Part shown: positions 1-64,000 of the stretch, one piece after another | How the letters are laid out: each line of letters opens with the position of its first letter | How positions within the stretch are numbered: position 1 is the first letter of the stretch | Assembly (NCBI GenBank): GCA_019136675.1 | Contig: JAGVTV010000119.1 | Location: 1-64,000 of the forward strand | Direction: 5' to 3' | DNA length: 64,000 nt | Source of the DNA: Bacteroidota bacterium | Lineage (GTDB): Bacteria > Bacteroidota > Bacteroidia > Chitinophagales > Saprospiraceae | Made by a program: the position numbers and the translations under genes | Notes under the pieces: generated by a model | The model's input: the letters and a program-made list of their open reading frames with translations, nothing else | The model's database searches: none | What the model was told of the DNA's origin: nothing

Positions 1-414
1 CCCTGGTTTGACAATACCGTGTTTATCCTTACCTCGGACCACGGCAGCACACACAGCAGGTGGGCAGGACTGCACGATCAGAACAGGTTCAGAATTCCAC
101 TGATAGTCTACACATCGGATACATCGCTGTGTCTTTCAGATCAGGAAATCACAACCCCATGCAACCATTTTGACCTGCCTTTTACTATAGCCGGCAGATT
201 AGGTGCGGATCAAACCCGCTTTGTTTTTGGCAGGGATATGTTTATTGACCAGCCAGGCAGGAAAGCCTATTGGTCCACAGATACTAATGAGGGTTATTAT
301 AGTATTTCAGAAGCCAAACAATCCGGCATCGGAACGCCCGGTACAGAAAATTCGCTTTTTGTGGATATGGTGAGTACATGGTTCCATGATACGCAGACTC
401 CAAAGGGCCATTAA
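1..414 (+). CDS. Sulfatase-fold / LTA-synthase-like membrane phosphotransferase, C-terminal part
   Basis: The reading frame is open from base 1, so only the last 137 residues of a larger protein are present. The visible part has the alkaline-phosphatase-superfamily signature TSDHGS followed by a histidine-rich stretch (HDQNRFRIPLIVY). That arrangement is usual near the C-terminal metal site of sulfatases and of LtaS/MdoB-type phosphoglycerol transferases. The pattern 'IPLIVY' with a following short soluble tail fits the LTA-synthase-like group better than a degradative sulfatase. The rest of the protein, probably with N-terminal membrane segments, lies outside the window, so substrate and exact family are open. 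Confidence 0.7.
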   Translation, partial: PWFDNTVFILTSDHGSTHSRWAGLHDQNRFRIPLIVYTSDTSLCLSDQEITTPCNHFDLPFTIAGRLGADQTRFVFGRDMFIDQPGRKAYWSTDTNEGYYSISEAKQSGIGTPGTENSLFVDMVSTWFHDTQTPKGH

Positions 415-835
415 GAAAAAAAGATCAAATCTCAAAAAAGTCATATTATATATAAAAATATATGTCTAGATATCCACATTTGTTTGATTGGGTGGATAGT
501 CAGTTTTTTTATTAAATGATGGACCCTGCAGGAGACATAATCAAAGGTACGTATTAAAAAAATTGATAATATAAATGCCGATGGCTTCATGTCAAAGGCA
601 TTTTCAATAAATTATAAAAATAACAAATGTTTATTTTTTAAATATAATGTCACAGATTATTGGGGTAAGGCCAGAAGGCTCTGAGGGGTTCTGGTCTGAA
701 AATAAGTTATCCACCTTTTTTTTGTGTTTATCCACGTTTTTTCAACAATTCTTATAAAAATGTGATTGTATAAAATAAAAACTTAATATTACTTTTGCTA
801 TTAGAAAATTTAATCATACGTCCCCATATTCAAAG
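415..835. other. Long AT-rich intergenic region upstream of dnaB with DnaA-box-like words
   Basis: There is no convincing gene in these 421 bases. The region is rich in A/T runs and holds three nine-base words one mismatch from the DnaA box TTATCCACA: ATATCCACA at 470-478, TTATCCACC at 707-715 and TTATCCACG at 728-736. The last two lie 12 bases apart, shortly before the dnaB promoter. This could be DnaA-linked control of dnaB or chance in AT-rich DNA. I see no tRNA or clear terminator hairpin here. Confidence 0.4.
766..797 (+). promoter_or_regulatory. dnaB promoter, Bacteroidota type
   Basis: TACTTTTG at 790-797 is a perfect TAnnTTTG -7 element. TTG at 766-768 lies 21 bases upstream and can serve as the -33 element. 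Transcription would begin near 802, leaving a leader of about 34 bases before the dnaB ATG at 836. Confidence 0.6.
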
Positions 836-2392
836 ATGGCAGAAAAACCAGGTGCACTTAAGGCTGTTTCAGGCAGATTGACTTCTACCAAAGGAGAGTC
901 TGAGCTGTTGTATGGTAAGGTGCCGCCGCAGGCCATTCCATTGGAGGAGGTGGTGCTGGGTGCAATCATGATAGACAAGGACGGGTTTCCCTCTATTATT
1001 GAAATACTCAGGCCGGAAAGTTTTTATCTGGAGAAAAATCAGGTTGTCTTCCAGGTAATGTCTGAGTTGTTTGCCAAATCACAACCCATCGACCTGCTTA
1101 CTGTCCACGAGGCCCTCAAAAAAAGCGGCCAGCTGGAGTTTGCAGGAGGGTTGCCTTACCTGATGGAGCTGACCAACAAAGTGGGCTCGGCTGCCAACAT
1201 AGAATTTCACGCACGCATCATAGCACAGAAATTTATCCAGCGTGAGCTGATCCGTGTGAGTACGCAGGTGATCAATGAGTCATTTGAAGATACCAAGGAT
1301 GTGCTTGAGATCCTGGACGATGCTGAGAGGGGCCTTTTTGATATAACAGACCAAAACCTAAATACAGGTTACCAGTCCCTGACCTCTCTTGTGGTCAAAG
1401 CCCAGAAAGAAATCGAGGCGGTCAGCCAGCGGGGCTCGGATATGACCGGTGTTACGACCGGTTTTTCAGGGCTGGATAAAATCACCAATGGATGGCAGCC
1501 TTCAGATCTCATAATTATGGCGGCACGTCCCGGTATGGGTAAGACAGCTTTTACGCTTTCACTTGCAAAAAATGCAGCCGAGGCCGGAAAGGGAATTGCT
1601 TTTTTCTCCCTTGAAATGGCAAATGTACAGCTGGTACAAAGGTTAATTGCCATGGAAGCAGAGATCAATAGTTCAAAGCTGAGAAGTGGCCAACTCGAGG
1701 ATTATGAGTGGAGAAAACTTCACTCAGCGGTAGAAAAGCTGGCACAATTGCCTATTTACATTGACGATACTCCCGGAATCAATATTTTTGAACTTCGTGC
1801 CAAATGCCGGAGGCTTAAGCAAAACCATCAGATAAGTATGATCATCATCGACTATCTGCAGCTGATGGCTGGGTCGCCTACGGATAAAAGGGGAAACCGG
1901 GAACAGGAAATATCATCCATCTCCAGGGCACTTAAAGGGCTTGCCAAAGAACTTCATGTTCCGGTGATAGCTCTGTCTCAGTTGTCCAGGGCCGTGGAAA
2001 GCAGGGGAGGGGACAAGCGACCCCAGCTCTCTGACCTCAGGGAATCAGGAGCCATTGAACAGGATGCGGATATCGTTACTTTTATTTACAGGCCTGGATA
2101 TTACGGGCTTGGAGAAGATAAGATGGAAGTTCCTGAGGATCTTACAGAGATCATTATTTCAAAGCACAGGAACGGAGGCTTAGGTACGGTAAACCTCAGA
2201 TTTGTGCCTCATTTTGTCAAATTTGAGGATCCCGGTGACGAAGGCTTCCGTAATGATATGGGAGATGTCTTCAATATTACCAATCCTTTTGGCAAAGATG
2301 TGATTATCACGAGGCCGTCAAAGATGAACCAGGATACCGACAGCCCTGCATCGGGAGCCCCGCTAATCAATGACAATGATATCCCCTTCTGA
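836..2392 (+). CDS. dnaB: Replicative DNA helicase DnaB
   Basis: Hexameric 5'-3' helicase that unwinds the chromosome at the replication fork and binds primase. The 518 residues carry the N-terminal DnaB domain (about residues 30-135, from 'PPQAIPLEEVVLGAIM') and the RecA-like C-terminal domain. Walker A is RPGMGKT at 231-237 and Walker B is the hydrophobic strand ending IIIDYLQLM; 'SQLSRAVESR' and 'DLRESGAIEQDADIV' are the usual DnaB motifs. Length is somewhat above the E. coli protein because of a longer N-terminus and a disordered C-terminal tail. There is no intein. The ATG at 836 follows a good promoter, and the gene ends 23 bases before the next ORF. Confidence 0.97.
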   Translation: MAEKPGALKAVSGRLTSTKGESELLYGKVPPQAIPLEEVVLGAIMIDKDGFPSIIEILRPESFYLEKNQVVFQVMSELFAKSQPIDLLTVHEALKKSGQLEFAGGLPYLMELTNKVGSAANIEFHARIIAQKFIQRELIRVSTQVINESFEDTKDVLEILDDAERGLFDITDQNLNTGYQSLTSLVVKAQKEIEAVSQRGSDMTGVTTGFSGLDKITNGWQPSDLIIMAARPGMGKTAFTLSLAKNAAEAGKGIAFFSLEMANVQLVQRLIAMEAEINSSKLRSGQLEDYEWRKLHSAVEKLAQLPIYIDDTPGINIFELRAKCRRLKQNHQISMIIIDYLQLMAGSPTDKRGNREQEISSISRALKGLAKELHVPVIALSQLSRAVESRGGDKRPQLSDLRESGAIEQDADIVTFIYRPGYYGLGEDKMEVPEDLTEIIISKHRNGGLGTVNLRFVPHFVKFEDPGDEGFRNDMGDVFNITNPFGKDVIITRPSKMNQDTDSPASGAPLINDNDIPF

Positions 2393-2415
2393 TGGCTCCG
2401 CCAAATATCTGACCA

Positions 2416-3141
2416 TTGGAGGACAATACCACAGGCAATACAATAAGGTTAAATAAATACCTGGCACACTGCGGAATATGTAGCCGCAGAGAAGCCATTG
2501 ACCTTATCAAAAAGGGATTCGTTACGGTTAACGGCGAAGCAATAAAAGACCCTTTTTTTGAACTGGATACCACTGAATCGGTGACCTACAAAGGTAAACT
2601 GATTAAACCTATAGTAAAAAAGGAGTATATCCTGCTCAATAAACCTGCCAACATACCTTTTGGTGCTAACCCGATACCCGGCAAACCCAATGTAGCCGGA
2701 CTGTTGAGTAAACTTACCCAAGAGGAGGTTTATCCTGCATTTCCCGTATCTGACGACAATTGCGGACTTGTGATAATGACCAATGATGATGAACTAAAAG
2801 AAAGGCTGTCGGACGAAAAAAAGAATGTGAAGATACTGTTTGAAGTATTCACAAATGGAAAGGTTAGTCCCGATGACATGTCAGTACTCCTTGCAAAGGC
2901 AAGGAAAACCTTTGAACAGCTTGTCGGTATTGAGATTATTGAGGAGGGGACTCCTGCCAAACTTGGTGCAGAACTCAAGGGAGGTAACGGTGTCATGCTA
3001 AGAAAATGGCTGGAGGAAGCTGGTCTTAAGGTTATTAAAATAGACCTGACATCATACGGAAGCCTGACCAAAAAGGACCTTAAGCGAGGATGGAGCAGGG
3101 TCCTCACTGACCGGGAATTGATATTTCTAAGACATTTTTAA
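2416..3141 (+). CDS. S4-domain protein of the RsuA/RluB/RluF pseudouridine-synthase family, catalytic Asp missing
   Basis: The N-terminus (about residues 10-58, 'RLNKYLAHCGICSRREA') is an S4 RNA-binding domain and the rest aligns without gaps to RsuA-type synthases: 'YILLNKPA', then 'VYPAFPVSDDNCGL' where active enzymes have VYPVGRLDKDTSGL, then 'MTNDDEL'. The catalytic aspartate of GRLD is therefore Ser112, and the conserved Arg is Pro110. The later basic EGRNRQIRRM-type motif has become 'KGGNGVMLRKW'. The protein probably binds rRNA without making pseudouridine, or acts as a ribosome assembly factor; that is inference. Start is taken as TTG at 2416 because an in-frame stop (2410-2412) blocks anything earlier and no in-frame ATG lies nearby. 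It directly follows dnaB. Confidence 0.8.
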   Translation: MEDNTTGNTIRLNKYLAHCGICSRREAIDLIKKGFVTVNGEAIKDPFFELDTTESVTYKGKLIKPIVKKEYILLNKPANIPFGANPIPGKPNVAGLLSKLTQEEVYPAFPVSDDNCGLVIMTNDDELKERLSDEKKNVKILFEVFTNGKVSPDDMSVLLAKARKTFEQLVGIEIIEEGTPAKLGAELKGGNGVMLRKWLEEAGLKVIKIDLTSYGSLTKKDLKRGWSRVLTDRELIFLRHF

Positions 3142-3148
3142 GTGGTAC

Positions 3149-4174
3149 TCAACCCAGGTTAAATACGGAATTGAATTTTTGTATCTGTTCGTTGTTGCCG
3201 AGGACGATGATTCTACCCTCTGAAGACACAGCCAGGTCGTTGTCAGGATTGATGATATAGTCACCGGCAGAATTTTTATAACCAATGATGATACAGCCAG
3301 TACGATCCTTGATATCCAGGTCACGGAGTGTCCTGACCTCTGGCATATTATATAGAAAAATCTCCTGGATATTCATATTGCCGTGGGTCGAAACAGACAA
3401 GTTATCTAGGAACTCTATCAGGTCTGGTGCTACGATCAGAGAGGCCATATGATCACCGCCGATCTTATCAGGCATGATGATATTATTGGCCCCGGCAAAC
3501 TTTAGTTTTCTAATGCTTGATTCATCGCTGGCTCTGCTTACGATTTTAATTTTGCTGTTCATCTGCCTGGAGGTCAGGCTTATAAAAACGTTGTCGGTAT
3601 CAGAGGGAAGTGTTGTGATTAAATTTCCGGCATGTTTGACACCGGATTTCAAAAGGGTTTCATCTTCTGTGGCATTGCCTGAGACAAAAAGAAAACCGTT
3701 GTCGGCAAGATCACGAAGTGCGTTTTCGTCCTGCTCTATGACCACAAATTCCCGGCCAAAACTATTGAGTTTTTCAGCTGCCTGTCTGCCGTTCCGGCCA
3801 TAACCGCAGATGATAATATGGTTTTCCAGGTTGCTAATTTTCTTTTCCATTTTCCTGAGTTTATAATCAAATACAGAATTAATTGAGACCAGATAAGCAG
3901 ATACAGAGGTAACTGCATAGGCAAATATAAAAACACTCAATAAAATAAGAATCGAGGTGAAAATCTTTCCCTCATCATCCAACGGCCTGACTTCACCAAA
4001 TCCCACTGTGGCTATGGTGATGATGGTCATGTAAAAGGCGTCAATAATCGAATGACCAAACCAAAAATAGTAAACTGAACATCCTAATGTAATCAGCAGC
4101 AGGATAAGTAAAACCGAAACCCTCAGGCTGTTGGCAAGAAAAGTACTGTCATTGATAGCGGGTCTCATTGACAA
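3149..4174 (-). CDS. Potassium channel protein with RCK/TrkA-N and TrkA-C domains
   Basis: Ligand-gated potassium channel subunit of the inner membrane. Two transmembrane helices (about residues 15-38 and 70-95) flank a pore loop with selectivity filter TVGFG at 56-60. A short coiled linker leads to an RCK (TrkA-N) Rossmann domain starting 'HIIICGYGRNGRQAAEKL' (GYGRNG at 124-129), and the last 90 residues look like a TrkA-C domain. The overall plan is that of MthK-like channels, at the usual length of about 340 residues. It is the last gene of the minus-strand run beginning with tetR, 7 bases after pdxH, so it may be cotranscribed with the efflux genes. The ligand cannot be told from sequence. 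Confidence 0.9.
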   Translation of the reverse strand: MSMRPAINDSTFLANSLRVSVLLILLLITLGCSVYYFWFGHSIIDAFYMTIITIATVGFGEVRPLDDEGKIFTSILILLSVFIFAYAVTSVSAYLVSINSVFDYKLRKMEKKISNLENHIIICGYGRNGRQAAEKLNSFGREFVVIEQDENALRDLADNGFLFVSGNATEDETLLKSGVKHAGNLITTLPSDTDNVFISLTSRQMNSKIKIVSRASDESSIRKLKFAGANNIIMPDKIGGDHMASLIVAPDLIEFLDNLSVSTHGNMNIQEIFLYNMPEVRTLRDLDIKDRTGCIIIGYKNSAGDYIINPDNDLAVSSEGRIIVLGNNEQIQKFNSVFNLG

Positions 4175-4181
4175 AGATTAC

Positions 4182-4826
4182 TTAGGGAGCAAGACGCTGA
4201 ATCTTCCAGCCTCCTGACTCATTCTCAGAATATAACAATCTGTCGTGCAATCTGTTTGGGCGACCCTGCCAGAATTCCATTTCCACAGGCTGGAGTCTGT
4301 ATCCCCCCCAATTCAAAGGTAACGGAATGACATCTGTATCCTTGAACTGTTTTGTCATTTCTTCAAGCCGGTCTTCAAGTTCCTGTCTTGATCCGATAGT
4401 CTGACTTTGCGGCGAAACCCATGCACCAATCTGGCTCTCCCGGGGTCTGGAATGAAAATACTCTTCTGATTCTTCCCTGCTTACCTTGGTTACAGGACCT
4501 GAGATTCTTACCTGTCTTTCGAGACCCAGCCAGAGAAAACAAATGGATGCCACCGGGAAAAAGGCGAGATCCCGGGCTTTGTCGCTGTTATAATTTGTAT
4601 AAAATACAAATCCACCGGCATCGACTCCTTTAAGCAACATTGTTCGGGATGCCGGAGTGCCGTTTTCGCTTACTGTTGACAAAATAAATGCATTGGGCTC
4701 AGGCAACTCTGCCTCCACAGCCTCGTGAATCCAAACCTTAAACTGTGACAATGGATCTCCCAATGCCATTTCTTCGGTTAACTGGTGTTTTTTATACTCT
4801 TTCCTGAGTTGTGACAATTTATCCAT
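4182..4826 (-). CDS. pdxH: Pyridoxamine 5'-phosphate oxidase
   Basis: FMN-dependent cytosolic enzyme that oxidises pyridoxine or pyridoxamine 5'-phosphate to pyridoxal 5'-phosphate, the last step of vitamin B6 synthesis and salvage. Family signatures are 'SRTMLLKG', 'FVFYTNYNSDKARDL', 'VRISGPV', 'YFHSRPRESQIGAWVSPQSQ', and the C-terminal 'VEFW'-type PLP site seen as 'VEMEFWQGRPNRLHDR'. The frame is open to 4883, but I chose the ATG at 4826 (MDKLSQLRKEYKK). It gives the usual 214 residues and starts 2 bases after the stop of the RND gene. Its place inside an efflux operon is unusual but probably reflects transcriptional convenience. Confidence 0.94.
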   Translation of the reverse strand: MDKLSQLRKEYKKHQLTEEMALGDPLSQFKVWIHEAVEAELPEPNAFILSTVSENGTPASRTMLLKGVDAGGFVFYTNYNSDKARDLAFFPVASICFLWLGLERQVRISGPVTKVSREESEEYFHSRPRESQIGAWVSPQSQTIGSRQELEDRLEEMTKQFKDTDVIPLPLNWGGYRLQPVEMEFWQGRPNRLHDRLLYSENESGGWKIQRLAP

Positions 4827-4828
4827 CT

Positions 4829-7800
4829 TTATACTGTTTGTGTTTTGTAAATTCCTTTCCATACAGGCCTTCGGGTGATCCACCTGACGAAATACATGAT
4901 GGCCACGAGAATAAAGAAAAATGGCCCACCAAAGCCCAGCAAGGCAATGTATTTGGTACCATAAAATTTAGACATTGGCCTTCTTAGCCTTTCAGCAATC
5001 AGGTACATGCTTGGTATCATCAGCAGAGTCAGGAAAAAGGAGAAGATAAGCCCGAAAATAATGGTCCACGCCAATGGGCCCCAGAAAACTACACTTTCGC
5101 CGCCGATAAATATCTTTGGATCGAAGTGGGAAAGAAGGGACTCAAAGTTGATGTTAAATCCTATGGCCAGAGGTACTAGACCTAGGATGGTGGACACCGC
5201 AGTAAGCAATACAGGGATGATTCTGATTTTGCCTGCCTGGATGACGGCTTCTCTGGTTTTCATACCCCGACTTCTTAATTCTTCCGTAAATTCAATAAGG
5301 AGGATACCGTTTTTAATCACGATACCGGCAAGTCCTATGATACCCACCAACACCATGATCGTAGGCATCGTCATTCCTGTTATGGCAAATCCAAGGAAAA
5401 CGCCAATAATTGAAAAGAATATCTCTGAAACTACGATAAACGGTTTGCTCAGCGAATTGAACTGCATCACAAGTATCAGGAATATAAGTCCCACAGCCAT
5501 TATGAGTGCCATACCAAGAAATGAGTTGGTCTCAGCTTGTTGTTCGCCTTCGCCGGTTTGGGTGATGGTTACAGTTTCGGGCAGGCTGTTTTTGGATTTA
5601 AATTCTTCAATTTTCTGAGCCAGTTGCTGGTTGATTTTAGCTACTGCACCCAGGTCGGTCACCGTCGACTGGAGTTGGATGGTTCGCTTGAGGTCCTTCC
5701 TCTTGATGCCCCCGGTAGAATTGGCAAAATCAAAACTTGCCACGGCACTCACCGGTACTTGTTTGATCCTTCCAGTATTAAAGTCGCGGAAGGTGATTCG
5801 CATGTTGAGCAGGCTTTGGAGGTTGTTTCTCTCCAGTTCATTAAACCTGAGCTGGATTTTAAATTCGTCTTCACCTGATTTCAGTTTGCTTACTTCTCTT
5901 CCAAACAGGGCAGTACGGATAGCTGACCCAACCTGTGCTGAGCTGATGCCTTCGATAGCGGCCCTTTCTTTGTCAACAAGGACAGTAATTTCAGGATTAT
6001 TCAGGTCTATGTCCATTGCCAGATTTTCAACCCCATCCACACGGTTTACATCGAGGTAGTTAAACAAGGCGGTGGCAACACGGGCATTTTCATCAAAATC
6101 ATCACCTGATATTTCTATGTTTACCGGAGGCTCAGTCGGCGGACCGTTTGATTCCTGCTCTACGGTTACCTCAGCTCCGGGTATATTTTTTACTGCCAGG
6201 CGGATGGTGTCAAGATACGGCAGGGTCGGGGTTTTTGGTCTCTTGGCAAATTCTACAAAAGATATCTGGATCCTTCCGAGGTTAGACTGCACGCTCCGGT
6301 TGTTGTCCATAGGGTTATTTGCATTTACGGCCACATTGGACAGGATACTCTCGACTATCGAGCCTTCTTCTCCTGGCTTCAGGGACTTGAGAGCCCCAAA
6401 AACCCTGGATTCAATGCTTTGGAGTACCCGGTCGGTCTCTTCAGCTTTTGTACCTACCGGCATCTTCAGGTAGACGTAAATGATGTTTGGCTGACCGCTC
6501 GGGAAAAAGGGGAAATCCGGCTTCCTTGCAATAAGTGCAAACAAAGAAATAAAAAACAGGACGAAAGAAAACAGGTAAGCATACACAGGTCTGTTGCCTA
6601 CCAGAATCCATCTAAGGAGCATCTCATATGTGTTCATAAAAAATGGCAAAACCTTTTCCTGAAAAAAGTGAATGATCTCACGTACCAAATAGGTGTTTAC
6701 CACGGCAAGGACAGACATCACAAAAAGGAAATTTCCTATGGCAGGGTGTTTGGCCAGATGCATAAGGATACCTGCAGCTACACTGACCCATAGCCACCAC
6801 TTGGTCCATATTTTGGATTTGGGTTCTTCATATTCCCGGCCTTCAGGTTTCATAAAGCTGACGGCAAAGATCGGATTAATGATAAAGGCAACAATCAGCG
6901 AGGCAAACAGGGTAAAAATAAGCATGACGGGCAGGTAGATCATAAACTTCCCAATGATACCCTTCCAGAAAAGCAAAGGGAAAAAAGGAGCAATGATTGT
7001 CATGGTTCCGGCCAGTACCGGTATAAATACTTCTCCTGCAGCGGCCTTGGCCGCCTTCACGATGGAAACCTTTCCGTTTTCGTACAGTCTGTGGGTATTT
7101 TCGATGACCACTATGGCATCATCGACGATGATTCCAAGGCCAAAAAGTAATGCAAACAGTACGATAAAATTGAGCGTAACCTTAGACCCTACAAGAAGGT
7201 CAGCCGCAGGCAGAAATAAAAATGCCAGAAATACACTCAACGGTACACTTAATGCCACGAAAAAGGCATTGGTCACGCCCATAAAAAACATGAGGATAAT
7301 CAATACCAGGATAAATCCAATGATGATGGTATTTACCAGTTCTTCAAATGAGGTGGCTGCCTGCTTGCTCTGGTCCCCGGTGATGACCACATTGAGATCC
7401 TTTGGAAGCTCATAGGCCTTCATTTCTTCTACCACACCCTTGACCCTGGTAGCACAGTTTATAAGGTTTTCACCCGGTCTTTTTACGATATTAAGAGTCA
7501 CCACATTTTTGCCGTTAAGGCGTGCGAAACTTTCGGCCAGCTTAACAGTATCATTAATAGTGGCGATATCTTTCAGGTGTACAAATCCACCTTGCGGTGT
7601 CCTTATGATGATGTTGTTTAGAGCAAGTGCACTCGCCATCTGGCCTTTGAGCCTTATCGTTCTGTCCATGGTGCCCACTGAGATCTTACCTCCGCTGATA
7701 TCCATATTTTCATAGGCTACGGCATTGGATATGTCATCAAAGCTGATCATAGCCTGCTCCATCTTAATAGGGTCCACATTGATCTGTATCTCCCGCTCCG

Positions 7801-8383
7801 GAGCCCCGACGATCTCTGCCCGGGTTACCTCAGTAAGGGTTTCAAATTTGTCCTGCATCTTTTCTGCATATGACTTGAGTGTCAGTCCGTCATAGTCTCC
7901 GGAAAGATTGACAAACATGATAGGCATGTCAGAAAAAGCAAATTCCTGCACATTGGGCAGTTGTGTCAGATCCGTAGGCAGCTCATTCTGGGCCTTATCC
8001 ACAGCGTCCTTGACCTTTTGTTTAGCCACTTCAGGCTTGATGTCAGTGTCAAATTCGACAATGATCATGCTGTAGTCTGTCTGTGAGATAGAGCTTATCT
8101 CGTTTATCTTGGCTCCCGAAATGCCTTTTATCTGTTTTTCAATGGGTCTGGTGACCAGGTTTTCGATGTCCCTGGGAGAGTTACCTACATAGATTGTGGT
8201 CACCGAGATGGTCGGAACTACGATATCAGGGAAAGATTCCTTTGGGAGAGTAAAGAAAATGTACATGCCGAATCCGGTAATCATCAGTGTGACGATGTAC
8301 ATGGTGGTCTTGTTGTCTATCGACCAGCTGGTAGGAAAGAATTCCTTTACTTTATGTGTTAATTCTTTGACTTGGTTTAGCAC
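4829..8383 (-). CDS. RND efflux transporter, inner-membrane permease (AcrB/HAE1-like)
   Basis: Proton-driven pump that forms a tripartite complex with the adaptor and TolC-like gene products encoded just upstream. At 1184 residues it is longer than AcrB (about 1050), with extra sequence around the middle of the protein and at the C-terminus, a form common in Bacteroidota. The first helix lies near residues 25-45, and the repeat of large periplasmic loops plus six-helix bundles is visible twice. Markers include 'PKESFPDIVVPTISVTT' after the first helix and 'GLGIIVDDAIVVIENT' in helix 4 with the paired aspartates of proton relay. The start codon appears to be GTG at 8381-8383. Substrates (drugs, bile acids or metals) cannot be assigned. 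Confidence 0.93.
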   Translation of the reverse strand: MLNQVKELTHKVKEFFPTSWSIDNKTTMYIVTLMITGFGMYIFFTLPKESFPDIVVPTISVTTIYVGNSPRDIENLVTRPIEKQIKGISGAKINEISSISQTDYSMIIVEFDTDIKPEVAKQKVKDAVDKAQNELPTDLTQLPNVQEFAFSDMPIMFVNLSGDYDGLTLKSYAEKMQDKFETLTEVTRAEIVGAPEREIQINVDPIKMEQAMISFDDISNAVAYENMDISGGKISVGTMDRTIRLKGQMASALALNNIIIRTPQGGFVHLKDIATINDTVKLAESFARLNGKNVVTLNIVKRPGENLINCATRVKGVVEEMKAYELPKDLNVVITGDQSKQAATSFEELVNTIIIGFILVLIILMFFMGVTNAFFVALSVPLSVFLAFLFLPAADLLVGSKVTLNFIVLFALLFGLGIIVDDAIVVIENTHRLYENGKVSIVKAAKAAAGEVFIPVLAGTMTIIAPFFPLLFWKGIIGKFMIYLPVMLIFTLFASLIVAFIINPIFAVSFMKPEGREYEEPKSKIWTKWWLWVSVAAGILMHLAKHPAIGNFLFVMSVLAVVNTYLVREIIHFFQEKVLPFFMNTYEMLLRWILVGNRPVYAYLFSFVLFFISLFALIARKPDFPFFPSGQPNIIYVYLKMPVGTKAEETDRVLQSIESRVFGALKSLKPGEEGSIVESILSNVAVNANNPMDNNRSVQSNLGRIQISFVEFAKRPKTPTLPYLDTIRLAVKNIPGAEVTVEQESNGPPTEPPVNIEISGDDFDENARVATALFNYLDVNRVDGVENLAMDIDLNNPEITVLVDKERAAIEGISSAQVGSAIRTALFGREVSKLKSGEDEFKIQLRFNELERNNLQSLLNMRITFRDFNTGRIKQVPVSAVASFDFANSTGGIKRKDLKRTIQLQSTVTDLGAVAKINQQLAQKIEEFKSKNSLPETVTITQTGEGEQQAETNSFLGMALIMAVGLIFLILVMQFNSLSKPFIVVSEIFFSIIGVFLGFAITGMTMPTIMVLVGIIGLAGIVIKNGILLIEFTEELRSRGMKTREAVIQAGKIRIIPVLLTAVSTILGLVPLAIGFNINFESLLSHFDPKIFIGGESVVFWGPLAWTIIFGLIFSFFLTLLMIPSMYLIAERLRRPMSKFYGTKYIALLGFGGPFFFILVAIMYFVRWITRRPVWKGIYKTQTV

Positions 8384-8406
8384 GGCAATATTTTTTAGAC
8401 CTACGT

Positions 8407-9567
8407 TTATTTAATCACATTTTCCACTACCTGTCCTTCGTAAAGGTTTTGATAGCCCTGGATGATTACATTGTCACCCGAAGCAAGCCCTGACACTATT
8501 TCAATATCTTCGCCGTACAGGTGACCCAATGTGACCTGTCTTCTTGATGCCACCTTTTTACCCTCTGCCTCCTTCATTATGTAAATGTATTTGCCTTTTT
8601 CGTCACTCTGCACCAGGTTAACGGGAATTACCATAGCCTTTGGATTTGAATGGTTAAGTATCTTTACGGAAGCCGCCATATTGGGTTTCAGTTCCGGAGA
8701 TGACGGGAGTTTACACTCAGCCGTAAACCCTCTTGATGCAGCATTTATGGATTGGCTTATTCGGGTCACAGTGGTTTCAAATGACTTTTTGACGGCCGGA
8801 ACTTCTACCTTTACCCTTGCCCCTTGTTTGACTTGCCAGGTGTAATTCTCCGGAATGTCCACTTTTGCAGACAAATCATTGTTGTTTACAATCTGTATCT
8901 GGGGGCCTGTAGGACCCATACCTGTGAAAAGTTCGCCTACCCGAACATTGACAATGTCTGCTATACCGGCCTGGTCAGCATAAACCACGTAGGTTTTTAA
9001 TTGCTCTTCCTGGGTTTTGAGCTGGTTTTCCAGGGTTTCCATATTCGCCTTTGCCGTGAGGACCTGTACCTCAGTACCTATATTCTGGTCCCAAAGGCTT
9101 TTGGTCCGCTCATACAGGTTTCTGGTCAGTGCCAGCTGGGTTTTTGTAGACTCTATACTTTGTCTTAGTACCTGGTCATCAAGTTTAAGTACAATCTGAC
9201 CTTTTTTGACATATTGTCCGGCTTTGACAAAAAGCTGCTTTACATATCCGCCCATCCCATTGCGAGGAGCCACATAAGAAGTTGTGGATGAGCTTATTGA
9301 TCCCTGTAGGTCTATGTAATACTGAAATCCCTCCGGTGTGAGGGTCATGGTTGATACAAGTTTGGGTTTAACCCCCCTGGAAGGATCCATGATAAGTAAT
9401 TCATCCTCCACTTTGGTGATTTTTGACGATATCTCATCCTGTTGCTTTTTTAGTTCTGCCAGTTCAGCAAGTTTGGATTCAATCGTTGCAGGGCCATTTG
9501 TGTTATTTGGCTGTGGTTTACAGGCTGCCAGAAAAAGTAATGCAATAAGACCGATTTTATGTTTCAT
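8407..9567 (-). CDS. RND efflux periplasmic adaptor subunit (membrane fusion protein), lipoprotein
   Basis: Connects the RND pump to the outer-membrane channel. A signal peptide ends in a lipobox (LFLAAC) with the acylated Cys at residue 16. A short coiled coil follows (residues about 27-55), then the biotinyl-lipoyl-like half ('GGYVKQLFVKAGQYVKKGQIVLKLDD'-type region near 105-130), an alpha-helical hairpin (about 130-190), the beta-barrel and the membrane-proximal domain ('VIPVNLVQSDEKGKYIYI'). The 386 residues are typical. It lies 23 bases before the pump gene and 22 bases after the TolC gene on the same strand, which supports one operon. Confidence 0.93.
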   Translation of the reverse strand: MKHKIGLIALLFLAACKPQPNNTNGPATIESKLAELAELKKQQDEISSKITKVEDELLIMDPSRGVKPKLVSTMTLTPEGFQYYIDLQGSISSSTTSYVAPRNGMGGYVKQLFVKAGQYVKKGQIVLKLDDQVLRQSIESTKTQLALTRNLYERTKSLWDQNIGTEVQVLTAKANMETLENQLKTQEEQLKTYVVYADQAGIADIVNVRVGELFTGMGPTGPQIQIVNNNDLSAKVDIPENYTWQVKQGARVKVEVPAVKKSFETTVTRISQSINAASRGFTAECKLPSSPELKPNMAASVKILNHSNPKAMVIPVNLVQSDEKGKYIYIMKEAEGKKVASRRQVTLGHLYGEDIEIVSGLASGDNVIIQGYQNLYEGQVVENVIK

Positions 9568-9589
9568 TGTTTTGAATTTTAATGTGTTA

Positions 9590-10993
9590 TTATAACTTAC
9601 CTAAAGCTTTGGTGTAACTTATTTTTTGAACATATCCCTCGTATAGTGCCTGAAAATAATTGCCATAGGCACGCTGAAATTCACTGTCTGACTGGATGAG
9701 TTCGAAACTTGAAGCCAGGCCCGCCTGGTATTTCTTTTTTGTTGTATTGAATACTGTTTCTGCCAGTTGCATATTTCTTTTTTGCACATCGAGATTAAGA
9801 AGGGCACTGTTAAGGGCACTGGCGGCAATGTTTTGTTCCATGTCAATGGCCTGACGAAGCATAGTCAGGCTGTTTTCAATCTTCTGGATGTTTAGTTTGC
9901 TTTGCTGGATTTTGTTTTTACGCTGGAACCCGTCAAAAAGCGTCTGATTGAGCGAAACACCCAATAAACCTGTCGTAAATGAAAACCAGGGCCCTGAGCC
10001 GTTTACATCATATATTTCATTTCTTTGCCCTGACCTCTGCAATTGGTAAAATACTGCCAGCGTAGGAGCAAATGCCAGCTTATATCTTTTAAGGTCAAGT
10101 TCCTGCAGCTCTCTGGCAGTATTCATCAGGGTAAATTCCGGTCTTTGGCTGTAATCAAAACTTCCGCGAGCCTGAAGCAGCTCTGTCTTGAGCATCTCCG
10201 GGTCCAGTTTTGTGGTAAGGACCAGAGAATCAGACTGAGGAATGCCCATGGTGTTTTTAAGCAGTGAGGTACTTATGCTGATGGCATTATCCAACTGATT
10301 CTGAGCGGTTTCGGTATTGTTGAGCGTTACAGTCAGTTTGTCAAGGTCCAGCTTTTCGGCAAAACCGTTTTTGTACATCTGACCCATCTCAAACTCCAGT
10401 TGCTTTAACCTTTTTAGTGTCTCTCCGAGCACCTGCCTCTGCTGTTGGGCAATAAGTACAGCATAATAGGACTTACTGACAGATTCCCTGACCCTGAGTT
10501 CCGCCACCTTTGTATTTTCCTTTGCAAATTCAAGCACCTTTTCACGGGCCTGAACTGCTATAAAAACATCAGGCTGAAACAGCAGTTGCTGGACACCAAG
10601 GCCAACCTGGTAATTCCAGGGAGCAACAAAGGACACAGGCTGCACACCAAATGTTGCATTTGAAGTGTTGATGGGATTTCCGTTTTTATCCTGTACCCCT
10701 TCCTTCTCAAGTACCTGATATATGCCGATATCAGAAGAAGGGAAAGCTATCTTAGGTAGGTTGGTGTAGTAAGTCCCCTGACCGCTTAACGCAATCTGTG
10801 GGAGGGCCGAACCTATCACTTCCTTGTTTTTTGCTACCTGAATCTGTTCGTCCAGCCTGAGATTTCTGAGTTCTGATACATTTTCAAGGGCAATCCTTAT
10901 GGCATCGTCTACTGTGACTTGCCTGATTTCCTGACTGACGGAAAGGACTGGCCACAGGAAAAGCATCACTAAGGTCCTTAATACTATCTTCAT
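9590..10993 (-). CDS. TolC-family outer-membrane efflux channel
   Basis: Forms the outer-membrane and periplasmic tunnel of the tripartite pump. It has a signal peptide (residues 1-20, ending SVSQE) and the two outer-membrane-efflux-protein repeats: long amphipathic helices such as 'AVQAREKVLEFAKENTKVAELRVRESV' around 165-190 and their counterpart near 370-440. The 467 residues match the family. Its ATG overlaps the tetR stop as ATGA (10990-10993), so translation of the two is probably coupled. Confidence 0.93.
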   Translation of the reverse strand: MKIVLRTLVMLFLWPVLSVSQEIRQVTVDDAIRIALENVSELRNLRLDEQIQVAKNKEVIGSALPQIALSGQGTYYTNLPKIAFPSSDIGIYQVLEKEGVQDKNGNPINTSNATFGVQPVSFVAPWNYQVGLGVQQLLFQPDVFIAVQAREKVLEFAKENTKVAELRVRESVSKSYYAVLIAQQQRQVLGETLKRLKQLEFEMGQMYKNGFAEKLDLDKLTVTLNNTETAQNQLDNAISISTSLLKNTMGIPQSDSLVLTTKLDPEMLKTELLQARGSFDYSQRPEFTLMNTARELQELDLKRYKLAFAPTLAVFYQLQRSGQRNEIYDVNGSGPWFSFTTGLLGVSLNQTLFDGFQRKNKIQQSKLNIQKIENSLTMLRQAIDMEQNIAASALNSALLNLDVQKRNMQLAETVFNTTKKKYQAGLASSFELIQSDSEFQRAYGNYFQALYEGYVQKISYTKALGKL

Positions 10994-11604
10994 ATTGTAA
11001 AGAAATTTTTATGTTGTTGATTGATCAATTGTTTGCCCTCCTCGGAGATGATACCGTAAAGGTGGTACCTGATCATCTCTTTGTACAGATTTACTTTGGT
11101 GAAATCACTGGTACTGAAATGTTCAGGATCTGAAATGGCAATGGATTGCAGGACGTAAAGCTTTGACAGAATCACCGGATTAAGGTCCTTTCGGTAAAGT
11201 CCCTCTTTCTGGCCTCGTTTAAGGTTGTCGAGAATGGCGTTTTCAATAAATGGAAAATGTCGTTCCTCAATCTTCTTCCAGGCCTCGGGATGGTATTTCT
11301 TCAGGTCGAAAATCAGGGAAGGTGTCATTTTATCCAGAAACTTTAGCACATGTTTTGAAATGTTGACCATTGCGTCTATGGCATTTCCTGATTGCTCCAG
11401 GATAGTCAGGATCTCTTTTTCGTCCTTAGACAGATGGGAATCCAGGACATTGAGCACCAGCTCTTCCTTGTTGGCTATGACATTGTAGCAGGTCTTCTTC
11501 GATATGCCAATCTTCCTGCATATGTCATCCATGCTGACACGTTTAATCCCGTATTTGAGAAAAAGGTCAAAGGCAGACAAAAAAAGTGATTCTTTGGTGT
11601 TCAT
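10990..11604 (-). CDS. TetR/AcrR-family transcriptional regulator of the efflux operon
   Basis: Ligand-responsive repressor, first gene of the efflux operon. The N-terminal helix-turn-helix is clear ('RVSMDDICRKIGISKKTCYNVIANKEELV', about residues 22-50); the rest is a helical ligand-binding domain, 204 residues in all. The gene overlaps tolC by four bases. A perfect inverted repeat at 11617-11656 lies over its own promoter and is the likely operator, so it probably represses itself and the pump genes. The -7 element ends only four bases before the ATG, so the mRNA may be leaderless or nearly so. Confidence 0.93.
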   Translation of the reverse strand: MNTKESLFLSAFDLFLKYGIKRVSMDDICRKIGISKKTCYNVIANKEELVLNVLDSHLSKDEKEILTILEQSGNAIDAMVNISKHVLKFLDKMTPSLIFDLKKYHPEAWKKIEERHFPFIENAILDNLKRGQKEGLYRKDLNPVILSKLYVLQSIAISDPEHFSTSDFTKVNLYKEMIRYHLYGIISEEGKQLINQQHKNFFTI

Positions 11605-11608
11605 GATA

Positions 11609-11640
11609 CAAAATTAAACTCAGGAAACTTTTTTAAGCAA
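11609..11640 (-). promoter_or_regulatory. Promoter of the tetR-efflux operon
   Basis: On the minus strand TAATTTTG (11616 down to 11609) is a perfect TAnnTTTG -7 element, and TTG (11640-11638) lies 21 bases upstream as the -33 element. The -33 element and the whole spacer are inside the inverted repeat 11617-11656. The ATG (11604) starts four bases after the -7 element. Confidence 0.65.
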
Positions 11641-11656
11641 AAAAGTTTCCTGAGTT
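11617..11656. promoter_or_regulatory. Perfect 18-bp inverted repeat, likely TetR operator
   Basis: The left arm AACTCAGGAAACTTTTTT (11617-11634) and right arm AAAAAAGTTTCCTGAGTT (11639-11656) are exact reverse complements around a four-base centre AAGC. The repeat starts directly beside the -7 element of tetR and spans its -33 element, which is the expected position for an autorepressor site. It is also 42 bases before the -7 element of the divergent gene at 11723, so it may influence both. It would fold as a hairpin in RNA, but its place at a promoter argues for a DNA operator. Confidence 0.75.
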
Positions 11657-11697
11657 CCTTGGCTTTAACAATTCTTTCACTTTTGAAAAAAAAATTG

Positions 11698-11705
11698 TAA
11701 CTTTG
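11698..11705 (+). promoter_or_regulatory. -7 promoter element of the membrane protein gene at 11723
   Basis: TAACTTTG is a perfect TAnnTTTG match, 17 bases before the ATG. I see no well-spaced TTG -33 element. Confidence 0.5.
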
Positions 11706-11722
11706 AATAAAATCCCTGAAAA

Positions 11723-12370
11723 ATGAACAAAACAAAGGAGCCGGTTGATAATATGATCATTTCCTTCATGATGTTAAGGAGGTTTACAGGTATTACCGGA
11801 ATATTGCTACCGGTTATCCTTTTGCTGGGTTGCTGTATTTATTGCACTGTTTGCCGCCAACCATCGATCAGCGACTATTATCATTCTGAAATGAGGGATA
11901 TCCTGGTGGGAGTCTTATTTGCCATAGCCGTCTTCCTTTTGTTTTACAAGGGCTATGGGGTAGGAGATCACCGGGTAAGCATATGGGCCGGGGTCTCGGC
12001 CCTCGGTGTAGCCATTTTTGAAACCGATCCTCTGCAGAGTCAAAAATTTACATTTACCGGAATCCTTCATTACATATCGGCAGTTTCTTTTTTTACTGCC
12101 CTAATATATTTTTGCCTTTTCCTCTTTACACGTACCGATCCGGACAAAAAGCCGACAAAAAGGAAACTCCTGAGAAACAAACTGTACAAAATCTGTGGGT
12201 ATGTTATGATAAGCTGTGTAGGTTTGATACCCATTTACGGACTTTGGCTTTCGGAGGCTTTTCCCATCCTAAAGGAATTCAGTCCGGTCTTCTGGCTGGA
12301 GACCCTTGCTTTGTGGGCATTTGGTTTATCGTGGACCGTAAAAGGAGAGATGGTTCTTGCCGATGAATAA
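11723..12370 (+). CDS. Multi-pass membrane protein, unknown function
   Basis: A 215-residue protein with about six hydrophobic helices (near residues 20-42, 58-77, 84-100, 112-134, 153-172 and 188-206). A polar segment 'RQPSISDYYHSEMRDILVGVLFA' follows the first helix, and a basic loop 'DPDKKPTKRKLLRNK' lies in the middle. The layout resembles small DUF998/Frag1-like membrane proteins, but I cannot assign it firmly. It is divergent from the tetR-efflux operon and could share control through the inverted repeat between them. Start ATG at 11723 follows a -7 element by 17 bases. Confidence 0.7.
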   Translation: MNKTKEPVDNMIISFMMLRRFTGITGILLPVILLLGCCIYCTVCRQPSISDYYHSEMRDILVGVLFAIAVFLLFYKGYGVGDHRVSIWAGVSALGVAIFETDPLQSQKFTFTGILHYISAVSFFTALIYFCLFLFTRTDPDKKPTKRKLLRNKLYKICGYVMISCVGLIPIYGLWLSEAFPILKEFSPVFWLETLALWAFGLSWTVKGEMVLADE

Positions 12371-12516
12371 CAACCCTGTTTAACCGGTTTAAAATGTTAT
12401 TTTTCATATAAGAAAATAAAAAATGTAAAAAAAATACATATTATGTTTTTTTGTAATATGTTAATGCATTATGTTTGCACTGTCTTACGACAAAAGTTTG
12501 AAGTTTTTTATTTTGA

Positions 12517-12674
12517 GATCCTAGTTTTAAGGACTGCAACCTGTACCGGACAAAAATTGATCCCCATGAGGTCATCCCAATAACCGAAAATTGTTGATGG
12601 CTAGGATCGTAGGTGGCCGGACTCAGAATCAATAAACACATAAGGTAATGAGATTCAGGTGCAGTCCTTTTTTT
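12517..12674 (+). ncRNA. Structured non-coding RNA ending in a terminator, 6S-RNA-like
   Basis: No ORF fits this gap, but the sequence folds well. The 5' segment AAGGACTGCAACCTG (12529-12543) pairs with CAGGTGCAGTCCTT (12656-12669), 14 pairs with one bulged A, and is followed by a seven-T run (12668-12674), giving a terminated long closing stem. Inside, GATCC (12559-12563) pairs with GGATC (12604-12608), and GTCATC/AATAA pairs with TTGTT/GATGGC around the loop CCGAAAA (about 12571-12601). A closing stem, large internal bubble and apical stem is the 6S RNA plan (a 6S-Flavo family is known in Bacteroidota). A second 8-bp pairing (12517-12524 with 12601-12608) would exclude the closing stem. The ATPase gene has its own promoter after this terminator, so a cis riboswitch is less likely. 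The 5' end is uncertain: TATGTTTG at 12470-12477 could start it near 12482. Confidence 0.5.
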
Positions 12675-12707
12675 CTTTATTTTCAATCTCCTTCTTTTTA
12701 AAACCCT

Positions 12708-12715
12708 TACCTTTG
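12708..12715 (+). promoter_or_regulatory. -7 promoter element of the P-type ATPase gene
   Basis: TACCTTTG, a perfect TAnnTTTG match, lies after the terminator of the upstream RNA and 17 bases before the TTG start at 12733. Confidence 0.5.
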
Positions 12716-12732
12716 TTGCCTAAACCGGCTCA

Positions 12733-15234
12733 TTGGCTTCATTACCATTTAAGGGTTTAAGTGACCACGAAGTAACAGTAAACAGGAAGAACTACGGGTC
12801 CAATATTCTGGGCATCCGTGAGCAAAGCGGATTTATATATGCCCTTAAAGAGGTGGTCATGGAGCCATTATTCATCCTGCTTTTATTTACCTCGCTTATT
12901 TATTTTGGAGTAGGAAAAACACAGGAAGGTCTCATCATGGTCTTAGCCCTGCTTTTTGTGTCCGGCATTTCTCTCTATCAGGAGAGGCGAAGTCGCAATG
13001 CTGTCAACTCGCTTAAAAAACTCACCAGCCCGCGTTCCAGGGCAATACGCAACGGATCCTGGACAGAAGTAGAAACGGATGATCTGGTCATGGATGACAT
13101 ATTTTACATTTCGGACGGAAACCTCATACCTGCTGATGGCATCATACTGATGCAGCATGACCTCTCAGTCGACGAAAGTATCCTCACCGGCGAATCGTTT
13201 GCTGTCATGAAGCAGCAAGAGGGCGAAAACAACCGGGTGTTCAGAGGGACCAACGTGGTTTCGGGTTCTGCGTATGTGAAGGTAACGGCTGTTGGCACAA
13301 AATCAGAACTGGGTAAAATCGGATTATCCCTGGAGAGTATTTCCCGTGAAAAGACGCCATTACAAAAACAGATTGCAATATTTACGACCAGGATGGTGGT
13401 TTTTGGTGTGGCAGCATTTCTGGTTGTATGTGTAATGACCTTTGTGGAAACAAGAGAAATCCTAGAAAGTCTGCTTAAGGGTCTCACCCTTGCCATGTCT
13501 GTGCTGCCTGAGGAAATACCTGTGGCATTCAGCACCTTTATGGCTTTGGGGGCCTATCATCTTTACAGAAAAGGCATCATTACAAAGGCTCCAAGTATGG
13601 TGGAAACACTTGGCGGAGCTACCGTGATCTGTACAGACAAGACAGGTACTCTGACACAAAACCGGATGGAACTGGCACTGATATATGACTATGCCAGGGA
13701 TACGATTTATGACTGTACAGAAGAAAATGCAAATTTCATTGAAGTACTGGAAATCGCCATGTGGGCATCAGAACCCGAGCCATTTGATAAAATGGAAGTG
13801 TCTCTGCACGAAATGTACGGCAAATATACCTTGTATGACGAAAGGGAAGATGCTGTAATGGTGGCCGAATACCCGCTCGACGGAAAACCTCCCATCATGA
13901 CCCATGCATTCAGAGTGCCTTCACGAGGCATTATTGTGGCGGCAAAGGGTGGGGTGGAGACCATCCTGCACCAGTGCAGCCTGCCCTCAGACCATAACGA
14001 ACTCATCATGTGCCAGGTTTTTTCACTGGCTTCACAGGGATACAGGGTTTTGGGAGTGGCTTCAGCACTTTGGCCTGAAGGAAGGAAGTTTCCGGACACG
14101 CAATCAGAATTTGTCTTTGAGTTTCAAGGGCTGGTAGCCTTTTATGATCCGCCCAAGACCAACATCAGGGAAACAGTCGGGGCATTTTATAATGCCGGTA
14201 TACAGGTAAAGATGATCACCGGTGATTATGCACAGACAGCCTCAGCCATTGCTGCCATGTGCGGAATACAGGATCCTGAACGCCAAATTGAAGGAGTGGA
14301 TATAATGAACAAAACCGATGAGGAACTCCGCCCTCTGGTAGGAAAGGTCAATATCTTTTCACGTATGTTTCCTGAGGCAAAGATGAGGGTCATAGAGCTG
14401 CTTAAAAGCAACGGTGAGGTAGTGGCCATGACCGGTGACGGTGTAAATGACGGGCCAGCCCTTAAGTCAGCTCACATAGGTATAGCCATGGGGGTGGCCG
14501 GCAGTGAGGTTGCACGCAACGCTGCTTCGCTTGTGATCATGGACGATGATCTGAAATGGATGGTTTACGCGATAGGATTGGGTCGCCGCATTTATGAAAA
14601 TCTCAAGAAAGCCTTCAGGTATATTATTTCCATTCATATCCCGGTATTACTTATTGTGTCGGTACCGGTGGTCCTGACATGGAAATATATCAATCTGTTT
14701 ACCCCTGTACATGTTATTTTTCTGGAACTGATCATGGGACCGACCTGTTCTATTGTCTTTGAAAATGAGCCGATAGAAAGAAATTCCATGATGCGACCAC
14801 CCAGAAAATCAAATGAAGAACTTTTTTCCCTGCGGGAAATGACAGTCAGCATCATTCAGGGGCTGGTAATTACCCTGGCCTGTCTGGGAGCGGGTTATTA
14901 TGTGATGACTTCCGGAGCCTCCCAAGCATATACCCGGACGGTGATTTATGTTACCCTGATATTTGCCAACATTTTCCTCACCCTTGTCAACCGTTCATTT
15001 GTGTTTTCTGCTCTGGAGACAATAAGATACAGGAATCCTCTCATGGCAGTTATTCTGGTTATTACCCTTGTCATACTTTTCGTCTCGGTATATTTTGAAC
15101 CCTCAAGACGCATTTTTGGCTTTGAGGTCCTCAGTCAAGGTGTGATGGGATGCTGTGCACTGCTGGCATTTGTGTCGGTGGCCTGGCTTGAAATTTATAA
15201 ATGGGTGGAAAGAAGGCAAAGAGGGGTCGAATAA
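12733..15234 (+). CDS. Cation-translocating P-type ATPase (P2-like)
   Basis: Inner-membrane pump driven by ATP through an aspartyl-phosphate. The 833 residues show the cation-ATPase N-terminus, the actuator 'LTGES' loop, phosphorylation motif DKTGT with Asp302, the nucleotide-binding domain, 'MITGDYAQTASAIA', 'MTGDGVNDGPALK' and the C-terminal helices. Helix 4 carries PEEIP where Ca2+-ATPases have PEGLP. Helix 6 reads 'LELIMGPTCSIVFENEP', without the Asn/Asp calcium ligands of SERCA, so calcium specificity should not be assumed. The TTG at 12733 is the likely start, giving 'MASLPFKGLSDHEV', after a -7 element. The gene ends before a bidirectional terminator. Confidence 0.92.
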   Translation: MASLPFKGLSDHEVTVNRKNYGSNILGIREQSGFIYALKEVVMEPLFILLLFTSLIYFGVGKTQEGLIMVLALLFVSGISLYQERRSRNAVNSLKKLTSPRSRAIRNGSWTEVETDDLVMDDIFYISDGNLIPADGIILMQHDLSVDESILTGESFAVMKQQEGENNRVFRGTNVVSGSAYVKVTAVGTKSELGKIGLSLESISREKTPLQKQIAIFTTRMVVFGVAAFLVVCVMTFVETREILESLLKGLTLAMSVLPEEIPVAFSTFMALGAYHLYRKGIITKAPSMVETLGGATVICTDKTGTLTQNRMELALIYDYARDTIYDCTEENANFIEVLEIAMWASEPEPFDKMEVSLHEMYGKYTLYDEREDAVMVAEYPLDGKPPIMTHAFRVPSRGIIVAAKGGVETILHQCSLPSDHNELIMCQVFSLASQGYRVLGVASALWPEGRKFPDTQSEFVFEFQGLVAFYDPPKTNIRETVGAFYNAGIQVKMITGDYAQTASAIAAMCGIQDPERQIEGVDIMNKTDEELRPLVGKVNIFSRMFPEAKMRVIELLKSNGEVVAMTGDGVNDGPALKSAHIGIAMGVAGSEVARNAASLVIMDDDLKWMVYAIGLGRRIYENLKKAFRYIISIHIPVLLIVSVPVVLTWKYINLFTPVHVIFLELIMGPTCSIVFENEPIERNSMMRPPRKSNEELFSLREMTVSIIQGLVITLACLGAGYYVMTSGASQAYTRTVIYVTLIFANIFLTLVNRSFVFSALETIRYRNPLMAVILVITLVILFVSVYFEPSRRIFGFEVLSQGVMGCCALLAFVSVAWLEIYKWVERRQRGVE

Positions 15235-15235
15235 A

Positions 15236-15267
15236 GAAAAAGAGCAGCCTTTTGGGCCGCTCTTTTA
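15236..15267. terminator. Bidirectional intrinsic terminator
   Basis: AGAGCAGCC (15241-15249) and GGCCGCTCT (15255-15263) form a stem with one mismatch and loop TTTTG. The stem is followed by TTTT on the plus strand and preceded by an A-rich stretch that gives T's on the minus strand. It separates the convergent ATPase and coiled-coil genes. Confidence 0.75.
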
Positions 15268-15290
15268 TCGTCAAAAATCCATGAAAAGTC

Positions 15291-15680
15291 TTACAATGCT
15301 TTAGTCAGAAATTCAAAATATTCTGTTTTAAGTTCGTAGTAAATTTTTCTTTGTGTGTCCACTCTGTCTCTGAGATCAAGGTGGTGCTCATAGTAAGGAT
15401 AGTCCACAGTTTCAACAGATTGTACAGCAAGACCTGCCAATAGTTTGTTGTGTTGCTTAACTTCGTTTTTAAGTTTGTCTATCACTTCTTCATGCAGGAA
15501 AAACTGGTTTTGGAAGTGTTCGATCTTTGCTCTGATCTCATTGTTGGTATATCTTTTGACCACTTCTTCAAGCCTTCGTCCGAAGATCTTCATTTCGTCT
15601 TCCCAAAACTTAAGCTCACTTTCCCATTGGTTCAATTCAAAATGAATATCTGACAGATATACCTTAGCTGCTGTCTTCAT
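15291..15680 (-). CDS. Small coiled-coil protein, unknown function
   Basis: A 129-residue, highly charged, almost entirely helical protein without signal peptide or membrane segment. Heptad-like stretches run from about residue 10 to 80 ('ELNQWESELKFWEDEMKIFGRRLEEVVKRY') and from 100 to 125. I do not recognise a domain. The gene stands alone with its own -7 element 47 bases upstream of the ATG and a shared terminator downstream, so it is probably a real single-gene unit, perhaps a small structural or stress-related cytosolic protein. Confidence 0.7.
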   Translation of the reverse strand: MKTAAKVYLSDIHFELNQWESELKFWEDEMKIFGRRLEEVVKRYTNNEIRAKIEHFQNQFFLHEEVIDKLKNEVKQHNKLLAGLAVQSVETVDYPYYEHHLDLRDRVDTQRKIYYELKTEYFEFLTKAL

Positions 15681-15727
15681 GATCTACTGTTTTTTAAAAA
15701 ATTAACAACTGTAAATAAGTATCAGTG

Positions 15728-15735
15728 CAAAAGTA
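15728..15735 (-). promoter_or_regulatory. -7 promoter element of the coiled-coil gene
   Basis: On the minus strand TACTTTTG (15735 down to 15728) matches TAnnTTTG perfectly, 47 bases before the ATG at 15680. Confidence 0.45.
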
Positions 15736-15851
15736 ACCACCTCATCGTGCGAAGGACATGACAGAAGTCTTTTATTGGGATGAGAAAAATCAGCAGGCAA
15801 GATTGGATAACACGAGGAGCTTTAAAATTAGCTTCTTTGGCCTATTATCCG

Positions 15852-15859
15852 TACCTTTG
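15852..15859 (+). promoter_or_regulatory. -7 promoter element of the arginine deiminase gene
   Basis: TACCTTTG matches TAnnTTTG and lies 13 bases before the ATG at 15873. It is inside the upstream extension of the open frame, which argues against a start at 15780. Confidence 0.55.
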
Positions 15860-15872
15860 TGGTCCAACCAAA

Positions 15873-17138
15873 ATGAATTTTATGCTTAGTGTCAATTCTG
15901 AAATAGGCTCACTAAAAAAGGTGATCATCCACAGACCGGATGAGGGCATAGCCCGTATTTCACCTAAAAAAGCTGAAGAATTGCTGTTTGACGATATTGT
16001 ACACTTGCCTCAGATGAAGGAAGAGCACGATATTTTTCGCAGGGTACTGCAACACCTGATCGGCAAAGAAAACGTCCTGGCGACAGAAAAGCTCATCGAG
16101 GAAGGATTTACGGCAAGTCCTGACATAAAGGAAGAACTGATCGACAAGATAGTGGATTATGAGGAGTTGCCGCCCTCAGACAAAAGTTTTCTTATGGGGC
16201 TGGAGCCCAATGCACTGACCAAGCTGCTGATCACAGGCTACTACCAGGACGAGGATCATATATATTTTGACCCGATACCTAATTTTATTTTTACACGGGA
16301 CATTGCGGTAGCGGTTAAGGACCATGTCATTATCACCAAAGCGGCCAAAATGGCACGATTCCGTGAAAACCTGCTCACCAGATTTATATTTTATTCACAT
16401 CCGTTTTTTAAGGACCTGAACCCTGATGGTAAGATCATCAATCTCAACCACCTTGATAAATTTCCGCCATCAAAAAAGGGGGAAGTGGTCTCCCTGGAAG
16501 GCGGTGATGTCATGATGCTCAATGACGATTTTTTATTGATAGGCTGCTCCGAACGCACCACTGACTATGCTATCAGGAGCCTCAAAGATGTCCTCTTCAG
16601 CAAGGGTCTGGTAAGCAATATTGCACAGATAAACATTCCGGCCGAAAGGAGTTTTATGCATATTGACACTCTTTTTACGATGATCGACCACAATGATATC
16701 GTCTGCTACAAGCCGACAGTATATGATGGTATCAGTTCCAACGTAAAGGTGTACCTCAAAAACGGGGCTTGTGTCACGTATGATTCTGTCAAAAATTTCT
16801 TTACGCACGAGATCAACCCCAATATCAATTTTATATTTTCCGGAAACGGAGTTTCACCCTACCAGGAAAGGGAACAGTGGACTGATGGTTGCAATCTGGT
16901 GACCATAAGGCCCGGTGTAGCACTTACGTATGACCGAAACCCCAAAACTGAGTTAGCCCTCCGCGAAGCCGGATACAATATCATCCACGCCAGAGATTTT
17001 ATAGCTGGGGTAAATGACAAATCAATTAAACCCGAAAAAGTGACCAGGACGGTAATCACCCTGCCTTCCAATGAGCTTTCCAGGGCCAGGGGAGGTTCTC
17101 ACTGCATGACCTGCCCTATTGTGCGGGATACAATCTGA
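15873..17138 (+). CDS. arcA: Arginine deiminase
   Basis: Hydrolyses L-arginine to citrulline and ammonia. Guanidino-modifying-enzyme motifs are all present: 'HRPDEGIARI', 'FTRD' (substrate binding), 'EGGD', 'MHIDTLFTMID' with the catalytic His, and C-terminal 'RGGSHCMTCP' with the nucleophilic Cys, 11 residues from the end. Starting at ATG 15873 (MNFMLSVNSEIGSLKK) the protein has 421 residues, the normal length. The frame is open to 15780, but a -7 element (15852-15859) lies within that extension. No ornithine carbamoyltransferase or carbamate kinase is nearby, so it may serve arginine use or pH control rather than a full fermentative pathway. Confidence 0.92.
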   Translation: MNFMLSVNSEIGSLKKVIIHRPDEGIARISPKKAEELLFDDIVHLPQMKEEHDIFRRVLQHLIGKENVLATEKLIEEGFTASPDIKEELIDKIVDYEELPPSDKSFLMGLEPNALTKLLITGYYQDEDHIYFDPIPNFIFTRDIAVAVKDHVIITKAAKMARFRENLLTRFIFYSHPFFKDLNPDGKIINLNHLDKFPPSKKGEVVSLEGGDVMMLNDDFLLIGCSERTTDYAIRSLKDVLFSKGLVSNIAQINIPAERSFMHIDTLFTMIDHNDIVCYKPTVYDGISSNVKVYLKNGACVTYDSVKNFFTHEINPNINFIFSGNGVSPYQEREQWTDGCNLVTIRPGVALTYDRNPKTELALREAGYNIIHARDFIAGVNDKSIKPEKVTRTVITLPSNELSRARGGSHCMTCPIVRDTI

Positions 17139-17148
17139 TCTGGTCAGA

Positions 17149-17556
17149 ATGCTCACCTTTGACTACAGGAAAAGGGTACGGTACGGCGAGACCGACATGA
17201 TGGGTTACCTCTATTACGGCAACTATGCCCAGTTGTATGAAATAGGCAGGGTAGAGATGATGAGATCAATCGGCCTTTCATACAGGAAAATGGAGGAAAA
17301 ATACCGCGTCATGATGCCGGTTGTGGAAGTTCAGGCCCGCTATATCAAACCAGCCAGGTATGACGAGGAACTAACCATAAGAACAACCTTACAATCACTA
17401 CCTGGAAGGATCATCACTTTTTTCAATGATATTCTTTCGGAAGACGGCCATGTGATTCACAGGGCTACAGTCCGGCTGGTCTTTATAAATATGGACACAG
17501 GCAAAGCAGTCGCTTGTCCGCCTTATCTGATGGATGGATTAAAAAGCTACTTTTGA
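17149..17556 (+). CDS. Acyl-CoA thioesterase, 4HBT/YbgC family
   Basis: Hotdog-fold thioesterase. The active-site signature is seen as 'RYGETDMMGYLYYGNYAQLYEIGRVEMM' (residues about 9-36) with the catalytic Asp of ETDMMG; the rest ('VEVQARYIKPARYDEELTI', 'VIHRATVRLVFIN') is typical of YbgC-like enzymes. I chose ATG 17149 (MLTFDYRKRVRYGE, 135 residues), 10 bases after the arginine deiminase stop; the open frame reaches back to 17119. The substrate acyl-CoA is unknown. The next gene probably starts within its last codons, so the two are likely cotranscribed. Confidence 0.87.
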   Translation: MLTFDYRKRVRYGETDMMGYLYYGNYAQLYEIGRVEMMRSIGLSYRKMEEKYRVMMPVVEVQARYIKPARYDEELTIRTTLQSLPGRIITFFNDILSEDGHVIHRATVRLVFINMDTGKAVACPPYLMDGLKSYF

Positions 17557-18530
17557 TACGCAGGAACACAAATATCCAGCAGATTCTTCTTGATATCCCT
17601 TTCGTGCGGAGGATATTGTCCTGGTCCAGAAGGTATAGTCCGCCTGGTTTTTCAGGTATTTCGCTGTACGATGCAGTGAATTTCCTGATTCAGGAGATTG
17701 CCAAAGACAATCTGACCATGAGGGCAAACTCCATAGCCTTCAGCTTGTTCCTTTCTATTTTTCCGGCCACAATTTTTATTTTCACCCTCTTGCCATTGTT
17801 CCCCATTGTCAAGGACTACACACTGCTCATGAGCGACCAGCTTAAAGGTGTGATACCCCGAAACGCCCATGATTATATATTTACCATCATCCATGACATT
17901 ACTTCCATACACAGGGACGGCCTTTTGTCCCTTGGTGCTTTGCTGGCACTTTATTTTTCAAGTAATGGTATGGAAACCCTGATGTCAGGATTTGACAAGG
18001 CATATCACCATACTTTTAAACCCCGCCCTTGGTACCGGAAAAGGCTGGTAGCCATCATGCTAACGGTGGTGCTGACATTACTTCTGATCGTATCCCTTAT
18101 TATGGTGGTGCTCGAAGGCAAGGCTGTTGACTATTTCAGGCATCTGTATCAGCTTCCTGAAGTGGCTTTGTTTATTATCACTGTCCTCAATGGTTTGTTT
18201 GCAGTCATTTTTGTGTATACCGGCATCAGTCTGATTTATACCTTCGGGCCTTCCATGCATAGAAGGATCCCGTTTATTAATGTGGGATCTGTCATCGCAA
18301 CACTTCTTTCCCTCCTTTCTTCTCTCGGATTCAGTTACTTTATCAATAATTTTGGACGATACAATGAGATCTACGGGTCCATTGGTGCCCTGATGGTTAT
18401 ATTGGTTTGGATTCAGCTCAATTCATTTATTATCCTTGTAGGATTTGAACTGAACGCCAGCATTTCCGTACATAAATCCATCAGATTTAGTTTGCGAAAA
18501 AAGGCTGCCGAAAAAGAAGATGCCAATTAA
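17553..18530 (+). CDS. YihY/virulence factor BrkB-family membrane protein
   Basis: Inner-membrane protein with about six helices, formerly annotated as RNase BN. 'YDAVNFLIQEIAKDNLTMRANSIAFSLFLSIFPATIFI' near the start, 'LLALYFSSNGMETLMSGFDKAYH' in the middle and 'YGSIGALMVILVWIQLNSFIILVGFELNA' near the end are family signatures. Biochemical function is not established. No ATG lies near the N-terminus. TTG at 17553 overlaps the thioesterase stop (TTGA), which I prefer; TTG at 17514 is possible. The gene ends two bases before the convergent dapF stop. Confidence 0.85.
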   Translation: MIRRNTNIQQILLDIPFVRRILSWSRRYSPPGFSGISLYDAVNFLIQEIAKDNLTMRANSIAFSLFLSIFPATIFIFTLLPLFPIVKDYTLLMSDQLKGVIPRNAHDYIFTIIHDITSIHRDGLLSLGALLALYFSSNGMETLMSGFDKAYHHTFKPRPWYRKRLVAIMLTVVLTLLLIVSLIMVVLEGKAVDYFRHLYQLPEVALFIITVLNGLFAVIFVYTGISLIYTFGPSMHRRIPFINVGSVIATLLSLLSSLGFSYFINNFGRYNEIYGSIGALMVILVWIQLNSFIILVGFELNASISVHKSIRFSLRKKAAEKEDAN

Positions 18531-18532
18531 GG

Positions 18533-19330
18533 TCACAAATCGACCACACCTGAGAAAACATGGACCGCAGGCCCACAGAGCCATATTTGTCTGAACCTTG
18601 TGTCGGCATACCTGTCAAAACTGACAGACAGTTGGCCTCCTTTTGTATGTATCCCGACTGTTTGTTGTCCATGAAGTCCGTTAACGATGCTGTATGCAAG
18701 GGCCGAGGCTGTGACTCCGGTGCCACAGGATAGGGTTTCGTCTTCCACGCCTCTTTCATACGTGCAAACTTCAAGTGAATGACCTGATTTCAATGTCTTT
18801 GCAAAATTCACATTGATACCTTCAGCAGCGTAAGGTTTTAAATACCTGATCTCACTGCCGCTGTCCTTGATGCTAAGTGGCATGGTTTCGACAAAAGTTA
18901 TATAGTGGGGTGATCCCGTATTCATTTCAAGGATATTTCCGGCCGACTGAGTCACATCGTCTACATCTGACATATGGAGCCGGATTACCCCGCCTCCTTC
19001 TGTAATCTCCGCTTCATGCAGACCATCTATGGCTTCAAAAACAGTATGTTGGGCACACAAACCTTTAGACCATGCAAAATGGACAATGCATCTGCCACCG
19101 TTGCCGCACATAGTGCTTTGGCGGCCGTCAGAATTGAAGTATACCATCCTGAAATCGGAAACAGGAGATTTCTCAAGCAAAATCAAACCGTCTGCTCCGA
19201 TACCAAATCTTCTGTCACATAGTCTCTCTATCAACTTTTGGTTTTCATGCTTCAGAGATTGTATTTCCCGCTGATCTATGATGATAAAATCATTTCCGGT
19301 GCCCTGATATTTTTCAAATTTTAATTGCAC
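18533..19330 (-). CDS. dapF: Diaminopimelate epimerase
   Basis: Converts LL- to meso-diaminopimelate for lysine and peptidoglycan synthesis. The PLP-independent two-cysteine mechanism is supported by 'MCGNGGRC' (Cys75) and 'SCGTGVTASA' (Cys202); the N-terminus 'KYQGTGNDF' is also diagnostic. The 265 residues are normal. It is transcribed away from the HtrA-type protease gene and toward the YihY gene. No other dap gene is nearby. Confidence 0.95.
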   Translation of the reverse strand: MQLKFEKYQGTGNDFIIIDQREIQSLKHENQKLIERLCDRRFGIGADGLILLEKSPVSDFRMVYFNSDGRQSTMCGNGGRCIVHFAWSKGLCAQHTVFEAIDGLHEAEITEGGGVIRLHMSDVDDVTQSAGNILEMNTGSPHYITFVETMPLSIKDSGSEIRYLKPYAAEGINVNFAKTLKSGHSLEVCTYERGVEDETLSCGTGVTASALAYSIVNGLHGQQTVGIHTKGGQLSVSFDRYADTRFRQIWLCGPAVHVFSGVVDL

Positions 19331-19383
19331 TTTTTTGACGGCTTGAACGTTTGATGGTAATATGAACTCAAAAGTAAAATATT

Positions 19384-19416
19384 TTGGGCAGCCAATGTTA
19401 AAATGACCTATATTTG
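19384..19416 (+). promoter_or_regulatory. Promoter of the HtrA-type protease gene
   Basis: TATATTTG at 19409-19416 is a perfect -7 element and TTG at 19384-19386 lies 22 bases upstream. Transcription would begin near 19421, about 26 bases before the start codon at 19447. Confidence 0.65.
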
Positions 19417-19446
19417 CAAATATTTAAATAAATTATAATACGTAAG

Positions 19447-20877
19447 TTGAAGCTAATAACACATAATACAGTCGTACTGATCGTTGTGTCAGCTCTTACA
19501 TCGGTTTTAAGTATTTTGGTTTATCATAATTTGGTCACTGGACCGGCTGTCACCCAGGATGACAAGCAAAGGGCTATGGCTGTAGCCGAAAGGGAATTTC
19601 TCCTTTCAGACAGGATCAGGGCTGCTTTCAGTTCATCAGTGCCCACAGATTTTATTTCTGCGGCAGAATCAGGCAAAAAGGCTGTCGTATTTATCAGGGC
19701 AGGAGTCGGTACAGTGCAGCAAAAATCCGGAGCAACACAGAGTAGCGGTTCAGGTGTTTTGATAAGCCATGATGGGTATATTATTACAAATCAACATGTT
19801 GTGTCTAATGTTTCAAATGTAGAAGTAATACTCAATGACAACCGGGTTTATAATGCCAGGGTCATAGGCAGTGACTCGGGCACAGATCTGGCATTGCTTA
19901 AGATAGAGGCCAGCGGTCTTGACTTTCTGATCTTTGGAGATTCAGATTCGCTCAGGGTCGGCGAATGGGTTATGGCTGTAGGCAACCCTTTTCGGCTGCA
20001 ATCTACTGTGACGGCAGGTATAGTGAGTGCCAGGGCACGTAATCTCGATCTTTTTGGCAACCAGGGTATCGAATCTTTCATACAGACAGATGCCGCTGTA
20101 AACCCTGGCAATAGCGGCGGAGCACTGATCAATACAAGAGGAGATCTGGTTGGTATTTGCACGGCCATATTGAGCGAATCCGGCAGCTATGAAGGTTTTT
20201 CCTTTGCCATTCCGGCCAATCTGGCCAAAAAGGTGGCCTATGATCTCATGGAATTTGGAGTCGTACAACGTGGCTGGCTGGGTGTGGAAATAGAAAAAGT
20301 GACTGCTCAGATTTCAGAAAATGCAGGAATGGCTGATGTGTATGGTGTCTATATTACTTCGGTAAGTAAGGGAGGAGGAGCCTGGGATGCCGGAGTCAAA
20401 GCTGAGGATATCATCATTGCTGTGGATGAAAAAAAGGTTGGTTCGCCGGCAGAGTTTATGGAAATTACAGGACGCAAAAGGCCTGGTGACAAGGTGTCTA
20501 TCACACTGATGAGAGGCGGGAGGAAACAGACTTTGGTGGCTACACTAAGAAATCATCTAAACAGCACTGACCCGGTGGGTATCATGGATTCACCTGTATT
20601 CAGGGAGATTGGCCTGGAGATCAGGAACCTGGACCGTTATGAAAAGTCCCTCATCTCTGATGTCGGGGTGATGGTAGTAAGTGTCCGTCTGGGCAGCCTC
20701 ACGGCAAATACAAAAATGGAACCCGGTTACATCATTACCAGGATTAATAACCGGGAAGTTTCATCGGCCGGGATGTTGAAAGCCACCCTGGAGCAAAACA
20801 GAGGTAAAACCATAGTGATGGAAGGATTTTATCCAAAATATCCGGGTGAATATCCATACACTTTTGTTATGCCATAA
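19447..20877 (+). CDS. degP: DegP/HtrA-type periplasmic serine protease with two PDZ domains
   Basis: Envelope protein-quality protease. An uncleaved or cleaved N-terminal hydrophobic segment (residues about 8-26) targets it to the periplasm. The trypsin-like domain has His117 (NQHVV), Asp147 (GTDLALL) and Ser223 (GNSGGA). Two PDZ domains follow, roughly residues 270-365 and 385-475. The length, 476, matches Bacteroidota HtrA proteins. TTG at 19447 is the likely start (MKLITHNTVVLIVVS), as no in-frame ATG lies upstream of the signal segment. Confidence 0.92.
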   Translation: MKLITHNTVVLIVVSALTSVLSILVYHNLVTGPAVTQDDKQRAMAVAEREFLLSDRIRAAFSSSVPTDFISAAESGKKAVVFIRAGVGTVQQKSGATQSSGSGVLISHDGYIITNQHVVSNVSNVEVILNDNRVYNARVIGSDSGTDLALLKIEASGLDFLIFGDSDSLRVGEWVMAVGNPFRLQSTVTAGIVSARARNLDLFGNQGIESFIQTDAAVNPGNSGGALINTRGDLVGICTAILSESGSYEGFSFAIPANLAKKVAYDLMEFGVVQRGWLGVEIEKVTAQISENAGMADVYGVYITSVSKGGGAWDAGVKAEDIIIAVDEKKVGSPAEFMEITGRKRPGDKVSITLMRGGRKQTLVATLRNHLNSTDPVGIMDSPVFREIGLEIRNLDRYEKSLISDVGVMVVSVRLGSLTANTKMEPGYIITRINNREVSSAGMLKATLEQNRGKTIVMEGFYPKYPGEYPYTFVMP

Positions 20878-20931
20878 AGTCCCGGGTTTTAGGAATGAAA
20901 GCGGGATCAGGTTTTGGACCGGATTTTCAAT

Positions 20932-20962
20932 TTGTTTTGGAACAATGGATTCTTTACTTTTG
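20932..20962 (+). promoter_or_regulatory. Promoter of the acyl-CoA carboxylase gene
   Basis: TACTTTTG at 20955-20962 is a perfect -7 element, and TTG at 20932-20934 lies 20 bases upstream. It leaves a leader of about 40 bases before ATG 21007. Confidence 0.65.
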
Positions 20963-21006
20963 TTGCTGACTCCATTGGCCGGAAGGCCGTCACTCTAAAA
21001 TGAATC

Positions 21007-22641
21007 ATGGACAGTAAGACTTTAGAATTCAACAGGAACTCAGACCATATGTCAATCCTAATGGCTGAGGTCAATAAAAAACTTGAAAAAATAATCCTGG
21101 GGGGAGGTAAGGAACGTATTGCAAAACTCCACGAAGAAAATAAGCTGACGGCCCGGGAGCGAATTAACCTTTTACTGGATAAGGATTCGCCATTTTTTGA
21201 GATAGGTGCCTTTGCCGCATATGATATGTATCAGGATCACGGAGGCTGTCCTGCGGCAGGGGTTGTGGCCGGTTTAGGCAGGGTAGAAGGCAGGATGGTC
21301 ATGGTGGTCGCCAATGATGCAACCGTAAAGGCCGGAGCGTGGTTTCCTATGACCGGCAAAAAAAACCTGCGTGCCCAGGAAATTGCTATGGAAAACCGCA
21401 TTCCTATTATATACCTGGTGGATAGTGCGGGTGTTTATCTACCCATGCAGGACGAGATATTTCCGGATAAGGAGCATTTTGGACGTATTTTCAGAAACAA
21501 TGCCCGCATGTCATCGATGGGTATTCCACAGATATCAGCCATTATGGGGAGTTGTGTGGCCGGAGGTGCCTATCTGCCAATCATGTCTGACGAGGCACTG
21601 ATCGTGGACGGCACGGGCTCGATCTTTTTAGCAGGGCCATACCTGGTCAAGGCAGCCATCGGCGAGGAGGTGGACCAGGAGACACTGGGAGGAGCCAGGA
21701 CACATTGTGAGATATCAGGAGTGACGGACTACAGGATGCCGGATGATACCACCTGTCTTCAGACCATACGTAAGCTGGTTTCCAAAATGGGAAAACCGGA
21801 AAAGGCCGGATTTGACAGGGTCGCAAGCAGGAAACCCAGGCTTGACCCTATTGAAATTTCGGGCATAATGCCGGAAAACCCTGCCAAGCCATATGATATG
21901 CTTGAGTTGCTCAAAAGGCTGGTCGACGACTCAGATATCACCCAGTACAAGGCGGATTACGGCAAATCCATAATATGTGCGTATGCACGCATTGACGGCT
22001 GGGCAGTCGGTATTGTGGCAAATCAGAGGCTTGTGGTAAAAAACGCAGCCGGCGAAATGCAGTTTGGAGGGGTCATTTATTCCGATTCTGCCGACAAAGC
22101 CACCCGATTTATTATGAACTGCAACCAAAAAAAAATACCCCTTGTCTTTCTACATGATGTGACAGGATTTATGGTGGGAAAGAGGTCAGAACACGGTGGC
22201 ATCATCAAGGACGGAGCCAAGATGGTCAATGCAGTGGCTAACAGCACGGTTCCAAAATTTTCGGTGGTTATAGGCAATTCCTTTGGGGCCGGTAATTATG
22301 CCATGTGTGGCAAAGCTTATGACCCGCGGCTGATTGTTGCCTGGCCTACGGCAAAAATTGCTGTAATGGGAGGTACTCAGGCTGCGAGGGTGCTGACTCA
22401 GATTCAGGTAAGTTCATTGAAAAAACAAGGAAAGGCCCCGGACCCGGAAGGCGAACAGGCCCTTTTTGAGCAAATAAAGGAAAAATACGACAGCCAGACA
22501 ACGCCATACTATGCAGCAGCACGGTTGTGGGTGGATGCCATCATAGATCCGAGAGCTACCAGGGAGTTTATTTCCTTAGGCATTGAGATGGCGGACCATG
22601 GTATAGTGGAAAAATTTAACCCCGGGGTGCTGCAGACCTGA
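21007..22641 (+). CDS. Acyl-CoA carboxylase, carboxyltransferase (beta) subunit
   Basis: Transfers CO2 from carboxybiotin to an acyl-CoA. The two crotonase-like halves of the carboxyltransferase are visible: the N-terminal one with 'KLTARERINLLLDKDSPFFEIG' and 'GSCVAGGAYLPIMSDEALIV', the C-terminal one with 'VFLHDVTGFMVGKRSEHGGIIKDGAKMV' and 'GNSFGAGNYAMCGKAYDPRL'. The N-terminal motifs and 544-residue length resemble methylcrotonyl-CoA carboxylase beta more than propionyl-CoA carboxylase, suggesting leucine breakdown, but the acyl specificity is not proved. No biotin carboxylase or carrier gene is next to it. Confidence 0.9.
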   Translation: MDSKTLEFNRNSDHMSILMAEVNKKLEKIILGGGKERIAKLHEENKLTARERINLLLDKDSPFFEIGAFAAYDMYQDHGGCPAAGVVAGLGRVEGRMVMVVANDATVKAGAWFPMTGKKNLRAQEIAMENRIPIIYLVDSAGVYLPMQDEIFPDKEHFGRIFRNNARMSSMGIPQISAIMGSCVAGGAYLPIMSDEALIVDGTGSIFLAGPYLVKAAIGEEVDQETLGGARTHCEISGVTDYRMPDDTTCLQTIRKLVSKMGKPEKAGFDRVASRKPRLDPIEISGIMPENPAKPYDMLELLKRLVDDSDITQYKADYGKSIICAYARIDGWAVGIVANQRLVVKNAAGEMQFGGVIYSDSADKATRFIMNCNQKKIPLVFLHDVTGFMVGKRSEHGGIIKDGAKMVNAVANSTVPKFSVVIGNSFGAGNYAMCGKAYDPRLIVAWPTAKIAVMGGTQAARVLTQIQVSSLKKQGKAPDPEGEQALFEQIKEKYDSQTTPYYAAARLWVDAIIDPRATREFISLGIEMADHGIVEKFNPGVLQT

Positions 22642-22653
22642 CAAGCCATCAGA

Positions 22654-23850
22654 TCAGATTACCCCCAGTCGTTTTCCTACTTTGGTAAAGGCCTCAACGG
22701 CTCTGTAAATGTGTTCTGTTTCATGTCCGGCACTGATCTGTACCCGTATTCTGGCTTTACCTTTGGGTACCACCGGGAAAAAGAAGCCAATGACATAAAT
22801 GCCTTCTTCCAGCAAGGCTGAGGCAAATTTTTGGGCAAGGGGTGCATCATAAAGCATGACTGGAGTGATAGGGTGGGTGCCTGCTATGATGTCAAATCCC
22901 GCTTTTGTCATTTCATTTCTGAATAAGGCGGTATTCGTTTCCAGTTTATCTCTAAGCTCGGTACTTTTTCCCAGTATCTCAAGCACACGGATTGACGCCC
23001 CAACTATGGCCGGGGCCAGGGTATTTGAAAAAAGATAAGGACGTGATCTCTGCCTCAGCAGCTCCACAATTTCTCTGGGGGCTGCGGTAAATCCTCCTGA
23101 CGCTCCTCCCAATGCCTTGCCAAAAGTACCGGTTATGATGTCGACCCTTCCGAAGGCACCGTTATGTTCTGCAGAACCGCGACCGCTTTTTCCTACAAAA
23201 CCTGTAGCATGGCAGTCATCCACCATGACCAAGGCTCCGTATTTGTCAGCAAGGTCACAGACCTTGTCTACCTGAGCTATGATACCATCCATTGAGAATA
23301 CACCGTCTGTGGCTATTAGGATCCTTCTGGCATTTTCAGCTTTGGCCTGGATGAGCTTTGACTCGAGGTCTGCCATGTCATTGTTTTCATATCTGTATCT
23401 TTTGGCCTTGCACAACCTTATTCCATCAATGATGGAGGCGTGATTAAGCATATCTGATACAATGGCATCTTCTTCGTTGAGGAGGGGCTCGAACAAGCCT
23501 CCGTTTGCATCAAAGGCTGCCGCATATAGGATAGCATCTTCCTGTCCTACAAAGGCCGCTATTTTTTGTTCCAGCTCCTTGTGTATGTCCTGTGTTCCGC
23601 ATATAAATCTGACTGATGACATACCAAAACCATGAGTGTCAATAGCTTCCTTGGCGGCAGCAATGATGTCAGGATGAGATGAAAGCCCCAGGTAATTATT
23701 GGCACAAAAATTAAGCACCTCCTTACCTGCAGTGGTTTTGATCAGGGCAGACTGAGGGGTGGTTATGATCCTTTCGTTTTTAAACAATCCTGCGTCTTTC
23801 AATTCCTGAAGCTCCGCACCTATCTGGGTAAGAATGGTTTTTTTATCCAT
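22654..23850 (-). CDS. kbl: Glycine C-acetyltransferase (2-amino-3-ketobutyrate CoA ligase)
   Basis: PLP enzyme of the alpha-oxoamine synthase family; cleaves 2-amino-3-ketobutyrate with CoA into glycine and acetyl-CoA. Family signs include '[15 protein letters not shown]', '[21 protein letters not shown]', '[17 protein letters not shown]' and the PLP lysine in '[14 protein letters not shown]'. The 398 residues are typical. It lies 7 bases after the threonine dehydrogenase gene, completing the two-step threonine-to-glycine route, and this context separates it from the related serine palmitoyltransferase at 32.1-33.3 kb. Confidence 0.94.
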
Positions 23851-23857
23851 AATTGTT

Positions 23858-24805
23858 TTATTTTTGAAGCATTGGCTTAAGATGATGCAGCATATCCACG
23901 GTCATGGCCGGAAGGTCAAATTGGGGTGACCACCCCCAGTCATTTCTTGCATTGCTGTCGTCGATGGACTCCGTCCAGCTGGCTGCGATTTCCTGCCTGA
24001 AATCCGGTTTGTAGCTTATTTTGAATTCAGCTATGTGGCGGCGTATCTCTGCCGCTATCTCTGCAGGGGTAAAACTCATGGCCGCAAGGTTATATCCGTA
24101 CCTGATCCTAATTTTTTCTTTATCAGCGTGCATCAGATCGATCGTAGCCTTGATGGCATCACTCATGTACATCATGGGCAATCTGGTGTTTTCATCCAGG
24201 AAGCACTCATAATGACCTTCCGTAAGGGCCGCGTGATAAATTTCAACAGCATAATCTGTGGTGCCGCCTGCCGGGAGAGATTGCCATCCTACGATACCGG
24301 GGTATCTCAGTGACCTGACGTCGACACCATACTTGTTAAAATAATAATTGCACCATAACTCGCCGGTGGCTTTACTCATTCCGTAGACAGTGGATGGGAG
24401 CAGAGGCACGTCCTGAGCGGTATTTATACGGGGAGTAGTGGTGCCAAAAACAGCAATGGTGCTGGGAAAAAAAACTTTGTCGAGTTCTTTATCCCTGGCA
24501 AGATCCAATATTGCCAGAAGGCCGTTGAGGTTAATATTCCATGTTTTGGCCGGATTCCACTCTCCATTGGCAGAAAGAATGGCTGCCAGATGGTATATTT
24601 CTGTTATATGGTGATCTTCGACTATTTCCTTGAGGCGTTGCTTGTTGAGGATGTCCAGAAACTCAAAGGGATCGTTAGTGGCGTCGAGTTTGGTGATATC
24701 TGTGGCAAGCACAGCATTTTGACCATACATTTTTCTCAGCTCTTCAGTAAGGACTCTGCCTATCTGACCGTTGGCTCCGGTTATCAGGATTTTTGGTGAT
24801 GACAT
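23858..24805 (-). CDS. L-threonine 3-dehydrogenase, short-chain (epimerase-like) type
   Basis: NAD-dependent oxidation of threonine to 2-amino-3-ketobutyrate, the substrate of the adjacent kbl product. It is an extended SDR: Rossmann motif '[12 protein letters not shown]' (TGxxGxxG) near residue 8 and the catalytic 'YGMSKATGE' with Tyr and Lys. '[24 protein letters not shown]' is a strong marker of the SDR-type TDH rather than UDP-glucose epimerases. The 315 residues are normal. It is first in the tdh-kbl operon, with its own -7 element. Confidence 0.92.
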
Positions 24806-24826
24806 AAAACAATTTGGTTAGGATCT

Positions 24827-24834
24827 CAAATTTA
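24827..24834 (-). promoter_or_regulatory. -7 promoter element of the tdh-kbl operon
   Basis: On the minus strand TAAATTTG (24834 down to 24827) matches TAnnTTTG perfectly, 21 bases before the ATG at 24805. Confidence 0.5.
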
Positions 24835-24886
24835 AGGCGATTTTAAAAAATCAGAGGCTAAAAGAATTCAATTTTTTGTGAAACCA

Positions 24887-24894
24887 TATTTTTG
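24887..24894 (+). promoter_or_regulatory. -7 promoter element of the SNF2 helicase gene
   Basis: TATTTTTG is a perfect TAnnTTTG match, 25 bases before ATG 24920; no well-placed -33 element is visible. Confidence 0.45.
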
Positions 24895-24919
24895 CAGCCC
24901 TTTTTAATAAATAGCATTC

Positions 24920-27844
24920 ATGCCAGGACCTTCCTATAAAGCAGCAAACAGGTATTCGGTTGTCTTTAATTTCGTTGCCGTGACGGGCACAGATATTTAT
25001 TTGCCCCATCCTGTTATCTGTGAAAACGGTCAAAACGGCTTGCCAGCCTATCAAAAAGCTGCAGCTTACCCTGAGAATTTTACCAGTTATTTCCCTGACC
25101 CTGATCCGATTGTTATGCAGTTGGTCCAGCTTTCCTGGGCATTATCCGTACCCGAGCTTGAAAAAAGCCTGAACAAAGGAAAAAAGAAACCCCTTTCTCT
25201 GCATGCCTGGCTGGAAAATAAGGATACTAATAAAACTGTCTTAAGCATCCTCAACAAGAGGTCTGCCTTGTTTTATGATCTTGTATTGCAAACCAAGGCT
25301 CCCCTGTGTATTGACCTGGAGCGAAAAACCAAAGCTCATGAGGTGATTGTCAGCTATGCTCGTGATTTTCTCGTCCCAAAGTTGAGGTTTACCCGTACCC
25401 AGACGGGTATCAAATATGAAATGGCACTAATGTCAGAGGAGGGTGAAATCTCGATTTTCGGCCGGGATGTTATTGTTTTGCAGGATGACCCCGGTATTCT
25501 GGTGATTGATAACACTCTGTACAGGCTATCCGATATCAATGCAGGTAAGTTGAAGCCATTTATAAAAAATGAATATGTCTTTATTCCGGACAAACTTGTC
25601 AGGGATTATTTCAACAAATTCATTGCTGACATTGTCGGCAAAGCTGAGACAGAAGCCATCGGATTTAACCTTGAACGCCATGATACTCCCGAACAGATCC
25701 GGCTTTCTTTTGTGTATGATATTTTTGAAAACAGATGGGTAGGCATCATCGAGTATTTGTATTCAGATGTTTGTTTGAAATCCATTGACAAAAGCAAAAG
25801 AAAGGTAAGGATCAGTTTTTCTGAAAATAACGTCCCTTTTGTAAATGAATTTTCACTGAACGACCAGGTCGAATCAACGGCAATCTCCAAGTTGTTATCT
25901 TTCGGTTTTGAATATGCGAATGGCCGGACTTTATATGGCAGCGGCGAATTTGAAATGTTGTACAAAGTAACAGATTGTATAACGGGTCTGCAAAAATATT
26001 TCGAAATAGAGCCACCTGAAATTGGGGGTAAACAGGTCCAATTCACCAAGATCCTGGCCGAACCGGACTTTAATCGTACCAATGACTGGTTTGATCTTTC
26101 CGGCAAGGTAAGGATAGGGGAGAACGAGTATCCCATTTCAAAGCTTTTTGCAAACATCCGCAATGATGACCCATACTTTATCACTTCAGAAGGCAGGTGT
26201 GTGCTTATTCCTTTGGAGATTATGTCCAAGTACAGCAGTATTTGCCGGTTTGCCAAGGATGACGGCCCGACCTGGAGGTTACCTAAAATGCACTTTATTC
26301 TGATAAATGAGGAACATGATAAAGCAAGGCCTGAATTAACGGCTCATACAGAACCAAAGACTGACTATTTACCATCACCTGGCCTGAAGACCACACTTCG
26401 GCCGTACCAATGGGATGGTGTCAGGTGGTTGCTTAGGCACAGGGACAGTGGCCTGGGGGCATGCCTCGCGGACGATATGGGGTTGGGTAAGACCCTTCAA
26501 ACCTTAGCCGTTTTGCTTGACACCAAAGACAGGATCCCGGATGATGAAGCCTCAATGCCGGCCTCGGGAACCCAATTGGACCTGTTTGGTGCAATTAATG
26601 GTTTCAGAAGGAAAGCCTTAAAGGCCCTGATTGTACTTCCGGCATCACTGATATTTAACTGGCAGCTGGAGCTGAAAAGATTTGCACCTTCCCTGCAGGT
26701 CATTTCATATACTGGACCAATGCGGGACAGGCTGCACAGAACACTCTCAAGCTTTGATGTAATACTGACCACATATCAGACAGCTGTGTCGGATCATGCC
26801 ATCCTGGATGGTATTCAATTCAGTTACATCATTCTGGACGAAAGCCAGCAGATCAGAAACCGGGACACAAAAGTATTCAAAACTCTGCACCAGCTTAAAG
26901 CCGACAACAGGCTAACACTGAGCGGTACTCCGATGGAAAACTCGCTTTCAGACCTATGGTCACAAATGGAGTTTATTAATCCCTCTATCCTTGGAACCTA
27001 TGCTTTTTTCAGAGATACCTATCAGATTCCTGTCGAAAAAAATAAGGATCAGGATGCCATCAGGGAGCTTCGTACTCTTGTGTCACCATACATTCTTCGG
27101 CGAACCAAAGAAGAGGTCGCCCGTGATTTGCCGGAGTTGACCCAGGATATCCACTTTAGCGAAATGAGTGAGGCTCAGGCCAAAGCATATGAGACAGAGC
27201 GGTCTTCAGCCCGCAATGCATTGCTGGGCCTGGACAGGTCCTCATCAGGGTTCAGGTTTCATGTGCTGGCATCAATACTGAGACTCAGACAGATAGCAAA
27301 CCATCCTGTGCTCTCAAATTCTGATTATTCGTCGGATTCCGGAAAATTTGATGACATCACCAGCCAGATCAGCACAATAGTTAAGTCAGGTCACAAGCTG
27401 CTCATATTCTCTTCGTTTTTAAAACACCTGAATATAATTTCTTCGTGGTTAGAAAAAAATGAGGTGTCTTATGTATCATTGACGGGTCAGATGTCTTCAG
27501 ACGAAAGGCAAAAGTCAGTTACTTCTTTTCAACAAGATGGCGGAGTACAGGTATTTCTGTTGTCCATTAAGGCAGGTGGTACAGGACTCAATCTTACACA
27601 GGCAGATTATATTTTTATTCTCGAGCCGTGGTGGAACCCATTTGTCGAGAAACAAGCTGTGGCACGTGCCCATCGAATAGGTCGCAAGAAGCCCGTCATT
27701 GTCAAAAGGTTTATCACCAAAGACAGCATCGAAGAAAAGATCCTTAATCTACAAAAGTCTAAGGTGGAAATCTCCGGTCAGATCATTGAGTCCGATGATC
27801 CGGTGTTTTTGGACAATACAGATCTTGAACAATTGCTGGAGTAA
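24920..27844 (+). CDS. SNF2/SWI2-family DNA-dependent ATPase (RapA/HepA-like helicase)
   Basis: Superfamily 2 translocase probably acting on DNA-bound complexes. The C-terminal half has all helicase motifs: 'DDMGLGKTLQTLAVL' (Walker A), 'LDESQQIRN' (motif II as DESQ), 'LSGTPMENSLSDLWSQ' (motif III), and 'LSIKAGGTGLNLTQADYIF' with 'VARAHRIGRKKPV' (motifs V and VI). The first 490 residues are a poorly conserved N-terminal region with no SWIM cysteines that I could see. Bacteroidota often carry such 950-1000-residue proteins. It stands alone, divergent from tdh-kbl; no restriction or defence partner is adjacent. Confidence 0.92.
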   Translation: MPGPSYKAANRYSVVFNFVAVTGTDIYLPHPVICENGQNGLPAYQKAAAYPENFTSYFPDPDPIVMQLVQLSWALSVPELEKSLNKGKKKPLSLHAWLENKDTNKTVLSILNKRSALFYDLVLQTKAPLCIDLERKTKAHEVIVSYARDFLVPKLRFTRTQTGIKYEMALMSEEGEISIFGRDVIVLQDDPGILVIDNTLYRLSDINAGKLKPFIKNEYVFIPDKLVRDYFNKFIADIVGKAETEAIGFNLERHDTPEQIRLSFVYDIFENRWVGIIEYLYSDVCLKSIDKSKRKVRISFSENNVPFVNEFSLNDQVESTAISKLLSFGFEYANGRTLYGSGEFEMLYKVTDCITGLQKYFEIEPPEIGGKQVQFTKILAEPDFNRTNDWFDLSGKVRIGENEYPISKLFANIRNDDPYFITSEGRCVLIPLEIMSKYSSICRFAKDDGPTWRLPKMHFILINEEHDKARPELTAHTEPKTDYLPSPGLKTTLRPYQWDGVRWLLRHRDSGLGACLADDMGLGKTLQTLAVLLDTKDRIPDDEASMPASGTQLDLFGAINGFRRKALKALIVLPASLIFNWQLELKRFAPSLQVISYTGPMRDRLHRTLSSFDVILTTYQTAVSDHAILDGIQFSYIILDESQQIRNRDTKVFKTLHQLKADNRLTLSGTPMENSLSDLWSQMEFINPSILGTYAFFRDTYQIPVEKNKDQDAIRELRTLVSPYILRRTKEEVARDLPELTQDIHFSEMSEAQAKAYETERSSARNALLGLDRSSSGFRFHVLASILRLRQIANHPVLSNSDYSSDSGKFDDITSQISTIVKSGHKLLIFSSFLKHLNIISSWLEKNEVSYVSLTGQMSSDERQKSVTSFQQDGGVQVFLLSIKAGGTGLNLTQADYIFILEPWWNPFVEKQAVARAHRIGRKKPVIVKRFITKDSIEEKILNLQKSKVEISGQIIESDDPVFLDNTDLEQLLE

Positions 27845-27955
27845 TAATCTGGTAAAAGTGTAAGTAGTATTAATAAAACTTTAAAAGGGAAGCAATTCTG
27901 CAACAATCTTCAATTTAATGCTATTTTTACGCCATAAATCAATTTAAAAGCAACC

Positions 27956-28594
27956 ATGACTTTAAAGCATACTTTGTATTTCACCATTCTGGCCATCGGA
28001 ATGTTTGTTGTTTCCTGTAAGGAAAATGGAAACCAAACTACCGCAAAGCCTGCACCCGAAACGACCGCAAAATCTTCTGACAAGATAGTGTTCATTGATA
28101 TTGATACGCTTTTGGCAAAATACCAGTTGTACATAGATAAAAAAACCGAACTGGAGGGCCAGTCAAAAACAGCTGAAAAGGCATTGGCCGGAAAAATAGA
28201 AGCCTTTCAAAAAAGGCTGGCCAGATTTCAGCAGGAAGTGGGGGAGATCCAGCAGAAAGCCAATACCATCGCTCCTGTCGAGCTGAAAAAAATGGAAGAA
28301 AAATACGCCCAACAACAGCAAAACCTGGCAAGGGAAGAGGAAGCCCTCATGAAGCAGCGGGACAATGCAGCCCTTGACCTCGAAAAACAACTTCAGGTGA
28401 CTCAAAAAGATCTTCAGGACAAAATAGACGAGTTTCTGGCCAAGATCGCTGATGAAAAGGGTTTTGACTTTGTCATGATGAAAGGGTCGACGGGTAGTGT
28501 TATGTACGGAAGGCCTTCTCTTGATATTACCAATGAGACTGTCAACAGACTCAACGAGGAATATCAGAAATCAAAATCACCGGAAAAAAATTAA
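27956..28594 (+). CDS. OmpH/Skp-family periplasmic chaperone, lipoprotein
   Basis: Skp-like holdase for outer-membrane proteins. The signal peptide ends in a lipobox (VVSC), Cys at residue 21, so it is probably a lipoprotein, unlike E. coli Skp. A Gln/Thr/Pro-rich linker leads to the OmpH domain from about residue 45 ('KIVFIDIDTLLAKY'), with a long coiled coil (65-160) and a beta-strand ending 'SVMYGRPSLDITNETVNRLNEEY'. A near-consensus -7 element (TATTTTTA at 27922-27929) precedes it. The gene is convergent with yigZ, ending 11 bases away. Confidence 0.88.
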   Translation: MTLKHTLYFTILAIGMFVVSCKENGNQTTAKPAPETTAKSSDKIVFIDIDTLLAKYQLYIDKKTELEGQSKTAEKALAGKIEAFQKRLARFQQEVGEIQQKANTIAPVELKKMEEKYAQQQQNLAREEEALMKQRDNAALDLEKQLQVTQKDLQDKIDEFLAKIADEKGFDFVMMKGSTGSVMYGRPSLDITNETVNRLNEEYQKSKSPEKN

Positions 28595-28605
28595 ATTCGG
28601 CCATT

Positions 28606-29268
28606 TCAGCCGTCTCGCATTTCAATCTCTACGCCCGGAATCGTTTCCACTGCGGAGGCTTGTTCTACTGAAACCTGCAGGATGCCAGCCTTGAGATTCA
28701 GCAGGATTTCACGGCTTCGGGACTTTCTTATACTCAGGTGTACAGTGCACCCGGCATCAAAGTTTTTGTGGATGATGAAGGCTTCCGGGACTTCCTTTAT
28801 TACGGACATAACATGCCCCATTTGGTCGTAACCGAACCGCATCACCAGCTCATCACTTATATATTTTATCGTGGTTTCGGCTCCGGCAAGTGCCTCCCGT
28901 GCTGCTTCCTTGTAGGCATTTGCCAGGCCACTTGCTCCGAGTTTTGTACCGCCAAAATACCTGACTACCACGATGATGACATTTGTGAGCTCAAAACTCA
29001 GAATCTGTGAAAGTATGGGTTTGCCAGCAGTGCCGGAAGGCTCTCCGTCATCGTTTGCCCTGAATCTCGTACCGTCAACTCCTATCCTGTAAGCATAACA
29101 AAAATGCCGGGCTTTAATGTGAGTTGACCTGAGAGGCCCTAAAATTTCCTGAAGCGAATCTTCCTGATCAAAAGGATAGGCAAAGGCCAGAAACTTGCTT
29201 GACTTCTCCTTGTATTCCCCTGTAGACATAGAGGTGATAGTGGTGTAAAAGTCAGCCAAGGGTGTCAT
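28606..29268 (-). CDS. YigZ/IMPACT-family protein
   Basis: Member of the UPF0029/IMPACT family, thought to act in translation or nutrient stress control; the function is not settled. The N-terminal IMPACT domain is clear ('KEKSSKFLAFAYPF', 'ATHIKARHFCYAYRI'-like region, 'NDDGEPSGTAGKPILS', 'NVIIVVVRYFGGTKLGASGL') and a C-terminal ferredoxin-like domain follows. I start at the ATG 29268 (MTPLADFYTTITSM, 220 residues), which overlaps the EamA stop as ATGA; the frame is open to 29307. It is the last gene of the run that begins with the serine palmitoyltransferase. Confidence 0.88.
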   Translation of the reverse strand: MTPLADFYTTITSMSTGEYKEKSSKFLAFAYPFDQEDSLQEILGPLRSTHIKARHFCYAYRIGVDGTRFRANDDGEPSGTAGKPILSQILSFELTNVIIVVVRYFGGTKLGASGLANAYKEAAREALAGAETTIKYISDELVMRFGYDQMGHVMSVIKEVPEAFIIHKNFDAGCTVHLSIRKSRSREILLNLKAGILQVSVEQASAVETIPGVEIEMRDG

Positions 29269-30140
29269 GAGGCAAAGGAAAGCAACAGGATGGCCAGAAT
29301 CGAACAAAGATAGCCGACAACCTTTGCTGCTGAAATTTTCTCACCAAAAAGAAACAAGCCAAAAGCTCCTGCCAGCAGGAGTACGCCCAGGTTATTCAGT
29401 GGAAACACGATCGAACCGTCCATACCTTTCTGAAGAGCTACCACAATAAAGTATATGGAAAAAAAATTGGGTACACCCAAGATTAAACCTCCAAGTATAT
29501 CCTTCGGCCTGATTTTCCTGGACCGTATAGTTATTAAAAGAAAAGCCAAACCAAATAAACCTGCAAAGAAGAAGATAGACGATACAAATCCTACATCATT
29601 TTGACTGATCAGGTTTTTATGTTCTACAACAAATATCAAACTGTCTGCCACACAAGAACCAACAAATGTAAGTAAGGGCAACAAAAACATCTTTTGATGG
29701 CCATTATTGTTGACTTCGTTTTCCGTCTTTTTGTTATGGTTTACCAGCAGGATTGCGATTAAAGACAGAAGTATGCCGGACCATTTGACCGTAGTATTGG
29801 CTTCACCAAAAATAAATATACCTATAATTACCGGGGCAATGAGAGACATTTTTTGAAAAATGCTGGTCACCATTATTCCTATTGCCTGTACAGATTTTGC
29901 AAAGATCATAAATGAAATAATGAACACAAGCCCAATAAACACTGCATACCAGGTCCAAGGCTGGCTTATCATAGCTAGAATGGAAAACGTCCCTTTATTT
30001 GCAAAGAAAAATCCGGTCCCTACACAAACAAAATAATTTACCACCACAGCTGTAAATGTGTCGATCCCATATTTGTCAAAATATTTAAAGATCACACCTA
30101 ACAGTGAACTCAGTATGATGCTACCTGCCAGTGCCAGCAT
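29265..30140 (-). CDS. EamA-family (DMT superfamily) transporter
   Basis: Inner-membrane protein of 291 residues with ten predicted helices, arranged as two five-helix EamA repeats; the second starts near residue 150 ('MFLLPLLTFVGSCVADSLIFVVEH'). The substrate is unknown. It sits 3 bases after the lipid kinase gene and overlaps yigZ. Being in a lipid-type operon it could move a lipid or amino-alcohol precursor, but that is only context. Confidence 0.85.
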   Translation of the reverse strand: MLALAGSIILSSLLGVIFKYFDKYGIDTFTAVVVNYFVCVGTGFFFANKGTFSILAMISQPWTWYAVFIGLVFIISFMIFAKSVQAIGIMVTSIFQKMSLIAPVIIGIFIFGEANTTVKWSGILLSLIAILLVNHNKKTENEVNNNGHQKMFLLPLLTFVGSCVADSLIFVVEHKNLISQNDVGFVSSIFFFAGLFGLAFLLITIRSRKIRPKDILGGLILGVPNFFSIYFIVVALQKGMDGSIVFPLNNLGVLLLAGAFGLFLFGEKISAAKVVGYLCSILAILLLSFAS

Positions 30141-30143
30141 AGA

Positions 30144-31025
30144 TTACGGCATTAAAACCAGCAGTGAGGCCGGTCGTATTTTAAAATGTATGTTGCCTTC
30201 CACTACCAGGCCCTCTCCATCCTTATGAAAAAAACTTTGTCCCTTGTGCCTGACTGTCAATTCAGATGCCTTAAAATAATCGATAATTTTGCTTTTGTGT
30301 ATGGACCTGGTGAGCATGCGTGGTACTGTCAGGAAGTAACTCAGCAATGAAGCTTTCTTAAGCAATATAACGTCAAAAAGCCCGTCTGAGATATTCGCTT
30401 CCGGAGCAATACTGAAATTATAACCGTATATCGAGGCGTTGGCGATAACTGCGGCAGTATACTCTGCCCGCCATGTTTTTCCGTTGCTGGTAATTTCCAG
30501 ATCAAGGGCTTTAAACCGAATACTTTCCCTGACGGCATTGATAAAATAGGGGAGGAAGCCCCTTTTTTTGTTTTTTCTAGTATTGTAGGCGACGGTAGCA
30601 TCCAGCCCCAGACCGGCTACATTCAAAAAAAAATGTTCGTTGGCAGTTACAGTATCTATAAGTACAGGGTTGCAGAGGTTGATGACCTCCAGGGCTTTCT
30701 TTTTACTTCTTCTGATGCCAAGATGATATGAAAAACCGTTACCGGAACCCAAAGGGATAATGCCCAGGGCGGTTTTGGTTCCCACAAGGCTGGAAGCCAC
30801 TTCATTGATGGTCCCGTCTCCACCGGCCGCGATCACGGCATAAAAGCCCAAAGCTGCGGCCTGGGAAGAAAGTTCTGTTGCATGACCGGAGTATTGGGTT
30901 ATACAGATCTCATGATCAAATTTAGATTTATCCAGATATAGGTCAATCACAGCCTCGATTTTTTCACCGCCCTTGCTGCCTGAAAACGGGTTGGCAATGA
31001 TTCTGATCTTTCTCTTAGCTGTCAT
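30144..31025 (-). CDS. Diacylglycerol/sphingoid-base-type lipid kinase (DagK/YegS family)
   Basis: ATP-dependent lipid kinase with the DAGK catalytic domain: 'IANPFSGSKGGEKIEAVI' at the start, the nucleotide loop 'AAGGDGTINEVASSLVG', and 'GIIPLGSGNGFSYHLGI'. The C-terminal beta-sandwich ends 'GNIHFKIRPASLLVLMP'. The 293 residues are normal. The same fold includes eukaryotic sphingosine and ceramide kinases. Its place two genes after a serine palmitoyltransferase makes a sphingoid or ceramide substrate plausible, but diacylglycerol cannot be excluded. Confidence 0.88.
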   Translation of the reverse strand: MTAKRKIRIIANPFSGSKGGEKIEAVIDLYLDKSKFDHEICITQYSGHATELSSQAAALGFYAVIAAGGDGTINEVASSLVGTKTALGIIPLGSGNGFSYHLGIRRSKKKALEVINLCNPVLIDTVTANEHFFLNVAGLGLDATVAYNTRKNKKRGFLPYFINAVRESIRFKALDLEITSNGKTWRAEYTAAVIANASIYGYNFSIAPEANISDGLFDVILLKKASLLSYFLTVPRMLTRSIHKSKIIDYFKASELTVRHKGQSFFHKDGEGLVVEGNIHFKIRPASLLVLMP

Positions 31026-31041
31026 TTTATGTTTATATGTG

Positions 31042-32034
31042 TTACAGCCATTTGTGCTCTCTGTACCACTCTATTGTTTCCGGAATGCCTTTGGTAAGGT
31101 CGTATTCTGCTTTAAATCCCAGGTCTTTCTCCAGGTTGCTGACATCACAATTCCAGCTTTTTGCTTTTAGTTCGTTTACTTTGTTGACATTAAAAATAGG
31201 GTAGGAATCCCACATCCCTGACACTTTTTCTGTAAGGAATGCAAGTCCTTTCACAAGGAGGAGGGGTATCCTGACCTTTATCGCCTTTTTCCGCAGATAC
31301 TCGCTCACGAAGCCTGGAAATGCGTCACCGGTATATACATGACCGTCAGTGGCGAAATATGCCTTGTGGCTGACCGAGCTTTCGACGGCAAGCATGATGA
31401 GGCGTACCAGATCTTTTACATAAATAAAAGTCAATTTCTGGCCCAGGATTCCAGGTTGTAGGTTGAGTCTTTTGTTGACAAGTTGAAATACATTAAGCAT
31501 ATCCTTTTCACGGGGACCATATACTGCGGTGGGACGAATGATGACATAAGGAATGTCTGTCTGAGCACGCAGGTATGTCTCGGCAGCAAGTTTACTTACT
31601 CCGTAGTGAGTGACCGGATTGGGCTGGGATGAATCTTTGACGATACCGTCTGGTTGCTTGTCAGCAGGTCCATACGCAGCAAGGCTGCTTACAAAAACAA
31701 GTTTCTTCAGTTGGATGCCCGATGATCTGACCGCTTCGGTAAGATTAACGAGCAATTCCTTGTTTACCCTGATCAACTCTTCAGGGCTTGGAGATTTGGT
31801 GAGCCCGGCATTGTGGATGATGTAATTTATATTGTGGTGTCGCAATACCTCCGCAAGATTGGCTGCAGAATGGTAGTCAACTTCTACGATATTAGCCCCG
31901 CTTTTGGCGAGAAATCCCTGACTGCTGTTTTTTCTAACCGCGGCAAAAACCCTAAAACCACGTCTTGTGGCTTCTTCTACCAGAAAACTTCCAATGAAAC
32001 CGTTGGCACCGGTGATGAGGATATTCTTGTTCAT
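31042..32034 (-). CDS. Extended SDR (NAD-dependent epimerase family), possible ketosphinganine/oxidised-ceramide reductase
   Basis: Rossmann enzyme of 330 residues with 'ITGANGFIGSFL' at the N-terminus and catalytic 'HYGVSKLAAE' (Tyr and Lys). It could be read as a generic UDP-sugar epimerase, but it lies 74 bases downstream of a serine palmitoyltransferase. In Caulobacter an epimerase-like SDR (CerR) beside the Spt gene reduces the 3-keto group of the sphingoid backbone. By that analogy it may be the ketoreductase here. I have not aligned it to CerR, so the specific function is inference; the SDR fold is secure. Confidence 0.72.
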   Translation of the reverse strand: MNKNILITGANGFIGSFLVEEATRRGFRVFAAVRKNSSQGFLAKSGANIVEVDYHSAANLAEVLRHHNINYIIHNAGLTKSPSPEELIRVNKELLVNLTEAVRSSGIQLKKLVFVSSLAAYGPADKQPDGIVKDSSQPNPVTHYGVSKLAAETYLRAQTDIPYVIIRPTAVYGPREKDMLNVFQLVNKRLNLQPGILGQKLTFIYVKDLVRLIMLAVESSVSHKAYFATDGHVYTGDAFPGFVSEYLRKKAIKVRIPLLLVKGLAFLTEKVSGMWDSYPIFNVNKVNELKAKSWNCDVSNLEKDLGFKAEYDLTKGIPETIEWYREHKWL

Positions 32035-32108
32035 TTCGGGTGGGTGGATAAACCACTATTTTATCGGCCCGATGAGGGGCATGTGGACATTGTGACTTCC
32101 GGCAAACC

Positions 32109-33458
<1,350 letters not shown>

Positions 33459-33478
33459 TTACTGACCGTTCTGTCCTC

Positions 33479-34570
33479 CTATTTGAACGGATTTTGAAGG
33501 TCAGGATTTTTATAGACAAGTGTATCGGTGAAGGTGTCGATAAATGCCTTCAGGGCCTTTATATAAAAAGGGTCGAGTTTCAGAGGGTGGAGGAGGGGAT
33601 CTGCATTGGGTGAATCTTTGCCACCGCTATTGTAGTGGGCAATTACTTCGTCCAGTGTCTTAAAGCGACCATCATGCATATAGGGTGCTGTGTACTTTAT
33701 ATTGCGGAGGGTCGGGGCCCTGAACTTCCCGTTATCTGCTTTTGAACCTGAAACTTTGCCCCTTCCTATGTCAGGAAAATCATCCAATGTAGCAGCTGAT
33801 GTCAGCCCATTGTTAAAAAAAGCATCTGAGGTGGCCAATGGTATGTTGTGACAGTGACCGCATTCGGACTGAGGAAGGTCGGGGTCATTGTCAAAGTACA
33901 TGCCGTAACCAATAAGCTCCAGGTCGGTAAACAATGCCTTTCCCTGCTGCACCAAATCAAATTTCGAGTCCTTGGAAATGATTGTTCTTTCAAACTGAGC
34001 CAGAGCCTTTGCAGCCAGTTCCTTGGTGATTTCATTTTTGTTTTTGATACCAAAGGCCTGCCTGAACATGACCGGATATTCGGGGTGATCTTTCAGTTGG
34101 CCAATAAGTTCCGGCCATTTATGGTGCATTTCTATGGGATCCTCCACCGGCAGTAAGGCCTGTTCCTCCAGCGTCTTAACTCTGCCGTCCCAGAATAATC
34201 CGGATTTTACAAACCCTATATTGATAAGGCTCATACTGCTTCTGGTTCCGTTTATACCGTCTATACCCTTGCTGAAAGCATTTCCGTCAGTAAACGATAA
34301 CTCAGGCAAATGACAACTTGCACACGACATGGTACTGTCACCTGACAGAATAGGGTCATAAAAAAGGTGCCTTCCCAAATTAATGCCTTCTTTTGTCATA
34401 GGGTTGTCAGCAGGGATGTTCATAACCGGAAAATGGGACGGAACATCAAGAGTATACGTTGCTGGCGAATAGGCAATATGGGTCAAATCTCCCGTGTCAG
34501 CCGGGTCTGGCTTGCAGGAAAACAACAAGAATATGGAAATAATAGTCACAAAGTATTTTACAGAATTCAT
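33479..34570 (-). CDS. Dihaem cytochrome c peroxidase / MauG-MbnH-like lipoprotein
   Basis: Periplasmic enzyme with two c-type haems: 'CASCH' (N-terminal haem, in 'MSCASCHLPELSFTDG') and 'CGHCH' (C-terminal haem, in 'ECGHCHNIPL'). A lipobox (LLFSC) places it on the membrane. 'LRNIKYTAPYMHDGRFKTLDEVIAHYN' is a family marker. The 363 residues fit the MauG branch. Its partner gene 17 bases upstream encodes a MbnP-like protein, so I read it as MbnH-like: such enzymes oxidise tryptophan in the partner through a bis-Fe(IV) state. Hydrogen peroxide removal remains an alternative. Confidence 0.88.
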   Translation of the reverse strand: MNSVKYFVTIISIFLLFSCKPDPADTGDLTHIAYSPATYTLDVPSHFPVMNIPADNPMTKEGINLGRHLFYDPILSGDSTMSCASCHLPELSFTDGNAFSKGIDGINGTRSSMSLINIGFVKSGLFWDGRVKTLEEQALLPVEDPIEMHHKWPELIGQLKDHPEYPVMFRQAFGIKNKNEITKELAAKALAQFERTIISKDSKFDLVQQGKALFTDLELIGYGMYFDNDPDLPQSECGHCHNIPLATSDAFFNNGLTSAATLDDFPDIGRGKVSGSKADNGKFRAPTLRNIKYTAPYMHDGRFKTLDEVIAHYNSGGKDSPNADPLLHPLKLDPFYIKALKAFIDTFTDTLVYKNPDLQNPFK

Positions 34571-34587
34571 ATCACCTGATGCTAATA

Positions 34588-35394
34588 TTATCTAACACCA
34601 ATAGCAGACCTTAGGTTCTTTCCGGCCGTAGTTTTAATGTTTTCCGGTGATTTGTCAAGATCTGCATCAATCAATATTTTCAGATAGTCTGTCTTGAGCC
34701 TGTAAATGATATGGCTGCCTTTTTGGGTGACAAGGGTGCTGTCAACCCTGATATCAAACCGATCGGATGATGCTCCAAAGCTAAGGTTGATTGTGTCTCT
34801 TTTATCAGGTTTTAAGTGGACATATTTTAATGTAGCAAAAACGATATTGCCTGCCTCATCATTCAGTCTGTTGTTTTTGAGGAGTACATGGTCTGATGGC
34901 AGACTTGTAAACTCATTGGAAAGTACCTTGTCACTGAGTCCCAGATCAAAACTCAGGGTGTCAAACCTTCCAAAAGACCTGACTGTGCCTACGTTGATGA
35001 CTTTGTCCGCAATCCGGCATATATGCATGTCATTGTATTCGATCACCGAACCCGTATTGTTTTGTATTACCTCTCTGATTCTGACATTTGGCTGGCCGGC
35101 TGGACTGAGCACAAAGCCAGATAGATAATATCGTATATCCAGGATCTGGTATTTTTGGTTCAGTTGATTGGTGTATATCGCTTTTGTGTTCAGCAAAGTG
35201 TCTCCTGCATTGTGAGTCACTTCAAGGCTAAGGGACGGAAATATACAGCATTGTCCGCAGGGATCATCGGCTGTGACATCAAAGTTGGCTGCCAGTGTAT
35301 CGAGACAACCTTCCTTTCTGGTATAGCATGAAACCGCAAGGATAGTCAATACCACACAGAGTGAAAAGTTTAGCCTGAAAAGACCCGGTCTCAT
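34588..35394 (-). CDS. MbnP-like lipoprotein lacking tryptophan
   Basis: Secreted lipoprotein of 268 residues (lipobox LAVSC, Cys23). A cysteine-rich N-terminal region 'GCLDTLAANFDVTADDPCGQCC' (29-50) is followed by a beta-rich domain with 'IRYYLSGFVLSPAG', the layout I know from Bacteroidota MbnP-family proteins. These normally sit beside a MauG/MbnH-type dihaem enzyme, as here, and carry a Trp motif near 'MYW..' before a 'GYxFxKLEG' strand. In this protein the matching stretch (about residues 171-194) reads 'NNRLNDEAGNIVFATLKYVHL', and there is no tryptophan anywhere. Metal binding is therefore uncertain. The gene overlaps the exonuclease gene as ATGA. Confidence 0.7.
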   Translation of the reverse strand: MRPGLFRLNFSLCVVLTILAVSCYTRKEGCLDTLAANFDVTADDPCGQCCIFPSLSLEVTHNAGDTLLNTKAIYTNQLNQKYQILDIRYYLSGFVLSPAGQPNVRIREVIQNNTGSVIEYNDMHICRIADKVINVGTVRSFGRFDTLSFDLGLSDKVLSNEFTSLPSDHVLLKNNRLNDEAGNIVFATLKYVHLKPDKRDTINLSFGASSDRFDIRVDSTLVTQKGSHIIYRLKTDYLKILIDADLDKSPENIKTTAGKNLRSAIGVR

Positions 35395-36209
35395 GGCTTT
35401 TTCATTTCTGCAAAGATCTTCTTTACAATTTGTTTAACCTGTGCTGAAAAATCCTTCTCTATGATCCAATGATAATAACTGGGCTCGAGCCTGAAAACCT
35501 CTGATACAACCTGTCCGGCATATTTACCAAAATTAAAAACCACCTCCCCTTTGGCATTGTATTTAAGCCTCTGGGTTACATCCAGGATGGAGTCATCCCT
35601 GATAAATTCGGCTATGGCGTTGATATCGTTTTTTACCGGGGCGGGATGAGTAAAACCATCGCCGTCAGTATAATCTACATTTTCGTATCTCAGAATTTGA
35701 CCCTTAAACACTTCAACTGTGGCCCGTGCATCAGCAAGTGCATCGTGGGCGTCAGCCAGGTCTTTGTTGCAGTATAGCTTATAGGCCGCTTTGAGTGTCC
35801 TCGGCTCCATCTTGTAAAAAATCTTTTGCACATCGATCAGCCTTCTTTTGGAGATGTCAAATTCAAGACCGATTCTGTTGAATTCCTCCATGAGCATTGG
35901 TACGTCAAACCTGTCAGAGTTGTAGCCTGCGATGTCTGCATTGCCGATAAAGTCAAAAATGGTCTTGCCCAATTGTTCAAAGGTAGGCTTGTTTCGCACC
36001 ATTTCATTGCTTATTCCGTGCACAGCAAAGGCCTCCTCGCTGATGGGTATGCCCGGATTGATGAGGTAAAAGAGTTCTTCAGGATCATCGGCTGATGTTT
36101 TAAATTTTATCAGCCCTATCTGCAATATCCGGTCTTTTAGCACATTGAGGCCAGTGGACTCAATATCAAAGAATACCAGGTCTTTTTGCAGATTTAACTT
36201 TAACTCCAT
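35391..36209 (-). CDS. DnaQ-like 3'-5' exonuclease (DEDDh family)
   Basis: Exonuclease related to the proofreading subunit of DNA polymerase III. The ExoI motif is 'FFDIESTGLNVLKDRILQIG' with the paired acidic residues, ExoII includes 'GYNSDRFDVPML', and ExoIII is 'DAHDALADARATVEVF' with the catalytic His and Asp. The last 100 residues form an extra region ('VVFNFGKYAGQVVSEVFRLEPSYYHWIIEKDFS') that resembles the small C-terminal module found in several Bacteroidota exonucleases. With 272 residues it is not the polymerase subunit itself with certainty. It lies in the terC-apbE operon. Confidence 0.9.
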   Translation of the reverse strand: MELKLNLQKDLVFFDIESTGLNVLKDRILQIGLIKFKTSADDPEELFYLINPGIPISEEAFAVHGISNEMVRNKPTFEQLGKTIFDFIGNADIAGYNSDRFDVPMLMEEFNRIGLEFDISKRRLIDVQKIFYKMEPRTLKAAYKLYCNKDLADAHDALADARATVEVFKGQILRYENVDYTDGDGFTHPAPVKNDINAIAEFIRDDSILDVTQRLKYNAKGEVVFNFGKYAGQVVSEVFRLEPSYYHWIIEKDFSAQVKQIVKKIFAEMKKP

Positions 36210-36217
36210 AGTCCGGA

Positions 36218-37282
36218 TTATTTTTGTTCGTTGTGAAGATAATACCTGCCAAAGCCCGCTGATTCCTTGAATTCAAAAACGCCGTCTCCCTCCTTGTCGA
36301 AGATAAAAAAGGCATCTATTCCGCTTAACTTTTCGGAAAGCTCCAGGGCCTTTTCAAGTCCCAGAACCATAAAGGCCGTGGCCAACCCGTCTGCTGTTAT
36401 GCAGTCATCAGCAATCACGGTAGCACTCAGTATGTCAGAAGGCTGACTCATGCCAGTAAATGGGTTGATAATATGGGCAAATGTTTTACCTCCAGACTTA
36501 TAAAAATTGCGGTAATTTCCACTTGTGGCAAGTGATTTTCCGGAAAGTTTCAGTGGAAGTTCCACATCCGTTTCCGATGCTTTTTCCGATGGTTTGTTGA
36601 TTCCTATGACCCATTCGGTCTTCCTTTCGTTAACACCACGGGTTCTTATCTCACCTCCCACTTCAATCATATAATTCATTATGCCGTGTTGCTCCAGAAA
36701 TCTCGAAATGACATCTACCGCATAGCCAGGGGAGAGTGAATTAAAATCAAGATTCACTTCTTTTTTGGGTTTGCGTATGCAAATATTGCCTGTGCTGCTT
36801 TTATCAAGCTTCAATGAATCAAACATCAGAAAGGACATCAACTTTTGTACCTCAGCAGTGTCAGGCTGTATGTTGGTTTTCTTTTGCTTTGACAAAAAGC
36901 CGTAATACCGTGCAAGCGGAGCTATACATGGATTTAATGCTCCCCCTGTTTGTTGATACAACTCTTTTGATTTCAGGAAAACTGGCTCAAAGTATGGGTC
37001 CCTGGCAGAATCGTAGCAAAAGACACTGTCGGCCGTATTAAAATGTGTAAGGGTACTGCTGTCAATGTATGCAGACATAGACAGATTAAAATCAGCCAGA
37101 ATAGAATCAATGGACTTCTGGACAATTTCAGGATTTGAAGCCTCTACGGTTATGTGGTATTTTGTGCCCATTGCAGGGCCGGAAACCGTGTAATACGCCT
37201 GTTTGCCCACCTCCCTGCAACCAGTGATGACAACAAAAGCCATCATTGCAGCATATAAGCTGGCAATTTTGAAATTATTCAT
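36218..37282 (-). CDS. apbE: FAD:protein FMN transferase (ApbE family), lipoprotein
   Basis: Covalently attaches FMN to threonine in membrane flavoproteins such as NqrB/NqrC or RnfG. A lipobox (VITGC, Cys22) targets it to the periplasmic face. Markers are 'AMGTKYHITVE', 'NFNLSMSAY'-like region, 'SPGYAVDVISRF', 'MIEVGGEIRTRG', 'HIINPFTGMSQPSD', and 'ADGLATAFMVLG' with the Mg2+-binding Asp. The 354 residues are normal. It overlaps terC by 8 bases and precedes the exonuclease by 8. The flavinylated target is not in this window. Confidence 0.9.
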   Translation of the reverse strand: MNNFKIASLYAAMMAFVVITGCREVGKQAYYTVSGPAMGTKYHITVEASNPEIVQKSIDSILADFNLSMSAYIDSSTLTHFNTADSVFCYDSARDPYFEPVFLKSKELYQQTGGALNPCIAPLARYYGFLSKQKKTNIQPDTAEVQKLMSFLMFDSLKLDKSSTGNICIRKPKKEVNLDFNSLSPGYAVDVISRFLEQHGIMNYMIEVGGEIRTRGVNERKTEWVIGINKPSEKASETDVELPLKLSGKSLATSGNYRNFYKSGGKTFAHIINPFTGMSQPSDILSATVIADDCITADGLATAFMVLGLEKALELSEKLSGIDAFFIFDKEGDGVFEFKESAGFGRYYLHNEQK

Positions 37283-38138
37283 GGCTGCCTTCTTTTAACA
37301 AACCTCTGTCTTTGGCCTCTTCGGTATATGAGTGGAGTTCTACGGGTTTGGCTTTTTTACGCATACGAATATTGAGAAACTCAACCAGCAATGAAAATGC
37401 TATGGCAAAATACAGGTATCCCTTCGGTACTGCTCCTATTTCGGTGCCGATGATACTCAGGTGAGCTAGATGGCCTCCCTCGATGATAAGCATAAACCCT
37501 ATCAGGATGAGAAATGCAAGCCCGAGAATCTGTATGGTAGGGTGATCATTTACAAATTTGCTGACAGGAACGGTAAACAGCATCATAATAATGACTGAGA
37601 GGACCACGGCTATGATCATGATAAGCAAGGCTCCGTGCACGCCGTTGGTCATTCCTACAGCAGTGAGGATAGAATCAAAGGAGAAAACTATGTTTATCAT
37701 AGTAATCTGGAGGATTGCTGAACTAAAGGAGATGCCTGCTTTACCCCCGCCTGTCTTGGCATCATGTTCCTCCCCTTCGAGTTTGTGGTGTATCTCAGAC
37801 ACGCTCTTGTAAAGCAGAAAGAGCCCTCCGGCAATCAGTATAAGGCTTTGTCCGGAAAATCCTGCATCAAGCCATGTACTGTGTATTTCAACCCAGGGAT
37901 CCTGCATGGCTATAAGCACAGAAATCCCAAGAAGCAGGAATATCCTCAATACCATGGCAAGAAGTAACCCGATGTTTGTGGCTTTTTTCTTGTCTTCTCC
38001 CTTTAATTTACTGGATGTGATACTGATAAATATTATGTTGTCCACCCCTAAAACGATTTCCAGGAAGGTAAGAGTAAGTAAGCTCAACCACACGGCAGAA
38101 TTGCCAAAGTCAGGCATTACAAGCAAAGGAAAACTCAT
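37275..38138 (-). CDS. TerC/YkoY-family membrane protein
   Basis: Polytopic inner-membrane protein with about eight helices and the acidic TerC motifs 'EIVLGVDNIIFI' (near residue 27) and 'NIVFSFDSILTAVG' (near 148), which are thought to bind divalent metals; some relatives export Mn2+ or protect against tellurite. The 287 residues are normal. It begins a five-gene operon (terC-apbE-exonuclease-MbnP-like-dihaem enzyme). A perfect -7 element lies 17 bases upstream of the ATG. Which metal it handles cannot be told. Confidence 0.88.
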   Translation of the reverse strand: MSFPLLVMPDFGNSAVWLSLLTLTFLEIVLGVDNIIFISITSSKLKGEDKKKATNIGLLLAMVLRIFLLLGISVLIAMQDPWVEIHSTWLDAGFSGQSLILIAGGLFLLYKSVSEIHHKLEGEEHDAKTGGGKAGISFSSAILQITMINIVFSFDSILTAVGMTNGVHGALLIMIIAVVLSVIIMMLFTVPVSKFVNDHPTIQILGLAFLILIGFMLIIEGGHLAHLSIIGTEIGAVPKGYLYFAIAFSLLVEFLNIRMRKKAKPVELHSYTEEAKDRGLLKEGSHE

Positions 38139-38155
38139 ATAAAATTTTTAAGCTG

Positions 38156-38163
38156 CAAAGGTA
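38156..38163 (-). promoter_or_regulatory. -7 promoter element of the terC operon
   Basis: On the minus strand TACCTTTG (38163 down to 38156) matches TAnnTTTG perfectly, 17 bases before the ATG at 38138. Confidence 0.5.
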
Positions 38164-38208
38164 AAAGATTTTGACAATTGCATGCCATCACAGTCGGAGT
38201 ACATTATT

Positions 38209-38838
38209 TTAGGAAATGAGCAGAGCAATATAATGGCCGGTGCCTCCGAGTATCACAAATATATGCCAGATGGCGTGATGCCAGGCAAGCTTTGTCCTAA
38301 CATAAAAGTATACACCCACCGTATAAGCAAGACCGCCGGCAATCAGCCAGTAAAATACCTTAGTGGGCATATTAACTGACAAATCATCAATAAGCCATAC
38401 TACCATCCAGCCGAGGAAGAGATAAAGAGCCAATGATACAATTTCATATTTGGTCTTGAAAACCAGTTTAAAAAGAATTCCTGACAGTATAATGATCCAG
38501 TGTACCTTCAGAAATTGAATGCCTTCGGGTGTGTTGAGATAAACCAAGATAAAAGCGGTGTAAGAACACCCAATCAGGATAAATATCGATATATGATCAA
38601 GAATCCGCCACCTGTTTTTACGAATCTCTCTATTGGCAAGGTGATAAAACGTTGAACAAAAAAACATGGTAATCAGACCCGATCCGAAAATCGTCAACCC
38701 CCAGAACTTTATGCTTACAGGCAGCAATATGGCGAGTAAAGCCGTCACAATAACAGAAATCACCAATCCTGCTCCATGAGTTAATACATTGGCTTTTTCG
38801 TCAACAGGCAGGTTTCTGTATAAATTTAAAACTACCAT
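38209..38838 (-). CDS. Hemolysin III / PAQR-family membrane protein
   Basis: Seven-helix membrane protein of the PAQR superfamily (YqfA/hemolysin III branch). The zinc-type motifs are in place: 'EKANVLTHGAGLVIS' at the N-terminus, 'FFCSTFYHLANREI' in the second helix region and 'AWHHAIWHIFVILGGTGHYIAL' at the end. The family may have hydrolase (ceramidase-like) or membrane-homeostasis roles; activity here is not proved. The 209 residues are typical. It lies 3 bases after the TPR gene and is probably cotranscribed. Confidence 0.88.
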   Translation of the reverse strand: MVVLNLYRNLPVDEKANVLTHGAGLVISVIVTALLAILLPVSIKFWGLTIFGSGLITMFFCSTFYHLANREIRKNRWRILDHISIFILIGCSYTAFILVYLNTPEGIQFLKVHWIIILSGILFKLVFKTKYEIVSLALYLFLGWMVVWLIDDLSVNMPTKVFYWLIAGGLAYTVGVYFYVRTKLAWHHAIWHIFVILGGTGHYIALLIS

Positions 38839-38841
38839 ACA

Positions 38842-40824
38842 CTAAAATCCCAGTTGTGATTTAAATAGGGGGTCGGCCTGATTGTAGCCTGCATTGAGGG
38901 CATTCTGAAGGTCAGCTTTTGCTTCAGACATCATTTTGAGCTCGAAGTAAGTTCTTGCCCGTTCGTAAAAGTACAGTCCGTTGTTTTTGCTTTGGTACTT
39001 CAGGGATTCAGTGTAGGCTGGAATAGCTTCCTGGGGTCTTCCCAGTAGTCTGAGTACCCTGCCTTTTTCGTACCATAGATCAGGATTGTACGGACTCAGT
39101 TTGAGATAGGAATCGATATCAGCCAGGGCCAGGTCATATTTTTGCAAAGCCTGGTACATAATGGACCTGTTCATATAACCTACAGCATGGTCAGGCTTAA
39201 GCTTGAGCCCCTCATTGAAATCTTCAATGGCTTTTTCCAGATTTCCCAGCCTTGCGAAAGTGGCTCCTCGGTTTACCCGAAATTCTCCGTCTTTGGGGTC
39301 ATACTGTATGGCTTTATTGTAATCATTGAGAGCCAGCATCAGGCTGTCACGTCCCACAGCGGCGTCAAAATACAGCCTTGCCCGGCTGTTGTAGGCCTGG
39401 GGTTGGTTGTCTTTGAGGGCGATGGTGGCATTATAGTCTGCTATGGCTTCCTTGTACATTTTTTTGTCACGGTAATAATTGGCCCTGTTACCGTAAGGAA
39501 GGGTGGTCTCTTTGTAATACTTAAGTACATGGGTCCATAGAGTAGCACTGTTTTGCCAGATCTTGTTTTGCTGAAAGGTTACCATTCCATATGCCACTAT
39601 TAAAATACCTGCAATGCCTAAAACGGCATTTTTGGAATTTGGATTGTCTTCAATGTATGTATTAAGATAATAACCGGCCGCAATAAAAAATCCGGTGTAA
39701 GCAATATAAGTAAATCTGTCAGCAAGATAACCTTGCCCGGCACCCAGTATCTGCAGCAGGAAGACAATATTAACTATAAAAAATGTAAGTGAAAAAAACA
39801 CCATTTTTTTGCCTGTCAGATGACTTTTGTAAAGGGCATAGATCACCAAAGGAGCAATCAGCATGGTAGGGTAAAAATAGGCAGGAAAATGATTGGGGTA
39901 GGGGTATAAAGGGGACATCCTGAAAGGTACCAGGAGTTTTATAAGGTAGATCACAAAACTGAATGATCCGACAAACAACCGCTGAAAGAGATTAAATTGA
40001 GTTGTATCTTCAACCGTTGAAAGCGATCCGAATTCCTTCAGGGTTACAATTCCGATTATACCAAAAATCAACGAAAGTGCCAGAAACGGTATTTTGTTCA
40101 GCAATGACTTCCACTCCCATTTGCGGTCCATCAGGTAGTCTGTTGCCATCATGGCGAGCGGAAGGGATACAGCCTGAATCTTTGAAAAAAGAGATAACAC
40201 AAACAAAAGGGTCATCCAGACCCACCGAATGCTTTTTTGATCCAGTTTGTACTTTATATATTGCAGCAAAGCTGCCAGGAAAAACATGCCGTAAAGCACA
40301 TCTTTTCTTTCAGTTACCCAGGCAACAGATTCTGTTCGCATAGGATGGATGCCAAAAAGCAGAGAAGCAAATAACGCACCCATCCAGCCGACACCGAGCA
40401 TAAGGGCAATCCTGAAAACCAGAAAAACGCAGATAAGGTGTAGCAGGACATTGGTCAGGTGCCAATAGTGCGGTTTCTCAAAATCAAAAGCCTGCTTTTC
40501 AATGGCAAAGGTCCATATGGTGAGAGGATTGTAGTTTCCAATCACCCCGCTTGTAAAGATTTTTTTTGTGTTGTCCCAGAAATTTTTCTTGTTCAGGTCC
40601 TTGATGTGAGGATTTTCCAGAAAGTTGCGGTCATCATCCCAGTTTACAAATTCATTTTTGATAGCTGTAGTAAAGCAAAGGAATGTAACGGCCAGGGCCA
40701 ATATCGGTGCCCAAAAAGGACTTTTCGCGGTATAAATACCAGTTTCATTTTTAGGGGCGGAGGCAGAAGGGGTTGGTACGGGTCTGCCAGACGGCTTAAT
40801 TGGCTTGTTTGTTTTTTTTGACAT
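38842..40824 (-). CDS. TMTC-like multi-pass membrane protein with C-terminal TPR repeats
   Basis: A 660-residue protein with a Pro/Ser-rich cytoplasmic N-terminus (1-33), about ten or eleven hydrophobic helices to roughly residue 425, then about six TPR repeats ('YNSRARLYFDAAVG', 'FRVNRGATFARLGNLEKAIEDFNEGLKLKPDH'-type units) to the end. The first loop reads 'FVNWDDDRNFLENPHI' with acidic residues at 63-65 and is followed by 'GIHPMRTESVAWVTERKDVLY'. This is the plan of GT-C glycosyltransferases and of eukaryotic TMTC O-mannosyltransferases. A lipid-linked sugar transferase role is plausible but unproved. Confidence 0.82.
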   Translation of the reverse strand: MSKKTNKPIKPSGRPVPTPSASAPKNETGIYTAKSPFWAPILALAVTFLCFTTAIKNEFVNWDDDRNFLENPHIKDLNKKNFWDNTKKIFTSGVIGNYNPLTIWTFAIEKQAFDFEKPHYWHLTNVLLHLICVFLVFRIALMLGVGWMGALFASLLFGIHPMRTESVAWVTERKDVLYGMFFLAALLQYIKYKLDQKSIRWVWMTLLFVLSLFSKIQAVSLPLAMMATDYLMDRKWEWKSLLNKIPFLALSLIFGIIGIVTLKEFGSLSTVEDTTQFNLFQRLFVGSFSFVIYLIKLLVPFRMSPLYPYPNHFPAYFYPTMLIAPLVIYALYKSHLTGKKMVFFSLTFFIVNIVFLLQILGAGQGYLADRFTYIAYTGFFIAAGYYLNTYIEDNPNSKNAVLGIAGILIVAYGMVTFQQNKIWQNSATLWTHVLKYYKETTLPYGNRANYYRDKKMYKEAIADYNATIALKDNQPQAYNSRARLYFDAAVGRDSLMLALNDYNKAIQYDPKDGEFRVNRGATFARLGNLEKAIEDFNEGLKLKPDHAVGYMNRSIMYQALQKYDLALADIDSYLKLSPYNPDLWYEKGRVLRLLGRPQEAIPAYTESLKYQSKNNGLYFYERARTYFELKMMSEAKADLQNALNAGYNQADPLFKSQLGF

Positions 40825-40850
40825 ATTTGTGAATATGTATTTACTTGTGG

Positions 40851-40858
40851 CAAAGTTA
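40851..40858 (-). promoter_or_regulatory. -7 promoter element of the TMTC-like gene
   Basis: On the minus strand TAACTTTG (40858 down to 40851) matches TAnnTTTG perfectly, 26 bases before the ATG at 40824. Confidence 0.5.
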
Positions 40859-40921
40859 TTTATTATTGTTAAAAATAATAATATGTAGCCAGTAATTATT
40901 GTTCGCCAACAGAAAATATGG

Positions 40922-41653
40922 TCAGGAAACAGATGCCGTCAAAAGGGAACGGATGTTTTTCCAATAAAAGGGAAGCAGAATGACTGAAAAAAATAAGACA
41001 AGCATCAGCTCTAAAACAAGGATGTACTGCGGCCAGGGTCCCAGGAGGTCATAGAATGTTTTTCCGGGAGGTTTTGCATTCAGATACATATAATTTGATC
41101 CCAGGGCAAGATTTATGGGATATATAACCGCAGCTAATAAATTTAAGCCGATTCCGGAATATACTGCATCCCGCACCGTGGGTCTGTAACCGTAAACATA
41201 CCATCCGTAGAGGGCGCCCAGGATGATGACAGCATGTACCGACCAGTACCTTATTGCTTCGTAATGAGGCAATGATTCTGTAAGGGTAGGGGTAAAGATG
41301 GATTGTGCACATCCTGCCATGATCCAAAAGAATGTAATGCCCCATAAAAATCTCCACCTGTACCACATAATTATAGGCATGACGAGGGTCATTATGTTGC
41401 ACAGATGCAGCGGCACATCATTGGTCTGGTCAAAAACACCGGCATATTGTCGGTAAAACACTTTGAACAATTGCGTCAATGCTCCTATAGTACAGACAAA
41501 CGTTATAAATACAACCTGCTTTTTTGAGGTGAGGTATTTTCTCCCGGCATACAAAAACACTCCGATAAAGACCAGGCATGCCGTAAAACACAAAAGGTGT
41601 TCCAGTCCGTATATGATAAAGCCGCCGTTGTCTTTCAGAAATGGGTCGAGCAT
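40922..41653 (-). CDS. YwaF / TIGR02206-family membrane protein
   Basis: Integral membrane protein of 243 residues with about seven helices. 'GLEHLLCFTACLVFIG' at the start, 'NDVPLHLCNIMTLVMPII' in the middle and 'MAGCAQSIFTPTLTESLPHYEAIRYWSVHAVIILGALYG' further on are hallmarks of this uncharacterised family. Function is unknown. It has its own promoter with both elements. It is separated by about 100 bases from the TMTC-like gene, so it may be a single transcription unit. Confidence 0.8.
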   Translation of the reverse strand: MLDPFLKDNGGFIIYGLEHLLCFTACLVFIGVFLYAGRKYLTSKKQVVFITFVCTIGALTQLFKVFYRQYAGVFDQTNDVPLHLCNIMTLVMPIIMWYRWRFLWGITFFWIMAGCAQSIFTPTLTESLPHYEAIRYWSVHAVIILGALYGWYVYGYRPTVRDAVYSGIGLNLLAAVIYPINLALGSNYMYLNAKPPGKTFYDLLGPWPQYILVLELMLVLFFSVILLPFYWKNIRSLLTASVS

Positions 41654-41671
41654 CTGAATCTAAAATTTATA

Positions 41672-41700
41672 CAAAAATAATAAAATTCGGAAATATGCAA
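41672..41700 (-). promoter_or_regulatory. Promoter of the YwaF-like gene
   Basis: On the minus strand TATTTTTG (41679 down to 41672) is a perfect -7 element, and TTG (41700-41698) lies 18 bases upstream. The ATG is at 41653. Confidence 0.6.
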
Positions 41701-41723
41701 TATTCCTGCTTTTTATTACCTGT

Positions 41724-43583
41724 TTAAATCTTTTGACCTTTAAGTGCCTCGTTTATGTTGATATCCAGCATCTTATGGGCTATTGGTGAAGAGTAGTCAT
41801 TAAGCTCCTTCATGGCTGACTCTATGGCATCCCTTGAATCTTCTGTTGAAGCCTTGGCGAGTTGTACTTTTAGTTCCTGCAGCCGTTCCATTTCATCAGC
41901 GGACAGGTGTACGCTGTTTTGCTGGATAAACCTCTCTGTCGAAAGTATCACATTGTTTGCTTCGTTTTTGGATTCCAGTAAAGCCCTCATCCTGAGGTCT
42001 TCTTCTGCGTGTCGGATAGAATCCAGCAGCATGAGTGCCATTTCTTCTTCAGAAATACCGTAAGCAGATCTGATCTCAACCGATGTTACCGTTCCTGACC
42101 TGAGTTCAGAAGCTTTGACCGTAAGAATGCCATCGGCATCCAGTACAAAGTGCACTTCAATTTTTGGGAGGCCCGCGGGCATGGGGGGTATATTTTTCAG
42201 CGTAAATTCACCAAGCTTGCGGTTGTCGGCCACCAGGTCCCTCTCTCCCTGAAAGACTGAGACCCGCAGGTTTTTTTGCCCGTCGACCGAGGTGGTGTAA
42301 CTTCTGCCGGCCCTGTGAGGCACCTTGGTGTTTCTGGGTATGATCACATCCATCAATCCGCCTACAGTCTCGATTCCAAGTGAAAGAGGAGTCACATCCA
42401 GCAGGAGTATGTCTTTCCGGTTGCCTGCCAGGATATCTGCCTGAACAGCTGCTCCCAGGGCCACGACTTCGTCAGGATCCATGGAATCATCCGGCTCAAG
42501 GCCAAAAAGTGACTTCAATACTTCCTTGATATACGGTATCCTTGTGGAGCCACCGACCAGGATTACCTTGCCGATTTCAGAGATTTTCAGACCTGAGTCC
42601 TTTATAGCCAGTTGGCAACTTTCGACCGTTCTTTGTACTAGTGGCCATATTAACTCTTCAAATTCACTTCGGGTGATTGCCACGGGATGGCCGTTTATCC
42701 TTCCTTCATAGGCCGCATGATAACTCAGATGCTTTTTTGCACTTTCCGCCATCAGCCTTAGTTCCTGAGCCATTCCCGGGGTTGTGCTGACGTTTCCCAT
42801 TTTGTCGTTTAACTGACCCAGCCAGTGGTTCATGATGCACCTGTCAAAATCGTCTCCTCCCAGTGTCGTGTCACCATGAGTAGACAAAACATCAAATATT
42901 CCATCTTCCAGCCTCAGGATGGAAATGTCAAATGTGCCGCCCCCCAGGTCATAAACGGCTATGTTCATATGTTGGTCACGGTCCAGGCCGATGCCATAGG
43001 CAAGGCTTGCAGCTGTGGGTTCATTGACGATCCTGAGTACATCAAGGCCTGCCAGTCTGCCCGCATCCCGGGTAGCCTGCCTTTGTGCGTCATTAAAATA
43101 AGCTGGGACGGTAATTACCGCCTTTTCCACAGGGCAATCCAGGAATTCTTCAGCTTCTCTTTTCAGGGCTTTAAGTATCTCGGCAGACAGTTCGACAGGA
43201 GTAAAAAAACGGTTGGCCACCCTGATTTTAACCATCGGTGAGGTCTTGTCATCTATGATGTCGTAACCCAACATTTGACTTAAATGGCTTACATCCTCAT
43301 AGGATCGGCCCATTAATCGCTTGACAGAAAAAATGGTCCTGTCGGAATCTGTCAGCAGCCTGGATTTGGCTACTTCACCTACCTCGACGCCACCTGTCTC
43401 GTTAAAATATATTACCGAGGGGACGATGGCGTTTTTGCCCTGACCTGATTTTATTGTGACCGGGTTTCCCTCATTCATATAAGCTATAAGGCTATTGGTG
43501 GTACCCAGATCGATACCTACAATTACTTCTTTTTTGGATTCAACGCTTACCTCTCCTGTTTTCAGGTCAATAGGTATCTTCAC
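41724..43583 (-). CDS. hscA: Hsp70-family chaperone, HscA-like
   Basis: ATP-dependent chaperone. '[10 protein letters not shown]' at 22-31, '[20 protein letters not shown]', '[12 protein letters not shown]' and '[15 protein letters not shown]' define the nucleotide-binding domain. The substrate-binding domain begins near '[17 protein letters not shown]'. At 619 residues, with a leader '[19 protein letters not shown]' before the ATPase domain, it resembles the iron-sulphur-cluster chaperone HscA rather than DnaK. No iscU, hscB or fdx gene is directly beside it, so the Fe-S role is inferred from family only. It is divergent from the gene at 43731. Confidence 0.85.
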
Positions 43584-43730
43584 TTTCCTAAATTAATGAT
43601 ACAGCAAATTAACCCAATCAAGTCCGTATTGTTCATGCCAACAAGACAATCATGTGATCATCGGATTTGTATGGAATTAGCAAACATTAAAAAATAATAT
43701 ATATATTTACACCGCAAAAAAAATTAATGT

Positions 43731-44258
43731 ATGGATAATGTTCTTGGTATCGGATCCAGGGTCAGGCATCCGGCTTTTGGAGACGGGGTAGTGATTTCTG
43801 CTGATGTGGCGGCATACAGGGTCTGCTTTATTACCTACGGAATAAAACTGGTGGGTAAGGAATACAGTGCTTGGGAGATTATTGAAAGAATCCCGGCAGA
43901 CGAAAAAGTTTCATTTTCAGAAGCCGAAAGATCCCTGATAAAAATATTAAAAACCTGGAGCGACATCACAGAAGTAGTGCCACTGGGAGACAAATGGCGG
44001 AACGGTGTCATGATACTCAAACCCGATGATGCGGGGCTCAAGCCAAAGGAAATTCCTATAGAAACCTTTTTTCATAAGATCATTATGGTCAGGGATCGAC
44101 TCAGGGTAATGGAACAGAGGGTAAATGCCTCTGATCTGCACGACGAAGACAAGATCAATCTTCAGCAGTATATTACCCGTATTTACGGTAGCCTCACTAC
44201 CTTCAACGTTCTGTTTAAAAACAAGGAGGACCAGTTTATCGGCGAAAAATCAGATTAA
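43731..44258 (+). CDS. Conserved hypothetical protein with Tudor-like N-terminus
   Basis: A 175-residue soluble protein. Its first 45 residues ('GSRVRHPAFGDGVVISADVAAYRVCFI') resemble the small beta-barrel found at the C-terminus of UvrD/PcrA helicases and in CarD-like proteins. The rest is charged and mostly helical ('VMEQRVNASDLHDEDKINLQQYITRIYG'). I do not recognise a named family. A near-consensus -7 element (TATATTTA at 43702-43709) lies upstream. It is followed after 12 bases by the TlpA-type gene, so the two are likely cotranscribed. Confidence 0.72.
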   Translation: MDNVLGIGSRVRHPAFGDGVVISADVAAYRVCFITYGIKLVGKEYSAWEIIERIPADEKVSFSEAERSLIKILKTWSDITEVVPLGDKWRNGVMILKPDDAGLKPKEIPIETFFHKIIMVRDRLRVMEQRVNASDLHDEDKINLQQYITRIYGSLTTFNVLFKNKEDQFIGEKSD

Positions 44259-44270
44259 ACCATTAATTAA

Positions 44271-45584
44271 ATGCAGTTAACACGGTTTTTGCTTTTTGCA
44301 ATTGTCCTTGGCAACCTTTTGCAGGGATGTGTCGAACCTATCAGTAAATTTAATGCCCTGCCTCCGGGAATCTGGCGTGGTACTCTTTTGCTCGACAGGA
44401 AGCCGGTCATAAAATACGGTGATGACCGGGATATTGTCAAAAAATTTGATACTGATTCTGAACTTCCATTCAATTTTGAGGTAAATTACGAAAATGACAC
44501 CTCGTTTTATATCGTGATCCATAATGCGGGTGAACGTATCGAGGTCAGAGATATCTCATTTGGCAAGGACCGGGCTACTGCCAAAGACACGGTTGTCATA
44601 GAGTTTCCGGTGTATGACACGCAGATAAAGGCCATCTATGAGGATGGGGTAATGGAAGGTGACTGGATTGTCAATTACCGCGAAAATTACAGAATTCCGT
44701 TCAAGGCTGTTCATGGCCAGAATTTAAGATTTGAAGGGGTAGGGGGGGCAAATCCCACTGATTTTTCCGGCACCTGGCAGTGTGTATTTGAGCCTGACAC
44801 CGAAGACCGGTATGACGCAGTCGGCTTGTTTAAACAGGTAAAGGATTCTGTTGTCGGTACTTTTACCACGGAAACCGGTGATTACAGATTTTTGGAAGGT
44901 AAATCCATTGGCGATAAGCTATACCTGTCCGCCTTTGATGGTGCCCATGCATTTATGTTCGTGGCCAAAATGATGCCTGACAGCACACTCACAGGCACAT
45001 TCAGATCAGGCAGCCATTATAAAACCCAATGGGAAGCCAGAAAAAATAAGGATGCTCGTCTAAAAGATGCCTATTCCCTGACAGGAGTAAAGGACAATTC
45101 TCCCCTCAGTTTCAGTTTTGAAAACGAGGCCGGTAAGGTCGTATCAATCAATGACCCGCAGTACAAAGGCAAAATCAAACTTATACAGATTATGGGTACG
45201 TGGTGCCCAAACTGTATGGACGAAACCGTCTTCCTCAGGGATTTTGTAAAGGATTACAGCCCGGAGGATCTGGCAGTAGTCAGTGTGTGTTTTGAAAGAT
45301 ACAAGGACGAAACTCGTTCAAAAGAGATGATAAGAAAATTTAAAGAGAGGATGCAGATACCTCATGAGGTACTTTACGGAGGGCATTACGATAAGAAGAC
45401 CGCAGTAGAAAAAATACCCCAGTTGGACAAACTTATGTCTTACCCTACATTGCTCATAGCTGACAAGTCAAACAGAATAGTAAAGATCCACACCGGGTTT
45501 TATGGCCCTGCCACACCTGAATATACAAAATTTAAGGACGAGCTGGGCGTGATTGTGTCCTCCCTTATTAAGAACACCCATTAA
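44271..45584 (+). CDS. TlpA-family thiol-disulfide oxidoreductase, lipoprotein
   Basis: Periplasmic thioredoxin-like protein of 437 residues. A lipobox (LLQGC, Cys20) follows the signal segment. The first 270 residues form a beta-rich region found in Bacteroidota TlpA-like proteins ('GTWQCVFEPDTEDRYDAVG'), and the last 150 are an AhpC/TSA-thioredoxin domain with 'GTWCPNCMDE' carrying the CxxC pair. It probably reduces periplasmic disulfides, for example in cytochrome maturation. It lies 12 bases after the hypothetical gene and 15 before the SDR gene. Confidence 0.88.
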   Translation: MQLTRFLLFAIVLGNLLQGCVEPISKFNALPPGIWRGTLLLDRKPVIKYGDDRDIVKKFDTDSELPFNFEVNYENDTSFYIVIHNAGERIEVRDISFGKDRATAKDTVVIEFPVYDTQIKAIYEDGVMEGDWIVNYRENYRIPFKAVHGQNLRFEGVGGANPTDFSGTWQCVFEPDTEDRYDAVGLFKQVKDSVVGTFTTETGDYRFLEGKSIGDKLYLSAFDGAHAFMFVAKMMPDSTLTGTFRSGSHYKTQWEARKNKDARLKDAYSLTGVKDNSPLSFSFENEAGKVVSINDPQYKGKIKLIQIMGTWCPNCMDETVFLRDFVKDYSPEDLAVVSVCFERYKDETRSKEMIRKFKERMQIPHEVLYGGHYDKKTAVEKIPQLDKLMSYPTLLIADKSNRIVKIHTGFYGPATPEYTKFKDELGVIVSSLIKNTH

Positions 45585-45599
45585 AAAAGATATAATCAC

Positions 45600-46397
45600 A
45601 TGGACAAATCGTATCCAAAGATCGTATTGTTGACCGGAGCCACTTCCGGCATCGGGGCTGCTACGGCAAAGGTGTTTGCTAAAAACGGATACAGGCTGAT
45701 ACTTACCGGAAGGCGTATGGAAAGACTCGAGGAATTGAAGCAGAAGCTGGAATTTAAGTATGGGACCAAAATTCTGATTTTAGGCTTTGATGTGAGAAAC
45801 CAACAGGAAGTCAGGGATGTGGTATCCTCTTTACCGGATGATTGGTCAGCCATTGATATCTTAATAAATAATGCAGGCCTTGCCAAGGGCCTTTCGCCTA
45901 TCCATGAAGGATCATATGAACATTGGGAAACTATGATTGATACCAATGTGAAGGGCCTTCTGTATGTAACACGTGAGATCAGTCCTGGAATGGTGAGCAG
46001 GGGTAGGGGGCATATTATTAACCTGTGCTCAACGGCTGGCCATGAGGTTTATCCAAACGGAAATGTATATGCTGCCACAAAATTTGCTGTGGATGCCTTG
46101 ACAAAATCCATGCGGCTTGACCTGTTTAAGCATGGGATACGTGTCAGCCAGGTATCCCCGGGACATGTCGAAGAAACTGAGTTTGCTGTCGTCAGGTTTG
46201 ATGGTGATGCAAACCGGGCAAAAATATATGAGGACTTTAACCCACTTAAGTCAAAGGATGTAGCCGACATCATTTATTTTGTGGCAAGTCGTCCTGTACA
46301 TGTCAACATTCAGGATGTGCTGGTGATGGGTACACAGCAAGCCGGCAACAATCACATCGACAGGTCAGGAAGAAAATATGATCAGAAAAACCATTAA
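45600..46397 (+). CDS. Short-chain dehydrogenase/reductase, YdfG-like
   Basis: Classical SDR of 265 residues: nucleotide motif 'LTGATSGIGAATAK' near residue 12, 'INNAG' and the catalytic 'YAATKFAVDALTKSMR' (Tyr and Lys) with the upstream Ser in 'LCSTAGH'. 'VSPGHVEETEF' is like serine/3-hydroxy-acid dehydrogenases of the YdfG group. The substrate cannot be assigned. It is third in the run starting at 43731. Confidence 0.88.
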   Translation: MDKSYPKIVLLTGATSGIGAATAKVFAKNGYRLILTGRRMERLEELKQKLEFKYGTKILILGFDVRNQQEVRDVVSSLPDDWSAIDILINNAGLAKGLSPIHEGSYEHWETMIDTNVKGLLYVTREISPGMVSRGRGHIINLCSTAGHEVYPNGNVYAATKFAVDALTKSMRLDLFKHGIRVSQVSPGHVEETEFAVVRFDGDANRAKIYEDFNPLKSKDVADIIYFVASRPVHVNIQDVLVMGTQQAGNNHIDRSGRKYDQKNH

Positions 46398-46517
46398 AAC
46401 TTCAGGGTAATTTTTGAAACTATTTGAAGGATTCTTGCATTTTAATCATGTCATGCAGAATTTGGGCATAGTTTGTCAGTTCTGCAGCATTATTTAATCA
46501 TAAAAAAAGAATTTAAA

Positions 46518-47225
46518 ATGAAATTATTTTCTAAGATATTTGTTATAATGTCTTTATTTTTAATTAGTTATGCATCATCGGCTCAGAAGTCACTTGATAA
46601 AGGGAGTATTAAGATGGAAGTAACCGATATCAAGTCAGATGATCCCAATGTTTCCATGGGACTTGAAATGATGAAGGGTTCGCAGACAAATATCGTTTTT
46701 GACGGCACCAGATACGCCGTAAATATGGATATGATGGGCGGAATGGTAACAATAAAAATGCTGGTTGAAAAGGACAGCAACCAGATGGACATGATTTTTG
46801 AAATGATGGGCAACAAAATGTGGGTTCAGTCTGATCTGGATAAATCACAGACTGAAAAAGAAAAAGCCATAGCTGCGGCAACCAAAATCGAGGTCGATAA
46901 AAACGATACCAAAGAGATTCTCGGTTACAAATGCTATAAAATGATACTTACCAATCCTGAAATGGACAATTTTAAGGTAGAGTCTTACATTACTGAAGAT
47001 ATCAAAATTAAGGCAAGTTTTATACAAGGACTGCAGTCCCTTGAGTTTCCCGGATTTACACTTGAATACAGTGTCAAGAATCCGATGATGACAATGACCA
47101 TCGCTGCTAAGGAAGTTACAGATAAAGTGGATGACAAACAGTTTATCCTTGACACGAAAGGTTGTAAAAAAATGACCATGGAAGAATTTCAGAAAACCAT
47201 GGGTGCTATGGGCGGAGGCTTCTAG
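46518..47225 (+). CDS. DUF4412-domain secreted protein
   Basis: A 235-residue protein with signal peptide (MKLFSKIFVIMSLFLISYASSAQK, cut after the Ala-Gln region) and a beta-rich domain full of Met and charged residues: 'GSIKMEVTDIKSDDPNVSMGLEMM', 'VEVDKNDTKEILGYKCYKMIL', 'MEFPGFTLEY'-like region. Such DUF4412 proteins are common in Bacteroidota and uncharacterised. I place the start at ATG 46518, 16 codons into the open frame, as it gives a clean signal peptide. A strong terminator follows. Confidence 0.85.
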   Translation: MKLFSKIFVIMSLFLISYASSAQKSLDKGSIKMEVTDIKSDDPNVSMGLEMMKGSQTNIVFDGTRYAVNMDMMGGMVTIKMLVEKDSNQMDMIFEMMGNKMWVQSDLDKSQTEKEKAIAAATKIEVDKNDTKEILGYKCYKMILTNPEMDNFKVESYITEDIKIKASFIQGLQSLEFPGFTLEYSVKNPMMTMTIAAKEVTDKVDDKQFILDTKGCKKMTMEEFQKTMGAMGGGF

Positions 47226-47243
47226 ATATTCGTAGACAAAAAT

Positions 47244-47269
47244 AAAAAAGGCCATTTTGGCCTTTTTTT
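47244..47269 (+). terminator. Intrinsic terminator after the DUF4412 gene
   Basis: AAAAAAGGCC (47244-47253) pairs perfectly with GGCCTTTTTT (47259-47268) around ATTTT and continues in a T tract. It works in either direction by sequence, but the plus gene ends 19 bases before it. Confidence 0.85.
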
Positions 47270-47461
47270 ACCAATCCATTTAGCCTATAATTAATATTAT
47301 GTTAAATAGGAATATTCGATTTTCTCTCCTCACTCATAGGTTTTGCTTTCTCTTCACAACGATAGCGGATTTTACTTGCGTTCCTCAGAGTATGTCGCTG
47401 CTTTTTCCCTCAGTTATAAGTTCTAATTGTACTCAGTGTAGCCGTTAACCGTTTTTTTATT

Positions 47462-47469
47462 TATTTTTG
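47462..47469 (+). promoter_or_regulatory. -7 promoter element of pssA
   Basis: TATTTTTG matches TAnnTTTG perfectly. It overlaps the TTG at 47467, so translation must begin later; TTG at 47488 is 18 bases downstream. Confidence 0.5.
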
Positions 47470-47487
47470 CCGCAAATTAAGAATCAC

Positions 47488-48186
47488 TTGATAAAGTATA
47501 TACCGACATCACTGACGGCAGGAAATCTGCTTTGCGGTTTTCTCTCCATAATGATAGCCGATTTTTACTGGGGTCCGATATTGCTGCTGGGCTGTTTTCT
47601 TTTTGACAGCTTTGACGGAGTTCTTGCAAGGAAGTTAAATGCCCAAAGTGATTTTGGAAAGCAGATGGACTCGCTTGCTGACGTTATCAGCTTTGGGGCT
47701 GCTCCGGCTTACTACTACTCTCTCATCTCTCCCGATCCTGGTGACAGACTTGTGACGATGCTGGCATGTGGCATGATAGTTTTAGCTGGCACCATACGCC
47801 TTGCCAAATTTAATATATCTCCATCAAAACCCTATTTTATGGGATTGCCCATACCTGCCAATGCAGTTTTTTATATAGGCATCATGATAGCATTCTACAA
47901 TAAAAATGAGATGATCACAAATTTTTTCAGCTCAAAAGTAAATTATGTGGGTACTTCCCTATTCCTGAGTGCTATGATGCTCAGCTTTGGGTTGCGAATG
48001 TTTTCCACCAAGGGAATGACTAAAAACTGGAGAGATAATATCTATCAGTATATAATGTTTGCCTTGACATTTGTCATTGTGATCAGATATGGGTTTGCAT
48101 CCGTATCCCTGCTTGTCCTGGCTTACATCTTTTTATCCATTATCAATACATTAACATCCAGAGCAAAGGAAAAGGTATTGAATTAA
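47488..48186 (+). CDS. pssA: CDP-diacylglycerol-serine O-phosphatidyltransferase
   Basis: Makes phosphatidylserine, the precursor of phosphatidylethanolamine, in the inner membrane. The CDP-alcohol phosphatidyltransferase motif D-x2-DG-x2-AR-x8-G-x3-D-x3-D is complete ('DSFDGVLARKLNAQSDFGKQMDSLAD'), followed by about six helices. I choose TTG 47488 (MIKYIPTSLTAGNLLCGF, 232 residues); the frame is open to 47467, but that TTG lies in the -7 element. No decarboxylase gene is adjacent. Confidence 0.9.
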   Translation: MIKYIPTSLTAGNLLCGFLSIMIADFYWGPILLLGCFLFDSFDGVLARKLNAQSDFGKQMDSLADVISFGAAPAYYYSLISPDPGDRLVTMLACGMIVLAGTIRLAKFNISPSKPYFMGLPIPANAVFYIGIMIAFYNKNEMITNFFSSKVNYVGTSLFLSAMMLSFGLRMFSTKGMTKNWRDNIYQYIMFALTFVIVIRYGFASVSLLVLAYIFLSIINTLTSRAKEKVLN

Positions 48187-48231
48187 TGTTATAACTTATG
48201 ATTTATCATTTGATTAAAAAGAGACAAATTT

Positions 48232-48579
48232 ATGGCGATAAAAATAACCGATGAATGTATCAATTGCGGAGCGTGCGAGCCCGAGTGTCCCAATAACGCT
48301 ATATACGAAGGTGGTATAGAATGGTCTATCAAGGACGGCACCAATCTTACCGGCCAGTATACCCTTGCAGACGGTACCACGATTGACGCAGCTTCAAAAC
48401 AAAAGCCAGTGAGTGATGAGTATTATTTTATCGTTATGGACAAGTGTACCGAGTGCGTAGGCTTCCATGACGAACCCCAATGTGCGGCTGTATGTCCGGT
48501 TGACTGTTGTGTACCTGATGAAAATCATGTAGAGTCAAAAGAAAGCCTGCTTTCAAAAAAGGAAAAACTCCACCTGTAA
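48232..48579 (+). CDS. 2[4Fe-4S] ferredoxin, Allochromatium (Alvin) type
   Basis: Small electron carrier of 115 residues. The first cluster motif is Cys9-x2-Cys12-x2-Cys15-x3-Cys19-Pro. The second is Cys72-x2-Cys75-x8-Cys84-x3-Cys88-Pro, with the long x8 insertion typical of Alvin-type ferredoxins, and two further cysteines (92, 93). Between them lies a longer loop than in clostridial ferredoxins. It may serve low-potential reductive steps; no partner oxidoreductase is next to it. It follows pssA after 45 bases on the same strand. Confidence 0.9.
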
Positions 48580-48637
48580 TATTCAGCTACGAAAGGTAAC
48601 CCCTACCCTCGCTGATAATTTTGATATAAATGGCTGT

Positions 48638-48683
48638 AAAAAAAAATGTTAGAAAGCAAACCAAGACTATTGCCTTCTAACAT
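48638..48683 (-). terminator. Minus-strand intrinsic terminator
   Basis: ATGTTAGAAAGCAA (48646-48659) and TTGCCTTCTAACAT (48670-48683) form a 14-bp stem with one mismatch and a ten-base loop. On the minus strand it is followed by nine T's (48646-48638). It lies 57 bases downstream of the small ORF at 48740-48853, so it supports transcription of that strand. Confidence 0.75.
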
Positions 48684-48739
48684 CCGATTTGGGTGTAGTT
48701 TCCTGTGGGGGGCATATCAATAATTGACATTAACAGGAA

Positions 48740-48853
48740 TTACACACCGATAAACAGGTCTTGTTCCTCTTCCTGAGGAAAAATGACCACTTTCTTTGTT
48801 TTGGTAAATAACCTCCCAAAGAAAGATTTGGCTTTCATCCAAAATTTGTTCAT
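48740..48853 (-). CDS. Possible 37-residue basic/acidic small protein
   Basis: ATG at 48853, TAA at 48742-48740. The predicted peptide begins MNKFWMKAKSFFGRLFTKTK and ends with an acidic stretch EEEQD and LFIGV. It is short enough to be chance, but the terminator just downstream on the same strand, the absence of any gene on the other strand and the amphipathic N-terminus make a real small protein plausible. No family is recognised. Confidence 0.4.
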   Translation of the reverse strand: MNKFWMKAKSFFGRLFTKTKKVVIFPQEEEQDLFIGV

Positions 48854-48896
48854 GGGTCAAATAATTATATAATTAATACGCAAAATATGACTTTTT

Positions 48897-48910
48897 GTTA
48901 CCCGGGTAAC
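48897..48910. promoter_or_regulatory. Perfect 14-bp palindrome, candidate operator
   Basis: GTTACCCGGGTAAC is an exact palindrome lying 44 bases upstream of the 37-residue ORF start on the minus strand. Such a site could bind a dimeric repressor. No regulator gene is adjacent, so this is only a candidate. Confidence 0.3.
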
Positions 48911-48976
48911 TCACAATAAATTGTTAAAAGCTGTTTTGGATGGTCTAAAATGTAAAAATCGGGCCGAAAACGACGA

Positions 48977-49153
48977 TTAAAGGTATTTTTCCAGGTCTTC
49001 TGCCTCGTCATCAATAATTTCTTCCCAAAATTTATTTGACTTAAGATTTACCTTGGGTTCGTTTGGCAGCATTTTTTTCTTTGGCTTCTGGGATTCCTTT
49101 TCATCATTTTGATGCTGCTTAGGTGTATTCTTTTTGGGCTTATTATTTCTCAT
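48977..49153 (-). CDS. Possible 58-residue charged small protein
   Basis: ATG at 49153, TAA at 48979-48977. The peptide is lysine-rich in its first half (MRNNKPKKNTPKQHQNDEKE) and acidic at the end ('FWEEIIDDEAEDLEKYL'), with no signal peptide or membrane segment. It fills a gap free of other genes, on the same strand as the ORF at 48740 and as mscS. The biased composition and helical acidic tail look like a real small intrinsically disordered protein, but no family is known to me. Confidence 0.45.
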   Translation of the reverse strand: MRNNKPKKNTPKQHQNDEKESQKPKKKMLPNEPKVNLKSNKFWEEIIDDEAEDLEKYL

Positions 49154-49335
49154 GATTTAACAAAAGAAAGAAGTTTGCGGTGTAAAATTGTTCTATTTGT
49201 TTTGAATCTTTGACAAATATCAAATTAAAAGCTAATATGTCAAAACTTTTGTATCAAATTTTTACATTAAACTTTTCAAAAAGTTTGATGGAGGACAGTT
49301 GTGGTGATTGAATCCTGCTATTTTGCAGGAGATTT

Positions 49336-50178
49336 TCAGGCTCTGAGTAAGTTGGCAATATACCTTACCGCATGCTTCTTAATCATCTTCTCTATATCTC
49401 TGTTGACTTCGGTTAGCTTGCACTGAAACTTTAGTGAAAGGTATTCGTGATGCAGGTCTACTGTCTTGATATTGTACGAATTGGGTTCTATAAACTTAGA
49501 GTATTCTTTAAGTGCGTTTTCCAGGTTTATTTCGAGTTCCTCAATTGAAATGCTATTTGGCAAAGGTAACTCAAAGTCTATTGAAATTTTCCTTATTTCT
49601 TTTTTGGTATAATTAATGACCTCGGATGTATAAACTTTGTCATTGGGTATATAGATGATATCGTCATCATCATTCATGAGTGTAATCTTTGACAGGTTGA
49701 TGTCAAGTATCTTTCCCTTATGATTGCCGACCATGACATAATCCTCAATGTTGATTTCCTTTGAGAAGCTGATGATGATACCGCTGATGATATTGGTGGC
49801 AAAATCTTTTGATATAATGGCTATTGCAGCCGCCACAATACTCAGAGATGTGATCAGACTCTTGAGGTCGATTCCCCAGAAACCTGGAATCATAAGCAGG
49901 AATCCGAAGGTGACTATCAGGTAATAGAGGTTGTTGATGCCGTTTATGACGTTGTCGGTATACTTGTAAGGTATATTTTTCCTTAGCCGATAGACCATTA
50001 TGAGTGCGGCCGCCACCAGATTTACGATGGTAAAGAGGATGGAAAAGGATGTGAGACTGTGCAGGATGTCATACAATCCGTGCAGGCTTTCCTTGTTTTT
50101 TTCCAGCACATTGCGGAGTACCAGCAAAACTGCTAAAACTGTAAGTCTTATGATGTACCTGAATATCACTGTTCCCAT
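49336..50178 (-). CDS. Small-conductance mechanosensitive channel, MscS family
   Basis: Osmotic safety valve of the inner membrane. About four hydrophobic helices occupy residues 5-125. The pore-lining and beta domains are marked by 'SKDFATNIISGIIISFSKEINIEDYVMVGNHKGKILDINLSKITL' and 'DDIIYIPNDKVYTSEVINYTKKE', matching the MscS 'PF.VGD.I...G.V..I.L' and 'IPN' motifs. The 280 residues are normal. Its start overlaps the comEC stop by 13 bases. Confidence 0.9.
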   Translation of the reverse strand: MGTVIFRYIIRLTVLAVLLVLRNVLEKNKESLHGLYDILHSLTSFSILFTIVNLVAAALIMVYRLRKNIPYKYTDNVINGINNLYYLIVTFGFLLMIPGFWGIDLKSLITSLSIVAAAIAIISKDFATNIISGIIISFSKEINIEDYVMVGNHKGKILDINLSKITLMNDDDDIIYIPNDKVYTSEVINYTKKEIRKISIDFELPLPNSISIEELEINLENALKEYSKFIEPNSYNIKTVDLHHEYLSLKFQCKLTEVNRDIEKMIKKHAVRYIANLLRA

Positions 50179-52262
50179 GGTTTGCTGCTATTGCTGCAGG
50201 CGGAGAGGCTGAAAGCCCCGTCTGTTTTGATGTTATGCAAGGTAAATGGTGATGAATTCTTCTGCAAAAGTAGCCATTTTTCGGTGATTCTCCTTGATAA
50301 ATTTCGATCCAGTACTACTATCTCAGGGTTAAGGCAGGTCAGTAATGGCTCCGGCTTGTTGTATCCAAATCCCGAAACCACGAGAAGCCTGACATTTTCA
50401 GTACAGGCAAGTGTATCGAAATCAGCCTTGTTGCCTGCCACATAGACCATTTGACCATCAAAACAAAATGCACCACCTCCCTCCAGTGTAAAAATTGGAT
50501 CACAGGCTGACCAGATTCTTCGGTTGGTGGCGGCAAATTTGGTATTTGCCTCATCAGGTGCCCCTACCCTGAATGTCCTGTAAAATCCATTTTCGAAAGC
50601 GTCGACAATAGCTCCCCCTCCCACATCGTACACGACCAGATCATTTTGCCGGCTAACATAGGCTGACCTGAGAACGGATTCGGCGATTATCAGGAAAATT
50701 ATCGACAATAATCCATAAAAAACCCGCAGGCTCCTGATCTCCAGCCAGAGAATAAGAAACAAAATGGCCAGGGTCATCAATACCAGTCCTCCCTGGGAAA
50801 TCCATATGTCTTCAAGTTTGGCATGGGGTAAGTCACCTATAGCAGTAATAAGTGTATTGAGAAGCTCTATCAAAAACCTGAAAACCGGAGCTAAAGCTAT
50901 ATTAAAAACCGGCAAGAAAAATTCCGCTACCACGAGCAGTGTCCCAGCATAAATGATTACAGTGACGAGCGGGACTGCCACAATGCCGCTCAGGGCAAAG
51001 TATAACGGAAACTGGTGGAAATAATAGGAAGTGTATGGAAAGATCATGATCTGTGCCGCAAAAGAAACATTGATCAGGTCCCAGAAAAAATTGATAACCT
51101 TATTTTTGGATGTATACAACCTCTTGATACGGGGCTGAAAATACAGTATGCTCAGCAACGAGATATACGAAAACTGAAATGATACCTGGAAAAGGTACAT
51201 AGGCTCGTAAAGGAGCATCAATACCGCCGAAAGAGCCAGGATATTGTAATTGGAAGTATTTTTTGACAAGGTCTTCCCGATAAGAAAGAGGCTTACCATA
51301 ATCCCGGAGCGTGTTACGGACGGCCCAAGCCCTGTTAAAATGACATAAAACCACGTGATGGTTATAAGTGCAAAAAGCTTGGCCAGTTTGATGGACCAGT
51401 TGTGGTCAGGAATTTTTGAAAATATCCATATAAATATACTAATAAAGATGGCCACATGCAATCCGGATACAGATAAAACATGGATGGCTCCCGTGTCAGA
51501 ATAGGCCTGGTAAAGTTTTTCAGTAAGGAGAAATCTGTCGCCCAACATCAGGGATTCTGCAGTCCCTTTTTGCTCATTATTGTCAAGGTACCTGGCATAC
51601 ACACCCTGGGCAAACTTCGAAACACTGAGAGCTGCCTTTAGATGGTCAGAAGCCTGTGTAATAGTATCCGGTCTATGTTGGCCGGTGGGAACAAAAGCCT
51701 GAAGGGTTATACCTTTGGTCCTGAGGTAATAGGAATAATCAAAAGCCAGAGGGTTACTGTTTGTTCTCACCCTTCTGGTAGCGGACTTAAGGTAAAGGAA
51801 ATCTCCTCGCTGATACTTGCCGGACAATGAGTCTTCCTGATCAAAAACCACAATGAGTTCCGTATTACAAGGAATGATGGTTTTGCCATCTCTGGACAGG
51901 TAATCTACACCCAGGCTATACTTCTGGCGGTTACCGGATTTCAGGCGTTCGTTTACCCTACCATGGATGATCACGGGGTCAGCTGACTCCAGGATTGCCC
52001 TTTGGTTGTCAAGGGCTTCGTTCCTTTGGATCAACCGTGTACCCCCGAGGAGAAAAAAAAGAAGCAACAACAGGCATCCTGCTATCAGAGATTTGCGGTC
52101 TGGGTTGAATTTGAAACTGTTTTCGGATATAACCAATAGAATCACGACTCCGCAGAGACAGAATATAACTGCGGGTCCGCGTAAAGCAAAGTACTCAAAA
52201 AAGAAAATGCCAGCTGACAATGCCAGGGCAATTCTTAAATATGGAAATGAAGACCAATTCAT
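50166..52262 (-). CDS. comEC: ComEC/Rec2-family DNA-uptake protein
   Basis: Inner-membrane channel for entry of single-stranded DNA in natural competence. The 698 residues have an N-terminal DUF4131-like region after two helices, then the competence domain ('FLLTEKLYQAYSDTGAIHVLSVSGLHVAIF', 'TGLGPSVTRSGIMVSLFLIGKTL') with about eight helices. The last part has no beta-lactamase HxHxDH motif, as in many Bacteroidota ComEC. The frame is open to 52295, but that TTG lies in a -7 element; ATG 52262 (MNWSSFPYLRIALA) is my choice. Confidence 0.88.
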   Translation of the reverse strand: MNWSSFPYLRIALALSAGIFFFEYFALRGPAVIFCLCGVVILLVISENSFKFNPDRKSLIAGCLLLLLFFLLGGTRLIQRNEALDNQRAILESADPVIIHGRVNERLKSGNRQKYSLGVDYLSRDGKTIIPCNTELIVVFDQEDSLSGKYQRGDFLYLKSATRRVRTNSNPLAFDYSYYLRTKGITLQAFVPTGQHRPDTITQASDHLKAALSVSKFAQGVYARYLDNNEQKGTAESLMLGDRFLLTEKLYQAYSDTGAIHVLSVSGLHVAIFISIFIWIFSKIPDHNWSIKLAKLFALITITWFYVILTGLGPSVTRSGIMVSLFLIGKTLSKNTSNYNILALSAVLMLLYEPMYLFQVSFQFSYISLLSILYFQPRIKRLYTSKNKVINFFWDLINVSFAAQIMIFPYTSYYFHQFPLYFALSGIVAVPLVTVIIYAGTLLVVAEFFLPVFNIALAPVFRFLIELLNTLITAIGDLPHAKLEDIWISQGGLVLMTLAILFLILWLEIRSLRVFYGLLSIIFLIIAESVLRSAYVSRQNDLVVYDVGGGAIVDAFENGFYRTFRVGAPDEANTKFAATNRRIWSACDPIFTLEGGGAFCFDGQMVYVAGNKADFDTLACTENVRLLVVSGFGYNKPEPLLTCLNPEIVVLDRNLSRRITEKWLLLQKNSSPFTLHNIKTDGAFSLSACSNSSKPWEQ

Positions 52263-52292
52263 AAGCCGGTAGTGCCAGACATAACTGTCAGA

Positions 52293-52300
52293 CAAAAATA
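52293..52300 (-). promoter_or_regulatory. -7 promoter element of comEC
   Basis: On the minus strand TATTTTTG (52300 down to 52293) matches TAnnTTTG. It lies 30 bases before the ATG at 52262 and excludes the TTG at 52295 as start. Confidence 0.5.
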
Positions 52301-52484
52301 CCGGTTTTTATAATAAATTGGTCTTCAAATTGTAAACTGTTTTTATCTCAGAACCGTGATGTCACCAGAATAATTTAAAAAACTATCCTGAATTTAAACC
52401 AAAATCAAGCTTAATATTAGTAAGATGTAATGAAAATTGATAATTGCTTCCGCAATAAGCGATAAACAGGGGAGATTTTATGGT

Positions 52485-53294
52485 TTATGATTTTACGAAA
52501 CCCTCCATTTCATATTTGACCTCCCATGCCCTGGCGGCCACGGCTTGAGCATGTGTTCCGGGTCCGCTCCTGTAAATGATATCCCTTGAAGAGTTTACCA
52601 ACAGCCCTAAGTCATTGTTTCTGCCATGTGTGACCGCATCATAGAGATTACCTCCCTGTGCTCCGATACCCGGTACCAGCAGGAAGTGTTCCGGTACAAG
52701 CTTCCGGATTATTGCCAGTTCTTCCGGATGTGTAGCTCCTGCCACAAACATGGTGTTTTCAGCGGTACCCCACCCTGCTGTCTTTAAGATTACCTCTTCA
52801 TACAGGAAACGACCCTCCGCTGATCTGAAATACTGAAAATCAGCACTTCCGGGGTTGCTGGTTAGTCCAAGTACTATGACCCATTTGCCGGTATGTTCTA
52901 AAAAAGGCAATACCGAATCTCTGCCCATATAAGGGGCCACGGTGACAGCATCAAAATGAAGGTATTCAAAAAATGTTTTTGCATACTTTGAGGCAGTATT
53001 GCCGATATCTCCCCTTTTTGCATCTGCAATGGTAAAGTGTGATTCAGGAATGTATTCCAGCGTTTTTTCGAGGGTGACCCATCCGGCAGGACCCAGACAT
53101 TCATAAAAGGCAATATTCAGTTTGTACGACACACAATGCTCCTGAGTGGCATCTATTACGGCCTTGTTAAATTCAAAAACCGGATCATTAAATGAATGAT
53201 ATTGGGAGGGGATCAATTGAGGGTCTGAATCCAGGCCAACACATAGAAATGACCTTTTTTCAAAAATGTTTTCAACCAGTTGTTGCCTTGTCAT
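52485..53294 (-). CDS. pyrF: Orotidine 5'-phosphate decarboxylase
   Basis: Last step of UMP synthesis. The subfamily-2 motif is 'FTIADAKRGDIGNTASKYA' with the catalytic Asp-x-Lys-x2-Asp array, and the phosphate loop is 'LVPGIGAQGG'. 'FLCVGLDSDPQLIP' marks the N-terminus. The 269 residues match the long bacterial OMPDC group. Its ATG overlaps the nifU-like stop as ATGA, so the two are co-translated. Confidence 0.95.
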   Translation of the reverse strand: MTRQQLVENIFEKRSFLCVGLDSDPQLIPSQYHSFNDPVFEFNKAVIDATQEHCVSYKLNIAFYECLGPAGWVTLEKTLEYIPESHFTIADAKRGDIGNTASKYAKTFFEYLHFDAVTVAPYMGRDSVLPFLEHTGKWVIVLGLTSNPGSADFQYFRSAEGRFLYEEVILKTAGWGTAENTMFVAGATHPEELAIIRKLVPEHFLLVPGIGAQGGNLYDAVTHGRNNDLGLLVNSSRDIIYRSGPGTHAQAVAARAWEVKYEMEGFVKS

Positions 53295-53557
53295 GAAAGA
53301 AAGTAACCGTTTAAAGCTACTACGCCTTTAATTTCCGGTATTCTGGATCGTATCGCCTGCTCTACCCCGGCTTTCATGGTCATGGCTGACATGGAACAAT
53401 GCTCACAGTTGCCTGTCCACTTGATTTTTACTGTCATGTCTTCAGTAATCCCGACAAGCTCGATGTTTCCTCCGTCAACCTCCAGATGAGGGCGTATCTC
53501 ATTAAGGGCCTGTTCAACTTTGTCAAATAGTTCCTGCTTAATATCTGCTGATGTCAT
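53291..53557 (-). CDS. NifU C-terminal-domain (Nfu-type) Fe-S scaffold protein
   Basis: Small protein of 88 residues that holds and transfers [4Fe-4S] clusters. The cluster cysteines are Cys51 and Cys54 in 'WTGNCEHCSMSAMTMKAGVE', and 'EVDGGNIELVGI' near residue 26 is a family marker. It lies about 50 bases downstream of mrp, a carrier of the same pathway, which fits a joint role in Fe-S assembly. A -7 element ends four bases before the ATG, so its own transcript may be leaderless. Confidence 0.92.
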   Translation of the reverse strand: MTSADIKQELFDKVEQALNEIRPHLEVDGGNIELVGITEDMTVKIKWTGNCEHCSMSAMTMKAGVEQAIRSRIPEIKGVVALNGYFLS

Positions 53558-53561
53558 GGCT

Positions 53562-53569
53562 CAAAGTTA
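53562..53569 (-). promoter_or_regulatory. -7 promoter element of nifU-pyrF
   Basis: On the minus strand TAACTTTG (53569 down to 53562) is a perfect TAnnTTTG match only four bases before the ATG at 53557. There is no clear -33 TTG. Confidence 0.45.
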
Positions 53570-53605
53570 GTATTTTAGCTGTAAAATCTCACAGGAAAAT
53601 AAATT

Positions 53606-54697
53606 TTAGTGTTCCACGCGGACAATCCTGGTGGGCCCCATGGTTTTGTTCCTGCGTTCCACTTGCTCCGCGAGGTTTTTTACAACTGACATGAATACAG
53701 CTGCGACGGGATCATTATCCCTGATTACAGCCGGTGTACCGGTATCTCCCCCTTCCCTTACGGACTGTACAATAGGTATTTGCCCCAGCAATGCGACTTC
53801 GGCCATTTCAGCAAGTTTTGTACCTCCTCCCTTGCCAAAAATGTAGTATTTATTTTCGGGTAGCTCTTCCGGGGTAAACCAGCTCATGTTTTCCACAATA
53901 CCCAAAATGGGAACATTGACATTTGGCAATAAAAACATGTTCATGGCCTTGACCGCATCAATGACCGATACCTCCTGTGGAGTGGTCACAATGACAGCTC
54001 CCGTGACAGGGACGGTTTGCACAAGTGTCAGCTGTACATCCCCGGTGCCCGGAGGCAGGTCGATGATCAGAAAGTCGAGTTCCGGCCACAAAGTATCTGT
54101 GATCAGTTGTTTCAGGAGGCCTCCCAATCGTGGGCCCCGGAGTACCACGGCCTGTTCAGGATCAATAATAAGTCCTACCGAAATCACTTGCACCCCGTAT
54201 GCCTCCAGAGGGATCATCTTGTGTTTGCCATAAAGCAGTTCTATTTTAGGTCTTTTACCCTGGAGACCAAGCATAGTGGGTATGGATGGTCCGTACAGGT
54301 CTGCATCGATCAATCCCACTTTATAACCTGACCTTGCCAGTGCCACAGCTGTGTTTACGGAAACCGTTGACTTGCCAACACCTCCTTTTCCTGAGGCCAC
54401 GGCTAAGATATTCTTAACCTGAGGCAAGGCTGAAGAGTTGCTTTCCTGTTCTGATGACCTTATTTTGAGGTGAATATGAAGTGCTGCATGTGGATAATTC
54501 CGGCTAATGGCTTCCTGACAGGCAAAGTTCAGAGCAGACTTTAGTTCCTGATCATTTGTATTGAGGACAATGGAAAATGAAATATTGTCACCTTCAACCC
54601 TGAAATCCTCAACCATTCTTGCGGTTATCAGGTCTATTCCTGTCTTGGGGTCTTTGACGCTCCTTAACGCTTCAACTACGGCATTATGGTCTATCAT
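53606..54697 (-). CDS. mrp: Mrp/NBP35-family ATP-binding Fe-S carrier protein
   Basis: P-loop ATPase of Fe-S cluster delivery. An N-terminal MIP18/DUF59 domain (residues 1-80, 'ALRSVKDPKTGIDLITARMV') precedes the deviant Walker A 'SGKGGVGKST' (102-111), 'LIDADLYGPSIPTMLG' and 'DLPPGTGDVQLTL'. The usual C-terminal CxxC pair is absent ('GIVENMSWFTPEELPENKYYIFG'), as in several Bacteroidota Mrp proteins, so cluster binding may differ. It is transcribed with the nifU-like gene direction, which begins about 50 bases after its stop. Confidence 0.92.
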   Translation of the reverse strand: MIDHNAVVEALRSVKDPKTGIDLITARMVEDFRVEGDNISFSIVLNTNDQELKSALNFACQEAISRNYPHAALHIHLKIRSSEQESNSSALPQVKNILAVASGKGGVGKSTVSVNTAVALARSGYKVGLIDADLYGPSIPTMLGLQGKRPKIELLYGKHKMIPLEAYGVQVISVGLIIDPEQAVVLRGPRLGGLLKQLITDTLWPELDFLIIDLPPGTGDVQLTLVQTVPVTGAVIVTTPQEVSVIDAVKAMNMFLLPNVNVPILGIVENMSWFTPEELPENKYYIFGKGGGTKLAEMAEVALLGQIPIVQSVREGGDTGTPAVIRDNDPVAAVFMSVVKNLAEQVERRNKTMGPTRIVRVEH

Positions 54698-54922
54698 ACT
54701 GTTGCAGATCTGATGGTTGACTTATTAAATTAAAAATACCGGAGATTGTTTATTCAAAGTATAAAATAGGGTAAAAATTAACTTAGCCTGTTAAAATGAG
54801 TCTTTCCAGAGGCAATTTTTGTGGTTAAAGCCATTTACTTCATTTCAGATCGCTATTTTCCTTATTATTGAGTTACCTTTACATTTTAAAAGATTATATT
54901 CACGATTAAATTTAAATATCTG

Positions 54923-55984
54923 ATGTCTTACCAACAAGATTTTATACATGTCAGTGGCCCCGAACCACACAGGCCACGTACCAGGGCCATTATTGCTTCT
55001 CATCCGGAAGTCAAGTCTCTTATTGGTAAAAATCCTTACACAGCATTAATTATTCTGGCATGTGTGGGAGTACAGTTTATTCTTGCTTACTTTTTGCGGG
55101 ATCAAAGCTGGTGGCTTATTATCGCTATGGCGTGGCTGGTAGGTGCATTTCCTACCCATACCCTTTTTGTGTGTATACATGAGGCTGCCCATAACCTGAT
55201 ATTCAAACGACCCAGATGGAATATTTATGCAGGAATTTTTGCCAATCTGCCTTCTCTAATCCCTTCCGCCATTGCATTTAAAAGTTCTCATATCAAACAC
55301 CATTCTTTCCAGGGAGTACATGAACTCGATGCAGACCTTCCATCATACTGGGAAGCCCGGCTTATCAATAATTATAGTATAGGAAAGGCCATTTGGTTGT
55401 TACTGTTTCCGTTTTTTCAGTCATTCCGGATGTGGAGATGCCGCCAGGCGTTTGTTGTGGACAGGTGGGTGGTCTTAAATTTTATTGTACAGTTTGGCTT
55501 TGATATCCTGGTGGTGTACCTATTTGGATGGAAATTTTTAGCATATATGGCCCTGAGTTTTACATTTTCCATAGGACTACACCCTCTCGGTGCCAGGTGG
55601 ATTCAGGAGCATTATCTGGTGCTCGACCAAAAGCAGGAAACATACAGCTATTATGGGGCATTAAACGGGCTTAACATGAATGTGGGATTTCATAATGAGC
55701 ACCATGATATGCCATCTATTCCCTGGAACAATCTCCCTAAATTAAAGGAAATGGCACCAGAATATTATAACAACCTGCTGTATCACAGATCTTATGTAAA
55801 GTTGTTTTTTCAGTTTCTCTTTTCGCAGGAAATTGGCCTTTTTTCAAGAATTGTTAGGAAAGACCGCGGAAATGTACAGATTTCTGACGATTCTACACCT
55901 GACCTAAAGTTGCTGACAGAACCAGGGTTACCGGTTAATATAGCCAGAGGTTTGCACCTGGCTAAAATGAAAAACGGAATCTAA
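54923..55984 (+). CDS. Sphingolipid delta-4-desaturase-like membrane fatty-acid desaturase (DEGS type)
   Basis: A 353-residue membrane di-iron desaturase. The histidine boxes are HEAAH (86-90), HIKHH (123-127) and HNEHH (257-261). From memory these align almost end to end with animal DEGS1: 'SHPEVKSLIGKNP' in the N-terminal Lipid_DES region, 'FANLP.LIPSAIAFKSSHIKHHSFQG', 'GLHPLGARWIQEHY', 'ETYSYYGALNGLNMNVG', 'HNEHHDMPSIPWNNLP' and 'APEYYNNL'. This is much closer than ordinary bacterial acyl-lipid desaturases. It would put a trans double bond at C4 of dihydroceramide. A serine palmitoyltransferase gene is 22 kb away. The substrate is inference; the desaturase family is firm. It is divergent from mrp; only a weak -7 element (TACCTTTA, 54874-54881) is seen. 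Confidence 0.87.
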   Translation: MSYQQDFIHVSGPEPHRPRTRAIIASHPEVKSLIGKNPYTALIILACVGVQFILAYFLRDQSWWLIIAMAWLVGAFPTHTLFVCIHEAAHNLIFKRPRWNIYAGIFANLPSLIPSAIAFKSSHIKHHSFQGVHELDADLPSYWEARLINNYSIGKAIWLLLFPFFQSFRMWRCRQAFVVDRWVVLNFIVQFGFDILVVYLFGWKFLAYMALSFTFSIGLHPLGARWIQEHYLVLDQKQETYSYYGALNGLNMNVGFHNEHHDMPSIPWNNLPKLKEMAPEYYNNLLYHRSYVKLFFQFLFSQEIGLFSRIVRKDRGNVQISDDSTPDLKLLTEPGLPVNIARGLHLAKMKNGI

Positions 55985-56030
55985 AAATTATCAGTTTTCC
56001 TAAAGTAACCAATAATAGAGCGAAACTTCA

Positions 56031-56038
56031 TACTTTTG
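56031..56038 (+). promoter_or_regulatory. -7 promoter element of the ribF-GT2 gene
   Basis: TACTTTTG is a perfect TAnnTTTG match, 34 bases before ATG 56073. Confidence 0.5.
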
Positions 56039-56072
56039 TGCAGGTTATAACAAATGCGGTTATTCGTAGGGG

Positions 56073-58061
56073 ATGAATATTTTCAGGGATATAAGGAGTT
56101 TACCAAAGTTTGACAATTCAGTCATAACCATAGGTTCCTTTGACGGTGTGCACACAGGCCACATGAAGATCCTTACGAGGGTAAAAAATCTTGCAGTGGA
56201 GATCGGAGGGGACAGCATTATTATTACCTTCCACCCCCACCCCCGTCAGATTGTTGATTCCAATGAAAACAGCATCAGTCTGCTCAATACTCTGGAGGAA
56301 AAGTTGATGCTTTTTGAGAAAGCAGGCATTAAAAATGTTGTAATTGTACCTTTTTCCTTTGAGTTTTCACAGTTGTCACCCCGCGAATACATTGAAAGTT
56401 TTATAATCAAGCTTTTTAAGCCACGTTATGTCGTAATAGGCTACGACCACAAATTCGGGTTGAACCGATCAGGTGACATGACCTTGTTTGGTGAGTATGA
56501 AAAACAGGGGCATTTTAAGGTAGTGGAAATTCCGAAACATGAAATAGAGGACATCGCCGTAAGCAGCACCAAGATACGAAAAGCCCTGGCAGCGGGAAAT
56601 ATCGAAGAAGCAAATATGTTTCTAAATTATCCATATTTTCTGTCAGGTAAGGTCGTACACGGAGACAAAATGGGTACCAAACTCGGTTATCCCACAGCAA
56701 ACCTGCAGATAGCAGAAAAAGAGAAGCTGATACCACAGGAAGGAGTATATGCCGTAAGGATACTGCTGGAAGATTCGGTATTTGAAGGCATGATGTACAT
56801 AGGTCGGCGGCCCACTTTGGTAAATCAGGAACACACCAATATTGAGATCAATATTTTTGATTTTAATCAGGATATCTACGATAAATCCCTCAATATTCAG
56901 ATTCTGAAATTTCTCAGGAAGGATATTAAGTTTGACAGCCTCGACGAACTCAAGGAACAACTTAAGATCGACGAAAAAAATGCCCTGGTAGCTCTTGATG
57001 AAGTCCAGGTGGCAGAAGCTTCAAAGCCGCGAGTGACCCTTGCCATTCTGAATTTCAACGGTGCAGAAATGCTGGAAGCATATTTGCCGCGGATGATGTA
57101 TTCCTCTGAGAAATACAGCTTTGAGATCGTCGTCATCGATAATAATTCCGAAGACCTGTCAGTGGAGTTTCTGGGCGAGTGGCATCCCGAAGTCAAAATA
57201 TGCCAGCTTACAAAAAATTACGGTTATGCTGACGGATACAATAAGGGATTGACTCATATAGATACTGAATATATAGCCATTCTCAACTCAGATGTACTTG
57301 TGACAGAAAATTGGCTGGATCCCATCATTGAGGCGATGGATGCTGACAAAGGAATCGGAGTAGTACAGCCTCTGATACTTTCGATGGAAAACAGAGCTTT
57401 TTTTGAATATGCGGGAGCTGCAGGAGGATACCTGGATTATCTTGGGTACCCTTTTTGCCGGGGAAGGTTATTTCAGACCATCGAAAAAAATGAAGGACAG
57501 TACAATGCAGATGCGGATATTTTTTGGGCAAGCGGTGCTACCATGGTCACACGCACCAAGCTTTTCAAGGGTTTGGGAGGCTTTGACGCTGGGTTTTTTG
57601 CACACCAGGAAGAAATTGATTATTGCTGGAGGGTAAAAAATGCGGGTTATACCGTAAAGTGTATCGCAGCAAGCAAAATCTATCATTTGGGAGGAGGTAC
57701 CCTTGATTACAACAATCCGCAGAAGGACTTCCTCAATTTCAGGAATAATCTGTATCTGCTCACAAAAAATGAAAACATCACGAAGTTACTCTGGTTAATT
57801 CCTGCCAAGCTTGTTCTGGATGGAATAGCAGGACTTAAATTCCTTCTGGAGGGCAAACCCAGATCTACCCTCTCCGTCATAAGAGCTCATATTTCTTATT
57901 ATATCCATTTGCCCCTTGTCTTTGAAAGGAAAAATCAGGAATACCTGATGATTGTAAGAAACAGGATCAACCGCCCTGACAGCAAAGGAAGGTATTTCGG
58001 TTCTGTGGTGTGGAAATATTTTATTGAGGGTGTGAAAAAGTTTTCAGACCTGAAAATATAG
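56073..58061 (+). CDS. ribF: Fusion of RibF (riboflavin kinase/FAD synthetase) with a family 2 glycosyltransferase
   Basis: Residues 1-310 are a complete RibF: FAD-synthetase nucleotidyl motif 'GSFDGVHTGH' (21-30), 'STKIRKALAAG' (165-175) and riboflavin-kinase motif 'GTKLGYPTAN' (201-210). It makes FMN and FAD. After a short linker (about 311-319, 'VQVAEASKP') the frame continues into a full GT2 domain: 'VTLAILNFNG' (321-330), 'IVVIDNNSED', 'NYGYADGYNKGL' (382-392), 'NSD' (405-407) and 'GGFDAGFFAHQEEIDYCWR'. The usual ribF is about 310 residues. No ATG lies between residues 241 and 333, so the GT2 part is not a separate ORF. A frameshift or lost stop is possible but the joint looks smooth. 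GT substrate is unknown. Confidence 0.88.
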   Translation: MNIFRDIRSLPKFDNSVITIGSFDGVHTGHMKILTRVKNLAVEIGGDSIIITFHPHPRQIVDSNENSISLLNTLEEKLMLFEKAGIKNVVIVPFSFEFSQLSPREYIESFIIKLFKPRYVVIGYDHKFGLNRSGDMTLFGEYEKQGHFKVVEIPKHEIEDIAVSSTKIRKALAAGNIEEANMFLNYPYFLSGKVVHGDKMGTKLGYPTANLQIAEKEKLIPQEGVYAVRILLEDSVFEGMMYIGRRPTLVNQEHTNIEINIFDFNQDIYDKSLNIQILKFLRKDIKFDSLDELKEQLKIDEKNALVALDEVQVAEASKPRVTLAILNFNGAEMLEAYLPRMMYSSEKYSFEIVVIDNNSEDLSVEFLGEWHPEVKICQLTKNYGYADGYNKGLTHIDTEYIAILNSDVLVTENWLDPIIEAMDADKGIGVVQPLILSMENRAFFEYAGAAGGYLDYLGYPFCRGRLFQTIEKNEGQYNADADIFWASGATMVTRTKLFKGLGGFDAGFFAHQEEIDYCWRVKNAGYTVKCIAASKIYHLGGGTLDYNNPQKDFLNFRNNLYLLTKNENITKLLWLIPAKLVLDGIAGLKFLLEGKPRSTLSVIRAHISYYIHLPLVFERKNQEYLMIVRNRINRPDSKGRYFGSVVWKYFIEGVKKFSDLKI

Positions 58062-58065
58062 ATAT

Positions 58066-58794
58066 GTGAAGACTTTTAAGCCCGAGATAATTTTTGAAGA
58101 TGCTTTTATCCTTGCCGTAAATAAACCGGCAGGCATGTTGTCAATACCTGACAGATTTAATCCTGACTTGCCCAATCTGATTTCGTACTTCAAGCCTAAG
58201 TTTCCTGAACTGATACCCGTGCACAGACTGGATAAATTTACAAGTGGTGTGATTTTATTGGCCAAGGATGCTGAAACCCACAAAAAACTGTCTGAGTTGT
58301 TTTTGTCGCGGGATGTTGAAAAATACTATATCGCCATAGTGGACGGAACTCCTGAGCCTGAAAGCGGCCATATCGATGTCCCGCTCGCTGAGTCGACAGT
58401 GACCCGGGGAAAAATGCTGGTCCACAAGAGAGGAAAACCTTCTGTCACAGATTATAAGGTCCTCAGAAAATTCGGGAAGTATTCGCTTATTTATCTGCGG
58501 CTTCATACCGGCCGGATGCATCAGATCAGGGTCCATATGCAGTACCTCGGCAACCCACTCATCGTTGATGAGCTGTATGGGCACAGGAGCAAGTTTTACC
58601 TTTCGGAAATAAAACACCGTAATTTTAAACAGTCAAAATTTGAAGATGAACAGCCGTTGCTTTCCAGGCAGCCGCTGCATGCCGAAAAAGTAGTGTTTGA
58701 TCACCCCATTACCGGAATCAGGACAGAAATAACAGCTACCATGCCAAAAGATATGGAAGCCGTCCTCAGACAGATGGAAAAGTGGCTGGACTGA
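58066..58794 (+). CDS. RluA-family pseudouridine synthase
   Basis: Converts uridine to pseudouridine in rRNA or tRNA. The catalytic motif is intact: 'HRLDKFTSGVILLAKD' with Asp in HRLD. Other family markers are 'NKPAGMLSIPDRF', 'RLHTGRMHQIRVHM' and 'LLSRQPLHAEKVVF'. At 242 residues it lacks an S4 domain and resembles RluA/TruC-size enzymes. GTG at 58066 is the likely start, 4 bases after the RibF-GT2 stop, so the genes may be cotranscribed. It contrasts with the RsuA-type paralogue at 2.4-3.1 kb, whose catalytic Asp is missing. Confidence 0.9.
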   Translation: MKTFKPEIIFEDAFILAVNKPAGMLSIPDRFNPDLPNLISYFKPKFPELIPVHRLDKFTSGVILLAKDAETHKKLSELFLSRDVEKYYIAIVDGTPEPESGHIDVPLAESTVTRGKMLVHKRGKPSVTDYKVLRKFGKYSLIYLRLHTGRMHQIRVHMQYLGNPLIVDELYGHRSKFYLSEIKHRNFKQSKFEDEQPLLSRQPLHAEKVVFDHPITGIRTEITATMPKDMEAVLRQMEKWLD

Positions 58795-58868
58795 TCTGAA
58801 TTCTCTTACCCGGTTGTTTGATAAAAATCTGCCCTATAAAATTTCAGGACACCTAAGCCAATAAATCC

Positions 58869-58876
58869 TATATTTG
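58869..58876 (+). promoter_or_regulatory. -7 promoter element of the DUF4440-like gene
   Basis: TATATTTG is a perfect TAnnTTTG match. It overlaps the TTG at 58874, so the ATG at 58892, 15 bases on, is the better start. Confidence 0.5.
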
Positions 58877-58891
58877 AGCAAAAAAAAACCA

Positions 58892-59323
58892 ATGGCAAGG
58901 TATATTTTCCTGATTGTTTTACTTTTTGGCTGTTCCGGGAGCCGTATGCAAAATAATAAGGAATGGAGATCCTCCATTATCAGTGTTCTCATGTCGCAGC
59001 AACAGGCATGGAATGAGGGAAGTATTGAAAGGTTTATGGAAGGCTACTGGCAGTCCGACAGCCTGTCTTTTACTGGCAGTAGCGGGCGTACGAGAGGATG
59101 GCAGCAGACTCTTGAACGCTACAAACGAAGCTACCCTGACAAGGCGGTTATGGGACAACTTTCATTTGAGATCCTGAACCTCGAAAGGCTGGGGCCTGAT
59201 GCAGCAGTTATGTTGGGTAGGTATACGCTCATCCGCCAAAAAGACCGCCCTTCAGGGCTCTTTTCGTTGGTTTGGAAATATATCAACGGCCGGTGGGTCA
59301 TTGTTTCCGACCACACCTGCTGA
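58892..59323 (+). CDS. DUF4440/SnoaL-like (NTF2 fold) lipoprotein
   Basis: A 143-residue secreted protein with signal peptide and lipobox (LLFGC, Cys13). The rest has the NTF2-like pattern of DUF4440: 'QQQAWNEGSIERFMEGYWQSDSLSFTGSSG' at the start and 'GLFSLVWKYINGRWVIVSDHTC' at the end. Related proteins form ligand-binding cones or ketosteroid-isomerase-like folds. No function is assigned. The start at ATG 58892 is set by the -7 element upstream. Confidence 0.85.
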   Translation: MARYIFLIVLLFGCSGSRMQNNKEWRSSIISVLMSQQQAWNEGSIERFMEGYWQSDSLSFTGSSGRTRGWQQTLERYKRSYPDKAVMGQLSFEILNLERLGPDAAVMLGRYTLIRQKDRPSGLFSLVWKYINGRWVIVSDHTC

Positions 59324-59355
59324 AGTTATCCCTTACGCTAAAAAATTTAAAATTC

Positions 59356-60684
59356 ATGACAAAAAATGAAAATCAGCTCCTGAAACTGCTGGGTGTGGGT
59401 TTTGGGGTTGCGGTCACCGTTGGCGGTACTATTGGCACCGGGATTCTTCGCAAGCCGGGAATAATTTCAGGCCTGATTGGAGACCCTTTAACCATCATGA
59501 TGCTTTGGCTGGCAGTGGGAATATATGCTGTACTTGGTACCTTATGTGCCATTGAGCTTGCCGTGTCTATCCCGCAGGCAGGAGCATGGTATGTCTATGC
59601 ACGGCGTGCCTTTGGCAACTATTTTGGATTTGTGACAGGGATAACAAGCTGGCTAGGTACGGTTTCCGCTCTGGGGTTTGGTGCCTATACATTAAGCGAG
59701 TACATAACCCTTCTAATGCCCGCTACAGCACAATACACAGGCCTCATGGCAGTATGTTTATTACTCCTATTGACTGGATTTCACTGGCTGGGTACTCGTT
59801 CTGCAGGAAGGTCTCAGGAGGTGCTTGCAGTTCTTAAGGCCGTCGGATTGCTTTTATTTGTTGTGGTTTGCTTTTTGTTTGGTGGAAATCCCACCGGGAC
59901 AGATTTGACAGACACCATACAAAAACAGTCCACTACGTTGACATTTATAGCAGTGATAAGTGCCTTGCAGGCCATATTTTATACATATGATGGATGGCAT
60001 ACGGCTACTTATTTCTCAGAAGAGAACACAAATCCTGCCAAAACCCTTCCAAAATCAATGCTTTACGGTGTTGTTATGGTTATTATCATATATATGCTCG
60101 TAAACGGGGCCATACTGTATGCCCTGCCTCATGACACTCTGTCTCAGTCTAAACTTGCAGCTGCAGATACCATAAGCTATATTTTCGGAGACCAATATGC
60201 CAGGGTCATCACCATCTTGCTGATGGTCTCCATTTTAGGTATTGTCAATGCACAGATAATGTTTGCCCCCAGGGTGATTTATTCCATGAGCAGGGATGGC
60301 CTGTTTTTAAAAGCAGGTACACAGGTAAATAAAGCAGGTACCCCTTCCGTAGCAATGCCTCTGACCAGTTTATTTTCAATAATGCTGATACTTAGTGGTA
60401 AGGATACCTGTAGCAGGTTATCAGACATTGCCACATTCTTTTTTGTCTTGAGTTATGCTGCCGGCTTTGGAGCATTAATCAGGCTCAGGTACTCTGAACC
60501 CGAACTGCCAAGGCCTTTTAAGGCCCCTTTGTTTCCCTTGCTGCCTTCTTTGCTGATAGTTCTGTCCCTGATGTTTCTGGCAGGAGCCGTGTATAGTGAT
60601 ATCAAGTCGAGTTTATACGCACTGATCTTTCTTGTTTTAAGCTATCCTCTTTTTATTTTGGTGGTCAGGCTTAATAAAGACTGA
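59356..60684 (+). CDS. APC-family amino acid permease
   Basis: Inner-membrane transporter of 442 residues with about twelve helices. 'GVAVTVGGTIGTGILRKPG' in the first helix and 'IELAVSIPQAGAWYVYARRAFG' are classic LeuT-fold APC motifs, and 'YDGWHTATYFSEENTNPAKTLPKS' is the region after helix 6. It may import an amino acid or exchange it for a product; substrate is open. I start at ATG 59356 (MTKNENQLLKLLG), because the earlier open frame overlaps the end of the DUF4440-like gene. Confidence 0.9.
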   Translation: MTKNENQLLKLLGVGFGVAVTVGGTIGTGILRKPGIISGLIGDPLTIMMLWLAVGIYAVLGTLCAIELAVSIPQAGAWYVYARRAFGNYFGFVTGITSWLGTVSALGFGAYTLSEYITLLMPATAQYTGLMAVCLLLLLTGFHWLGTRSAGRSQEVLAVLKAVGLLLFVVVCFLFGGNPTGTDLTDTIQKQSTTLTFIAVISALQAIFYTYDGWHTATYFSEENTNPAKTLPKSMLYGVVMVIIIYMLVNGAILYALPHDTLSQSKLAAADTISYIFGDQYARVITILLMVSILGIVNAQIMFAPRVIYSMSRDGLFLKAGTQVNKAGTPSVAMPLTSLFSIMLILSGKDTCSRLSDIATFFFVLSYAAGFGALIRLRYSEPELPRPFKAPLFPLLPSLLIVLSLMFLAGAVYSDIKSSLYALIFLVLSYPLFILVVRLNKD

Positions 60685-60707
60685 ATCTGGCCCATGCATT
60701 AAAGATT

Positions 60708-61427
60708 TTAACCTTCGCCCAGCAACCACCACGGTTTTCTCTCCACCTTGTAATTGGTGTGTATGAAATGTCTTATGTGGTTGATGGCTTCATCCGTATC
60801 GTCAGTAAAAATGACCAGCTCATGGTCAATCGGCGAAATGGTTTTGTTGTCAATCATCAGGTGGATCATTTCATGAATGTCGGCATAGTAACTTTTCCCC
60901 ATAATAACCACCGGAAAATTATGGATAATGCCTGTTTGTATCAGGGTAAGGGTTTCAAATAATTCATCAAGGGTGCCGAATCCCCCTGGCATGACCACAA
61001 ATGCATAAGAGTATTTTGTAAGCAGGACTTTCCTTACGAAAAAAAAATCAAAATCAACTACACGATTCATATAGGGATTTGACACCTGTTCTTTGGGTAG
61101 TTTTATCGTACAGCCTATTGACTTTCCATTTACATCAAAAGCACCGCGGTTAGCCGCTTCCATAATGCCGGGTCCTCCACCGGTCATGACGGCAAAACCC
61201 ATTTCTGCAAGCTTCCGCCCTACTTCTCTGGCCTGAAGGTAGTATTTATTGTTTTCGTCAAATCTTGCGGACCCGAAGACCGTCACGCAGGGACCAATAA
61301 AATGCAATTTCCTGAAGCCTCTAAGAAACTGATAGAAGGCTTTAATCATAAACATCAGTTCCTTACCACGGCTGTTTGGGCCCGACAGAAACTGGGTTTC
61401 CGTATTGAGAATCCTTTTATTATTCAT
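60708..61427 (-). CDS. LOG-family protein (TIGR00730, putative nucleoside monophosphate phosphoribohydrolase)
   Basis: Rossmann-fold hydrolase of 239 residues. The family motifs are 'GSARFDENN', 'MTGGGPGIMEAANRGAF' and 'VVMPGGFGTLDELFETLTLIQTG' (the PGGxGTxxE active site). Plant relatives release active cytokinins; bacterial ones probably cleave AMP-type nucleotides. An N-terminal extension of about 50 residues carries two helices. It lies 35 bases after the USP gene on the same strand. Confidence 0.9.
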   Translation of the reverse strand: MNNKRILNTETQFLSGPNSRGKELMFMIKAFYQFLRGFRKLHFIGPCVTVFGSARFDENNKYYLQAREVGRKLAEMGFAVMTGGGPGIMEAANRGAFDVNGKSIGCTIKLPKEQVSNPYMNRVVDFDFFFVRKVLLTKYSYAFVVMPGGFGTLDELFETLTLIQTGIIHNFPVVIMGKSYYADIHEMIHLMIDNKTISPIDHELVIFTDDTDEAINHIRHFIHTNYKVERKPWWLLGEG

Positions 61428-61462
61428 AAATCACATAAACACCTAATACCTGCACTCCAATA

Positions 61463-62572
61463 TTATGCCATTTCTTCATGGGTTAAGTCAGAAAGTATCA
61501 GTAAAGGTGCACGTGAATTAAGTGCCGCAAACTCTGTAACACTTTTATGGAAGATTGACTGGAAAATATTCCTGTGCTTGGTGGCCATTACGACAATCTT
61601 GTTGTCACCTTCCTGCACCAGTGTCTTTATATTGTCAAATAAATCCGATGTGTCTATAACCTCAATGTGATATTTTAATTCAGGAAAGTAATTTTCCATA
61701 ATCTTGATCGTGTCAGAGACATCATATTCATCATCAGGCCTGATCCTGTAATGAATAAGTCTGAACTCTGTTCCGAGTTTGCTGCAAAGCCTGCCTGCAA
61801 AAAGCAGGTGGTTGGTGTCATTTTTGAGGTCCTCAGACAGGAAGACCATTTCTTCCATTTTGGAATAAACTGCTCCCGGCGGTACCAGGAACAACGGACA
61901 GTAGCAATCGTCAATCATATCCAGTGACAACGAACCAAATACCTTCTTAAAAGTATCACCTGAACCTGTAGTGCCCATGACCATCATAGTATTGGGTGTT
62001 TTAGACATCTCAGTCAGCTCCATTTTGGGAAAACCTACCCTGAAGACACCTTCTACCATAGGCTCAGACACAAAACTTCCTATCCAGTCTTTGTTAAGTG
62101 ATTTGACCAGATCTTCCAGTTTTTCTTTGTGTATTTTTTCTGCCTCTTCGTTCATGACCACAAATTGGTTGACGTCTGTAGATGTAGGATAATAGACATG
62201 AGTCATCATTATCACTCCATTGACGTGCTTGGCCAGCGAATCAGCAAAATTGTACGCATTATAGGAAGGATCGGAAAAATCAGTGGGCACCATAATCCTG
62301 ACCATTTTACCGTAATCTTCCACTTTCATGATATTTTGAATAGCATCTCTCAATGATTGATTATAGGATCCGTTGGGTTTAATCTCAAAAAGGTGTTCAT
62401 CATTGACCCTAATGGCAGGTACAGATTCGACTTTATCATGCATGATATCTGCCACTTGAGTGACCTCTGCCAGACTGTATTCGATGCCTGCTGCTGATAA
62501 ACGTTCTTCCATTTTGGCTTTGGCCAACTGGTAAGTCGGGGTGCCTGTCCCATAAATTTTAATGTTTATCAT
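61463..62572 (-). CDS. Universal stress protein with N-terminal redox-dead thioredoxin-like domain
   Basis: A 369-residue three-part protein. Residues 1-83 look like a small thioredoxin/glutaredoxin domain ('INIKIYGTGTPTYQLAKAKMEERL', 'VESVPAIRVNDEHLFE'), but the Cys-x2-Cys site of relatives (GTGCPNC) is here Thr11 and Tyr14. Residues about 88-230 are a USP domain with the nucleotide pattern G-x2-G-x9-GS in 'MGTTGSGDTFKKVFGSLS'. Residues about 230-369 are a second, degenerate USP domain ('VVMATKHRNIFQSIFHKS'). It sits in a row with LOG and CBS genes and a histidine kinase. A sensor or signalling role is plausible. Confidence 0.85.
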   Translation of the reverse strand: MINIKIYGTGTPTYQLAKAKMEERLSAAGIEYSLAEVTQVADIMHDKVESVPAIRVNDEHLFEIKPNGSYNQSLRDAIQNIMKVEDYGKMVRIMVPTDFSDPSYNAYNFADSLAKHVNGVIMMTHVYYPTSTDVNQFVVMNEEAEKIHKEKLEDLVKSLNKDWIGSFVSEPMVEGVFRVGFPKMELTEMSKTPNTMMVMGTTGSGDTFKKVFGSLSLDMIDDCYCPLFLVPPGAVYSKMEEMVFLSEDLKNDTNHLLFAGRLCSKLGTEFRLIHYRIRPDDEYDVSDTIKIMENYFPELKYHIEVIDTSDLFDNIKTLVQEGDNKIVVMATKHRNIFQSIFHKSVTEFAALNSRAPLLILSDLTHEEMA

Positions 62573-62625
62573 CTCAATAATATTTAAAAATAAGTAAAAA
62601 ACCCGAATCCTAAACAGTCAAAATC

Positions 62626-63072
62626 CTACTTGATATTCTCATAATTGGCAGAAGCTCCCGCATCTATCGCCAGTTTTTCGATTATGTCAAAAGTAGTGAC
62701 GATGCCAACAATCCTGTCGTCTGAAACCACAGGGATAGCATGAAATAAATTCTCCCTGAATACCTCAAGTGCTACGTTAATCTTGTCATCAGGGTCCATT
62801 TTGGCCAGCTTTTTGGTCATTATATCCTTGGCAGTGTAATTATTAAGCCTCACCTCATCCTCGGCTTTATTGTCCTCATGCGAAAAGCCGTGCCTGAAGA
62901 ATAAATAATCAGATTTGCTAACCATACCGACAAGTTTACCCTCTGCAATAACTGGAAGATGGTGTATCTTGTGGTCTCTGAATAGTTTTTCGGCAACCGC
63001 AAGAGATTCATTTGCTCCTATACAAATAGGGTTTTTTGTCATGATGCTGCTTATTGGGTTGAAAAGATTCAT
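62626..63072 (-). CDS. CBS-domain pair protein
   Basis: A 148-residue cytosolic protein made of two CBS repeats, which bind adenosine nucleotides. The repeats are visible as 'PISSIMTKNPICIGANESLAVAEKLF' with 'HHLPVIAEGKLVGMVSKSDYL', and 'TAKDIMTKKLAKMDPDDKINVALEVF' with 'HAIPVVSDDRIVGIVTTFDII'. I use ATG 63072 (MNLFNPISSIM), 11 codons inside the open frame. The neighbouring USP gene suggests a shared role in energy or stress sensing, as such pairs are often linked. Confidence 0.88.
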   Translation of the reverse strand: MNLFNPISSIMTKNPICIGANESLAVAEKLFRDHKIHHLPVIAEGKLVGMVSKSDYLFFRHGFSHEDNKAEDEVRLNNYTAKDIMTKKLAKMDPDDKINVALEVFRENLFHAIPVVSDDRIVGIVTTFDIIEKLAIDAGASANYENIK

Positions 63073-63228
63073 ATAAAAAATGTTTAAATTTGTGCCAAAG
63101 ATCAAAATAAAAACATTGCCGTATGATGATTTAAATCATCGGATTTTATGATTTGAATGGTTGTAATCCGCAATATATATGTAAATATTTTGATTTGTAA
63201 ATGTTAATCATGCAATCAGATATGAATT

Positions 63229-64000
63229 ATGGGCCGAACAACTGAATCCATTATGAGGCTTCAGGCCATCTTTGAAGCTGCAATTGATGGAATCATAATA
63301 ATCAATGAATCTGGTATAATTGAAGAGGTAAACAGTGCCACGTGTAATCTCTTTAAATATACGAGGGACGAACTGATTGGGTCAAAAATCCAATTACTTA
63401 TGCGGTGGCATGACGCCAGATACCACGACCAATATCTGGATTCATACAAAAAAACACGTAATGCAAAAATTATTGGCACCGGCCGGGAAGTAAAAGGTGT
63501 AAGGAAAGACGGCATTGAGTTTCCATTCTGGCTTTCAGTGGTCGAGATTGGGATTGAAAAAAAAACGTTTTTTACCGGATTTATCCACGACCTCAGCGAA
63601 CTTAAGACAGCCGAAAACAAACTAAAGTATCTCAATGAGATCCTGGAAAGAAAAGTTGTTGAAAGGACATACGAACTGGAAAATGCAGTAAATCAACTTT
63701 TGGCACTTAACCGAAAACTTGAAACAGAGATCAGTGAAAAGATAAGTGCCCAGAACGAACTGCACTTACGTGAAATGGAACTTGAAAAAAGTCTGGCAAA
63801 GGAAAGAGAACTGGGTGAGCTCAAATCACGTTTTGTTTCCATGGCATCTCATGAGTTCAGGACACCCCTATCCACGATTCTTTCGTCTGTATCGCTTATT
63901 AACAGATATGTGGATGCAGATGGACAGGCTAACAGAGAAAAACATATTAACAAGATTAAGAGCTCGGTGACCCACCTTACCGGAATCCTCAACGATTTTC
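63229..64000 (+). CDS. PAS-domain sensor histidine kinase, N-terminal part
   Basis: The frame from ATG 63229 runs off the end of the window, so about 257 residues are seen. Residues 8-115 are a PAS domain ('QAIFEAAIDGIIIINESGIIEEVN', 'LFKYTRDELIG', 'RKDGIEFPFWLSVVEI'), similar to FixL-type oxygen or redox sensors, though no haem assignment is made. A long coiled coil (about 120-195) follows, then the HisKA dimerisation helix with 'FVSMASHEFRTPLSTIL', the His to be phosphorylated. The catalytic ATPase domain must lie beyond 64000. It is divergent from the CBS gene. Confidence 0.9.
   Translation, partial: MGRTTESIMRLQAIFEAAIDGIIIINESGIIEEVNSATCNLFKYTRDELIGSKIQLLMRWHDARYHDQYLDSYKKTRNAKIIGTGREVKGVRKDGIEFPFWLSVVEIGIEKKTFFTGFIHDLSELKTAENKLKYLNEILERKVVERTYELENAVNQLLALNRKLETEISEKISAQNELHLREMELEKSLAKERELGELKSRFVSMASHEFRTPLSTILSSVSLINRYVDADGQANREKHINKIKSSVTHLTGILNDF

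Follow-up and report, generated by a model that had tools for sequence, protein, structure and literature searches.

The window, our term for the whole 64,000-nucleotide stretch of DNA analysed, carries a predicted small RNA of ~190 nt on its forward strand, at roughly 12482-12674, upstream of a P-type ATPase gene. Its 3' end is taken as a run of seven T at 12668-12674, and its start, placed by inference at ~12482, probably lies ~35 nt 5' of the start given in the initial annotation. This start follows TATGTTTG (12470-12477), a -7 element of the Bacteroidota TAnnTTTG type that reads TATRTTTG in all eight copies from the genus. Overlapping the -33 region is a candidate regulator palindrome, ACATATTAT-N8-GTAATATGT (12436-12461), with 0 or 1 mismatch in each of the eight. 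A leader of ~45 nt precedes the closing stem and contains the motif TTTTTTATTTTGAGATCCTAG (12504-12524), which is near-invariant among the genus copies and, in alignments, partly common to a second RNA that we call class B; the RNA of the window is referred to here as class A. The locus is present once in its own genome. Because its indels are not multiples of three, the overlapping reverse-strand open reading frame is unlikely to be coding. Elsewhere in the window, at 4829-11604 on the reverse strand, we recognized by eye an efflux-type set comprising RND-like, membrane-fusion-like and outer-membrane-factor-like proteins and a TetR-like regulator, and genus genome G001 has a comparable set upstream of its RNA copy.

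Folding of 12517-12680 on the forward strand with RNAfold gave a minimum free energy of -46.4 kcal/mol, where shuffled sequences averaged -35.3 (z -2.6; 2 of 200 shuffles folded as well), while the reverse strand of the same stretch folded less well (z -1.6). The closing stem P1, with 14 pairs between 12529-12543 and 12656-12669 and a bulged A12539, was recovered exactly where the initial annotation had drawn it, as were both of its nested inner stems, GATCC/GGATC (12559-12563/12604-12608) and GTCATC/GATGGC (12571-12576/12596-12601), and its tail of seven T, the first two of which belong to the P1 pairing. The large bubble proposed alongside them was replaced in the RNAfold structure by a three-way junction. 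A side hairpin, P6 (12622-12652), is formed by CTCA at 12622-12625 and TGAG at 12649-12652, seen in both RNAfold and covariation, and the 3' arm of P1 together with the T run (12656-12674) makes up an intrinsic terminator whose stem and T-rich tail are also present in copies from relatives. The sequence GATCCTAG (12517-12524) is complementary to CTAGGATC (12601-12608), which points to a likely pseudoknot; RNAfold and covariation allow CTAGGATC to serve as the 3' strand either of P3, with 12559-12563, or of this pseudoknot. Across the eight genus sequences, 89.1% of cells in the two candidate strands are paired, with double-sided changes in two of the eight pairs.

A 251-base query recovered the locus, at E 1.5e-15 or better, from 8 of the 10 genomes of the genus (its own among them), while the remaining 50 of the 60 relatives searched yielded nothing convincing. 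In the genus alignment, the conserved blocks are the palindrome, the TATRTTTG promoter box, the leader TTTTTTATTTTGAGATC, and the highly conserved apical motif GAGGTCATCCCAATAACCGAA (12568-12588). The fold is maintained as well: 82.6% of cells pair in the eight sequences, a figure that drops to 32-45% once the partner strand is shifted by 1-3 columns, and changes on both sides occur in 12 of the 37 pairs.

To the wider family we applied model R2, built from 12 sequences and including the upstream palindrome. Some match was obtained in 134 of 363 family genomes, mostly short matches to the palindrome and promoter; under strict filters, the full-length RNA was found in at least 24 of the 363 Saprospiraceae genomes, spread over six genera (g1, eight copies; g86, g3, and g111, four each; g131, three; g104, one). 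A 25th long match, L142, is an ftsK promoter and was rejected as class A; it was kept in the covariation alignment and left out of the duplex set. With all 25 rows, fitted to the R2 model in a way that favors covariation figures and with one row not being the RNA, 80.1% of cells pair, 17 of 21 pairs show double-sided changes (above all 500 shuffles), and the covariation score is 0.471, against 0.199 for shuffled and at most 0.123 for slid alignments. P1, the closing stem drawn in the initial annotation, covaries strongly, with double-sided changes in 12 of 12 modeled pairs. A class-wide draw of 346 genomes yielded four matches, namely the own genome, G521 (a palindrome-like promoter), and two of 57-58 bases. 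Of 17 contig stretches from relatives, ten read directly and seven matched to known loci, 11 are the RNA and six (L148, L149, L153, L155, L159, and L162) look like chance. Several other candidates were discarded: L163, from another family, has a palindrome-like promoter alone and no RNA; the matches L094 and L095 of another model, R1, look like coding sequence; and an identity of short R1 matches with tRNAs was not supported in the 14 loci scanned. Model R1 found no RNA at the palindrome loci of the two remaining genus genomes, G004 and G008.

Most of the ~90-base matches that we read belong to class B, a family-wide RNA in which GTAGTTTTCTTATTTTGAGACCTTAGTC is followed by a terminator hairpin and which has a leader motif in common with class A. 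It occurs at 1571-1656 of L082 (contig C255 of the own genome) and at L083-L086, L057-L064, and L066-L076; the copies examined from the genus follow a guaB-like gene. Six class B loci searched against Rfam gave no match except one tRNA. Pairing between the two classes was considered and rejected, the duplex of -61.7 kcal/mol being close to the shuffled mean of -60.6 and equaled by 82 of 200 shuffles.

The palindrome upstream of the RNA, ACATATTAT-N8-RTAATATGT in its conserved form, is shared with envelope and division genes. It precedes all 24 full-length copies in six genera, which is partly so by construction because R2 includes it. In the 10 genus genomes, a search allowing up to two mismatches returned 88 forward matches against eight for a reversed control pattern and, among the matches listed, the palindrome is free of mismatches at the RNA gene in six genomes. 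Among twenty other sites, orthologous neighbors recur, namely genes for N-acetylmuramoyl-alanine amidase (four species), KdsB and a divergently placed LysM protein (three), DUF4407 (two), and FtsK and a divergent dehydrogenase (two), and single neighbors include genes for an EPSP-synthase-family protein (read as MurA by eye), a glucosaminidase, an OmpA-like protein, and an S41 protease; some of the twenty are without such a neighbor, and one lies within a gene end. At 46 family sites picked by R2 score, the downstream gene is FtsK-like in seven and RpoN-like in two, and many of the others encode large surface-type proteins (names assigned by eye). From these neighborhoods, the palindrome, written as ACATATTA-N10-TAATATGT (window 12436-12461; L096-L115, L139-L145, and L166-L205) and found near amidase, kdsB/LysM, ftsK, rpoN, and surface-protein promoters, marks a candidate regulon of envelope and division genes. 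Near the palindrome site L103 there is a gene for an OmpR-type response regulator. We also note one class A RNA without an upstream palindrome, at ~4353-4555 of L154 (minus strand).

The most conserved loop of the RNA, GAGGUCAUYCCAANAACCGA, is antisense to TCGGTTTTTGGGATGGCCTC. When the reverse complement of the apical block was sought in the genus with up to three mismatches, an identical 21-mer, ATCGGTTTTTGGGATGGCCTC, was found in 7 of 10 genomes in addition to the RNA loci, with one further match in G005. This 21-mer follows soon after the stop codon of an apparent T9SS-sorted gene and extends into the terminator stem. At the same threshold, neither the assembly that holds the window (G000) nor G001 yielded the element, and both have the RNA; in several relatives it lies near a contig end, and assembly breaks may therefore hide it. 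Conversely, G004 has the element with no RNA detected. Across the family, a 20-base pattern with up to two mismatches occurs in 281 of 361 genomes, a count that takes in sites of the RNA itself plus some coding matches, and controls were near zero. Since the element outnumbers the RNA family-wide, it must also serve another role.

Reading 32 places in 30 loci, we observed the same arrangement at 18: a gene ending in ...TKKMIIIE, the element 20-62 nt further on (137 nt in one case), a hairpin, and a T run. Eleven of the 32 have no coding sequence end by the rule used, though most of these still have the hairpin, and L243, L250, and L251 have a different or no fitting reading frame. In the six cases where the coding sequence was followed upstream, five reach 1964, 1975, 2045, 2606, and 3848 aa, and the sixth is cut by a contig end. 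Among 26 second-rank loci, a T-run rule flagged nine as element-like and the remainder are mostly coding-type matches; by inspection, the flagged L291 and L302 look accidental, and the unflagged L278 and L289 look like elements. The core TCGGTTTTTGGGAT is not part of the terminator stem and is fixed or nearly so among real variants, whereas the terminator part varies. As a sequence feature in its own right, the nearly invariant TCGGTTTTTGGGAT(GGCCTC) stands just before the terminators of T9SS-sorted genes family-wide (L222-L251, L213, and L215-L220).

All 24 full-length RNAs are predicted to form duplexes with this element, at -19.5 to -39.2 kcal/mol, compared with means of -12.6 to -17.9 kcal/mol for shuffled RNAs (best single shuffle, -29.1) and -12.2 to -20.2 kcal/mol for a reversed element. 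In 22 of the 24, drawn from six genera, the duplex extends to at least 18 pairs, interrupted by no more than one internal mismatch or bulge. The exceptions, L128 and L134 from g3, carry UUU where AAA would pair (duplexes of -19.5 and -27.3), and these changes are uncompensated because the g3 element keeps its usual sequence. The apical loop of class A has a likely antisense partner in the 3'-end element, as judged from complementarity. Accessibility of the loop and co-folding gave mixed results. When the RNA was co-folded with the whole 3' end of the mRNA, the net gain was -2.4 to -18.3 kcal/mol in six species, exceeding the mean of shuffled controls by more than 1.5 sd in G003 and G006 but not in G002, G005, G007, or G009; the gain is small owing to competition from the highly stable terminator stem. 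Pairing may thus have to occur during transcription, use the unpaired core alone, or need a helper protein.

Collectively, these data make it very probable that a small RNA, free-standing, structured, uncatalogued, and other than 6S, is encoded here. Comparison among relatives shows a conserved promoter dedicated to the RNA, a closing stem that covaries and also serves as the terminator, and a near-invariant apical sequence; at the level of sequence, the RNA thus has a promoter and terminator of its own and no tie to one neighboring gene, as expected of a trans-acting base-pairing sRNA. As to function, we give a probability of about one half to an independently transcribed, trans-acting sRNA that pairs with the 3' ends of T9SS mRNAs and is controlled by the palindrome regulator. 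In such a scheme, a regulator would bind the palindrome and switch on class A along with genes for the envelope, division, and surface proteins. Base-pairing would follow between the apical loop and the complementary element at the mRNA 3' ends of giant T9SS-sorted surface proteins, beginning at the unpaired AACCGAA loop. As part of the element lies within the terminator stem, pairing would be expected to alter 3'-end formation or stability of these messages. Several observations weigh against this scheme: the element was not recovered from G000 or G001, G004 has it with no RNA detected, two g3 RNAs carry uncompensated changes, co-folding gains are modest and inconsistent, the element is far commoner than the RNA, and the L154 copy has no palindrome. 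More tentatively, and on balance doubtfully, the arrangement could amount to a family-wide 3'-end address system, in which the tag UCGGUUUUUGGGAU, placed before and into the terminator, would be read by a 20-nt sRNA loop under an envelope/division operator, so that termination, 3'-end stability, or read-through might be controlled across the whole set.

The initial annotation had taken the RNA as possibly 6S-like, and a divergent 6S RNA sequestering RNA polymerase would fit the ~190 nt length, the paired ends, the single copy, and the promoter of its own. Two reports record 6S in Bacteroides and Flavobacterium (PMC7366714, PMC9723704), and the 6S slot here is unfilled: RF01685 (6S-Flavo) found nothing in the own genome, a search of little power given that it also found nothing over cut-off in 14 control genomes, and RF00013 (6S) found nothing in the 10 genus genomes, with matches over cut-off in 4 of 14 controls. 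Nevertheless, no Rfam family exceeded its threshold anywhere in the 64-kb window, and at E values up to 10 the stretch itself gave three weak matches, all to unrelated families and none to 6S. The fold is also at odds with the 6S plan of stem, bubble, and terminal stem in an unbranched rod, as it has P6, the three-way junction, and the candidate pseudoknot, with a leader ahead of the closing stem and conservation that is strongest in the 5' leader and at the apical loop, not about a bubble. Finally, 6S is expected to be nearly universal in a lineage, and class A, read at full length in at least 24 of 363 genomes, is patchy within the family. We therefore regard a 6S identity as very improbable. 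Even less credit is due to a cis-acting leader or attenuator of the ATPase gene. The gene lies 3' of the RNA on the same strand, beyond a terminator-like end, in the window and in G006, but these are the only two of eight genus loci (by eye) where it does so; ctlX-like genes follow in G005 and G003, and other or opposite-strand genes in G007, G002, G001, and G009. Such variation of the downstream gene between species argues for an independent RNA, and the ATPase has its own -7-like element, TACCTTTG (12708-12715), as the initial annotation had read from the sequence. Its proposal of a self-contained, independently transcribed RNA is supported by the conserved promoter, covarying stem, and terminator.

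Two further explanations accept the RNA and dispute the meaning of its complementarity. The RNA may be real and regulatory, with the complementarity reflecting descent from an inverted copy of the element, and act through a protein or on other mRNAs. Consistent with such descent, the element is present in many genomes without detected RNA, co-folding is not consistently favorable, and two g3 species have the weaker, uncompensated pairing; against it, complementarity has been kept in 22 of 24 RNAs from six genera despite strong divergence of the remaining RNA, and we consider this reading rather unlikely. Alternatively, the 3'-UTR element could itself be the regulator, as a 3'-UTR-derived RNA or sponge that titrates class A. 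Of the two, the element is the better conserved and the more widely distributed, and its core stays fixed outside the stem while the stem part varies; a separate short transcript is, however, without support, and this reversal of roles seems to us somewhat less plausible still.

Saprospiraceae are common in activated sludge and anammox reactors. The earlier 6S call, based on shape alone, is here corrected, and in its place stands a predicted sRNA, conserved among relatives, whose likely partner sequence can be named; sRNA regulation in the phylum is little known. The regulon that this would give is testable: one RNA, one tag, and many giant surface-protein mRNAs. Among the titles and abstract openings of open-licence papers, no description of the class A RNA or of the 3'-end tag was found, and class A is very probably an undescribed and uncatalogued sRNA family of Saprospiraceae.

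Among known RNAs, class A resembles 6S (RF00013) and 6S-Flavo (RF01685) in its length, paired ends, and free-standing gene, but differs in having no covariance-model match, a three-way junction in place of a bubbled rod, and a patchy distribution. The enterobacterial envelope-stress sRNAs MicA and RybB are similar in their apparent envelope co-regulation and surface-protein mRNA targets; they are unlike class A in site and target region, and the likeness implies no sigma-E or Hfq link. Bacteroides in general are without Hfq, ProQ, and CsrA, according to a Porphyromonas paper (PMC12119571). Rfp18 of Flavobacterium psychrophilum is, by its description in PMC9723704, likewise a structured Bacteroidota sRNA tied to secreted proteins, though it comes from Flavobacterium, whereas class A was found only in Saprospiraceae. 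GibS of Bacteroides thetaiotaomicron (PMC7366714) is also an intergenic Bacteroidota sRNA with its own promoter, a conserved seed, and a Rho-independent terminator. GibS, however, is a relatively unfolded RNA of 145 nt that directs a 5' seed to translation initiation regions, whereas class A is folded and would present an apical antisense loop toward mRNA 3' ends.
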